IMG/VR virus record: IMGVR_UViG_3300042868_003855
Location: 1-33,502 of that record
Strand: one strand, 5' to 3'
DNA length: 33,502 bases
From: a virus
Part shown: positions 1 through 33,502 of the stretch, one piece after another
How the letters are laid out: each line of letters starts with the position of its first letter
Position numbering within the stretch: the first letter of the stretch is position 1
Made by a program: the position numbers and the translations under genes
The notes under the pieces: generated by a model
The model's input: only the letters and a program-made list of their open reading frames with translations
Database searches by the model: none
What the model was told of the DNA's origin: nothing

Positions 1-88
1 TCAATCATTATTTAACGAATATTTAACAAACGGAAGTGGTGACGTATTCCCACAACATGGCAATTATTTATCAAATTGGTATTTATGA
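1..88 (+). CDS. Head-tail connector-like protein, 3' end (partial)
   Basis: The last 28 codons and the stop of the connector gene that is complete at 32748-33248. It is broken only because the circular genome was opened here. The stop codon TGA (86-88) overlaps the ATG of the next small ORF at 85 (ATGA), so the two are probably translationally coupled. Confidence 0.9.
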   Translation, partial: QSLFNEYLTNGSGDVFPQHGNYLSNWYL

Positions 89-219
89 AGAAAGAGGTAT
101 ATAAACCTAAACAAAACAATATTATTAAATTGGAGTTATATCTTAAGAAGATAGAGAAAGATGGCAAACAAAAAGATAAGCGAACTAACAGCGAAGGCAG
201 CGACATTAGAAGACACTGA
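85..219 (+). CDS. Small basic protein, 44 residues
   Basis: The ATG at 85 overlaps the connector stop as ATGA, and the frame runs to TGA at 217-219, overlapping the next gene by 59 bases. The product is rich in Lys and Glu, starts MKKEVYKPKQNN and has no recognised domain. It is supported by the second copy at 33245-33379: the three differences that fall in this frame (90, 111, 132) are all silent (AAG/AAA, AAA/AAG, TTG/TTA). Function unknown; its position suggests a small head or neck accessory protein. Confidence 0.6.
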   Translation: MKKEVYKPKQNNIIKLELYLKKIEKDGKQKDKRTNSEGSDIRRH

Positions 220-607
220 TTTATTAATGATTAGTGATTACAATGGCGCAACATACGACACTAAATATGTTACAGGCGCAAATGTAAGACCTTACAAAGT
301 ATATTTAGCTGTAATTAATCAAAGTGGTACAGGCGCACCTTCATCTTCTTGGAATTATGATGAATTTTCAACTACATTAACATGGGCGCGTACAGCAGTT
401 GGATCGTATACATTAACATCAAGTGGTACTGAATTTGCTAACTTAAAGACATACGTACAAATAACGACTGGGAATAGTGTATTAGGTTGGATAGGTGTAG
501 TTAGAACATCGACAAGCGTATTGACATTTAAAACATACGATGGAACGCAAACACTAGCTGATAGCGTTTTGTCATCTGCACAATTAGAAATTAAAATAAT
601 AAAATAA
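161..607 (+). CDS. Virion-associated protein (fibre-type N-terminus)
   Basis: 148 residues. The N-terminus MANKKISELTAKAATLEDTD has the K-I-S-E-L...D-x-D-L-L pattern found at the start of many phage head-fibre, collar or tail-fibre proteins. The rest is Thr/Ser/Val-rich and beta-type, ending in a short Lys/Ile tail. It lies between the connector and the tail-fibre-type gene, in a tightly packed run of virion genes. A structural role is inferred from composition, motif and place; whether it sits on head or tail cannot be told. The start is duplicated at 33321 by the contig overlap, with one silent difference. Confidence 0.65.
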   Translation: MANKKISELTAKAATLEDTDLLMISDYNGATYDTKYVTGANVRPYKVYLAVINQSGTGAPSSSWNYDEFSTTLTWARTAVGSYTLTSSGTEFANLKTYVQITTGNSVLGWIGVVRTSTSVLTFKTYDGTQTLADSVLSSAQLEIKIIK

Positions 608-610
608 GAT

Positions 611-880
611 ATGAGTTTACCAAATTTAGATAGATTAGTTGCTACGAAAGGAACTAAATTAGTGAATGACACAACGGAGGTAACTGCTGTAATTGCTGGT
701 ATTTTTGTGTTAGAAGATACAGTCTTTGCATCTATTAAAGTTGCTGGTTCAGATGTTAAAGCAACATATATTACAACTCCTGCAACTGCTGTTAAGGCTG
801 GTGCTTTGATTACAGGTCAAGGTGTATTATTTAGCGGAGTTGACTTAACAAGCGGTTCAGTTAACTTAATCTTAGGATAG
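611..880 (+). CDS. Small virion-type protein, 89 residues
   Basis: Begins three bases after the previous stop and ends just before the fibre gene. The sequence is rich in Val, Ala, Thr and Gly with no charge clusters, and its C-terminal half (TGQGVLFSGVDLTSGSVNLI) reads as alternating beta strands. I recognise no named family. The packing between two structural genes suggests a small head or tail decoration or fibre-adaptor protein. Confidence 0.6.
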   Translation: MSLPNLDRLVATKGTKLVNDTTEVTAVIAGIFVLEDTVFASIKVAGSDVKATYITTPATAVKAGALITGQGVLFSGVDLTSGSVNLILG

Positions 881-881
881 A

Positions 882-1721
882 ATGTTCTACGGGTACGGAA
901 TTCTTAATAATCACGTTCCAACGTTGAAGGCTACTACTATGGGTGGTGGCGTTATAATAGATACAGATGCTCAATCATTTATTACAGCGGCTGCTATTAC
1001 AGATACTACTCAAAAAAGTGCTATTAACACCTTAGTTACTGATTTGAAAGCAGCTAATATTTGGACTAAAATGAAAGCTATTTATCCAATGGTTGGAGGT
1101 AGTGCTACTACACATAAATGGAATTTAAAAGATCCTAGAGATTTAGATGCTGCTTTTAGATTAGTATTTAGTGGCGGATGGACACATAGTGCGAATGGTG
1201 CGTTACCCAATGGAACAACTGCGTATGCCGACACTAAGTTAACACCACAAAGCAATTTAACACAAAATAACTGTCATTTAAGTTTTTACTCAAGGAGTAA
1301 TACCGCAGGAGCTAATAGAGCTTCAATGGGTTCGACTAATCCTAGTTTTACAACATCACATCAGATGTTTTTACGATTTACAGATGGAAATTATTATGGA
1401 ATAATTGATTCTAATACTGCATTTGCACAGTATTCGAATACTAATACTACTGGATATTATGTTGTAAGTAGAACGTCAAATAATTCTATTAAAGCATATA
1501 AAAATTCCTCACTCATTGCTACTAATACAACTACAATTATTGCAATTGCTAACTCCTATTCCATATTTATAGGCGCAAGAAGTGATGCTTTTATTCCACA
1601 AAATTTTGATGATAAAGAAACGTCATTCGCATCAATAGGAGATGGGTTAACAGACGCAGAAGCAGCTAACTTCTACACAGCAGTACAGAAATACCAAACA
1701 AGTTTATTTCGAAATATATAA
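882..1721 (+). CDS. Tail-fibre-type / putative receptor-binding structural protein
   Basis: 279 residues. The segment from about residue 28 (DTDAQSFITAAAITDTTQKS) through KAANIWTKMKAIYPMVGG and NLKDPRDLDAAFRLVFSGGW resembles a family widespread in Bacteroidetes phages and prophages, usually annotated as a tail fibre or structural protein. The remaining part, about residues 110-265, is Ser/Thr/Asn/Tyr-rich beta sequence that fits a concanavalin/LamG-like sandwich. The C-terminus (DGLTDAEAANFYTAVQKYQT) is a short helix also typical of the family. It lies between small virion genes and lysis genes, the usual place for host-recognition proteins. The receptor-binding role is inference. Confidence 0.7.
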   Translation: MFYGYGILNNHVPTLKATTMGGGVIIDTDAQSFITAAAITDTTQKSAINTLVTDLKAANIWTKMKAIYPMVGGSATTHKWNLKDPRDLDAAFRLVFSGGWTHSANGALPNGTTAYADTKLTPQSNLTQNNCHLSFYSRSNTAGANRASMGSTNPSFTTSHQMFLRFTDGNYYGIIDSNTAFAQYSNTNTTGYYVVSRTSNNSIKAYKNSSLIATNTTTIIAIANSYSIFIGARSDAFIPQNFDDKETSFASIGDGLTDAEAANFYTAVQKYQTSLFRNI

Positions 1722-1724
1722 ATT

Positions 1725-1955
1725 ATGAACGTATATAAATTAACAATAGAACAAAAAGACACATTAATTGGTGAAACATACGATAATGTGCAATTTTTTA
1801 ATCCTACGCTAGATGCAGATGGGGAATGGTTTATATCAATTGAAGAATATAACTACTTTACATTAGTACGTGCAAATGAATTAGGCGTAATTAGTTGGTG
1901 GTTTACTTTACCACTTATTCCTTATAATCCAATAGTAATTGAAATGCCTTTATAA
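1725..1955 (+). CDS. Small fibre-associated protein, 76 residues
   Basis: An acidic, aromatic-rich protein starting MNVYKLTIEQKDTLIGE with a central DADGEWFISIEE segment. Small genes of this look commonly follow the fibre gene in Bacteroidetes phages, but the function is unknown to me. It starts three bases after the fibre stop, and its last base is the first base of the next ATG (TAATG), so it is translated with its neighbours. A chaperone or tip component of the fibre is possible but unproven. Confidence 0.6.
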   Translation: MNVYKLTIEQKDTLIGETYDNVQFFNPTLDADGEWFISIEEYNYFTLVRANELGVISWWFTLPLIPYNPIVIEMPL

Positions 1956-2635
1956 TGCAAGAGATTAGTAGTATATTAAATTCTAAACTTTCACCGATTA
2001 TGATATTCATATTGGTGGTATTAGTAGTTGTATTATATTACTTTCATAAACCTATATCGACATGGTTTACTTCATTAATTAAACGTAAAGAGAAAGTACA
2101 GGACATTAAGTCTTTACGAGCCCATGATATATTCAATACGTTACAACGTGTAAAGCAAGAAGTTTCACACATGAAATTTTATACACATGGAGTGTTTGAC
2201 GCGAATAAGTCTAGGATGTGTAGTGATTTTGCTAAGTTCAAATGCAATGTTTGTACGGATAAATTTCTTGAATTCTTAGATAATGACTTTAGTAAAATAA
2301 ATTCAGATGAATTAAAGCAATTAATGCTTAAAGAAATGTGGGGAATGCACGCGGAATACATAAAACAAATTCGAGCATTTTGGATTCAAAAAGGAATTAC
2401 AAACCAAGATGTAGATTATGTGATTGAGCTATTTGAGAAATTTAGATACGATGTTGTTGTTTCGTTTCAAAATAGAATAGATGGAATATTTGCAAGTTCG
2501 TATCATAAAAACAACTTTGAGAAAATACTAGCTTGTTACGAAATGTATGCTATGGGAATAGATTTGCTAGCTAAAGATATGTTGACTACATTTGAAGCAT
2601 TAAATGGAAGATTTACTAATATAAACTATATATGA
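1955..2635 (+). CDS. Membrane-anchored protein upstream of the lysis genes
   Basis: 226 residues. One strong transmembrane segment at about residues 13-30 (PIMIFILVVLVVVLYYF) is followed by a basic stretch and a long soluble region of helical, charged sequence containing two closely spaced Cys (FKCNVCTDKF). It starts one base after the previous gene and its TGA overlaps the ATG of the holin-like gene. A single N-terminal anchor plus a soluble domain just before holin and endolysin would suit an envelope-acting lysis accessory protein, but no spanin signature is visible. Function unknown. Confidence 0.6.
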   Translation: MQEISSILNSKLSPIMIFILVVLVVVLYYFHKPISTWFTSLIKRKEKVQDIKSLRAHDIFNTLQRVKQEVSHMKFYTHGVFDANKSRMCSDFAKFKCNVCTDKFLEFLDNDFSKINSDELKQLMLKEMWGMHAEYIKQIRAFWIQKGITNQDVDYVIELFEKFRYDVVVSFQNRIDGIFASSYHKNNFEKILACYEMYAMGIDLLAKDMLTTFEALNGRFTNINYI

Positions 2636-2811
2636 AAATTTTAGACAGAATAAAAGCGCCAAGACCGAAGTTTTGGGTAAAAGTTGGCAAAGTAGGTGTA
2701 GCACTTACAATCGTAGGTGGTGTATTAGTAACTCCACTTCCAATGGTAGGAGGTGTATTGCTTACAATCGGAGCTACAGTTAAGTCAATCTCTCATTTAG
2801 CTGTAGAGTAA
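2632..2811 (+). CDS. Putative holin, 59 residues
   Basis: The ATG at 2632 overlaps the upstream stop (ATGA), and the TAA at 2809-2811 overlaps the endolysin ATG (TAATG). A basic N-terminus (MKILDRIKAPRPKFWVKVGK) precedes two hydrophobic segments at about residues 21-35 and 38-49, separated by Pro residues, with a short polar tail. This is the layout of the small membrane proteins found beside endolysins in Bacteroidetes phages. Holin function is inferred from size, two membrane segments and direct coupling to the endolysin. Confidence 0.65.
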   Translation: MKILDRIKAPRPKFWVKVGKVGVALTIVGGVLVTPLPMVGGVLLTIGATVKSISHLAVE

Positions 2812-3281
2812 TGGACCAACTAACAATTGATAGGATAGCAACTGCACATCCTAAAATTAGAGAAGAGTTAAAGAATTATTATATTGAATGTAATAATAAA
2901 CTGCCTAAGGGTGTTCGTTTGCGTTTTGCGTACGTTTATCGAAGTGTAGAGGAACAAAACAAGCTATACAATCAAAGACCTAAAGTTACGAACGCTAAAG
3001 GTGGACAATCGATACATAATTATTCTTTAGCTTTTGACATCGCTATATTACTAGATAAAGATAATAATGGAACTTTTGAGAGTATAGATTGGAATATTAG
3101 CTCTCCTTACTTTAAGTTAGTAGTAGACTATTTTAAATCCAAGGGTTATGAATGGGGTGGAGATTGGAAAAACTTTAAAGACTACCCACATTTTCAAAAA
3201 GCATTCGGTCACACATGGCAAACATTGAAAAACAAGCCTACATTTAAAGATACAAACGGAATATCTTATCCTATTTTGTAA
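2811..3281 (+). CDS. Endolysin, M15-family D-Ala-D-Ala / L-Ala-D-Glu peptidase
   Basis: 156 residues, the usual size for a single-domain M15 (VanY/CwlK-type) peptidase. The zinc-site pattern is complete: SIHNYSLAFD at residues 67-76 gives His69 and Asp76, and YPHFQ gives His127. The GG-D-W stretch before it and YRS (around Arg44) are also typical. There is no signal peptide, so export depends on the holin encoded just upstream. It cuts peptide stems of the host cell wall at the end of infection. A strong terminator follows, closing the late transcript. Confidence 0.9.
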   Translation: MDQLTIDRIATAHPKIREELKNYYIECNNKLPKGVRLRFAYVYRSVEEQNKLYNQRPKVTNAKGGQSIHNYSLAFDIAILLDKDNNGTFESIDWNISSPYFKLVVDYFKSKGYEWGGDWKNFKDYPHFQKAFGHTWQTLKNKPTFKDTNGISYPIL

Positions 3282-3302
3282 CTATATAACACTCTACTTT
3301 AG

Positions 3303-3332
3303 ACGCAATCTTAACCGGTTGCGTTTTTTTTT
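3303..3332 (+). terminator. Rho-independent terminator after the lysis genes
   Basis: Inverted repeat ACGCAATC (3303-3310) and GGTTGCGT (3317-3324), an 8-bp stem with one G-U pair and a 6-base loop, followed directly by a run of T. It ends the virion-lysis transcript and isolates the small unit downstream. Confidence 0.85.
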
Positions 3333-3374
3333 AACTTTATTTTATAAAATGTTATGATATTATAATAAAAGTAT

Positions 3375-3382
3375 TATATTTG
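3375..3382 (+). promoter_or_regulatory. Bacteroidetes-type -7 promoter element
   Basis: Exact TATATTTG, matching the TAnnTTTG -7 consensus, 31 bases before the ATG at 3414 and just after a terminator. No clear TTG -33 element is seen at 17-23 bases upstream; a GTTATG stretch lies near 3351. Confidence 0.6.
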
Positions 3383-3413
3383 TAAGGTATTAACAAATTA
3401 AAAACTATAAATT

Positions 3414-3554
3414 ATGATAGAATTAGTATTAGGTGGTGCAATTTACTGGGTAATTAGCCACATTGAAGAAGAACGTAAAATTAAAAAAAGATTAAAAGAT
3501 GCTAAAAAGAAGGTGTTTCCACAAGACTATCCACAATATTACACAAGTTTATAG
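3414..3554 (+). CDS. Small protein with hydrophobic N-terminus, 46 residues
   Basis: First gene after the 3375 promoter. The product starts MIELVLGGAIYWVISHIEEE, a short hydrophobic stretch, then turns into a highly basic helix (Lys/Arg) and ends with an aromatic QYYTSL tail. It looks like a peripheral or single-pass membrane peptide. No family recognised. The promoter at the right distance and the A-rich leader before the ATG support it being real. Confidence 0.55.
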   Translation: MIELVLGGAIYWVISHIEEERKIKKRLKDAKKKVFPQDYPQYYTSL

Positions 3555-3556
3555 TT

Positions 3557-3622
3557 ATGTTTGTAGCAAAAATGATACTAGCGATTATAGTAATAACGAT
3601 TACAATACTATTTATGTTATGA
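3557..3622 (+). CDS. Possible 21-residue transmembrane peptide
   Basis: Starts two bases after the preceding stop. After MFVAKM the sequence is almost wholly hydrophobic (ILAIIVITITILFML), which would make one membrane helix. Its TGA overlaps the ATG of the next gene as ATGA, like real neighbours in this genome. It is too short to be certain; coupling and clear hydrophobicity are the only support. Confidence 0.35.
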   Translation: MFVAKMILAIIVITITILFML

Positions 3623-3912
3623 CAAGTGAATTAGCAAGGAAGTTGAGCACAGAAACTTTAACAAATAGACTGCATAAACAGCCGTTTAACGTGACTATAT
3701 TAAAAGAGTTAAACAAACGTGCGACAAAGGTACATAAATGCCAAATAGAGGGGCAAAAAAGACTAGATAAAGAGAAAGCAAAGTATTTTAGTAAAGCAGT
3801 GTTAGGTTACAAAGATGCTGCTTATGCCACAGAAGACGAGATGTTAAACGGTTTTAGCTGCACATATGACGACTTAAGCCCAAGTGAGAAATCATTATAT
3901 AATAGATTATGA
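3619..3912 (+). CDS. Hypothetical basic protein, 97 residues
   Basis: The frame is open from 3499, but the upstream part overlaps the two preceding ORFs in another frame, and the ATG at 3619 makes an ATGA junction, so I place the start there. The product begins MTSELARKLSTETLTNRLHK. It is Lys/Arg-rich and helical through the middle (KRATKVHKCQIEGQKRLDKE) with an acidic C-terminal part. This could be a small helical nucleic-acid- or protein-binding factor, but no family is recognised. The end overlaps the next gene as ATGA. Confidence 0.6.
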   Translation: MTSELARKLSTETLTNRLHKQPFNVTILKELNKRATKVHKCQIEGQKRLDKEKAKYFSKAVLGYKDAAYATEDEMLNGFSCTYDDLSPSEKSLYNRL

Positions 3913-4136
3913 GAAAAAAATGTTTTACCTGTCGAACTAACTACCCTATGTTTTTTTATCATTTAGATGAGTCTAAATACAAGATAAAGGCAAATAAGGG
4001 TAAGACTATCGAATGCAGATTTTGTAGCCTTAAACGCAATATATTAGATAAAGGTTTTACGCATCGTATTGATGGGAAGTTTACATTTACACACGCAACC
4101 AAAACACAAATAATACTTAATTTTTTTAAACGATGA
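3909..4136 (+). CDS. Small zinc-ribbon-like protein, 75 residues
   Basis: Two Cys pairs, CFTC near residues 5-8 and CRFC near residues 36-39, are set 28 residues apart as in small zinc ribbons. Basic residues surround both pairs (KKCFTCR; IECRFCSLKRN). Such proteins often bind nucleic acids or other proteins. It is the last gene of a unit bounded by terminators and starts as ATGA on the previous stop. Zinc binding is inferred from Cys spacing only. Confidence 0.6.
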   Translation: MRKKCFTCRTNYPMFFYHLDESKYKIKANKGKTIECRFCSLKRNILDKGFTHRIDGKFTFTHATKTQIILNFFKR

Positions 4137-4140
4137 ATTT

Positions 4141-4167
4141 AAACCAGTCTAATAGGCTGGTTTTTTT
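4141..4167 (+). terminator. Rho-independent terminator closing the small-gene unit
   Basis: Stem AACCAGTC (4142-4149) with GGCTGGTT (4155-4162), 8 bp with one G-U pair around a 5-base loop, then a T run to 4167. Confidence 0.85.
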
Positions 4168-4187
4168 GTTATGCAAAACAATTGCCT

Positions 4188-4223
4188 AAATACGTAGTTA
4201 CTTATTTGTACCAATACGTATTT
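4188..4223. promoter_or_regulatory. Paired TACGTA palindromes, candidate operator
   Basis: AAATACGTA (4188-4196) and TACGTATTT (4215-4223) form a perfect 9-bp inverted repeat with an 18-base spacer, ending four bases before the ATG of the metallophosphoesterase gene. No TAnnTTTG box is present between the terminator and this gene. Repressor binding is a guess from symmetry and position. Confidence 0.35.
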
Positions 4224-4226
4224 TAA

Positions 4227-5345
4227 ATGGTTGAATTTAAAACCGAAATAATAGAGCTCTATAAGCAAGGAGTTAATATTACTAAAATCGCAAAGAAAAT
4301 CTGTGCAGAAAAAAACCTAGAATATTCTGACAGCAAACGAAGATTAGCTTCTGAAATCATAAGCAGAGAAAAAAGTCGTGGCGTATTTGAAGAGTGTGAA
4401 GCTGTAGGAATAGACCCAGATAAAATCAAAAACTATTGGTATAAAGGTAAGCACTATTCTATCAATGTAAAAGGTGATACTGACACGTTTAAATACGAAG
4501 ACTTTAAAGAAGACTTTATCGCATCGGTTAAGGATATTAAACCTAACTACATTCAGATAATTCGAACTGAATCAGAGGAAGAATCACACTGTTTACTGAT
4601 AGACCCTGCCGACATTCACGTAAATAAGCTATGTTCAGCGTTTGAAACAGGTGAGGAATACAATTCACAGATGGCAGTACAACGCGTTAAGGATGGGGTA
4701 GCGTCTATTTTAAGTAAGTGTAAAGGTTTTAATATAGATAAGATCATATTAATTGTAGGAAATGATGTCTTAAATACAGACAACGCACGAAATCAAACAA
4801 CAAAAGGAACACAACAGGACACGCATTTAAAATGGTTCGACGCGTTCTTAATGGCAAAGCAATTATATATAGATATTATTAGCACTTTAGTAGCAATCGC
4901 GGACCTAGAAGTAGTATATAATGTATCTAATCACGACGAAATGAGCGGGTTTTTCTTAATGGATAGTATTTATTCATGGTACAACGAACACCCAAACATC
5001 ACATTTAATCGTTCTCCTTCACATCGTAAATATACAACGTACGGAAATAACTTAATAGGAACTACACATGGAGATGGGGCTAAACAAAATGATCTTCCAT
5101 TATTGATGTGTCACGAAGCTAGTCAACACTGGCATGATTGTAAGCATAGATATTGGTTTACTCACCACGTACACCATAAAACAAGCAAGGATATCATGTC
5201 CGTACAAATTGAATCGTTACGCTCCCCTAGTCCAGCAGACTCATGGCATCACAAAAGCGGTTACCAACACTCCCCACTAGCAATAGAAGGCTTTATATTC
5301 CATAAAACACATGGTCAAGTCGCACGGCTTACGACAATTTTTTAA
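4227..5345 (+). CDS. Calcineurin-like metallophosphoesterase with N-terminal HTH-like domain
   Basis: 372 residues. The metal-binding pattern of the Mre11/SbcD-type phosphoesterase fold is readable in order: D-I-H at 129-131, GND at 178-180, SNHD at 234-237 (the GNHD motif), HGD at 281-283 and the HHVHH cluster at 313-317. Residues 1-60 are basic and helical, fitting a DNA-binding helix-turn-helix. Homologues in Bacteroidetes phages are usually annotated as metallophosphatase. A nuclease role on DNA is plausible but unproven. It starts its own unit after a terminator. Confidence 0.75.
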   Translation: MVEFKTEIIELYKQGVNITKIAKKICAEKNLEYSDSKRRLASEIISREKSRGVFEECEAVGIDPDKIKNYWYKGKHYSINVKGDTDTFKYEDFKEDFIASVKDIKPNYIQIIRTESEEESHCLLIDPADIHVNKLCSAFETGEEYNSQMAVQRVKDGVASILSKCKGFNIDKIILIVGNDVLNTDNARNQTTKGTQQDTHLKWFDAFLMAKQLYIDIISTLVAIADLEVVYNVSNHDEMSGFFLMDSIYSWYNEHPNITFNRSPSHRKYTTYGNNLIGTTHGDGAKQNDLPLLMCHEASQHWHDCKHRYWFTHHVHHKTSKDIMSVQIESLRSPSPADSWHHKSGYQHSPLAIEGFIFHKTHGQVARLTTIF

Positions 5346-5393
5346 GCCTATACCCTTAAAATAAAATAAAAATTTAATAATATAACCTTAATT

Positions 5394-5612
5394 ATGGCAA
5401 AAGTAACACTAGAATTTGACTCAATAGAAGACAGCGAAGATTTAAAATGCGCATTATACGGATGGAAATACGCATTTGTAATTGACGAGTTGGACCAATA
5501 CTATCGAGGTATATATAAATACTCTGAAATAGGTAGCGAAATTGAAATGGCAGAACAAGTACGCAATAAAATTCGTGAAATAATGCACGATAATGGATTG
5601 CTAATGGAGTAA
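5394..5612 (+). CDS. Hypothetical acidic protein, 72 residues
   Basis: An acidic helical protein starting MAKVTLEFDSIEDSEDLKCA, with a Tyr-rich centre (DELDQYYRGIYKYSEI) and a C-terminal helix (VRNKIREIMHDNGLLME). Small proteins of this look are common in Bacteroidetes phages, but I cannot name a function. It follows the phosphoesterase by 48 AT-rich bases without an obvious terminator or promoter between them, so the two are probably cotranscribed. It is the last gene before the repeat-rich gap. Confidence 0.6.
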   Translation: MAKVTLEFDSIEDSEDLKCALYGWKYAFVIDELDQYYRGIYKYSEIGSEIEMAEQVRNKIREIMHDNGLLME

Positions 5613-5860
5613 CATCTCCCCTATCTCTCCAAATGTCCACACCTATCTCTACAGCTACAGCCCTAGTAAAATATAGGGTTAAGGTAAAAAAGGGGACTTG
5701 TAGAGGAGAAATGCCAATCTTTTATATAAAACGGAACAGGTGAAAATAAAAAAAAATGAAATTTACCTCTACAATCTCTCCAAAAACTTATAACATATAA
5801 ATAATCAACACTTTAACCCGTAGAGATTAGTGTAGAGATAGCGTAATAATGTGGAGAGAT
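5613..5860. repeat. Array of ATCTCTMC-type repeats in both orientations (origin or operator region)
   Basis: Forward copies: ATCTCTCC 5623-5630, ATCTCTAC 5645-5652, ACCTCTAC 5765-5772, ATCTCTCC 5774-5781. Reverse copies: GTAGAGGA 5700-5707, GTAGAGAT 5820-5827, GTAGAGAT 5832-5839, GGAGAGAT 5853-5860. CTATCTCTACA (5643-5653) and TGTAGAGATAG (5831-5841) are a perfect 11-bp inverted repeat. The region carries no usable ORF and lies just before the replication genes. Iteron-like origin or repressor array are the two readings. Confidence 0.55.
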
Positions 5861-5920
5861 GAATTAAAAACTACACTTATTATTTAGAATCAATATAAAT
5901 AACAATATATTTTAAAATAA

Positions 5921-5954
5921 TTGAAACAAATTGACGAAAGTATAGTTATATTTG
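5921..5954 (+). promoter_or_regulatory. Bacteroidetes-type promoter for the replication operon
   Basis: Exact -7 box TATATTTG at 5947-5954 with a TTG at 5921-5923, a spacing of 23 bases, within the 17-23 reported for flavobacterial promoters. It precedes pseudoknot element A and the first HNH gene. Confidence 0.7.
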
Positions 5955-5963
5955 TACACCGAA

Positions 5964-6039
5964 GCCTGAGAACTTCATAAAGAATTTATTAAAAAGCTAT
6001 CCGATAAAGGTTTTCTCAGGCACCTTTTGAAGATGGCTT
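5964..6039 (+). ncRNA. Pseudoknotted leader RNA, element A
   Basis: Stem P1 pairs GCCTGAGAA (5964-5972) with TTCTCAGGC (6013-6021), 9 bp. Inside its loop, AAGCTATC (5994-6001) pairs with GATGGCTT (6032-6039) beyond P1, with one G-U pair, and can be extended by A-T pairs into the following T run. This is an H-type pseudoknot. Loop 1 carries AAAGAATTTATTAAA. It starts about nine bases after the promoter box and ends 18 bases before the HNH start codon. Elements B and C share the fold with different stem sequences. Confidence 0.65.
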
Positions 6040-6057
6040 TTTGCATTTAAACAAATT

Positions 6058-6531
6058 ATGAAAAAAGAAGTATGGAAATCAATTCCGAATTATGAAGGAC
6101 TTTACGAAGTCAGCTCTTTAGGTAGAGTGAAATCACTTAAAAAAAATAAATGTTTAAATCCATTTATATCTACAAGATATTTTAGAGTTGGACTTTCTAA
6201 AAATGGAATTCAAAAAACTAAAAGAGTTCATTCTTTAGTTTCCGAAGCGTTTTTAAATCATGTACCTTGTGGAATGAAATTAGTTATTGATCATATAAAT
6301 GGTGATAAACATGATAATAGAGTAGATAATTTGCAAATAGTTTCACAAAGAGAAAATATTAGTAAGATGAATGGTAAATTTTCATCTAAATATATTGGAG
6401 TAAGTTGGGATAAAAAAGCAAATAAATGGACTGCAAAAATAATGATTAACAAAAAAAATTATCATTTAGGAGTATTTAATTGTGAATTAGCAGCAAGTCA
6501 AGTATATCAAAATAAATTAAAAGAAATATAA
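6058..6531 (+). CDS. HNH homing endonuclease (NUMOD4-HNH-AP2)
   Basis: 157 residues with three readable parts. NUMOD4: VWKSIPNYEGLYEVSSLGRV at 5-24. HNH: RVHSLV with His58, DHIN at 78-81, then HDNRVDNL at 85-92. AP2-type DNA-binding domain: SSKYIGVSWDKKANKWTAKI from 109 to the end, closing with ASQVYQNKLKEI. Such free-standing enzymes nick or cut a target in related phage genomes and copy themselves in by repair. The gene sits between pseudoknot element A and a decayed relative, inside the replication operon. It is closely related to the HNH gene at 14295. Confidence 0.9.
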   Translation: MKKEVWKSIPNYEGLYEVSSLGRVKSLKKNKCLNPFISTRYFRVGLSKNGIQKTKRVHSLVSEAFLNHVPCGMKLVIDHINGDKHDNRVDNLQIVSQRENISKMNGKFSSKYIGVSWDKKANKWTAKIMINKKNYHLGVFNCELAASQVYQNKLKEI

Positions 6532-6806
6532 TGGTAGAAGAGTGGAAGCATCTAGAAGAGCATTATTACATTAGTAACTTTGGTAATGTTATGAATAAAA
6601 ACACTAATCGTAACTTAAAGCCAATTAAGTGCAATCAATATAAAACAAAAGTAACTTTGACACTAGAGAATAATAGTAGAAAAAAAGATGTATTTTTGGC
6701 GTCCGAAGTTGCTAGGAAGTTCATTAGTGAATCATTTAAGAAAGTAACTAGAATAGATAAAGACGTATTTAATAATAGAGTAGATAATTTAAAAGTAATA
6801 TTATGA
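6531..6806 (+). CDS. Decayed NUMOD4/HNH-like protein, probably without nuclease activity
   Basis: 91 residues. EEWKHLEEHYYISNFGNVMN matches the NUMOD4 pattern (W-K...Y-x-I-S-N-x-G-x-V), and the end DVFNNRVDNLKVIL matches the segment after the HNH core (N-R-V-D-N-L). The DHIN block and the His residues between are missing, and there is no AP2 domain. It could be a remnant or a shortened DNA-binding protein kept for regulation. It starts on the last base of the HNH stop and ends as ATGA with the methyltransferase, so the frame has been kept open. Confidence 0.6.
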   Translation: MVEEWKHLEEHYYISNFGNVMNKNTNRNLKPIKCNQYKTKVTLTLENNSRKKDVFLASEVARKFISESFKKVTRIDKDVFNNRVDNLKVIL

Positions 6807-7411
6807 AAATAACTAACGAAGACAACATGGAGTTAATGGCTCGCTATCCTGACAACTATTTTGACCTTGCAATAGTTGACCCACCTTATGGAATAAATGC
6901 TGGTAAAATGACAATGGGTAGTGGGAAACATAAATTTAAACAAGGTAAAGATTGGGATAATAAAATACCATCTTCAGAATATTTTAATGAATTATTTAGA
7001 GTAAGTAAAAATCAAATTATATGGGGTGGTAATTACTTTCCATTACCATTAAATAATAATTGGGTAATATGGGATAAATTAAATCCAAACTTATCTTTTT
7101 CAGAAGCTGAATTAGCTTGGTGTTCAATAAACAAAAATGTTAGAGTATTTAAAAGGTATTCAGCAATGGAGGATGAGGATGGTAAAAAACAACATCCAAC
7201 ACAAAAGCCTATATTATTATATAAATATTGTCTTGAAAAATATGCAAAGCAAGGAGATAAAATACTTGATACCCACTTAGGTTCAGGTAGTATAGCAATA
7301 GCTTGCCATGACTACGGCTTTGATTTTACAGCTTGTGAATTAGACAAAGAATACTTTGATAAAGCAATGCAACGAATTAGTAACCACGTATCACAACAAA
7401 AATTATTTTAA
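6803..7411 (+). CDS. DNA adenine-N6 (or cytosine-N4) methyltransferase
   Basis: 202 residues. Motif IV DPPY at 26-29 comes before HPTQKP at 131-136 and the AdoMet-binding DTHLGSGS at 156-163, an order of the beta type. The body is short and has little room for a target-recognition domain, as in phage orphan methyltransferases. No restriction enzyme is adjacent, so protection of phage DNA or regulation is likely. The C-terminus SNHVSQQKLF ends in QQKLF, matching the sliding-clamp-binding motif (QxxLF), and the same ending occurs on the Mom-like protein. Confidence 0.85.
   Translation: MKITNEDNMELMARYPDNYFDLAIVDPPYGINAGKMTMGSGKHKFKQGKDWDNKIPSSEYFNELFRVSKNQIIWGGNYFPLPLNNNWVIWDKLNPNLSFSEAELAWCSINKNVRVFKRYSAMEDEDGKKQHPTQKPILLYKYCLEKYAKQGDKILDTHLGSGSIAIACHDYGFDFTACELDKEYFDKAMQRISNHVSQQKLF
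7386..7411 (+). repeat. 26-base exact repeat, copy 1
   Basis: The last 26 bases of the methyltransferase gene, stop codon included, are identical to 9858-9883. In both places it encodes the same V-S-Q-Q-K-L-F tail. Confidence 0.9.
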
Positions 7412-7412
7412 T

Positions 7413-8894
7413 ATGATTAATCCAGACGAGAAATTTTGGTCAGTAAACCAAGATGGCAAAGTATCATTGAACAATTTTAAGTTTAAAAGATTCTTAGAAA
7501 TAAATAATTTTAGTAAAAACAAACCCAATCCAAATAGTACATTCAACATTATTAAAAAGAATGGTATATTTTTAGAGATAGTAGATGAAGTAGACCTTAA
7601 AGATTTTGTGCTTAAGCATATCTTAGAGCAAGGCTTGAGTGAGGATGTATATAATCTTATGACTTCAAATATAAAGTTCTTTAAAAGGGATTATTTAAGC
7701 ATGATTGATAGTAAAGAAATTAAAGTTCTAAAAGATACAAAAGACACTGCATACTTATTTTACGAGAATGGCGTATTAGAAGTTACTAAAAACAAATCTG
7801 AACTTAAAAACTACTCTGACTTTAATCTTAATATTTGGGAAAACCAAGTTATTAAAAGAAAGTATGTAGATTCAGATCATCATCATTCAGAGTTTAGAAA
7901 GTTTGTTTGGAAGATATCAGGCGGTTTTGACTTAGGAAGCACACCTTCTACAGATGAAAAAATTAAATACGATTCTGCAGTTGATAGATACAATTCATTT
8001 CAAAGTGCTATTGGATATTTAATACATTCCTACAAAACGTCGGGTAACAATAAAGCAATTATTCTTAACGATGAAATGATAAGTGACTCACCAAATGGCA
8101 GAAGTGGTAAAGGTGTATTTTGGAATAGTCTTAAACACATGAAGAAATTACAGTCAATAGATGGCAAACAATTTAAATTTGGCGGAGATTTTCCATATCA
8201 ATCTGTAAAAACTGACTGCCAAATATTGGTGTTTGACGATGTGAAAAAGAACTTCCAGTTTGAGAACTTATTTAGTGTTATTACAGAAGGTATAGATATA
8301 ACCTATAAAGGGAAAGATACTATCAAGTTGCCTGTAGAAGATTCACCAAAGATTATAATATCTACTAATTACGTTTTAAAGGGTAATGGAGACTCACACG
8401 ATGCACGTAAATTTGAATTAGAACTATCTACTTTCTTTAATGCTAATAATACACCATTTGAGTTCTTTGGACATTATTTATTTACAGATTGGAATGATTT
8501 AGAATGGTCTCGTTTTGATTGCTATATGATTGAATGCTTAAAAAAGTATTTAAATAATGGTTTGGTATCTTATAAATCAATATCTTTGCCAGTTAAAAAA
8601 CTGGAAGCAGATTTAGGTAAAGAATTATTTGAATTTTGTCAAGAATTACCAAGAAATGAATGGTTAAGCGGTCAAGAAACCTATGATAAATATAAGTTTA
8701 GTTTATCAAAATCATTCCTAGCGAAGTCAAAAAAGGAAGTAACACAATCAATTAAGAAGTATTGCCAATTTTATGGCTATGAATACGACTCCCGTTCACC
8801 AGGTGGTATGTTAAAGTTTATGATAATGGAAGGAAGTATTAACAATAAGGTAGAAGATGACATTTGGGATTCAAACGAACTGAAAGGATTATGA
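7413..8894 (+). CDS. SF3-like replicative helicase (D5/primase-helicase type)
   Basis: The frame is open from 7356, but the ATG at 7413, two bases past the methyltransferase stop, is the likelier start, giving 493 residues. Counted from there: Walker A SPNGRSGKG around 226-234, Walker B QILVFDD around 270-276, and the sensor-type IISTN around 315-319. This is the layout of the ATPase of phage D5/SF3 primase-helicases. I see no clear archaeo-eukaryotic primase motifs in the N-terminal 200 residues. It is the only candidate replicative helicase, since no DNA polymerase is encoded. It ends as ATGA with the next gene. Confidence 0.75.
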   Translation: MINPDEKFWSVNQDGKVSLNNFKFKRFLEINNFSKNKPNPNSTFNIIKKNGIFLEIVDEVDLKDFVLKHILEQGLSEDVYNLMTSNIKFFKRDYLSMIDSKEIKVLKDTKDTAYLFYENGVLEVTKNKSELKNYSDFNLNIWENQVIKRKYVDSDHHHSEFRKFVWKISGGFDLGSTPSTDEKIKYDSAVDRYNSFQSAIGYLIHSYKTSGNNKAIILNDEMISDSPNGRSGKGVFWNSLKHMKKLQSIDGKQFKFGGDFPYQSVKTDCQILVFDDVKKNFQFENLFSVITEGIDITYKGKDTIKLPVEDSPKIIISTNYVLKGNGDSHDARKFELELSTFFNANNTPFEFFGHYLFTDWNDLEWSRFDCYMIECLKKYLNNGLVSYKSISLPVKKLEADLGKELFEFCQELPRNEWLSGQETYDKYKFSLSKSFLAKSKKEVTQSIKKYCQFYGYEYDSRSPGGMLKFMIMEGSINNKVEDDIWDSNELKGL

Positions 8895-9100
8895 CAATAG
8901 ACAGTATTATAGCGATTAAAAAGATTGAAAGCATATCTAGAAAATATAGTGAGTCTATTGATTGGATAAAGAAAGTACATCCAACTAGAAGTGATTTAAT
9001 ATCTAGTTTAGAAAATTCAATCATATCACTATCTTTAATTAGAGCAGATATAATTATGTACGACACTAAAATAGAAGCAAAAGAATGGATGGAAAGCTAA
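8891..9100 (+). CDS. Hypothetical helical protein, 69 residues
   Basis: The ATG at 8891 overlaps the helicase stop as ATGA, so I prefer it to the in-frame ATG at 8864, which lies inside the helicase gene. The product starts MTIDSIIAIKKIESISRKYS and is an Ile/Ser/Lys-rich helical protein. Its layout (one helix, a K-H/Y-P turn, then a second helix) resembles its 64-residue neighbour, so the two may be diverged paralogues. Function unknown; its place suggests an accessory of replication. Confidence 0.6.
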   Translation: MTIDSIIAIKKIESISRKYSESIDWIKKVHPTRSDLISSLENSIISLSLIRADIIMYDTKIEAKEWMES

Positions 9101-9279
9101 GCAATATAATCATAGATGCAGAAATTGATAAGATAAGCAATTCAATGCATGAGATTATAGATAAATATCCTGAAAGATTGGAAACAATAGGAAAGCTTAA
9201 TTTTGTTTTAAAAGACTTAGAAAGCGTTAAGAGACATTTAAACTATTTAATTAAGAAGTATGAAAGAGAAACTAGATAA
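9085..9279 (+). CDS. Hypothetical coiled-coil protein, 64 residues
   Basis: Starts 16 bases inside the end of the previous gene. The product (MDGKLSNIIIDAEIDKISNS...) is almost all helix with a KYPER turn in the middle, like the K-x-H-P-T-R turn of its neighbour, and ends in a basic KKYERETR tail. No family recognised. It overlaps the Mom-like gene by 20 bases, so translation is coupled. Confidence 0.55.
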   Translation: MDGKLSNIIIDAEIDKISNSMHEIIDKYPERLETIGKLNFVLKDLESVKRHLNYLIKKYERETR

Positions 9280-9883
9280 AACTAAATGCGAAATCAGAAC
9301 GTGTAAATTTAGTGATGTTAGACATATTTTTGAGCAGTTTCACTATAAAAAAGGTGCCATGGGCGGTGGTATTAGTATTTGTTTCGCAATGTTTATAAAT
9401 GACAAGTTAGTAGGAGGAAGTGTTATGGGAAAGCCAAGACATGAAAAAAAATACAAAAATTGTATTGACATTAGAAGAATGGCTTGTTTAGATGAATCTC
9501 CTTGTAATTCTGAAAGCTGGTTTTTATCTCAAATTATAAAGTGGTGTGCTAGTAATACAGATTATAATTACGTGTTAAGTTATTCAGATAAAACCGTAGG
9601 ACATAATGGAACTATTTATAAAGCATCTAATTTTAAAAATATAGGTTTAACAACACCAACAAAGTATGTTGATTGGAATGGTAAAATATATCATCCTAGA
9701 AGTTTAAGTATTGAAAGACCTTACTCTCATGAATTAAGAAAAGCAGTTGTTAATGGAGAAGCAGTAATACATACAGGATTACCTAAAATAATATGGTTGT
9801 ATGAAATAAGTAAAAAACTTAAGAGAAAAAATAAAGTAGTATCAAGTATAGATGATAACGTATCACAACAAAAATTATTTTAA
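9260..9883 (+). CDS. Mom-like DNA modification protein (GNAT fold)
   Basis: 207 residues. The pattern FHYKKGAMGGGISICFAMF, then LVGGSVMGKP, RRMACLDESPCNSESWFLSQ and YVLSYSDKTVGHNGTIYKAS resembles phage Mu Mom relatives, which modify adenines in DNA through an acetyltransferase-like fold and block many restriction enzymes. Assignment rests on recognised motifs, not on a search. The C-terminus NVSQQKLF is a clamp-binding-type QxxLF motif after a basic linker (KKLKRKNK). The gene lies between helicase genes, so modification may follow replication. An ordinary GNAT enzyme is the main alternative. Confidence 0.65.
   Translation: MKEKLDKTKCEIRTCKFSDVRHIFEQFHYKKGAMGGGISICFAMFINDKLVGGSVMGKPRHEKKYKNCIDIRRMACLDESPCNSESWFLSQIIKWCASNTDYNYVLSYSDKTVGHNGTIYKASNFKNIGLTTPTKYVDWNGKIYHPRSLSIERPYSHELRKAVVNGEAVIHTGLPKIIWLYEISKKLKRKNKVVSSIDDNVSQQKLF
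9858..9883 (+). repeat. 26-base exact repeat, copy 2
   Basis: Identical to 7386-7411 and, as there, forms the end of a gene including its TAA. The flanking sequences and proteins are unrelated, so this looks like transfer or exchange of a gene end. Confidence 0.9.
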
Positions 9884-11098
9884 ATGAAAAAACAACTAAG
9901 AGATTACCAACTAGATTTATCAAAGAAAGCAGTTGATATACTACGAGATAAGAAGATAGTGTACTTAAATTTTAGTGTAAGAACAGGCAAGACCGCAACG
10001 GCATTGGAAACGTGTAGACTATACGGAGCAAAGAAAGTATTGTTTCTAACTAAAAAGAAAGCTATTACTTCTATTCAAAACGATTATAATGACTTTGGAT
10101 ATACATTTGATTTAATAGTGATTAATAACGAATCACTCTCTAAAATTACGGATAATGATTTTGATGTAGTTGTGCAAGATGAAGCACATGGAATGGCATC
10201 CTTCCCTAAACCAAGCAATAAAGCAAAGGAATTTAAAGCACGTTTTTCAAGAATACCATTAATATTATTGTCAGGAACAATGGCGGCTGAATCATATTCG
10301 CAAGTTTACCATCAATTTTGGTTAAGTGCTTATAGTCCTTTTAGCCAATATAAGAACTTTTACGCATGGGCTAAGGTATTTACACAACCTACTCTAAAAT
10401 ATGTTAGCTACGGAACTATAAATGATTATTCAGCAGCTAAGATTGATTTAATTGATGCAGTAATACAACCATACATTTTAAAGTTTACACAAGAAAATGC
10501 TGGATTTGAAAGTAAAGTAAATGAGAAAGTAATATATTTTGATAGTTGTAATAAAAAGATAATTGATAAGCTAAAAAAAGATAGTATCGTTGAGGGTAAA
10601 GAAGAGGTGATATTAGCAGATTCAGGTGTTAAAATGATGAGTAAGTTACACCAACTAGAAAGCGGGACAATTAAGTTTGAAAGCGGTAATAGTATGGTGC
10701 TAGATAATTCAAAAGCTTTGTTTATTGCGGACCATTTTAAAGGTAAAAAGCTAGCTATATTTTATTACTACATAGAGGAATTTCATTTATTACAATTTGC
10801 TTTCCCAAACCACACTACCGACATAGAGGAATTTAATACAACCAATAAACATTATATCGGTCAACAATATAGTTCCGCGATGGGTATCAATCTAAGTTCA
10901 GCAGATTGCTTAGTGTTTTTTAACTTTGGATTTAGTGGCACAAATTATATACAATCGATTGATCGCTTAACTACAATCTCACGTAAAGAAAACGATGTAT
11001 ATTTTATTTATGGTAAAGGTTCACTAACTGAGAAAATTCATAGTGTTGTGAAACATAAAAAAAACTTTACAGAATCACAATTTAAGAAATATATTTAG
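9884..11098 (+). CDS. SF2 DEAD/DEAH-type DNA helicase
   Basis: 404 residues. RDYQ near residue 6 (Q motif), Walker A SVRTGKT at 31-37, DEAH at 99-102, SGT at 130-132 and QSIDRL at 357-362 (motif VI, with Arg finger candidates in RLTTISRK) are in the expected order. This is a compact two-domain SF2 helicase of the kind used in phage replication and recombination. It starts directly after the Mom-like stop. The end of the gene contains TATATTTA at 11090-11097, one base off the -7 promoter box, just before element B. Confidence 0.85.
   Translation: MKKQLRDYQLDLSKKAVDILRDKKIVYLNFSVRTGKTATALETCRLYGAKKVLFLTKKKAITSIQNDYNDFGYTFDLIVINNESLSKITDNDFDVVVQDEAHGMASFPKPSNKAKEFKARFSRIPLILLSGTMAAESYSQVYHQFWLSAYSPFSQYKNFYAWAKVFTQPTLKYVSYGTINDYSAAKIDLIDAVIQPYILKFTQENAGFESKVNEKVIYFDSCNKKIIDKLKKDSIVEGKEEVILADSGVKMMSKLHQLESGTIKFESGNSMVLDNSKALFIADHFKGKKLAIFYYYIEEFHLLQFAFPNHTTDIEEFNTTNKHYIGQQYSSAMGINLSSADCLVFFNFGFSGTNYIQSIDRLTTISRKENDVYFIYGKGSLTEKIHSVVKHKKNFTESQFKKYI
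11090..11097 (+). promoter_or_regulatory. Near-consensus -7 element at the end of the helicase gene
   Basis: TATATTTA differs from TAnnTTTG at the last base. It sits before element B much as the exact boxes sit before elements A and C, so it may be a weak promoter for the GIY-YIG gene. Chance in AT-rich coding sequence is possible. Confidence 0.3.
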
Positions 11099-11111
11099 TA
11101 TCTTTACCACG

Positions 11112-11184
11112 TAGTGTGGTAGCTATATTAAGAACTTTTTTAAACTCCTCGAGTCGACGTGTCTACCACCACTAAAGCTCGAGG
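11112..11184 (+). ncRNA. Pseudoknotted leader RNA, element B
   Basis: P1 pairs TAGTGTGGTAG (11112-11122) with CTACCACCACTA (11163-11174), 11 pairs with one bulged base. In the loop CCTCGAG (11147-11153) pairs perfectly with CTCGAGG (11178-11184) beyond P1, giving an H-type pseudoknot followed by TTTTTTATTTT and then the ATG. Loop 1 carries AAGAACTTTTTTAAA, nearly as in elements A and C. A local hairpin, ACCAC with GTGGT at 11106-11120, could compete with P1. Confidence 0.7.
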
Positions 11185-11195
11185 TTTTTTATTTT

Positions 11196-11684
11196 ATGGA
11201 AATACAAAAAGGATGTGTATATTTTTTTAAACATAAAGGAATAGATGCAATTAAAATAGGAATGACAAATAAGTCTAATCCTAAAAATAGATTTTCTTCA
11301 TTAAAAACTTATAGTCCTAATGGAGCAAGTATAATTGGTTATATTGAAACGCCACATTTTCAAGAATTAGAATCTTTATTACATGAAAAATATAAATCTA
11401 AAAGACTTAATGGAGAATGGTTTGATATAACAAAAGAAGATTGTATTAATGAAATTAATTATTTTAGGTTTGTTTCTAAACAACATATTGTAGAGCTTAA
11501 AAAAATATATAATAAAAAAGATATTATAATTAAAAAAAGAAAACGAAGATGTGTTGTTTATTCTAAAAAGTTAAAACTTTTAGTTAAATTTTATCTAGTA
11601 TGTTTTGAATTTGATATGTTAAAACATGAAATTTTAAAACATACTAATATTGATTTTAATTCAAATCCATTTAATAAATGTTAG
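11196..11684 (+). CDS. GIY-YIG-superfamily protein (T5orf172/MUG113 type), putative homing endonuclease
   Basis: 162 residues. CVYFFKHKGIDAIKIGMTNK at 7-26, RFSSLKTYSPNG at 32-43, the L-E-x-L-L-H-E-K-Y stretch around 58-66 and GEWFDIT at 73-79 match the compact GIY-YIG domain of the T5orf172/MUG113 group, with catalytic-type Tyr, Arg and Glu in place. Residues 95-162 are a basic Lys-rich tail, likely for DNA contact. It is inserted between the SF2 helicase and VRR-NUC genes behind element B and overlaps the VRR-NUC start by seven bases. Confidence 0.75.
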   Translation: MEIQKGCVYFFKHKGIDAIKIGMTNKSNPKNRFSSLKTYSPNGASIIGYIETPHFQELESLLHEKYKSKRLNGEWFDITKEDCINEINYFRFVSKQHIVELKKIYNKKDIIIKKRKRRCVVYSKKLKLLVKFYLVCFEFDMLKHEILKHTNIDFNSNPFNKC

Positions 11685-11938
11685 AGAGCAAAATCCAAAG
11701 CAGTTGTATCAATTACGCAAAAAAAAACGGGTGGTATTGTTGCAAAACTATTAAAGTATCTGTATCAGGATTTCCCGATCTTATTATGCTGAAAAATGGT
11801 GTTTGTGTCTTTGTTGAGTTTAAAACGTTAAAAGGAGTTCAATCGGAATTACAAAAGTATCAACAAAAGCTACTTGAAAGTCAAGGTTTTAAATATTATT
11901 TAATACGTTCACTAAAAGAATTTCAAAATATATTATAA
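11678..11938 (+). CDS. VRR-NUC domain nuclease
   Basis: 86 residues, the size of stand-alone phage VRR-NUC proteins. The PD-(D/E)xK core is readable: GFPDLIML at 31-38 and VFVEFKT at 44-50 (Asp34, Glu47, Lys49), followed by KGVQSELQKYQQ with the conserved Ser/Gln of the family. The N-terminal helix LESKIQSSCINYAKKNGWY also fits. Stand-alone family members cut branched DNA, so a role in replication or recombination intermediates beside the helicases is likely. Confidence 0.85.
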   Translation: MLESKIQSSCINYAKKNGWYCCKTIKVSVSGFPDLIMLKNGVCVFVEFKTLKGVQSELQKYQQKLLESQGFKYYLIRSLKEFQNIL

Positions 11939-11967
11939 AAATGTAACGTAGTTATAATAATAAACCT

Positions 11968-11975
11968 TATATTTG
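11968..11975 (+). promoter_or_regulatory. Bacteroidetes-type -7 promoter element
   Basis: Exact TATATTTG, 28 bases before the ATG at 12004, in the gap after the VRR-NUC gene. No TTG at the expected -33 spacing is obvious; TGTAAC lies about 20 bases upstream. Confidence 0.6.
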
Positions 11976-12003
11976 CATATAGAAACAATTTAATATTTGA
12001 ATT

Positions 12004-12213
12004 ATGAGTTACCCAAGTCCCTATTTAAAAGCAGAGTTTAAAACTAATTACGCAACAGGAGAAAGCAAATTAGTAAACGACAAGTCAAAACTAGAAAGTC
12101 TAGTAAGATTAATTAACGATTTCGACAGAATCATTAACGGAATAAATATCGATAGTGATTTCGTTAAAGGACAAAAATTAGTAATAGAACTTTTAAAAGC
12201 ACATACATTATGA
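12004..12213 (+). CDS. Hypothetical protein, 69 residues
   Basis: First gene after the 11968 promoter. The product MSYPSPYLKAEFKTNYATGE... is a mixed-charge protein with a helical C-terminal half (LVRLINDFDRIINGINIDSD). No family is recognised. It overlaps the next small gene as ATGA. Being first in the unit, it should be expressed early, with the recombination genes downstream. Confidence 0.6.
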   Translation: MSYPSPYLKAEFKTNYATGESKLVNDKSKLESLVRLINDFDRIINGINIDSDFVKGQKLVIELLKAHTL

Positions 12214-12362
12214 CAACTGAAGAGAAAGCAAGAAAGTACGATGAGTTAATGCAAACCATCCAAGAAATGGAACTAATGTACACTAAGGCACTAGATAAAT
12301 ATCCAAGCCTTACACCATTTATTCAAGAAAAGTTAAACGTATTAAAATTAGTTAGATTATGA
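12210..12362 (+). CDS. Hypothetical helical protein, 50 residues
   Basis: Joined by ATGA junctions to both neighbours (starts at 12210 on the upstream stop, ends on the downstream ATG at 12359), which supports a real gene. The product MTTEEKARKYDELMQTIQEM... is a single amphipathic helix, a Pro-containing turn and a second helix ending LNVLKLVRL. No family recognised. Confidence 0.6.
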   Translation: MTTEEKARKYDELMQTIQEMELMYTKALDKYPSLTPFIQEKLNVLKLVRL

Positions 12363-12565
12363 AGATAGTAGCAGATTTAACCGACAAGCACGAAATAAAC
12401 CTAAAAATAATCAAAAGACTTGGTTATATATTAGGTGAAGAAGTCAACACAAAACCACAACAGGTATCATTAGCAATGGATTTATTGCAATACTTAATGT
12501 GGGAATTCAGCGAACCAGATTTAATAGAAATAATCTTAAAAAATAAAGACAATGAAGGAGCATAA
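12359..12565 (+). CDS. Hypothetical acidic protein, 68 residues
   Basis: Starts on an ATGA junction and overlaps the following gene by 14 bases. The product MKIVADLTDKHEINLKIIKR... is helical and acidic, with an aromatic patch (LLQYLMWEFSEPDLIEI). No motif points to a function. It travels with a group of small genes leading to the recombination exonuclease. Confidence 0.55.
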   Translation: MKIVADLTDKHEINLKIIKRLGYILGEEVNTKPQQVSLAMDLLQYLMWEFSEPDLIEIILKNKDNEGA

Positions 12566-13073
12566 TATAGACGCGATGAAATATCGTAAACATTCGCACC
12601 TTGCCGGTGTAGATGTGGCAATAATTACAGCAGAAAAAGGTAATTGCATACTTACAATCAAAGATGCGTATTATTCAAAAGGTGTAGATGTAAGTGGTAA
12701 CAAAACCGATGGTTACTTTTTAGAGTTTGAAGAAGATGTTATGGATATGGTTTGTAATAGTTCTAATCGTAAAATGATAGCAAATAACTTAGTGTTAGAA
12801 AAAGGATTATCTTTACTAGATTCTAGAAATATAGGCAACTGGATTGGCACTAAAGTAGAGTTACAATTTGATGAGACAATAAAAATGATGGGTAAGATTG
12901 TTGGTGGGATAAGAGTTAAAGGATTCAAGTTACTTCCTAATCTAGAGCCTAACACGCCAAACTTCGATGCAGTTAAGAAAGCATTACAAGGTGGAAATTA
13001 CACTATTGAACAAGTAAAAACAAAGTATAATGTATCTATTGAGGTAGCTAAATTATTAGAAAATGGAAAGTAA
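12552..13073 (+). CDS. Conserved phage protein beside the recombination exonuclease
   Basis: 173 residues. SNRKMIANNLV followed by RNIGNWIGTKVELQFDETIK and GGIRVKGFKLLP resembles a family often found next to RecT- or YqaJ-type genes in phages, whose function I cannot name. The middle reads as a beta-rich, OB-like fold, and the C-terminus (NFDAVKKALQGGNYTIEQVK) as two or three helices. The neighbouring exonuclease suggests a partner in recombination or single-strand handling; this is inference. Confidence 0.6.
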   Translation: MKEHNIDAMKYRKHSHLAGVDVAIITAEKGNCILTIKDAYYSKGVDVSGNKTDGYFLEFEEDVMDMVCNSSNRKMIANNLVLEKGLSLLDSRNIGNWIGTKVELQFDETIKMMGKIVGGIRVKGFKLLPNLEPNTPNFDAVKKALQGGNYTIEQVKTKYNVSIEVAKLLENGK

Positions 13074-13434
13074 AGAGTTAAGAGTTGGAAATTTAGTGTA
13101 TGAATCTAAACTATCAAAAATTTTAAGAAAAAAAATAGGCGTTGAAATTTGCGAAATAAAATCTTTAAACATACATCATTTAGAAAGTTTTCCTGAAAGT
13201 GAAAATTTTGAGCCAATACCACTAACAGAAGAATGGTTATTGAAGTTTGGATATATAAAAGGTAAAATTTACTACACCGAAAAAGAACATGGTATAATTA
13301 GTTTCTATTTTAATGATTCAGAGGAATTAAAATGTGAAGTTTACGATTGGACATACGACAATATTAAATACGTTCACCAATTACAAAACTTATACTTTGC
13401 ATTAACAGGTAAAGAATTAACTAATATAAAATAA
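13063..13434 (+). CDS. Conserved Bacteroidetes phage protein, 123 residues
   Basis: The start MESKELRVGNLVYE, the central FEPIPLTEEWLLKFGYIKGK and the C-terminal KYVHQLQNLYFALTGKEL form a pattern common in Bacteroidetes phages and prophages, where the protein is left as hypothetical. It is a mixed alpha/beta soluble protein with no catalytic motif that I can see. It overlaps the previous gene by 11 bases and ends two bases before the exonuclease ATG. Confidence 0.65.
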   Translation: MESKELRVGNLVYESKLSKILRKKIGVEICEIKSLNIHHLESFPESENFEPIPLTEEWLLKFGYIKGKIYYTEKEHGIISFYFNDSEELKCEVYDWTYDNIKYVHQLQNLYFALTGKELTNIK

Positions 13435-13436
13435 TT

Positions 13437-14066
13437 ATGGAAAACAAGATATACCGCCATAGAGCAAGTCAGTCAGGCTTGCTCTTAACAAACGGAAAAG
13501 ACGATTTAAAGTTAGGTGCGTCAATGATTACTTACTTAAAGAAATGGTATGCAGAACAAAAGTCTGGAGTACGTGATGAAATAGATTCTAAATACTTCCG
13601 TAAAGGTAATATGTGCGAAGATGAAGCTATTGACATTTGTGCTGAACGTTTTGGATTAGGTATACTTGAAAAAAACATAGTACATTTCAACGACGAACAC
13701 TTTAATGGTACACCCGATGTTATCACTGATGAATTTGTAATCGATACTAAATGTTCGTGGGATTACGTTACATTCTTAGATGCTATAACAAGTCCAATCA
13801 ATAAAGACTACGAAGCACAATTACAAGTGTATATGCACTTGACTGGTATAAAGAAAGCTAAGTTAGTATATGTATTGTTAGACACACCTGCAGAAGCTAA
13901 CTACGGTAATGACATCTTCTATAGTCACATGCCAATCAATGAACGCTTTTATAGTTTTGACTTGGAATACAATCCTTCTATGATTGAGCAAATGCAGAAT
14001 AAAGTAAATAATTGTAAAATATTTTTAAATGAATACGATGCAAGAATCAAATTATTACTTGGATAA
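13437..14066 (+). CDS. YqaJ-type recombination exonuclease (PD-(D/E)xK)
   Basis: 209 residues. The nuclease core is readable: RKGNMCEDEAI near 55-65 (conserved Glu helix), GTPDVI at 91-96, FVIDTKCSW at 100-108 (Asp103, Lys105) and EAQLQVYMHLTG at 126-137 (the Q-x-x-x-Y motif). This is the YqaJ/lambda-exonuclease type, which degrades one strand from double-strand ends for annealing-based recombination. A separate annealing protein is not recognised here; the neighbour at 12552 is a candidate partner. Confidence 0.85.
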   Translation: MENKIYRHRASQSGLLLTNGKDDLKLGASMITYLKKWYAEQKSGVRDEIDSKYFRKGNMCEDEAIDICAERFGLGILEKNIVHFNDEHFNGTPDVITDEFVIDTKCSWDYVTFLDAITSPINKDYEAQLQVYMHLTGIKKAKLVYVLLDTPAEANYGNDIFYSHMPINERFYSFDLEYNPSMIEQMQNKVNNCKIFLNEYDARIKLLLG

Positions 14067-14196
14067 AAGAGATAGATCAATCGTTACCCTGTTACTTCTT
14101 TCTGAAAGATTTGTAAGGGTGAAACCTAAAGTTGGTTTAGATATTGTTTTAAGTCTAAAATCTTTTGAAGAAAATTATGTTAAAGTAAATAAATAA
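14038..14196 (+). CDS. Hypothetical protein, 52 residues
   Basis: The ATG at 14038 lies 29 bases inside the end of the exonuclease gene, and the frame runs to TAA at 14194-14196, just before the next promoter box. The product MQESNYYLDKRDRSIVTLLL... is a basic protein with a hydrophobic stretch (VTLLLLSERFV). Similar overlaps between neighbours occur elsewhere in this genome. Support is limited to the open frame filling an otherwise gene-free gap. Confidence 0.45.
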   Translation: MQESNYYLDKRDRSIVTLLLLSERFVRVKPKVGLDIVLSLKSFEENYVKVNK

Positions 14197-14199
14197 TTG

Positions 14200-14207
14200 T
14201 ATATTTG
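14200..14207 (+). promoter_or_regulatory. Bacteroidetes-type -7 promoter element
   Basis: Exact TATATTTG eight bases before P1 of element C. No clear TTG element at -33; TGTTAAAG begins near 14178. Confidence 0.6.
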
Positions 14208-14215
14208 CATATCGA

Positions 14216-14283
14216 GTAGTGCCGATGAATAAGAACTTTTTTAAAGCCTTGGCTGATTGGAAGCACTACCCATGAAGCTGAGG
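14216..14283 (+). ncRNA. Pseudoknotted leader RNA, element C
   Basis: P1 pairs GTAGTGC (14216-14222) with GCACTAC (14263-14269), 7 bp. In the loop CCTTGGCT (14247-14254) pairs with AGCTGAGG (14276-14283), eight pairs including two G-U, and can extend by AAAG against the following T run. Loop 1 carries AAGAACTTTTTTAAA, and the 3' end GAGGTTTTTTATTTT-ATG is the same as in element B. Stem sequences are unlike those of A and B, so pairing rather than sequence is kept. Confidence 0.7.
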
Positions 14284-14294
14284 TTTTTTATTTT

Positions 14295-14780
14295 ATGGAA
14301 ATATGGAAACCAGTAAAAGATTATGAAGGACTTTACGAAGTAAGTAACTTAGGTAGAGTACAATCGTTAAATTATAGAAGAACTAAACAAGTTAGATGTT
14401 TAAGTGCAACCTATAATGCCAAGGGTTATCTTCAAGTATTATTATGTAATAATGGTAAAAAACAAACAAGAACAGTCCATTTAATAGTAGCTGAATCTTT
14501 TTTGAATCATACTCGATGTGGAATGAAATTAGTTGTTGACCATATAAATGATGTTAGAAATGATAACAGACTTGAAAACTTAAGAATTATAACTAATAGA
14601 GAAAACACGTATAGAACACAAGATAAATATGCGTCTAAATATAAGGGTGTTTGTTGGTCTGAATCAAGTAAAAAATGGAGAGCTAAAATAACTATAGCAA
14701 ATAAATGCATACATCTTGGAGTGTTTAATACGGAAGAAGAAGCAAGTGAAGTATACCAAAATAAATTAAAAACGTTATGA
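14295..14780 (+). CDS. HNH homing endonuclease (NUMOD4-HNH-AP2), second copy
   Basis: 161 residues. NUMOD4: EIWKPVKDYEGLYEVSNLGR at 2-21. HNH: VHLIVAESF with His62, DHIN at 82-85, NDNRLENL at 89-96. AP2: KYKGVCWSESSKKWRAKITI with the terminal SEVYQNKLKTL. It is a diverged paralogue of the HNH gene at 6058, with some stretches still identical in DNA, for example 22 bases around GAAGGACTTTACGAAGT. It sits behind element C and overlaps the next gene as ATGA. Confidence 0.9.
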   Translation: MEIWKPVKDYEGLYEVSNLGRVQSLNYRRTKQVRCLSATYNAKGYLQVLLCNNGKKQTRTVHLIVAESFLNHTRCGMKLVVDHINDVRNDNRLENLRIITNRENTYRTQDKYASKYKGVCWSESSKKWRAKITIANKCIHLGVFNTEEEASEVYQNKLKTL

Positions 14781-15028
14781 TAGATAAACAAATAAACACA
14801 GTATTCAAAGTATTACTACTACAACAAGTAAGCTTAGAATTATTAGAAGACCTTGATGAAGGTAACATCTTTAGAGAGAATAACTACGATACAATAGATA
14901 ACTTTATCAAGTATCTCGAATCAAATGTTGAGCCTTTGACAAGTGAAATCAACGTACAAGAGTCCGACCAATACGTCTATGTTTGTCGTAACATCCGTAA
15001 AGTAATTGATAAAATTAGAATCAAATGA
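14777..15028 (+). CDS. Hypothetical helical protein, 83 residues
   Basis: Starts on an ATGA junction with the HNH gene, so it must be read through that transcript or coupled to it. The product MIDKQINTVFKVLLLQQVSL... is acidic and helical with no recognised motif, and ends in a basic VCRNIRKVIDKIRIK tail. It also overlaps the secreted RlpA-like gene as ATGA. Confidence 0.55.
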   Translation: MIDKQINTVFKVLLLQQVSLELLEDLDEGNIFRENNYDTIDNFIKYLESNVEPLTSEINVQESDQYVYVCRNIRKVIDKIRIK

Positions 15029-15342
15029 AAATAATAATCGCGATGTGTGTTTGGTGCGTTCTAACGAGTTTTAAAGCTACTTACTATAGTGATACATTCA
15101 ATGGTAAAGTTATGCGTTCTGGAGCGATCTATGATATGAATAAGTTGACTTGTGCTTCAAATACTCATAAGTTAGGTACAAGATTAAAAGTAACTAACCT
15201 AGATAATGGGAAGTCGGTAATTGTGACTGTTACCGACACAGGTAGTTTTAAGAAAATAACATTAGACTTATCCAAGAAAGCATTTAGTAAGATAGCTGAA
15301 TTAGATAAAGGAGTAATTAATATTAAAATAAAAAAGATATGA
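15025..15342 (+). CDS. Secreted RlpA-like double-psi beta-barrel protein
   Basis: 105 residues. Residues 1-18 (MKIIIAMCVWCVLTSFKA) are a short signal peptide or membrane anchor; the Cys residues could even allow lipidation, though no clear lipobox is seen. The rest matches an RlpA/DPBB domain: ATYYSDTFNGKVMRSG, YDMNKLTCAS, LGTRLKVTNLDNGKSV, VTDTGSF and LDLSKKAFSKIA. The family's bacterial members act on peptidoglycan. Its place among DNA-metabolism genes, away from the lysis cassette, is odd; an envelope role during infection is possible. Confidence 0.8.
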   Translation: MKIIIAMCVWCVLTSFKATYYSDTFNGKVMRSGAIYDMNKLTCASNTHKLGTRLKVTNLDNGKSVIVTVTDTGSFKKITLDLSKKAFSKIAELDKGVINIKIKKI

Positions 15343-15686
15343 CAAAGAAAGAAGAACTTAAGCACCAACTAAAAATGGAACAGCTTTTAACAAGTCAATT
15401 GTTTGAGCAAATACGAGAATTAAAGTATCAGAATGCAGTAATGCGAGACGATTTGTACAATCTAAGCAAAGACTACTTCACACCAAAGGATGCAATTGTA
15501 GCAAAGGTTATCGAAGCATACAAAAATAGGTCAGAAATAGGGATAGCGAAGTATGGAACGACACTTGAAGATAATGATACCGATGATTTCTTACAGCATC
15601 TTCAGGAGGAATTAATGGATGCGACACTTTATATTGAAAAATTAAAAGAAATTGCATTGCAGTTAAATAAAGAATACTTATATTAG
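15339..15686 (+). CDS. MazG-like / nucleotide pyrophosphohydrolase-like helical protein
   Basis: 115 residues. Residues 1-45 are a coiled-coil-like helix (EELKHQLKMEQLLTSQLFEQ). The second half, RSEIGIAKYGTTLEDNDTDD and LQEELMDATLYIEKLKEIA, has the KYG-T-L...H-x-x-EELMDA arrangement of phage MazG-related helical proteins that hydrolyse or sense nucleotides. The full E-x-x-E...E-x-x-D metal set is only partly visible, so activity is uncertain. It joins its upstream neighbour by ATGA. Confidence 0.5.
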   Translation: MTKKEELKHQLKMEQLLTSQLFEQIRELKYQNAVMRDDLYNLSKDYFTPKDAIVAKVIEAYKNRSEIGIAKYGTTLEDNDTDDFLQHLQEELMDATLYIEKLKEIALQLNKEYLY

Positions 15687-15702
15687 TCAAAAATTAAAAA
15701 CG

Positions 15703-15981
15703 ATGAGTAAATTTAAAGGAGTGATTACACACATTGGAGATGTAATCGAATTAGGAAACTACAAAAAGTTGTATGTTCATGTAGTAGAAAACGAAGGAGA
15801 ATATCCTCAATCATGTAACTTCGAGGTATTTGGAGAAGCAAAAGTAGATGCAGTTCTAAAGTACAATCGAGTAGGAGATGTTGTTGAAGTAGACTACAAT
15901 CTGAAAGCTCAAGAATCTAAACGTGAAGTTGGTGTATTTTTTAATACCATTCAAAGTTGGAAGATTACAAAGCATGATTAA
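15703..15981 (+). CDS. DUF3127-type OB-fold protein, likely single-strand DNA-binding
   Basis: 92 residues. GVITHIGDVIELGNYKKLYV, then YPQSCNFEVFGEAKVDAVLK, VGDVVEVDYNLKAQES and GVFFNTIQSWKI follow the DUF3127 pattern, a small OB-fold family common in Bacteroidetes phages and considered SSB-like. It is the only obvious single-strand-binding candidate in the genome. The gene overlaps the sigma factor gene by eight bases (ATG at 15974 inside its last codons). Confidence 0.7.
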   Translation: MSKFKGVITHIGDVIELGNYKKLYVHVVENEGEYPQSCNFEVFGEAKVDAVLKYNRVGDVVEVDYNLKAQESKREVGVFFNTIQSWKITKHD

Positions 15982-16498
15982 GCAAATAGAAGTAATTGCA
16001 AAGAAACATAAGGACTGGGTTAATATCGCTCGGTCCTTTGGTGCTAAAACGGAGGCCGAGGACATAGTACAAGAAATGTATATTCGACTAGATAAGTATA
16101 TCAAACCTGACCAACAAATATCTACATCGTTTGTATGGATTACTTTACGAAATATATACTTTGACTTTCTGAAAAAAGAGCCAGTTACGTTTGAACTAGA
16201 TAAGACCGTTTCTGAAGCCGTTTGCGAGACCGAAAGTATAGTAGCATACGAGAATTTAACCACATTAGTTAACAAAGAGATTTATGAACTACATTGGTTT
16301 GATAAGATGCTATTTCAACTTTATATTACAAGTGGCAAGTCAATGCGACAACTCGCAAAAGAAACAAAACTATCTTTAAGCTGTATATTCTACACCATCA
16401 ATAGAACAAAAACACACTTGCAGAGTTTACTTATTGAAGACTATCAAGATTATTTAAACGAAGATTACGAATGGCTAAAAGAAAAGCAACAGGACTAG
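15974..16498 (+). CDS. Phage-encoded sigma-70-family (ECF-like) factor
   Basis: The frame is open from 15923, but the ATG at 15974 overlaps the end of the OB-fold gene in the usual way and is chosen as start (174 residues). Region 2: AEDIVQEMYIRLDKYI around 28-43 and TSFVWITLRNIYFDFLKK around 51-68. Region 4: LFQLYITSGKSMRQLAKETK and LSLSCIFYTINRTKTHL around 113-148, a helix-turn-helix. It would redirect host RNA polymerase. It lies shortly before the terminase genes, where host-type promoters are no longer obvious, which suggests control of late genes. Confidence 0.7.
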   Translation: MIKQIEVIAKKHKDWVNIARSFGAKTEAEDIVQEMYIRLDKYIKPDQQISTSFVWITLRNIYFDFLKKEPVTFELDKTVSEAVCETESIVAYENLTTLVNKEIYELHWFDKMLFQLYITSGKSMRQLAKETKLSLSCIFYTINRTKTHLQSLLIEDYQDYLNEDYEWLKEKQQD

Positions 16499-16836
16499 GG
16501 GACACAATAGAGAACGTACTCCAAGCAACAGGAATAGATAAAGTAGCAAAGTTTATATTAGGAGAGGATTGTGGATGTGATGAACGTAAAGCAAAACTTA
16601 ACGAATTATTTTCGTATGCTAAAAAACCACTTTGTCTTATCGAAAATGAATATGAAGTATTGACTACATTACTTCCATTAGTTCAACATAAAATGACACC
16701 ATTAGAACAAATGGCATTACTTAAAATATACAATAGAGTATTCCAAGCTAAGAATCAAATGACATCTTGTGGATCTTGTTTAAGAGATATGATAAACTCA
16801 TTGAATAAAGTATATGGCACCTATAACGCTGATTGA
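16471..16836 (+). CDS. Conserved Cys-containing phage protein, 121 residues
   Basis: The start MAKRKATGLGDTIENVLQAT leads into GIDKVAKFILGEDCGCDERK, a pattern I associate with a recurrent Bacteroidetes phage protein of unknown role. Two Cys clusters (DCGC near 33-36 and CGSC near 100-103) could bind a metal. It overlaps the sigma factor gene by 28 bases and the following gene by 23, so it belongs to the same transcript. Close linkage with sigma factor and terminase might mean a role in packaging or late control. Confidence 0.6.
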   Translation: MAKRKATGLGDTIENVLQATGIDKVAKFILGEDCGCDERKAKLNELFSYAKKPLCLIENEYEVLTTLLPLVQHKMTPLEQMALLKIYNRVFQAKNQMTSCGSCLRDMINSLNKVYGTYNAD

Positions 16837-17005
16837 ATGTATTGAAAGTTGTAGCGAAAAAAGAACGATGAGAAGGATACGTTATTCAATAGGGTTTGAA
16901 AACGAAGCAAAAGAAATCAATTACAACTATAACAAAATACAATTAGAAAGAGTTGAAGATATAGGTGGTAAAACTATAATAGTAAATTACTATGATACAA
17001 AATGA
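16814..17005 (+). CDS. Hypothetical basic protein, 63 residues
   Basis: Starts 23 bases inside the previous gene. MAPITLIECIESCSEKRTMR then a basic, beta-type middle (RRIRYSIGFENEAKEINYNY) and KTIIVNYYDTK at the end. No family recognised. It is the last gene before the 72-base gap upstream of the terminase genes. Confidence 0.5.
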   Translation: MAPITLIECIESCSEKRTMRRIRYSIGFENEAKEINYNYNKIQLERVEDIGGKTIIVNYYDTK

Positions 17006-17077
17006 TATAATACAAGTTATAAATACAGGTAGTTTCTTTTTAGTAATTTGCCTTAATTGACTAATCAATAGAAATCA

Positions 17078-17356
17078 ATGGCAGGAACAGGAGGTAAAAG
17101 AGAAGGCGCTGGTCGTAAATCTTTGTCCGATGAGATTAAAGGCTTTACATTAGCTGCACCACATGTAGAAGATGCTTTTAGAGTAATAGCAGAAATAATG
17201 ATTGACGAGACTAAAAGACCTGTTGATAGAATTGCTAGTGCTAAGATATTAATCGAGTATGGTTGTGGTAAACCTAAAGAGAAAGTGGAATCAGATATTA
17301 CAATCAATACTACATCACTAAAAGATTTGATTAACTTTGGTAACACTGAATCCTAA
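17078..17356 (+). CDS. Terminase small subunit
   Basis: 92 residues. The N-terminal GGKREGAGRKS motif is typical of small terminase subunits and related phage DNA-binding proteins, followed by a helical region (VEDAFRVIAEIMIDETKRPV) of HTH or oligomerisation type. It overlaps the large subunit by 20 bases. The protein recognises phage DNA and loads the packaging motor. Confidence 0.75.
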   Translation: MAGTGGKREGAGRKSLSDEIKGFTLAAPHVEDAFRVIAEIMIDETKRPVDRIASAKILIEYGCGKPKEKVESDITINTTSLKDLINFGNTES

Positions 17357-18542
17357 ATACAAACCATTTGGAAGTGATAGCAGATATTTTATTGTTACTG
17401 GTGGTAGGGGTAGTGGGAAGTCTTACAGCATTAACTTGTTACTTCTATTACTTACATATGAAAGTGGGCATACCATTCTATTTACAAGATATACACTTAC
17501 TTCTGCTCACGTTTCTATTATTCCTGAGTTTATTGATAAGGTTGATATACTAGGTAAGCACTCGGATTTTCACATTACAAAAGATGAGATTATAAACCTA
17601 AGAACAGGAAGTAAGATATTATTTAAAGGAATAAAGACAAGCTCAGGAACTCAAACAGCAAACCTTAAATCATTGGCTGGAGTTACAACTTGGATATTAG
17701 ACGAAGCAGAAGAGCTTACAGATGAAGATACATTTGACAAGATAGACTATTCGATACGATCTAAAGACAAACAAAATAGGGTAATACTTATTTTAAATCC
17801 AGCAACGAAAGAGCATTTTATTTATCAAAAGTTCTTTGAATCGAAAGGAGTTGAAGCAGGAAGCAATATAATTAAAGGTGATACTACATACATTCATACG
17901 ACATACTTAGATAATTATAACAACTTATCTGAATCATTCTTAAATCAAATACAGACGATAAAAGAACGTAGACCAGATAAGTATAAACACACTATACTCG
18001 GGGGATGGTTAGAGAAAGCAGAAGGAGTTATATTTACCAATTGGAGAATAGGACCGTTCAACAAAGATAATGGAAGTGTATTCGGTCAGGATTATGGTTT
18101 TAGTAACGACCCATCGACATTAATCGAAACGTCAATTGATAAGACTAACAAACGAATATACATTAAAGAGCACATACATAAGCAAGGTTTAACTACGTCG
18201 GAACTTGCGCAATTAAACCAACAATTTGCAGGAAGAGATTTGATAGTAGGAGATAATTCAGAGCCTAGATTGATAGCAGAACTTAAAGCAAGGGGTTTAA
18301 ATATAGTAGCAACAATTAAGGGAGCAGATTCAGTAAAATACGGGATAAGTTTAATTCAGGATTATGACTTGATTATTGAAGAAAATTCTGTAAATTTGAT
18401 AAAGGAATTGAATAACTATTGCTGGCTTGAAAAGAAGTCTGAAACACCGATAGACAAATACAATCACTGCCTCGATGCAATGCGATATGCAATTAGTTAT
18501 CAGTTAGCGAATCCAAACAAAGGAAATTATAGTGTATATTAA
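17337..18542 (+). CDS. Terminase large subunit (ATPase-nuclease)
   Basis: 401 residues from a TTG start at 17337. No ATG lies near the N-terminus: the frame is closed by TGA at 17328, and the first internal Met is near the C-terminus, so TTG initiation coupled to the overlapping small subunit is the best reading. Walker A GGRGSGKS at 22-29, Walker B WILDEAEE at 119-126, coupling motif LILNPAT near 151-157. The nuclease domain has Asp252 (GQDYGF), Asp306 (VGDNSEP) and Asp380 (CLDAMRYA). It cuts and pumps DNA into the prohead. Confidence 0.92.
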   Translation: MVTLNPKYKPFGSDSRYFIVTGGRGSGKSYSINLLLLLLTYESGHTILFTRYTLTSAHVSIIPEFIDKVDILGKHSDFHITKDEIINLRTGSKILFKGIKTSSGTQTANLKSLAGVTTWILDEAEELTDEDTFDKIDYSIRSKDKQNRVILILNPATKEHFIYQKFFESKGVEAGSNIIKGDTTYIHTTYLDNYNNLSESFLNQIQTIKERRPDKYKHTILGGWLEKAEGVIFTNWRIGPFNKDNGSVFGQDYGFSNDPSTLIETSIDKTNKRIYIKEHIHKQGLTTSELAQLNQQFAGRDLIVGDNSEPRLIAELKARGLNIVATIKGADSVKYGISLIQDYDLIIEENSVNLIKELNNYCWLEKKSETPIDKYNHCLDAMRYAISYQLANPNKGNYSVY

Positions 18543-18553
18543 AACAACAAAAT

Positions 18554-18760
18554 ATGAAAACAGAAGTTAAAGAAGTAGAAATTAAAGTTCCAAACAAGAA
18601 AGATATCTTGAAAGAAACTGCAACCAAAATCATTGAAGATTTTCAAAATGAACATGGTGAAGATTGGAAGTTGAATTGTTATGAAGCGATTGACAACGAG
18701 ATTATGAAGTTTCAAGGCAGTCTAGAGTATTGGAGAGGGATTAGAAAATTGATAAAATGA
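18554..18760 (+). CDS. Hypothetical acidic protein, 68 residues
   Basis: Highly charged helical protein (MKTEVKEVEIKVPNKKDILK...) with a central EDFQNEHGEDWKLNCYEAID segment. It sits between the terminase and tail genes and overlaps the next gene as ATGA. No function recognised; small genes here may help packaging or tail assembly. Confidence 0.6.
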   Translation: MKTEVKEVEIKVPNKKDILKETATKIIEDFQNEHGEDWKLNCYEAIDNEIMKFQGSLEYWRGIRKLIK

Positions 18761-19068
18761 AGGGTAAATATTTAATTACAACAGACGCTTGGTTTTTTGC
18801 TCCTGACGGCAGACAATATAAATCAGTATGGGGTGAAGTAACTATATTAGAAGATACTTTATTAGGTGTAAAAACTAATAGAAATTCAAGTAATTGGTAT
18901 GCTAAAATAGGAAATGAAAATAATCATGTAATTATTGCTGGGTGTCAAATTCACTATGCTTTAAAGTGCTTGTTTAAACCACAAAATAGAGATGTAGATG
19001 ACCATACAACAAGCGATAGTGGAATAGTTCATTATAAAAGACCAACATATATTTACATAGCAGAATGA
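18757..19068 (+). CDS. Hypothetical protein, 103 residues
   Basis: Beta-type protein starting MKGKYLITTDAWFFAPDGRQ, with GRQYKSVWGEVTI and NSSNWYAKIGNENNHVIIAG segments; the His/Cys-containing GCQIHYALKCLF is notable. This arrangement resembles small host-takeover or accessory proteins often placed between terminase and structural genes, but no family is identified. ATGA junctions link it to both neighbours. Confidence 0.55.
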   Translation: MKGKYLITTDAWFFAPDGRQYKSVWGEVTILEDTLLGVKTNRNSSNWYAKIGNENNHVIIAGCQIHYALKCLFKPQNRDVDDHTTSDSGIVHYKRPTYIYIAE

Positions 19069-19754
19069 AGTTAGAACTAGTAATACCAACATCGTTAAGT
19101 GAGATACCTTTGATGCACTATCAGAAATACATGGTAGTTGCATCGAATAAGGACAACTCGGAGCTGTTTATATCACAGAAAATGATTGAGATATTTTGTG
19201 GTATAGAATTAAAGAATGTAGTTAACATTAAGCTATCAGATGTAATTGATTTGGTAACACATTTTAAGAAATTATTCAGTGAGAAACTAGAGCTAAAAAA
19301 GACATTTGAAATACAAGGTGTAAAGTTTGGATTCATTAATGAGTTAGAAGATATATCGTTTGGTGAGTATGTGGATTTAGAGTCTAACATAATCGATGTA
19401 CAATCGTTCCACAAGGCAATGGCTGTAATGTACAGACCTATTGCAAGTCAGAAGGGGGATAAGTATACCATAGATAAATATAGCGGTACAGCCAACTATG
19501 CTGAATTAATGAAGTACGCTCCTTTAGATGTTGTATTGCCAGCGTCGGTTTTTTTTTGGAGTTTAGGAAACGAACTATTGACAGCTACCCTGTCTTATTT
19601 GGAGAAACAAATGACGAAGAAGAGCAAAACGATTTTAGCGAAACAACTCAATTTGGAAAACGATGGGGATGGTATCAGTCAATATATCAACTCGCTAAAG
19701 GAGACATTACAAAGTTTGAACGAGTTACAGAAACGGGACTTTTTGAGTGCTTAA
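19065..19754 (+). CDS. Tail assembly chaperone, unshifted form (gpG-like)
   Basis: 229 residues, starting on an ATGA junction. It is acidic and helical, with GVKFGFINELEDISFGEYVD near the middle. A second frame opens at 19556 and overlaps its last 199 bases, joined by T TTT TTT at 19550-19556. This is the layout of tail assembly chaperone pairs (G and GT of lambda), which coat the tape measure during tail assembly. Position upstream of tail-completion and tape-measure genes fits. The assignment rests on the frameshift layout and position, not on sequence similarity. Confidence 0.6.
   Translation: MKLELVIPTSLSEIPLMHYQKYMVVASNKDNSELFISQKMIEIFCGIELKNVVNIKLSDVIDLVTHFKKLFSEKLELKKTFEIQGVKFGFINELEDISFGEYVDLESNIIDVQSFHKAMAVMYRPIASQKGDKYTIDKYSGTANYAELMKYAPLDVVLPASVFFWSLGNELLTATLSYLEKQMTKKSKTILAKQLNLENDGDGISQYINSLKETLQSLNELQKRDFLSA
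19550..19556 (+). promoter_or_regulatory. Candidate -1 frameshift site T TTT TTT
   Basis: Nine T in a row (19549-19557). In the first frame the codons are GTT TTT TTT TGG, so T TTT TTT is a correctly phased slippery heptamer. Slipping back one base joins residue 164 to the frame ending at 19831. A run of nine T could also promote slippage by RNA polymerase. Confidence 0.6.
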
Positions 19755-19831
19755 CAATGTTGACATTTGAAAAGCAAAAGATAGATATAGAAAATAGACA
19801 ACTAAAAAGAGCACATGAAAGGGTACTATGA
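19556..19831 (+). CDS. -1 frame extension of the tail assembly chaperone (gpT-like part)
   Basis: 91 codons without a usable ATG: the only Met is near the end, so independent initiation is unlikely unless TTG at 19556 is used. The sequence GKRWGWYQSIYQLAKGDITK and VTETGLFECLTMLTFEKQKI reads as a genuine protein, with a pattern (W-x-W-Y...L-A-x-G-D...) I associate with the end of Bacteroidetes phage tail genes. Joined by frameshift it would give a product of about 255 residues. It overlaps the next gene by 17 bases. Confidence 0.6.
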   Translation: MEFRKRTIDSYPVLFGETNDEEEQNDFSETTQFGKRWGWYQSIYQLAKGDITKFERVTETGLFECLTMLTFEKQKIDIENRQLKRAHERVL

Positions 19832-20270
19832 TTTCACAACAGCATTTCACGATTTCTTGATAAGCGATCCGTTAGTAAACCAAGTTACAAAGGGTAGTTT
19901 GGATAAGATTACAAACGCTAAAAAAGATATGTACCCATTAGCTCATGTTATGATTGATAACGGTGCGTTTGAAGAGAATACAATAAGATTTTCTGTATCG
20001 TTAGTTGTGATGGACATTGTTGATTATACGAAAGAAGATTTGACTCACTTATATTACGGTAATAATAACGAAGACGACATACATAATCAAACGTTAATGA
20101 TTTGTCAACGTGCATTTGAAAGTATGCGAAGAGGTGACTTTGGTGACAATTACTCTATTGAATCTGAAACTGCATCTTTTGAATTCTTTGTTGATAGATT
20201 TACGGATGATGTTGCTGGTTGTACTATGACTTTTGATGTAATAATGGCAAACGAAATGACTATATGTTAA
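19815..20270 (+). CDS. Tail terminator / tail-completion-like protein
   Basis: 151 residues. The start MKGYYDFTTAFHDFLISDPL, the central YPLAHVMIDNGAFEENTIRF and DIHNQTLMICQRAFESMRRG fit a small mixed alpha/beta protein of the tail-terminator or head-tail joining kind that is common in Bacteroidetes phages. Family membership is judged from pattern and from its place between chaperone and baseplate-type genes. It overlaps the next gene by seven bases. Confidence 0.5.
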   Translation: MKGYYDFTTAFHDFLISDPLVNQVTKGSLDKITNAKKDMYPLAHVMIDNGAFEENTIRFSVSLVVMDIVDYTKEDLTHLYYGNNNEDDIHNQTLMICQRAFESMRRGDFGDNYSIESETASFEFFVDRFTDDVAGCTMTFDVIMANEMTIC

Positions 20271-20815
20271 ATGTACAAGAAGAGTTAGATAAGTTTAAGA
20301 AGTACGTAATACAACAATCTAAATCTAATCTATCTAAGCTAAAGAAAAACGATAGAAAAGGACTGTATAATACGATTAAAGGTGAAGCAAAAGCTATGCC
20401 TAATTCTTTCTACCTTGCATTTGATTTAGGTGAGTATGGAGCGTATGTTGACAAAGGTGTAAAAGGTGCGGACCCATCACAAGTTTCACCAAATGCTAAA
20501 CTTAAAGGACAGCAAGCGCCAAACAGTCCATATAGTTTTAAGAATAAAAAACCACCTTCTGACTTAATTGCAAAGTGGGCACAAAGAAAAGGCTTAAGGT
20601 TGCGAAATAAACAAGGTCAGTATGTCAAAGGTAGCTTCAAAGCAATAGGATTTATTACAGCTAAAAACATTTGGGCGCGAGGTATTAAACCTTCATTGTT
20701 CTTTACAAAACCATTCGAGAAGGCATACAAGGATCTTCCAGACCAGTTAGTCGAAAAATACGGATTGGACTCTTTGGAGTTATTTAAGTATACAATTCAA
20801 CAACCTAAAAAATAA
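20264..20815 (+). CDS. Neck / tail-completion-like protein, 183 residues
   Basis: A basic protein (about one Lys in six) with a helical start (VQEELDKFKKYVIQQSKSNL), a central FDLGEYGAYVDKGVKG and IKPSLFFTKPFEKAYKDLPD near the end. The Y-G-x-Y-V-D-x-G-V pattern and the F-F-x-x-P...A ending recall HK97 gp10-type tail-completion proteins (also GxxxP...FL..A). That assignment is tentative. It ends on the first base of the next ATG. Confidence 0.5.
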   Translation: MLNVQEELDKFKKYVIQQSKSNLSKLKKNDRKGLYNTIKGEAKAMPNSFYLAFDLGEYGAYVDKGVKGADPSQVSPNAKLKGQQAPNSPYSFKNKKPPSDLIAKWAQRKGLRLRNKQGQYVKGSFKAIGFITAKNIWARGIKPSLFFTKPFEKAYKDLPDQLVEKYGLDSLELFKYTIQQPKK

Positions 20816-21852
20816 TGGCAAATATATTAGCTAGAAGTCCTTACATTGTAGAAGTAAATGAGACGGGACAAGATGGAAGTAAGATAGAGATATTTCTATG
20901 GAATGGTACGGGTTCAGCTCCTACTACAGCACAGTACACACTATCAAAATTAATCCCAGCATCGAATAATACACAAACAGTTTACGACGTTGCACCTTAT
21001 ATTAGGGAGTATATAACGTTTACTCAAAAACAATCACCATATACAATTGAAGCATTAAGCACGGACCAATATTGTAACGTTAAAGTAAAGCGATATAAGT
21101 CAGTAGCTGGTGTATATACATTATTAAATACGCTTGAATACTTTGGCTTGGATGGATATTCCTATTATGAAGAAGGAAGTAATTTTGATTATGGAAACTA
21201 TTTATTAGAGCAAAAAACATATTATTATCAAGAGGGAATTTATGCTGGGGAATTGAATGCTTACATGATTACATCACATAATTTAAAGTATACTAATTTA
21301 TCAACAGGTGCAAGTACAACAGTAACAAACGCATCAACAGGGTGGAAGACTGCGCCAAGAGTACATGCTGCTTATGCTGCAGTTGGTAATAAATTAGAAG
21401 TAACCGATTCAGAAGGTACAATATTAGCTACATACTATTTTAAACCTATTTGCGAGCCTAAATACACACCTGTAATAATTGACTTCATAAATCAATATGG
21501 TGCTTGGCAACGTGAATTCTTCTTTAAGGCGTCAAAAAATACATTAGCAATAGAATCGAACGATTATAATGTAATGCAGAGTTCGGTGAGTAGTTTTGAT
21601 ATTTACCAAGGACAAAAGAAGTCATTTAATACCAACGCAAAAGAAACAATAAGTGTAAATAGTGGGTATGTTTACGAAGATTTTAGCTCAAATATTAAGC
21701 AACTTATAATGAGTGAAAGAATACTAGTTAATGATAAGCCTGCTATATGCAAAACAAAGTCATTAGAAGTCATGAAAAACATAAACAATCATATGATTAA
21801 TTACAGTTTAGAGTTCGAGTTTGCGTATAATACAATTAACAACGTGATATAA
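20815..21852 (+). CDS. Tail protein, 345 residues
   Basis: A beta-rich protein. The start MANILARSPYIVEVNETGQD, then YTLSKLIPASNNTQTVYDVA and PYIREYITF are typical of a Bacteroidetes phage tail component that precedes the large baseplate-type gene. It has repeated Tyr-rich stretches and no enzyme motif. Exact position in the tail is unknown. It overlaps the next ATG by one base (TAATG). Confidence 0.6.
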   Translation: MANILARSPYIVEVNETGQDGSKIEIFLWNGTGSAPTTAQYTLSKLIPASNNTQTVYDVAPYIREYITFTQKQSPYTIEALSTDQYCNVKVKRYKSVAGVYTLLNTLEYFGLDGYSYYEEGSNFDYGNYLLEQKTYYYQEGIYAGELNAYMITSHNLKYTNLSTGASTTVTNASTGWKTAPRVHAAYAAVGNKLEVTDSEGTILATYYFKPICEPKYTPVIIDFINQYGAWQREFFFKASKNTLAIESNDYNVMQSSVSSFDIYQGQKKSFNTNAKETISVNSGYVYEDFSSNIKQLIMSERILVNDKPAICKTKSLEVMKNINNHMINYSLEFEFAYNTINNVI

Positions 21853-24206
21853 TGAAGAGAATAGTAGATGTATATATTGAAAGCATCAGTGGAAGTGGTG
21901 ACTATTCTAAACTAGAACTATTTAACGATGAAAAAATAGATATAAATTTAAGTGTACAAAACATACAAGACATTTCTAAAGTGTATACTGACTTTACACA
22001 ATCATTCACAGTACCAGCAAGCTCTATCAATAATGCAATATTTGAACATTTTTATCAGTCAGATGTTAACACTGTAAATAGTTCTAATATTAGAAGATTA
22101 GCGTATATAGAAATTGACTTAGCTCCGTTTAGAAGTGGTAAGGTACAATTAGAAAAGTCTAATATAAAGAATGGAAGTGTAGACAGTTATACGATTACAT
22201 TTTATGGAGATTTAATAAGCATTAAAGATAAGTTTGCAAACGACAAGTTAGCGGATTTAGATTTATCTAGTTACAATATTGAATATACAGGAGCTAATGT
22301 CGAGTCATTAATTACTTCTACAGATTATACAAAAAATGTTAGATTTCCATTAATAACATCAAAAAGAGTTTGGACTTATAACGATGGAGTAAGTACTGAT
22401 ATTAAAACAAGTGTTGGGTCTGTTAAATTTAATGAATTATTTCCTGCATTAAAAGTTGCTAGAATATTTGACGTTATAGAGAATAAATATGGAATAACTT
22501 TAAATGGTAGTTTTTTAGATGCAGTTAATTTAAGATGGGATAGATTATTTTTATGGTTGAAGAACGCCGAAACATTTATTAACTATACTAATACTGTTAA
22601 TTGCGTATTTACTTCTGTAAATGTAAATGGAGTGCCTGCTGCATTAACTCATAATGGAAGTGGAATATTAGGAGCTACAAATGAAATAGAATTATTTTCA
22701 TATCCTGATGGTAAAAACAATACTGTAGATATTTATTGTGAAACAAATGTACCTTGCAATGTTTCAGTAGAGTGTTATTCTAGTTTAACGTATGTTAAAA
22801 CTATAACATTTGCAAGCACAAGTGGATGGAATAATTTATATACAAATATTGCAAGTAGTTCAGACGCTAAATTATCATATAAAATAAAAACAGATACACC
22901 AGCAAATATAACTAATATAACTATTTCTGTTAAAGATGTTGGTGGTATAAATGCATCTGTAAGAACAAGGGATATAAAAGTTGCAAATATATCAACAGTT
23001 GCAAATATAAGTTTAAATAGTCATGTCCCAGATATTACAGTTGCAGATTTTTTTAGCGGAATTCTTAAAATGTTTAATCTAACCTGTTACGCAACTAGTA
23101 TAGATAATTTTTTAATTGAAACTTTAGAGGACTTTTACGCCAAAGGATATATCTATAATATTACAACATATACAGATATAGATTCAATAGATATTGAACG
23201 CGTACCATTATATAAAAACATTTCTTTTGAACATGAAAAAAGTGAATCATTTGTAAATAAAGAATTTTTATCTAATAATAAAGGTGTTCGAGAATATGGA
23301 GATACTAAAGAAGTTTTTCCACAATATGATAATGGAGACTTTGCTGTTAAAGTTCCATTTGAAGAACTATTGCCTTTAAATTTAGATAGTGTAAATTTAT
23401 GTGCTTCATATTCTTTGACTCCAAGTCCTGAATATAAATCTTATATTCCTAAGCCTGTATTGCTATATATGGAGGATATAAAATCATGTAATTTTTATTT
23501 TGATAATGGAACAACTAAGAACAATAAAACAACGTATGCGCCATTTTACAATGAAGTTACATTTAGTGGAAACAGATATTCTTTAAGTTTTGGAGAAGAA
23601 AAAAGTGTTTTAGATAATACTGTATTATTAAATGGGCTATTTAAAATTTACTATAATAGTTATTTAAGTAATTTATTCAATCCTAAATGCAGATTAGTAA
23701 GAGTTAAAGCACATTTCCCTTTATCGTTGATTACAAAATTAAGATTGAATGATAGGTTAATTATTAGAGACAAAAGATACATTATTAACGAACTTAAATC
23801 TGACATTACTAGTGGTGAAGTTGACTTGACTTTAATCAACGATTTCAGACCAATGATTAATACTAACATTCCATTAAGTGTACCTAGTGGTGGCGGTACT
23901 ATTAAAACTCCTGTAGTAGTTCCAACATGGAGTACAACTGGCACAGGGGTATCAACTCCTTATTCTGGTGTTACATTCTCAGGTACAACATTTACTAGTG
24001 ATGGGTGGGTTGATATTACAATACCAGCAAATTCTACTCCTGTTGTTCCTGTTGTTTCAGAATCTTCTACAGATCCTTGGATTACAGAAGATGGATTCAA
24101 TGTTATTACCGAAGATTGGACTACAAAAGTTATACAAATAAATTACACTAACACGGACGCTACAGGCACAAGTATTATAAATTCATTTAATTTAAACCAA
24201 GAATGA
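21852..24206 (+). CDS. Large tail / baseplate protein, 784 residues
   Basis: The N-terminus MKRIVDVYIESISGSGDYSK, with LELFNDEKIDINLSVQNIQD and YTDFTQSFTVPASSINNAIF, is a recurrent start of large Bacteroidetes phage tail proteins. The middle is Ser/Asn/Thr-rich beta sequence; the C-terminal about 100 residues (PSGGGTIKTPVVVPTWST...) are Thr/Pro/Val-rich and may form a flexible tip. Its size and its position before the tape measure suggest a baseplate hub or distal tail protein. ATGA links it to the next small gene. Confidence 0.65.
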   Translation: MKRIVDVYIESISGSGDYSKLELFNDEKIDINLSVQNIQDISKVYTDFTQSFTVPASSINNAIFEHFYQSDVNTVNSSNIRRLAYIEIDLAPFRSGKVQLEKSNIKNGSVDSYTITFYGDLISIKDKFANDKLADLDLSSYNIEYTGANVESLITSTDYTKNVRFPLITSKRVWTYNDGVSTDIKTSVGSVKFNELFPALKVARIFDVIENKYGITLNGSFLDAVNLRWDRLFLWLKNAETFINYTNTVNCVFTSVNVNGVPAALTHNGSGILGATNEIELFSYPDGKNNTVDIYCETNVPCNVSVECYSSLTYVKTITFASTSGWNNLYTNIASSSDAKLSYKIKTDTPANITNITISVKDVGGINASVRTRDIKVANISTVANISLNSHVPDITVADFFSGILKMFNLTCYATSIDNFLIETLEDFYAKGYIYNITTYTDIDSIDIERVPLYKNISFEHEKSESFVNKEFLSNNKGVREYGDTKEVFPQYDNGDFAVKVPFEELLPLNLDSVNLCASYSLTPSPEYKSYIPKPVLLYMEDIKSCNFYFDNGTTKNNKTTYAPFYNEVTFSGNRYSLSFGEEKSVLDNTVLLNGLFKIYYNSYLSNLFNPKCRLVRVKAHFPLSLITKLRLNDRLIIRDKRYIINELKSDITSGEVDLTLINDFRPMINTNIPLSVPSGGGTIKTPVVVPTWSTTGTGVSTPYSGVTFSGTTFTSDGWVDITIPANSTPVVPVVSESSTDPWITEDGFNVITEDWTTKVIQINYTNTDATGTSIINSFNLNQE

Positions 24207-24379
24207 TAGAGCAAATTATAGCATTGTTACGCATAGATAATTTCTATGGTGTAAGTGAAAATATAGACATAGCAAAGGGAAAGTATTTATTGTCAGATTC
24301 ATTTCGCGTAAACTACAAACAAGGCAAAAGAGAGTTATTATTGAAAGCAAAGCAACATGGCAGAAAAGAAAGTAATTGA
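24203..24379 (+). CDS. Hypothetical protein, 58 residues
   Basis: The ATG at 24203 overlaps the stop of the large tail gene (ATGA), and the frame overlaps the tape-measure gene by 23 bases. MIEQIIALLRIDNFYGVSEN... is an alpha-helical, basic protein ending KQHGRKESN. It fills what would otherwise be a 150-base gap, which supports it being real. Function unknown; possibly a small tail-assembly helper. Confidence 0.6.
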   Translation: MIEQIIALLRIDNFYGVSENIDIAKGKYLLSDSFRVNYKQGKRELLLKAKQHGRKESN

Positions 24380-26171
24380 ACTTGAAGTAAAGACAAACAC
24401 AGCATCCCTTAAAGCACAATTAAGAGAAGCACAAAATGAAGTACAAGCACTTTCTGAAAAATTTGGAGCTGCATCTAAAGAAGCTGTAAATGCTGCAAAG
24501 AAAGCTGCTGAATTAAAAGACGCAATTGGTGACGCAAAAGCACTTACTGACGCTTTTAATCCTGATGCTAAATTTAACTCTTTATCAAAATCAATTAGCG
24601 GTGTTCTTAATGGATTCCAAGCATTTGAGGGAGCACTTGCGTTAGTAGGCGTTGAGAGCGAAGACGTTCAAAAAACATTACTAAAAGTTCAAGGCGCAAT
24701 GGCTTTGACCGAAGGTATAAATGGTGTACTTGAAGCAAAAGATGCGTTTAAAATATTAAAAATAGCAGCTGTTGATGCTTTAAAAGGAATTAGAACAGGA
24801 ATATTAGCTACGGGTATTGGTATATTTGTAGTTGCACTAGGAACTATTGTAGCTTATTGGGATGAAATAAAAGCGTCTGTAAGCGGGGTAAGCGAAGAAC
24901 AAAAGAAACTTAATGCAAATTCACAATCTAATCTTGATATTCAAAAAGCAAAGTTAACAGCTATTGGAGCTCAAGAAAATATCTTAAAATTGCAAGGAAA
25001 GTCTGAAAAATATATTTTAGATTTAAAAATTGCTCAATCAAATAAAGCTATTGAAGCAGCAGAGACTCAAATTAAAAATAATGCTACTACTGCACTGGCT
25101 CAAATTGAAGCGTCTAAAAGAAATAAAGAAATACTTTCAGGTATATTACAATATATATCGTTGCCTATATCTTTATTATTGAGAACAGTTGATAGCATAG
25201 GGAAAGCATTAGGTAAAGATTTTGGATTAAATGATAAGTTATTTGGAGGACTTGCAAATCTTGTATTTGATCCAAAAGAAACAGCAAAAGAAATTGCAGC
25301 TGTAAAGAAACAACAAACGGATGCTTTAATCGAACTTAAAAATAATAAAGCTGGCTTTGAATTAGCAATTAAAGCAATTGATAAAACGGCAGCTGAAACA
25401 GCAGCTACAAACAGAAAAACGGCATCTGATAAGATAGCAGAAGACGAAAGAAAAGAACGCGAAGCTAAATTAAAAGCACTTGAAGATTTTGCAAATGATA
25501 CTGAAGCAATAGCAAAAAAAAGACGTGAGAAAGAATCTGAAGAACAAAAGAAAGCAGCAGATAATGAGTTAAAAATACAGTCAGATAAATTATTAGCACA
25601 AGCAGAATTAGATAAAAAGAATGCAGAAGATAAAAAAGCATTAGACGCACAAGCAATAGTAGACAAAAAAAGAACATCGGATGCTATATTTCAAATAACA
25701 AGACAATCATTTGATGTAATAGGAAATTTAGCTGTAGCTTTTGCAGGAAAATCGGAGAAAGAACAAAAGAAAGCCTTTGAGATTCAGAAGGCTGCTAATA
25801 TTGCTGGTGCTTTAATGGATACGTGGAAGGCAGCTTCTGGTGCTTATGCATCACTTGCTAGTATTCCTGTAGTTGGTCCTGTATTGGGAGGTATTGCTGC
25901 TGGTGTTGCTACTGCTGCTGGATTAGCAAATGTTAAAAATATATCTAGTCAACAATTTGGTTCACGTGGAAATATATCTGCGCCTAATAATATGGATGGA
26001 GGTGGTCAAGCTAACCAAGTTATAACTCCTAACTTTAATATTATAGGTAATCAAAACCAAACGCAATTAGCACAATTAAATCAACCACCAATTAAAGCGT
26101 ATGTTGTAGGTTCGGATGTAACTACACAACAAATGTTAGACAAGAAAAAAGTACAAAATGCAACATTATAA
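24357..26171 (+). CDS. Tape measure protein
   Basis: 604 residues, rich in Ala, Lys and Glu. Coiled-coil sequence occurs at 1-65 and about 350-450 (KDAIGDA...; AEDERKEREAKLKALEDFAN). Hydrophobic stretches lie at about 147-168 (TGILATGIGIFVVALGTIVA) and near 498-522 (IPVVGPVLGGIAAGVATAAG), the usual pattern for tape measure proteins, which set tail length and reach the host membrane. The length would predict a rather short tail. It follows the baseplate-type gene and precedes the prohead protease, an unusual order. Confidence 0.8.
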   Translation: MAEKKVIELEVKTNTASLKAQLREAQNEVQALSEKFGAASKEAVNAAKKAAELKDAIGDAKALTDAFNPDAKFNSLSKSISGVLNGFQAFEGALALVGVESEDVQKTLLKVQGAMALTEGINGVLEAKDAFKILKIAAVDALKGIRTGILATGIGIFVVALGTIVAYWDEIKASVSGVSEEQKKLNANSQSNLDIQKAKLTAIGAQENILKLQGKSEKYILDLKIAQSNKAIEAAETQIKNNATTALAQIEASKRNKEILSGILQYISLPISLLLRTVDSIGKALGKDFGLNDKLFGGLANLVFDPKETAKEIAAVKKQQTDALIELKNNKAGFELAIKAIDKTAAETAATNRKTASDKIAEDERKEREAKLKALEDFANDTEAIAKKRREKESEEQKKAADNELKIQSDKLLAQAELDKKNAEDKKALDAQAIVDKKRTSDAIFQITRQSFDVIGNLAVAFAGKSEKEQKKAFEIQKAANIAGALMDTWKAASGAYASLASIPVVGPVLGGIAAGVATAAGLANVKNISSQQFGSRGNISAPNNMDGGGQANQVITPNFNIIGNQNQTQLAQLNQPPIKAYVVGSDVTTQQMLDKKKVQNATL

Positions 26172-26182
26172 GTTATAATAAT

Positions 26183-26755
26183 ATGAAGAAGCTACAGAAC
26201 ATTGAACTAACAATTAAAGACGAGCAAGAGCAAGGAGTCTTTGCTATAAGTTTTGTTGATAGACCAGCAATTGAAGAGGATTTTATTTTGCTTTCTGAAA
26301 TGGAAGTTGAAATGAAAGTAATCGACGAGAATAAACGTGAGGTTATTGGGCTTGCTTTGGTTCCTGAAAAAAAGATTTTAAGACGTATTAAAGATAAAGA
26401 ATTTACAGTGTCATTTAGTGCTGAAACAATCGCTAAAACACAAGAGCTTTACATGAAGAAATTGTACGGAAATAACGTAACAGTGGACCATGCAGAAAAC
26501 GTGGATGGTGTTGCTTTAATTGAGTCATGGATAGTTGAAGATAGTAAGAATGATAAATCTAATCTATATAAACTTAATGCACCTGTTGGGAGTTGGGTTG
26601 TAAAGATGAAAGTTTACAATGAAGAAGTTTACCAAGGAATTAAAGATGGTAAGTTTAACGGATTCAGTATTGAGGGTAAGTACGATGGATTAGAACAATT
26701 AGAAATGCAAGAAGACGTGCTAAATGAGATTAAAGACTTACTAGAAAAACTATGA
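26183..26755 (+). CDS. Prohead serine protease (XkdF-like, Peptidase_S78_2)
   Basis: 190 residues. GVFAISFVDRPAIEEDFILL at 18-37, VIGLALVPEKKILRR at 54-68 and TVSFSAETIAKTQELYMKKL follow the XkdF-type prohead protease pattern. VDHAENVDGV and ALIESWIVED supply His103 and Ser115 as likely catalytic residues. It would trim the scaffold and perhaps the capsid during head maturation, and it opens the head-gene block. Its stop overlaps the next ATG. Confidence 0.8.
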   Translation: MKKLQNIELTIKDEQEQGVFAISFVDRPAIEEDFILLSEMEVEMKVIDENKREVIGLALVPEKKILRRIKDKEFTVSFSAETIAKTQELYMKKLYGNNVTVDHAENVDGVALIESWIVEDSKNDKSNLYKLNAPVGSWVVKMKVYNEEVYQGIKDGKFNGFSIEGKYDGLEQLEMQEDVLNEIKDLLEKL

Positions 26756-27282
26756 GTTTATATCCCCATTATGTAAGATATAAAGATTCAACACATATTG
26801 AGTCTACAAACTACTTGTATTTTGACGATGGCGCAGATGAATTACGCAGAATATTAAGAAGTAAATTCAATTCATTTCTAAATTATTACGACCATTTAGG
26901 GACTAGCGTAACGACTATTACGACAACTAACTTTTATAAATTAAACACAACTACTACGTTAGGACTTTATAACGATAATTTTCAACATACAAATAATAGA
27001 ATAACAAACTTAAATACTAATCGAAACTGCAAATTAGAAGCATCTGTTTCAGTTACAAGTGGAAATAATGATATACTTAATTTTGCATTTTATAAAAATG
27101 GTGCAATAATAACATCTAGTGAAATGGACGTTACTTGTTCATCAAGTGGTAAAGCATCAACAACTCACATACAAACAATAGTCAATTTAGATGTAAATGA
27201 CTATGTTGAAGTATGGGTAAAAAATCAAAGTTCAAACAATGTTACTTTGGTTCATTTAAATGTAATCATAACAGAAATATAA
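26752..27282 (+). CDS. Virion protein with C-terminal C1q/BclA-like jelly-roll domain
   Basis: 176 residues. The C-terminal half has the alternating strands of a trimeric TNF/C1q-like fold: FYKLNTTTTLGLYNDNF, NCKLEASVSVTSGNNDILNF, AFYKNGAIITSSEMD, IVNLDVNDYVEVWVKNQSSN and VTLVHLNVIITEI, which match C1q/BclA-C-type modules at the ends of fibres and spikes. The first 45 residues (YPHYVRYKDSTHIESTNYLY...) may attach it to the capsid. Placed after the protease, it could be a head fibre or decoration. Confidence 0.6.
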   Translation: MSLYPHYVRYKDSTHIESTNYLYFDDGADELRRILRSKFNSFLNYYDHLGTSVTTITTTNFYKLNTTTTLGLYNDNFQHTNNRITNLNTNRNCKLEASVSVTSGNNDILNFAFYKNGAIITSSEMDVTCSSSGKASTTHIQTIVNLDVNDYVEVWVKNQSSNNVTLVHLNVIITEI

Positions 27283-27480
27283 ATGGCAAAGAAAGCAACA
27301 ATGGCAAACGCATCACCAAAAGGTGGCAAAAGAGGGTGTTTAGGTAAAGACGGAAAGTACTCGCCAGAGAACTGCACTGGAGAACTATACGCACAAGGAT
27401 TTGGAAGTGATATCGCACAAGGTTTAGCGACTATTCAAGTTAATGGAAATGAAAGAGTTATTACTACTTCAAGAGGGTAA
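27283..27480 (+). CDS. Small Gly/Lys-rich protein, 65 residues
   Basis: Begins directly after the preceding stop. MAKKATMANASPKGGKRGCL, then GKDGKYSPENCTGELYAQGF; basic at the start and with two Cys (GCLGKD and ENCTGE). I recall similar small proteins in head-gene blocks of Bacteroidetes phages, with unknown role. Could be a minor capsid or DNA-contacting protein. Confidence 0.55.
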   Translation: MAKKATMANASPKGGKRGCLGKDGKYSPENCTGELYAQGFGSDIAQGLATIQVNGNERVITTSRG

Positions 27481-27516
27481 TTTAAAACAAAGTAATTAAT
27501 AATTAGTTAATAAGAT

Positions 27517-27864
27517 ATGGAAACAAGAACTATCGTAAAAAAGGTAACTAAATCACTAGATGTAAATCTTAGTTTATTAACCGATTCCGTTAAGCAAACA
27601 GAAGATTTTTATGGACCAGCTTTAGATGCTTTAAATAAACTTAACGCAATTAAATCTGAAAGTAAAAAAGTCGTATCTGATTCACTAACTAAATTAGATA
27701 GATTAGTTGGGTTTCTTGGTAAAGATGAAGCAGATTTTACTAAAAGAGTTCGCGATTTAGGTATTGATATATCTTCTATTCCACAGCCAAAACAATATGC
27801 TGATAGAATAAATAGGGCAAACTCTTTAGCTGAAAAATTAAGAGCTGAATTAAAAAGTATTTAA
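27517..27864 (+). CDS. Coiled-coil head-block protein, 115 residues
   Basis: Almost entirely helical and charged (SLDVNLSLLTDSVKQTEDFY, LDALNKLNAIKSESKKVVSD, YADRINRANSLAEKLRAELK). It sits between the protease and the scaffold-like gene after a 36-base AT-rich spacer, so it may assist capsid assembly. No family recognised. Confidence 0.55.
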   Translation: METRTIVKKVTKSLDVNLSLLTDSVKQTEDFYGPALDALNKLNAIKSESKKVVSDSLTKLDRLVGFLGKDEADFTKRVRDLGIDISSIPQPKQYADRINRANSLAEKLRAELKSI

Positions 27865-27884
27865 ACAAGTAAATAAATAAATAA

Positions 27885-28481
27885 ATGGATAAACAAGTTC
27901 CTTTACAAATGGTAAAAGATTTCTTGATTAAACTAACGGGAGTAAAAACTGAAAGTTTAGATACGAAATTAGAAGACCAAATATTAGCAGATGGTCAAAC
28001 GACTATTCAAGCTGATATGTTCGAGCCAGGACAAAACGTATTTATCGTAGTTCCTGATGCCGAGCCTGTGCCACTTCCTGTTGGTGAATATGAACTAACG
28101 GATGGTAAAATCTTAGTAGTAAAAGCTGATGGAGTTATTGACTCTATCGTTGAAGCTTTGCCTGCTGAAGAAAACCCTGCAGAAGCAGAAACTGAAGTAC
28201 CAGTTGAAGCTGAAAAAACACCTGAACAATCGAAAGTTAAAAAAATCGTTCGTTCACAAGTTGAAGAGCAACATTTTTCTGCATTGGAAGAAAAGATTGC
28301 AGAATTAGAAGCTAAAATTGTAGAGCTTTCTAAAGTTACTGATTCAGTTGTAGAGCTTGCAGAAGAGCCTAAACCAATTCAGTTTAACCCAGAGAATTCT
28401 CAAACAGTTGAGCATGTTGACTTAACACCTGGTAAAGCAAAAGGGATTAGAGATTCAATTTTAGAAACAATTTATAAATAA
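27885..28481 (+). CDS. Scaffold-like head assembly protein
   Basis: 198 residues, acidic. The first part (LADGQTTIQADMFEPGQNVF; VPLPVGEYELTDGKILVVKA) is a repeated small beta module; the second is a Pro/Glu-rich linker and a coiled coil (SALEEKIAELEAKIVELSKV), ending in a C-terminal helix (GKAKGIRDSILETIYK). The position just upstream of capsid genes and downstream of the protease, together with the coiled coil and acidic character, suits a scaffold. Not proven. Confidence 0.6.
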   Translation: MDKQVPLQMVKDFLIKLTGVKTESLDTKLEDQILADGQTTIQADMFEPGQNVFIVVPDAEPVPLPVGEYELTDGKILVVKADGVIDSIVEALPAEENPAEAETEVPVEAEKTPEQSKVKKIVRSQVEEQHFSALEEKIAELEAKIVELSKVTDSVVELAEEPKPIQFNPENSQTVEHVDLTPGKAKGIRDSILETIYK

Positions 28482-28484
28482 AAA

Positions 28485-28904
28485 ATGGCTGTAATAGAAA
28501 ACACATCAAACGAAGTATTGCGTGCAAGACGCACGCAAAATACAGTAACTGCTTCCACTACTTTCTACGAGGGTGATGCAGGACAAGATTTTAACATTGC
28601 TACAGATGCATTGGTAATGACTTTACCACTTATTGATTCCGATAATTTAGGTATGGAATTAGTATTTAGAAACACAGGAGCAAATGGTAATAACATTATT
28701 ACTTTATCTCCAGCTTCAGCGGATGGTATTAATGGACGTATTTCTACAGCTGCTGCAGATGGTACAGCAAGTGGTACAGTAAATAAGGATTGGATTAACA
28801 CAAAAGCTACTGCTAAACTAGGAGACTTTGTACGCTTACGTGCAATCGCATTAACAAAATGGTTTATCGAAGACGGACAAGGTGTTTGGGCTTCAGAAGC
28901 GTAA
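28485..28904 (+). CDS. Capsid decoration / head fibre-like protein, 139 residues
   Basis: Beta-rich with Ala, Thr, Gly and Asn (TALVMTLPLIDSDNLGMELV; NTGANGNNIITLSP; KLGDFVRLRAIALTKWFIED). The pattern 'M-x-x-x-F-x-N-T-G...I-T-L-S-P' is shared with many small phage head-decoration and fibre proteins. It lies between scaffold and major capsid genes. The decoration role is inferred from position and composition. Confidence 0.6.
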   Translation: MAVIENTSNEVLRARRTQNTVTASTTFYEGDAGQDFNIATDALVMTLPLIDSDNLGMELVFRNTGANGNNIITLSPASADGINGRISTAAADGTASGTVNKDWINTKATAKLGDFVRLRAIALTKWFIEDGQGVWASEA

Positions 28905-28930
28905 TATTAACTAAATAAAAATAAAAAAAA

Positions 28931-29884
28931 ATGGCTACAAGTACAAATTTGACGACTACATATGCTGGTCAAGATTCCAAAATGTGGGTAAAAGCTGCTA
29001 TCTTAAGCGGTAACACATTAGCAAACGGTGGTATGACTATCATGCCTAACATCGCATACAAAGCGGTATTACATAAGTTACTGACTGACGGGCTTTTAAA
29101 GGATGCCAGCTGTGATTTCAGTGCAACTTCTACTGTTACAATTACAGAGAGATTCTTAACATTAGAGCCTTTCCAAGTTAACTTACAATTATGTAAGAAA
29201 GACCATTTACAATCTTGGCAATCTGAGGAGATGGGATTCTCTGCTAACAAAGTTTTAGCTAAATCTTTTGCTGATTACTTATTAGCTTATGTTGCTGAAA
29301 AAGTTGCTAATTCTATTGAAGTTTCAATTTGGAATGGTGCAAATGCTACTTCAGGACAAGTTGATGGTATCATGACTTTGTTAACTACTGACGCTTCTTT
29401 GCCTACTGCAAATGAAATTTCTGGTACAACCCTTTCCGCTAGTAACATTGTTGAGGAGCTTGGAAAGTTGGTGACTGCGATTCCAGCTGCAGTATATGGT
29501 ACGGATGACTTGAAACTTTATGTTTCTCAAGCTGCTGCTAAATTCTATATTCGTGCATTAGGTGGTTTTTCAGTTGCTGCAACATCAAACAATGGTACTG
29601 ACAACAAAGGTACACAATGGTATAACAACGGAGCTTTAACATTCGATGGTATTCCTGTATTCGTAGCAAACGGATTAACTGCAAACCAAATGTTAGCTGC
29701 TCAAACTTCTAACTTGTTTTTCGGCTGCGGACTGTTAAATGACACGAATGAAATTTCGGTTTTGGACATGAAAAATCTCGACGGCTCAGACAACGTAAGA
29801 ATCATAATGCGAGCTGCTTACGCTGTAAACTATCATTCAGTTTCAGATATCGTGACTTACGGAATCACCAATTCCGCAAATTAG
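28931..29884 (+). CDS. Major capsid protein
   Basis: 317 residues, the size of an HK97-fold capsid protein without a large scaffold delta domain. MPNIAYKAVLHKLLTDGLLK, then EKVANSIEVSIWNGA, LKLYVSQAAAKFYIRALG, GIPVFVANGLTANQM and VRIIMRAAYAVNYHSVSDIV are of the kind seen in Bacteroidetes phage capsids. It has an A-rich leader before ATG and a strong terminator right after, as expected for the most abundant virion protein. No sequence search was possible; identity rests on pattern and position. Confidence 0.75.
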   Translation: MATSTNLTTTYAGQDSKMWVKAAILSGNTLANGGMTIMPNIAYKAVLHKLLTDGLLKDASCDFSATSTVTITERFLTLEPFQVNLQLCKKDHLQSWQSEEMGFSANKVLAKSFADYLLAYVAEKVANSIEVSIWNGANATSGQVDGIMTLLTTDASLPTANEISGTTLSASNIVEELGKLVTAIPAAVYGTDDLKLYVSQAAAKFYIRALGGFSVAATSNNGTDNKGTQWYNNGALTFDGIPVFVANGLTANQMLAAQTSNLFFGCGLLNDTNEISVLDMKNLDGSDNVRIIMRAAYAVNYHSVSDIVTYGITNSAN

Positions 29885-29908
29885 TAACTGGCTGAATATC
29901 AATACTAC

Positions 29909-29936
29909 GGGAGGGGATATACTCCTCCCTTTTTTT
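29909..29936 (+). terminator. Rho-independent terminator after the major capsid gene
   Basis: GGGAGG (29909-29914) pairs with CCTCCC (29924-29929) around a 9-base loop, followed by T at 29930-29936. It lies between capsid and the next virion gene, so it probably lets only part of transcription through. Confidence 0.85.
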
Positions 29937-29959
29937 ATAACTAACTAAAACTCAAACAG

Positions 29960-30508
29960 ATGGCATGTGATATTTCCAAAGGAAGACTCGAAGAATGCAA
30001 AGATCAGGTCGGAGGACTCAAAAGTGTGTACTTCATCAATTATCAAATAGCAAGAGCGGACATAACCTATGACGCTACAAATACAGATATGATTACAGCA
30101 ATTACGAATGTAGATGTGTTGTATAAATATGAATTAAAAGGGGTAGACAATACATTCGACCAAGAAGTAATTTCTGATAGAAATGCTGGTACTACTTATT
30201 TCAGTCAAAAATTAAACATTCGTTTAAAGCATCAAGATATTGTGACTCATAAGCAAATCAAATTACTTTCCTATGGTAGGCCGCACATAATAATTCAAAC
30301 CAACAATGATCAATTTTTCATTATGGGACTTGAGCAAGGTGCAGATGTTGTAGGTGGAACAATTTCTACAGGTGGCGAAATGAAATCTGCTTCAGGATAT
30401 TCTTTGAATTTCGTAGCAGATGAGAAAGTACCAGCTAACTTTTTAAATGCGTCTACATCAACTGCGATGTTAGCGTTATTTACAAGTGCGACAATGGTTA
30501 CTTCATAG
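29960..30508 (+). CDS. Abundant virion protein (tail-tube or head-associated candidate)
   Basis: 182 residues. The start MACDISKGRLEECKDQVGGL followed by KSVYFINYQIA and QKLNIRLKHQDIVTHKQIKL is a distinctive Bacteroidetes phage pattern; relatives are annotated as structural. The middle and C-terminus (GLEQGADVVGGTISTGGEMK; SGYSLNFVADEKVP) read like a tail-tube-type barrel. It is flanked by a terminator on each side, which fits a strongly expressed single gene. No other candidate for the major tail protein is obvious. Confidence 0.6.
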   Translation: MACDISKGRLEECKDQVGGLKSVYFINYQIARADITYDATNTDMITAITNVDVLYKYELKGVDNTFDQEVISDRNAGTTYFSQKLNIRLKHQDIVTHKQIKLLSYGRPHIIIQTNNDQFFIMGLEQGADVVGGTISTGGEMKSASGYSLNFVADEKVPANFLNASTSTAMLALFTSATMVTS

Positions 30509-30530
30509 TAATAATTTACTTTAAAATACG

Positions 30531-30566
30531 GGGAATATTGATTAAGTTCAGTATTCCCTTTTTTAT
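30531..30566 (+). terminator. Rho-independent terminator after the 182-residue virion gene
   Basis: GGGAATATTG (30531-30540) pairs with CAGTATTCCC (30549-30558), ten pairs including one G-U, around an 8-base loop, then a T run. Confidence 0.85.
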
Positions 30567-30602
30567 TTAAAAACAAAATCAATAGCATTAAGTTATATAT
30601 AC

Positions 30603-30989
30603 ATGATAGTATTAGAGCCTATAGCAACATCACAATTAATTACAGTGACTCAAAGGTTAACTGACCTTGGAACAATACCTAGAGCTAATAAACTACAAAT
30701 TACAGATGAAGAAACAAATGTATCTAGGGTAATAACATTAACAGCTACTACAGCATACGATTACTTTGATAACATTACATTAACAATTAATCCAGCATTA
30801 AAAGAAGGACATACATATAAGGCTGTTCTATATTACAATACTATCGATAAATACACTTGGAAAGGTAAAATCTTCTGCACTGCTCAAATTACTACTTCAT
30901 TAGGGTTTGAAGATGTAAGAGATTATAGTGTAAACGATGGTAAATACATAGAAAATACAACAACAAACCAATTTATATTAAATGACTAG
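30603..30989 (+). CDS. Small virion-type protein, 128 residues
   Basis: Beta-type protein starting MIVLEPIATSQLITVTQRLT, with TLTATTAYDYFDNITLTINP and GHTYKAVLYYNTIDKYTWKG. Similar small genes lie next to portal genes in Bacteroidetes phages, without a known function. It overlaps the portal start by eight bases, so it is probably a head or neck accessory. Confidence 0.55.
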   Translation: MIVLEPIATSQLITVTQRLTDLGTIPRANKLQITDEETNVSRVITLTATTAYDYFDNITLTINPALKEGHTYKAVLYYNTIDKYTWKGKIFCTAQITTSLGFEDVRDYSVNDGKYIENTTTNQFILND

Positions 30990-32745
30990 TAACCACGTTA
31001 TAGAATTATCTGCATATACATCTCCAATAGTTACGGAAGACAAGCGTAATGAATGGGTAAACTATGGAGAAGATAATAATTACTTTCAATTCTTAATCGA
31101 TAGATATTCCAATAGTGCTACACATAGTGCTGTTGTGAATAATATTAGTAGATTAATATACGGAAAAGGTTTAAGTGCGTTAGATGCGTCTAAAAAGCCA
31201 AATGATTACGCTCAAATGTTGACGTTATTCACAGCGAATGACTTGCGTAGAGTGATACAAGACTTATATTTGTTAGGTCAAGGTGCGTTTCAGGTACATT
31301 ATGACAAAGGACATAAGAACGTAATTAAAGTTTACCACATTCCTGTACAGTTATTAAGACCTGAAAAATGTGATGCAGACGGTAATATTGTAGGATATTA
31401 CTACTCTGACAACTGGGAAGACCCAAAGAAATTTGTACCTAAAAGATTCGATGCGTTTGGTGAGGGTAAAAGTGAGATTGAAATATTAATGATACAACCT
31501 TATTCAGTAGGTACTAAGTATTTCAGTCGTGTTGACTATCAAGGTGCATTAGAATATACTGTACTAGAGGAGAAAATTAGCGAATACCTTATTAATGAGG
31601 TTGTTAACGGGTTCAGCCCCACGACTATAGTGAATTTTAATAATGGTTTACCGACTGATGAGCAGAAAGACGAAATAGCAAGAAAAACTATAAGCAAATT
31701 AACAGGATCAACAGGTAAGAAAGTAGTTGTTTCATTTAATGAAGATGAAGCTAGAAGAACTACAATTGACAGCGTACCTTTGAACGACGCGCCAGAACAT
31801 TATCAATATTTGTCAGATGAGTGTAGAAGCAAGATTTTAACAGGTCATTGCGTAACTTCACCGCTTATATTTGGTATTGCTACAACCACAGGTTTTAGTG
31901 CGAATGCAGATGAATTAAAGAATAGTGTTATTTTATTTGATAACATGGTAATAAGACCAAAACAAGAAATATTATTAGAAGCATTGGATAGTATCTTAGC
32001 ATTTAATGGTGTGTCTTTAAAGTTATATTTCAAGACTTTACAGCCTTTGGAATTTGTAGACTTATCAAACGCACAATCTACTGAACAAGTAAAAGAAGAA
32101 ACAGGCGTTGAAATGAGTGCTGAAAAATCAGAACTTGAAATGTACTTAGATACAATTGGAGAAGATATTTCAGAAGATTGGGTTTTAGTAGATGAAAGAG
32201 ATGTTGACTATGATTTAGAGGATGAATTAGATTTACAATTACAACCTAAAAAAACAATGCTATCTAAAGTATTAAACTTTGTTTCTAGTGGTGTAGCACG
32301 TCCAAATGCAAATAGCAAACAGGATAAATTAATTGATGGAATTCAATGGAAGGTAAGATACCAATATACAGGAAATGCTAATCCACAAAGAGACTTTTGT
32401 ACTGTAATGATGAATACTAAAAAAGTATATCGCAAAGAAGATTTAGAAAGTATGAATTCTAAATTAGTAAATCCAGGATTTGAACATAATAACGAGCCTT
32501 ATAATTTGTTCTTATTTAAGGGTGGTCCTCGATGCAAGCATTCTTTTAAAAGATTAACTTTTGCAAGTTTGGAAGGACAAAACGTGGATGTAAATAGTCC
32601 AAAAGCAAGACAAATAGGTACTAGAAAAGCAGAAATAATGGGATATAAAATTACTAATCCTTATCAAGTATCTGTACAACCAAACAATTTACCACTTAAA
32701 GGATTTCATCCTAACAATACAAATTTACCATCAGACGTTAAATAA
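30982..32745 (+). CDS. Portal protein, probably with a C-terminal head-morphogenesis-like domain
   Basis: 587 residues. Residues 1-370 look like a portal: NEWVNYGEDNNYFQFLIDRY, DLRRVIQDLYLLGQGAFQVH, VYHIPVQLLRPEKCDADGNI, FSANADELKNSVILFDNMVI and RPKQEILLEALDSIL. After an acidic linker (about 375-420) the last 150 residues (VRYQYTGNANPQRDFCTVMM; LFKGGPRCKHSFKRLTFASL) resemble the R-D-F-C...G-G-x-x-C-x-H module found in Mu-gpF-type head proteins and at the ends of some head proteases. A fused portal-morphogenesis protein would explain the absence of a separate minor head gene. Confidence 0.7.
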   Translation: MTSNHVIELSAYTSPIVTEDKRNEWVNYGEDNNYFQFLIDRYSNSATHSAVVNNISRLIYGKGLSALDASKKPNDYAQMLTLFTANDLRRVIQDLYLLGQGAFQVHYDKGHKNVIKVYHIPVQLLRPEKCDADGNIVGYYYSDNWEDPKKFVPKRFDAFGEGKSEIEILMIQPYSVGTKYFSRVDYQGALEYTVLEEKISEYLINEVVNGFSPTTIVNFNNGLPTDEQKDEIARKTISKLTGSTGKKVVVSFNEDEARRTTIDSVPLNDAPEHYQYLSDECRSKILTGHCVTSPLIFGIATTTGFSANADELKNSVILFDNMVIRPKQEILLEALDSILAFNGVSLKLYFKTLQPLEFVDLSNAQSTEQVKEETGVEMSAEKSELEMYLDTIGEDISEDWVLVDERDVDYDLEDELDLQLQPKKTMLSKVLNFVSSGVARPNANSKQDKLIDGIQWKVRYQYTGNANPQRDFCTVMMNTKKVYRKEDLESMNSKLVNPGFEHNNEPYNLFLFKGGPRCKHSFKRLTFASLEGQNVDVNSPKARQIGTRKAEIMGYKITNPYQVSVQPNNLPLKGFHPNNTNLPSDVK

Positions 32746-32747
32746 TT

Positions 32748-33248
32748 ATGGCAGAAGCATTATTAATAGGGAAAGCAGATTTGCAAGCGTACACAGCATT
32801 AAATGCTAATGTAGATTCTGACAAAATAATACCATTTATAAAGATAGCACAGGATATTTGGCTTTTGCAATATGTAGGTACTGACTTAATGACTAAAATT
32901 AAGAATGATATAGCAGCAAGTACATTGAGTGGTAACTATGCGACGCTTGTAAATACGTATTTAAAACCAATGTTGATACATTTTACGATGGTAGAATACT
33001 TACCGTTTGCAGCTTATTCAATTTCTAATAAAGGACTATACAAACATAGTTCTGAAAATGCTGAAATTGTAAGTAAAGAAGAGGTTGATTATTTGATTGA
33101 GAAAGAAAAACGTATTGCTGAAAATTACGCGCAAAGATTTTTAGATTACATGGTTGTAAATCAATCATTATTTAACGAATATTTAACAAACGGAAGTGGT
33201 GACGTATTCCCACAACATGGCAATTATTTATCAAATTGGTATTTATGA
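32748..33248 (+). CDS. Head-tail connector-like protein (DUF6712 type)
   Basis: 166 residues. LIGKADLQAYTALNANVDSD, IIPFIKIAQDIWLLQYVGTD and KPMLIHFTMVEYLPFAAYSI, then KEEVDYLIEKEKRIAENYAQ and VFPQHGNYLSNWYL match the small connector-type proteins that follow the portal in Bacteroidetes phages. Helical, as in the HK97 gp6-type family. It would close the head and form the tail joint. The end of the gene is duplicated at 1-88. Confidence 0.65.
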   Translation: MAEALLIGKADLQAYTALNANVDSDKIIPFIKIAQDIWLLQYVGTDLMTKIKNDIAASTLSGNYATLVNTYLKPMLIHFTMVEYLPFAAYSISNKGLYKHSSENAEIVSKEEVDYLIEKEKRIAENYAQRFLDYMVVNQSLFNEYLTNGSGDVFPQHGNYLSNWYL

Positions 33249-33379
33249 AAAAAGAGGTATATAAACCTAAGCAAAACAATATTATTAAATTAGAGTTATA
33301 TCTTAAGAAGATAGAGAAAGATGGCAAACAAAAAGATAAGCGAACTAACAGCGAAGGCAGCGACATTAGAAGACACTGA
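33245..33379 (+). CDS. Small basic protein, 44 residues (second copy of 85-219)
   Basis: The overlap copy of the ORF at 85. Its three differences from the first copy are all third-position and silent, which supports this ORF as coding in both genome variants. The ATGA junction with the connector gene is kept. Confidence 0.6.
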   Translation: MKKEVYKPKQNNIIKLELYLKKIEKDGKQKDKRTNSEGSDIRRH

Positions 33380-33502
33380 TTTATTAATGATTAGTGATTA
33401 CAATGGAGCAACATACGACACTAAATATGTTACAGGCGCAAATGTAAGACCTTACAAAGTATATTTAGCTGTAATTAATCAAAGTGGTACAGGCGCACCT
33501 TC
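33321..33502 (+). CDS. Virion-associated protein, 5' part (overlap copy, partial)
   Basis: Same start as the complete gene at 161-607; cut by the window end. The only difference inside it is at 33407 (GGC in the first copy, GGA here), which leaves Gly unchanged. Confidence 0.8.
   Translation, partial: MANKKISELTAKAATLEDTDLLMISDYNGATYDTKYVTGANVRPYKVYLAVINQSGTGAP

Follow-up and report, generated by a model that had tools for sequence, protein, structure and literature searches.

The window, that is, the whole 33,502-base stretch analysed here, is a single virus contig carrying a compact unit of four small open reading frames at the border of its lysis genes and its DNA-metabolism genes (Table 1). 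As the original prediction had claimed, the unit stands apart, with a terminator on each side and a TATATTTG promoter of its own, and every one of these elements was found in place. The first and last 342 bases of the window (1-342 and 33161-33502) form an imperfect terminal repeat that is 98.8% identical, and because of this repeat the contig is probably the near-complete genome of a terminally redundant or circular phage; among its genes, those for portal, tape measure, terminase, helicase, methyltransferase and exonuclease can be identified. The large terminase is nearest to those of the Nonlabens phages P12024L/S (56% identity), and the phosphoesterase 3′ of the unit is 47% identical to those of lillamy, snork and other Flavobacterium phages, with two cyanophage S-CBS2 records slightly closer (54%). 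The relatives of the terminase and phosphoesterase, together with the TATATTTG promoter, point to a Bacteroidota host.

Table 1. Features of the four-gene unit and of its two flanks in the window.
Feature	Position	Strand	Characteristics
M15-type endolysin, upstream flank	2811..3281	+	Pfam PF13539, E 1.2e-16
Intrinsic terminator closing the lysis operon	3301..3326	+	10-pair stem, then T run
Promoter block	3350..3382	+	terminal Bacteroidota -7 element TATATTTG at 3375-3382
ORF46	3414..3554	+	46 aa; short N-terminal membrane segment and basic C-terminal half
ORF21	3557..3622	+	21 aa; single transmembrane peptide
ORF97	3619..3912	+	97 aa; helical N-terminal part, then a conserved tail at the C-terminus
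C97 tail	3796..3909	+	constant C-terminal part, about residues 60-97 of ORF97
ORF75	3909..4136	+	75 aa; two CxxC pairs, zinc-ribbon-like
Intrinsic terminator closing the unit	4141..4163	+	10-pair stem, then T run
Phosphoesterase-like 'DNA repair exonuclease', downstream flank	4227..5345	+	phrog_704, E 3.9e-70

The upstream and downstream terminator hairpins fold at -11.8 kcal/mol (z = -4.7) and -12.8 kcal/mol (z = -4.5), respectively, and 0/200 shuffles reached the native folding energy; additionally, a terminator-like hairpin of differing sequence occupies the position of the upstream one in several relatives. Bacteroidota promoters are unlike those of E. coli and have a -33/-7 consensus of TTTG/TANNTTTG, refined to TAHHTTTG (PMC6847099). 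At the start of the interval, a block of TTATAATAA followed by TATATTTG is present in 14 of the 15 close relatives examined, window included, and was not found within 3.2 kb in L040 (L numbers denote individual viral loci). No TTTG at -33 is evident at the unit's promoter, and TANNTTTG is not enriched in the window, where 65 occurrences stand against 55.7 expected and 7/100 shuffles reach 65.

All four ORFs are under purifying selection, with a pooled pN/pS of 0.37 for ORF46 (n=14), 0.37 for ORF21 (n=11), 0.35 for ORF97 (n=15) and 0.27 for ORF75 (n=15), and the starts of ORF97 and ORF75 each lie within an ATGA overlap. The 21-codon transmembrane ORF, originally put forward as a possible peptide, is probably a real gene, because its substitutions too are mostly silent per site; a transmembrane peptide directly follows ORF46 in 17/17 relatives, window included, as read by eye. 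Profile searches of the window's proteins in Pfam, PHROGs, NCBIfam and PADLOC (PHROGs only for ORF21, PADLOC thus covering ORF46, ORF97 and ORF75) gave nothing above threshold, in agreement with the earlier impression that none belongs to a known family. A reading of the unit as an RNA gene was rejected, with no Rfam match and no tRNA in it. ORF46 was found in 22 viral loci and ORF75 in 31.

The close-relative set (n = 17) consists of the window and 16 contigs in which the exonuclease reaches 85% identity or more and is preceded by enough sequence; contigs starting inside or just before the exonuclease were left unscored (e.g. L031/L041, L088, L090, L091, L095, L096), and the genes in the interval were counted by eye. 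The order ORF46, transmembrane peptide (21 to ~34 residues), ORF97-type gene and ORF75 is kept in 17/17, and L005, which falls outside the set with an exonuclease only 38% identical, has all four genes as well. Three members, namely the window, L012 and L019, hold the bare four-gene interval, and in the other close relatives up to ~8 extra small genes lie on either side of the four or among them; the units of L008 and L010 are near-identical. The four genes had been read as a moron-like cassette, with replacement by other small genes in related phages as a point to check; instead of exchanged moron cargo, they are a fixed framework with exchange around and between them, and other small genes were seen in the corresponding slot of sister phages. 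The four genes are the core of a mobile accessory operon, not its exchanged cargo, and the window's unit is best explained as the smallest version of an accessory operon that belongs to flavophage-like phages. The endolysin upstream is of two types, the one differing from the window's occurring in L002, L003, L007, L012, L019 and L043, and the unit is unchanged beside both, which is not the behaviour of the core virion or lysis set that had been named as the outcome contrary to the prediction.

The cargo inserted around this framework includes a GIY-YIG protein (L006), a NUMOD4-HNH protein (L009), an HTH-like protein (L040, sub-threshold) and zinc-ribbon-like proteins. Additionally, a PAPS-reductase-domain protein is present in L044, and PADLOC gave SspD-like matches in L044 and L040; such PAPS-reductase/SspD-like genes were profile-tested in L044 (2517-3347) and L040 (4752-5591) and recognised by eye in L013 (about 6281-7123) and L251 (735-1643), they recur in the neighbourhood of the unit or of tail genes, and they possibly serve phage DNA phosphorothioation or counter-defence. 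A second cargo family has a constant C-terminal FFRDNGENxIGLTIxxFVxLYL and varying N-termini; it is absent from the window, lies 3′ of ORF75 in most relatives, and is found around the final gene ahead of the exonuclease in L002, L005, L006, L007, L009, L011, L015, L018, L044 and others. In L003 (1394-1720), ORF46 has lost its own start and extends a small ORF lying upstream, to whose C-terminus it is fused in frame.

Outside the close relatives, 18 records were searched with profiles, comprising 15 sister phages (exonuclease 75-79% identical, a terminase of 73-79% identity being common to four of them), two isolates and one positive control. The tail-family profile matched 1/18, the control, and hence 0/15 sisters, and the ORF75 profile matched 3/18 including the control, with 2/15 sisters, both counts coming from records that may be fragments. 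In the sisters L054, L069 and L085 the corresponding slot is filled by different small genes, including those for a small charged-tail membrane protein and a small helical basic protein, and in L054 also for a distant ORF75 relative. Conversely, ORF97- or ORF75-type genes are carried by L013 (40.9 kb) and L040 (34.6 kb), neither of which has a terminase match, and the window's terminase matched 0/24 distant tail records, the same query matching the close relatives; ORF75 was matched in 9/24 of these distant records and not in 15/24, which may be fragments. The ORF97 and ORF75 genes of L013, 80% and 91% identical in DNA to those of the window, follow apparent recombination genes, do not precede the exonuclease and have no ORF46 nearby. 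By this distribution, and in line with the accessory character first suggested, the unit is accessory and mobile and not a virion or lysis set, because sisters sharing its terminase and exonuclease lack it and terminase-unmatched records hold parts of it, the absences being provisional since the records may be fragments.

A small membrane gene stands just before the tail gene in the distant loci L256 (850-1253), L263 (152-555) and L241 (2392-2846), being ORF46-like in L256 and L263, and an HTH-like gene of 86-95 residues with a YPI(K/R)-type end also precedes the tail gene in all three; these arrangements suggest an older version of the operon. An ORF that starts with a long GSGYGDG-type repeat lies ~1.3-2.1 kb ahead of the exonuclease in L049 (233 residues) and L051 (251 residues), and the length of the repeat is unequal between the two phages. 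In the Nonlabens phage P12024L (NC_018272), whose TerL is 56-57% identical to that of the window, a slot like the unit's, with TATATTTG and a hairpin, lies between the lysis and metallophosphatase genes and holds the tiny gene gp16; unlike the unit's genes, gp16 encodes an unrelated 50-aa protein, and no tail or ORF75 match was found in NC_018272.

An unexpected feature of the unit lies in ORF97. Its ~35-residue C-terminal tail occurs on 59 distinct phage proteins of 58-147 residues, collected with profiles fitted to the fetched loci, and approximates the pattern G-x-K-x-E-x-Y-x-[TS]-E-x-E-M-[LI]-x-G-[FY]-x(3)-Y-x-x-L-S-x-x-E-K-x-[IM]-Y, which was read by eye and from which several members deviate in individual residues. 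From the C-terminus, the LS motif is at most 29 residues away in 59/59 and at most 20 in 58/59. Across 30 members, L86, E90 and K91 are invariant and Y69, E72, Y83 and S87 near-invariant, within a low overall identity. Each locus has one distinct tail protein, never two, and 12 of 21 searched records matched the tail profile exactly once. At E <= 1e-3 in BLAST, the tails (n=59) form one cluster and the fronts (n=58, that of L258 being too short) form 17, the unity of the tails being partly by construction, since the family was collected via the tail, and the diversity of the fronts not; at E <= 0.01 the fronts form 13 clusters, one with 37 members. Two fronts occur among the 17 close relatives, the window's and another in L018, L019, L043 and L044. 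A window-type front on the same tail was also recognised by eye and with MAFFT in the distant L238, L242, L244, L246, L252, L253 and L269, and these are not joined to the window's front by BLAST at E <= 1e-3. ORF97 is thus shown, at the level of sequence, to be a member of an undescribed chimeric phage family with a constant tail and exchangeable fronts.

Several of the fronts appear HTH-like from weak matches, all below curated cut-offs: HTH_23 was matched in 5/30 and Sigma70_r4_2 in 3/30 members at E up to 0.1, and PHROGs gave phrog_4151 'DNA binding' for residues 8-46 of L255 and phrog_517 'HTH' for residues 24-56 of L270, leaving both tails unmatched. Terminase_5 was matched in 4/30 members, likewise at E up to 0.1. 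The window's own ORF97 has no HTH or other profile match in Pfam, PHROGs or NCBIfam. Its predicted structure is all-helical (helices 3-8, 11-20, 25-57, 72-77 and 88-96; pLDDT 80.7, pTM 0.41) and has no fold match in the PDB at E <= 0.001; ribosomal-protein rows were disbelieved with an rmsd mostly near 15, a single match to solved-structure sequences (E 0.022) was taken as chance, and an interleukin 22 Pfam match of one member (E 3.3e-5) was judged spurious. For the C97 tail, no Pfam, PHROGs or NCBIfam model matched in the scanned members, the matched stretch being visible in part of the scans. The tail is acidic and has a short predicted helix at its end, features by which it could suit the role of a docking peptide. 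Among INPHARED phages, no match was found for ORF97, ORF75 or three other tail proteins, and in a collection of bacterial and archaeal genomes the tail profile gave 191 pattern matches and the ORF75 profile five, of which none was confirmed.

In the ORF75 family (n=25), the second, third and fourth cysteines of the two CxxC pairs are invariant, L012 having Tyr at the first, and in many loci ORF75-type proteins adjoin or neighbour tail proteins. The model of the window's ORF75 (pLDDT 82.7, pTM 0.64) has no PDB fold match at E <= 0.001, and its weak matches to solved-structure sequences, ribosomal and topoisomerase ones among them, were taken as chance. ORF75 resembles the Lar-like restriction alleviation family phrog_5558 and the endonuclease VII family phrog_1035 in being small and having two CxxC pairs, and phrog_5558 touches 15/25 family members (best E 2.9e-4) and phrog_1035 weakly matches 4/25. 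However, unlike members of these families, the window's ORF75 reaches only E 0.11 with phrog_5558, which is not significant, it has no Pfam match above cut-off, and its 75 residues leave no space for a nuclease domain, so that membership in endonuclease VII was rejected. The evidence goes as far as a zinc-ribbon-like protein that binds nucleic acid or protein, and no further.

Based on these findings, we tentatively propose, with a confidence somewhat short of even, that the unit is an early host-takeover or regulatory accessory operon, in which ORF97 would combine a docking tail with an exchangeable head. First, the TATATTTG promoter, recognised as sequence, could be read by the host primary sigma factor early in infection, a timing that we infer, and the terminators, likewise known as sequence, would insulate the operon. 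Of its products, ORF46 would be a basic peptide anchored in the membrane, ORF21 a purely transmembrane peptide, ORF97 a small regulator and ORF75 a zinc-ribbon-like protein. The C97 tail could then dock to one conserved partner, e.g. a phage protein or the RNA polymerase of the host, and DNA or a second target could be selected by the exchangeable front, which in general may bind DNA; in this way the operon would redirect the host early. For further small genes, as seen in the close relatives, the operon is a docking site. In a more specific form that we consider unlikely, ORF97 would be a takeover adaptor, its tail recognising a fixed Bacteroidota component, possibly the divergent RNA polymerase holoenzyme, and its swapped front picking the DNA or protein that is brought there, with the TATATTTG operon trading adaptors and small effectors between phages.

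The main rival, which we regard as somewhat unlikely, is a counter-defence operon of small defence inhibitors with an adjacent autoregulatory DNA-binding protein, in which ORF75 would be a Lar-type restriction alleviator. The acr-aca anti-CRISPR operons are such a case, with small genes, a linked small regulator and a promoter of their own. The unit is like them in its small genes, its linked small putative regulator and its own promoter; unlike in acr-aca, the unit's regulator has a variable front on a constant tail. The unit's own promoter and terminators, its tiny proteins and variable neighbours and the phrog_5558 matches of the ORF75 family fit a counter-defence reading. However, the phrog_5558 match is generic, because endonuclease VII and HNH zinc regions are touched by the ORF75 family too and the match is not significant for the window's own ORF75; PADLOC is blank for the three proteins it covered, and the core is conserved across relatives, unlike typical exchangeable inhibitors.

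The two neighbouring membrane peptides kept in all 17 relatives would also suit superinfection exclusion or membrane takeover, with ORF46 and ORF21 as the inner-membrane components and ORF97 and ORF75 as their regulators, and the different small charged-tail membrane protein near small basic genes in the sister slot of L054, L069 and L085 is consistent with such a role. However, exclusion is one among several possible membrane roles, it is not obvious where an ORF97 family with swapped fronts would fit in, and L013 has ORF97 and ORF75 with no ORF46 close by, and we consider this explanation improbable. The mosaic identity along the unit raises another alternative, in which the region is an ordinary, weakly constrained early region, the shared gene ends are recombination anchors and the tail is a relic of recombination; 26/58 tail genes end in an ATGA overlap, which would ease the swapping of whole genes. 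However, the tail is recognisable in amino acids on fronts of 17 clusters, with three invariant residues, and a DNA anchor would not keep residues in sequences so diverged, which makes this reading decidedly doubtful. An extra lysis set (holin or spanin-like) paired with the adjoining endolysin, as the two membrane peptides might hint, is very improbable and was rejected, since the unit has a separate terminator and promoter, is unchanged when the endolysin family changes and is provisionally absent from sister phages, whose records may be fragments.

Among the known systems close to the unit are phage morons, or discretionary early accessory genes. Like morons, the unit has, at the sequence level, a promoter and terminators of its own, and it holds small genes of no known family; these are present in one lineage, and their absence from its sisters, whose records may be fragments, is provisional. 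Unlike morons, its four genes are in all 17 close relatives as a framework for insertions, and its base composition is not foreign, with 29.6% GC vs 31.7% in the window and 22% of 865-bp windows equally low. Phage proteins are widely mosaic, including the transcription regulation and DNA-binding classes, and more mosaicism is expected among accessory proteins and those of unknown function (PMC10684548, Nat Commun 2023). Like the domain-shuffled proteins described there, the C97 family exhibits exchange of protein parts; unlike them, its constant part is a C-terminal tail of ~35 residues. The C97 tail family would be a new instance of phage protein mosaicism. No published description of the operon or of the C97 tail was found among titles and the starts of abstracts, which leaves absence from print unproven.

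A single-copy tail that is constant on many fronts means that one pull-down could name the partner for the whole family, and the slot marks a source of unknown small effectors that can be obtained by comparing relatives; to our knowledge, Bacteroidota phages have so far yielded few early takeover proteins. Additionally, the window holds three more TATATTTG motifs, intergenic and on the + strand (5947-5954, 11968-11975 and 14200-14207), which look like further promoters. The motifs at 5947 and 14200 are followed by HNH-type genes (6058-6531 and 14295-14780, respectively) that resemble each other, and the gene at 6058-6531, the one profile-searched, has NUMOD4, HNH_3 and AP2 matches.
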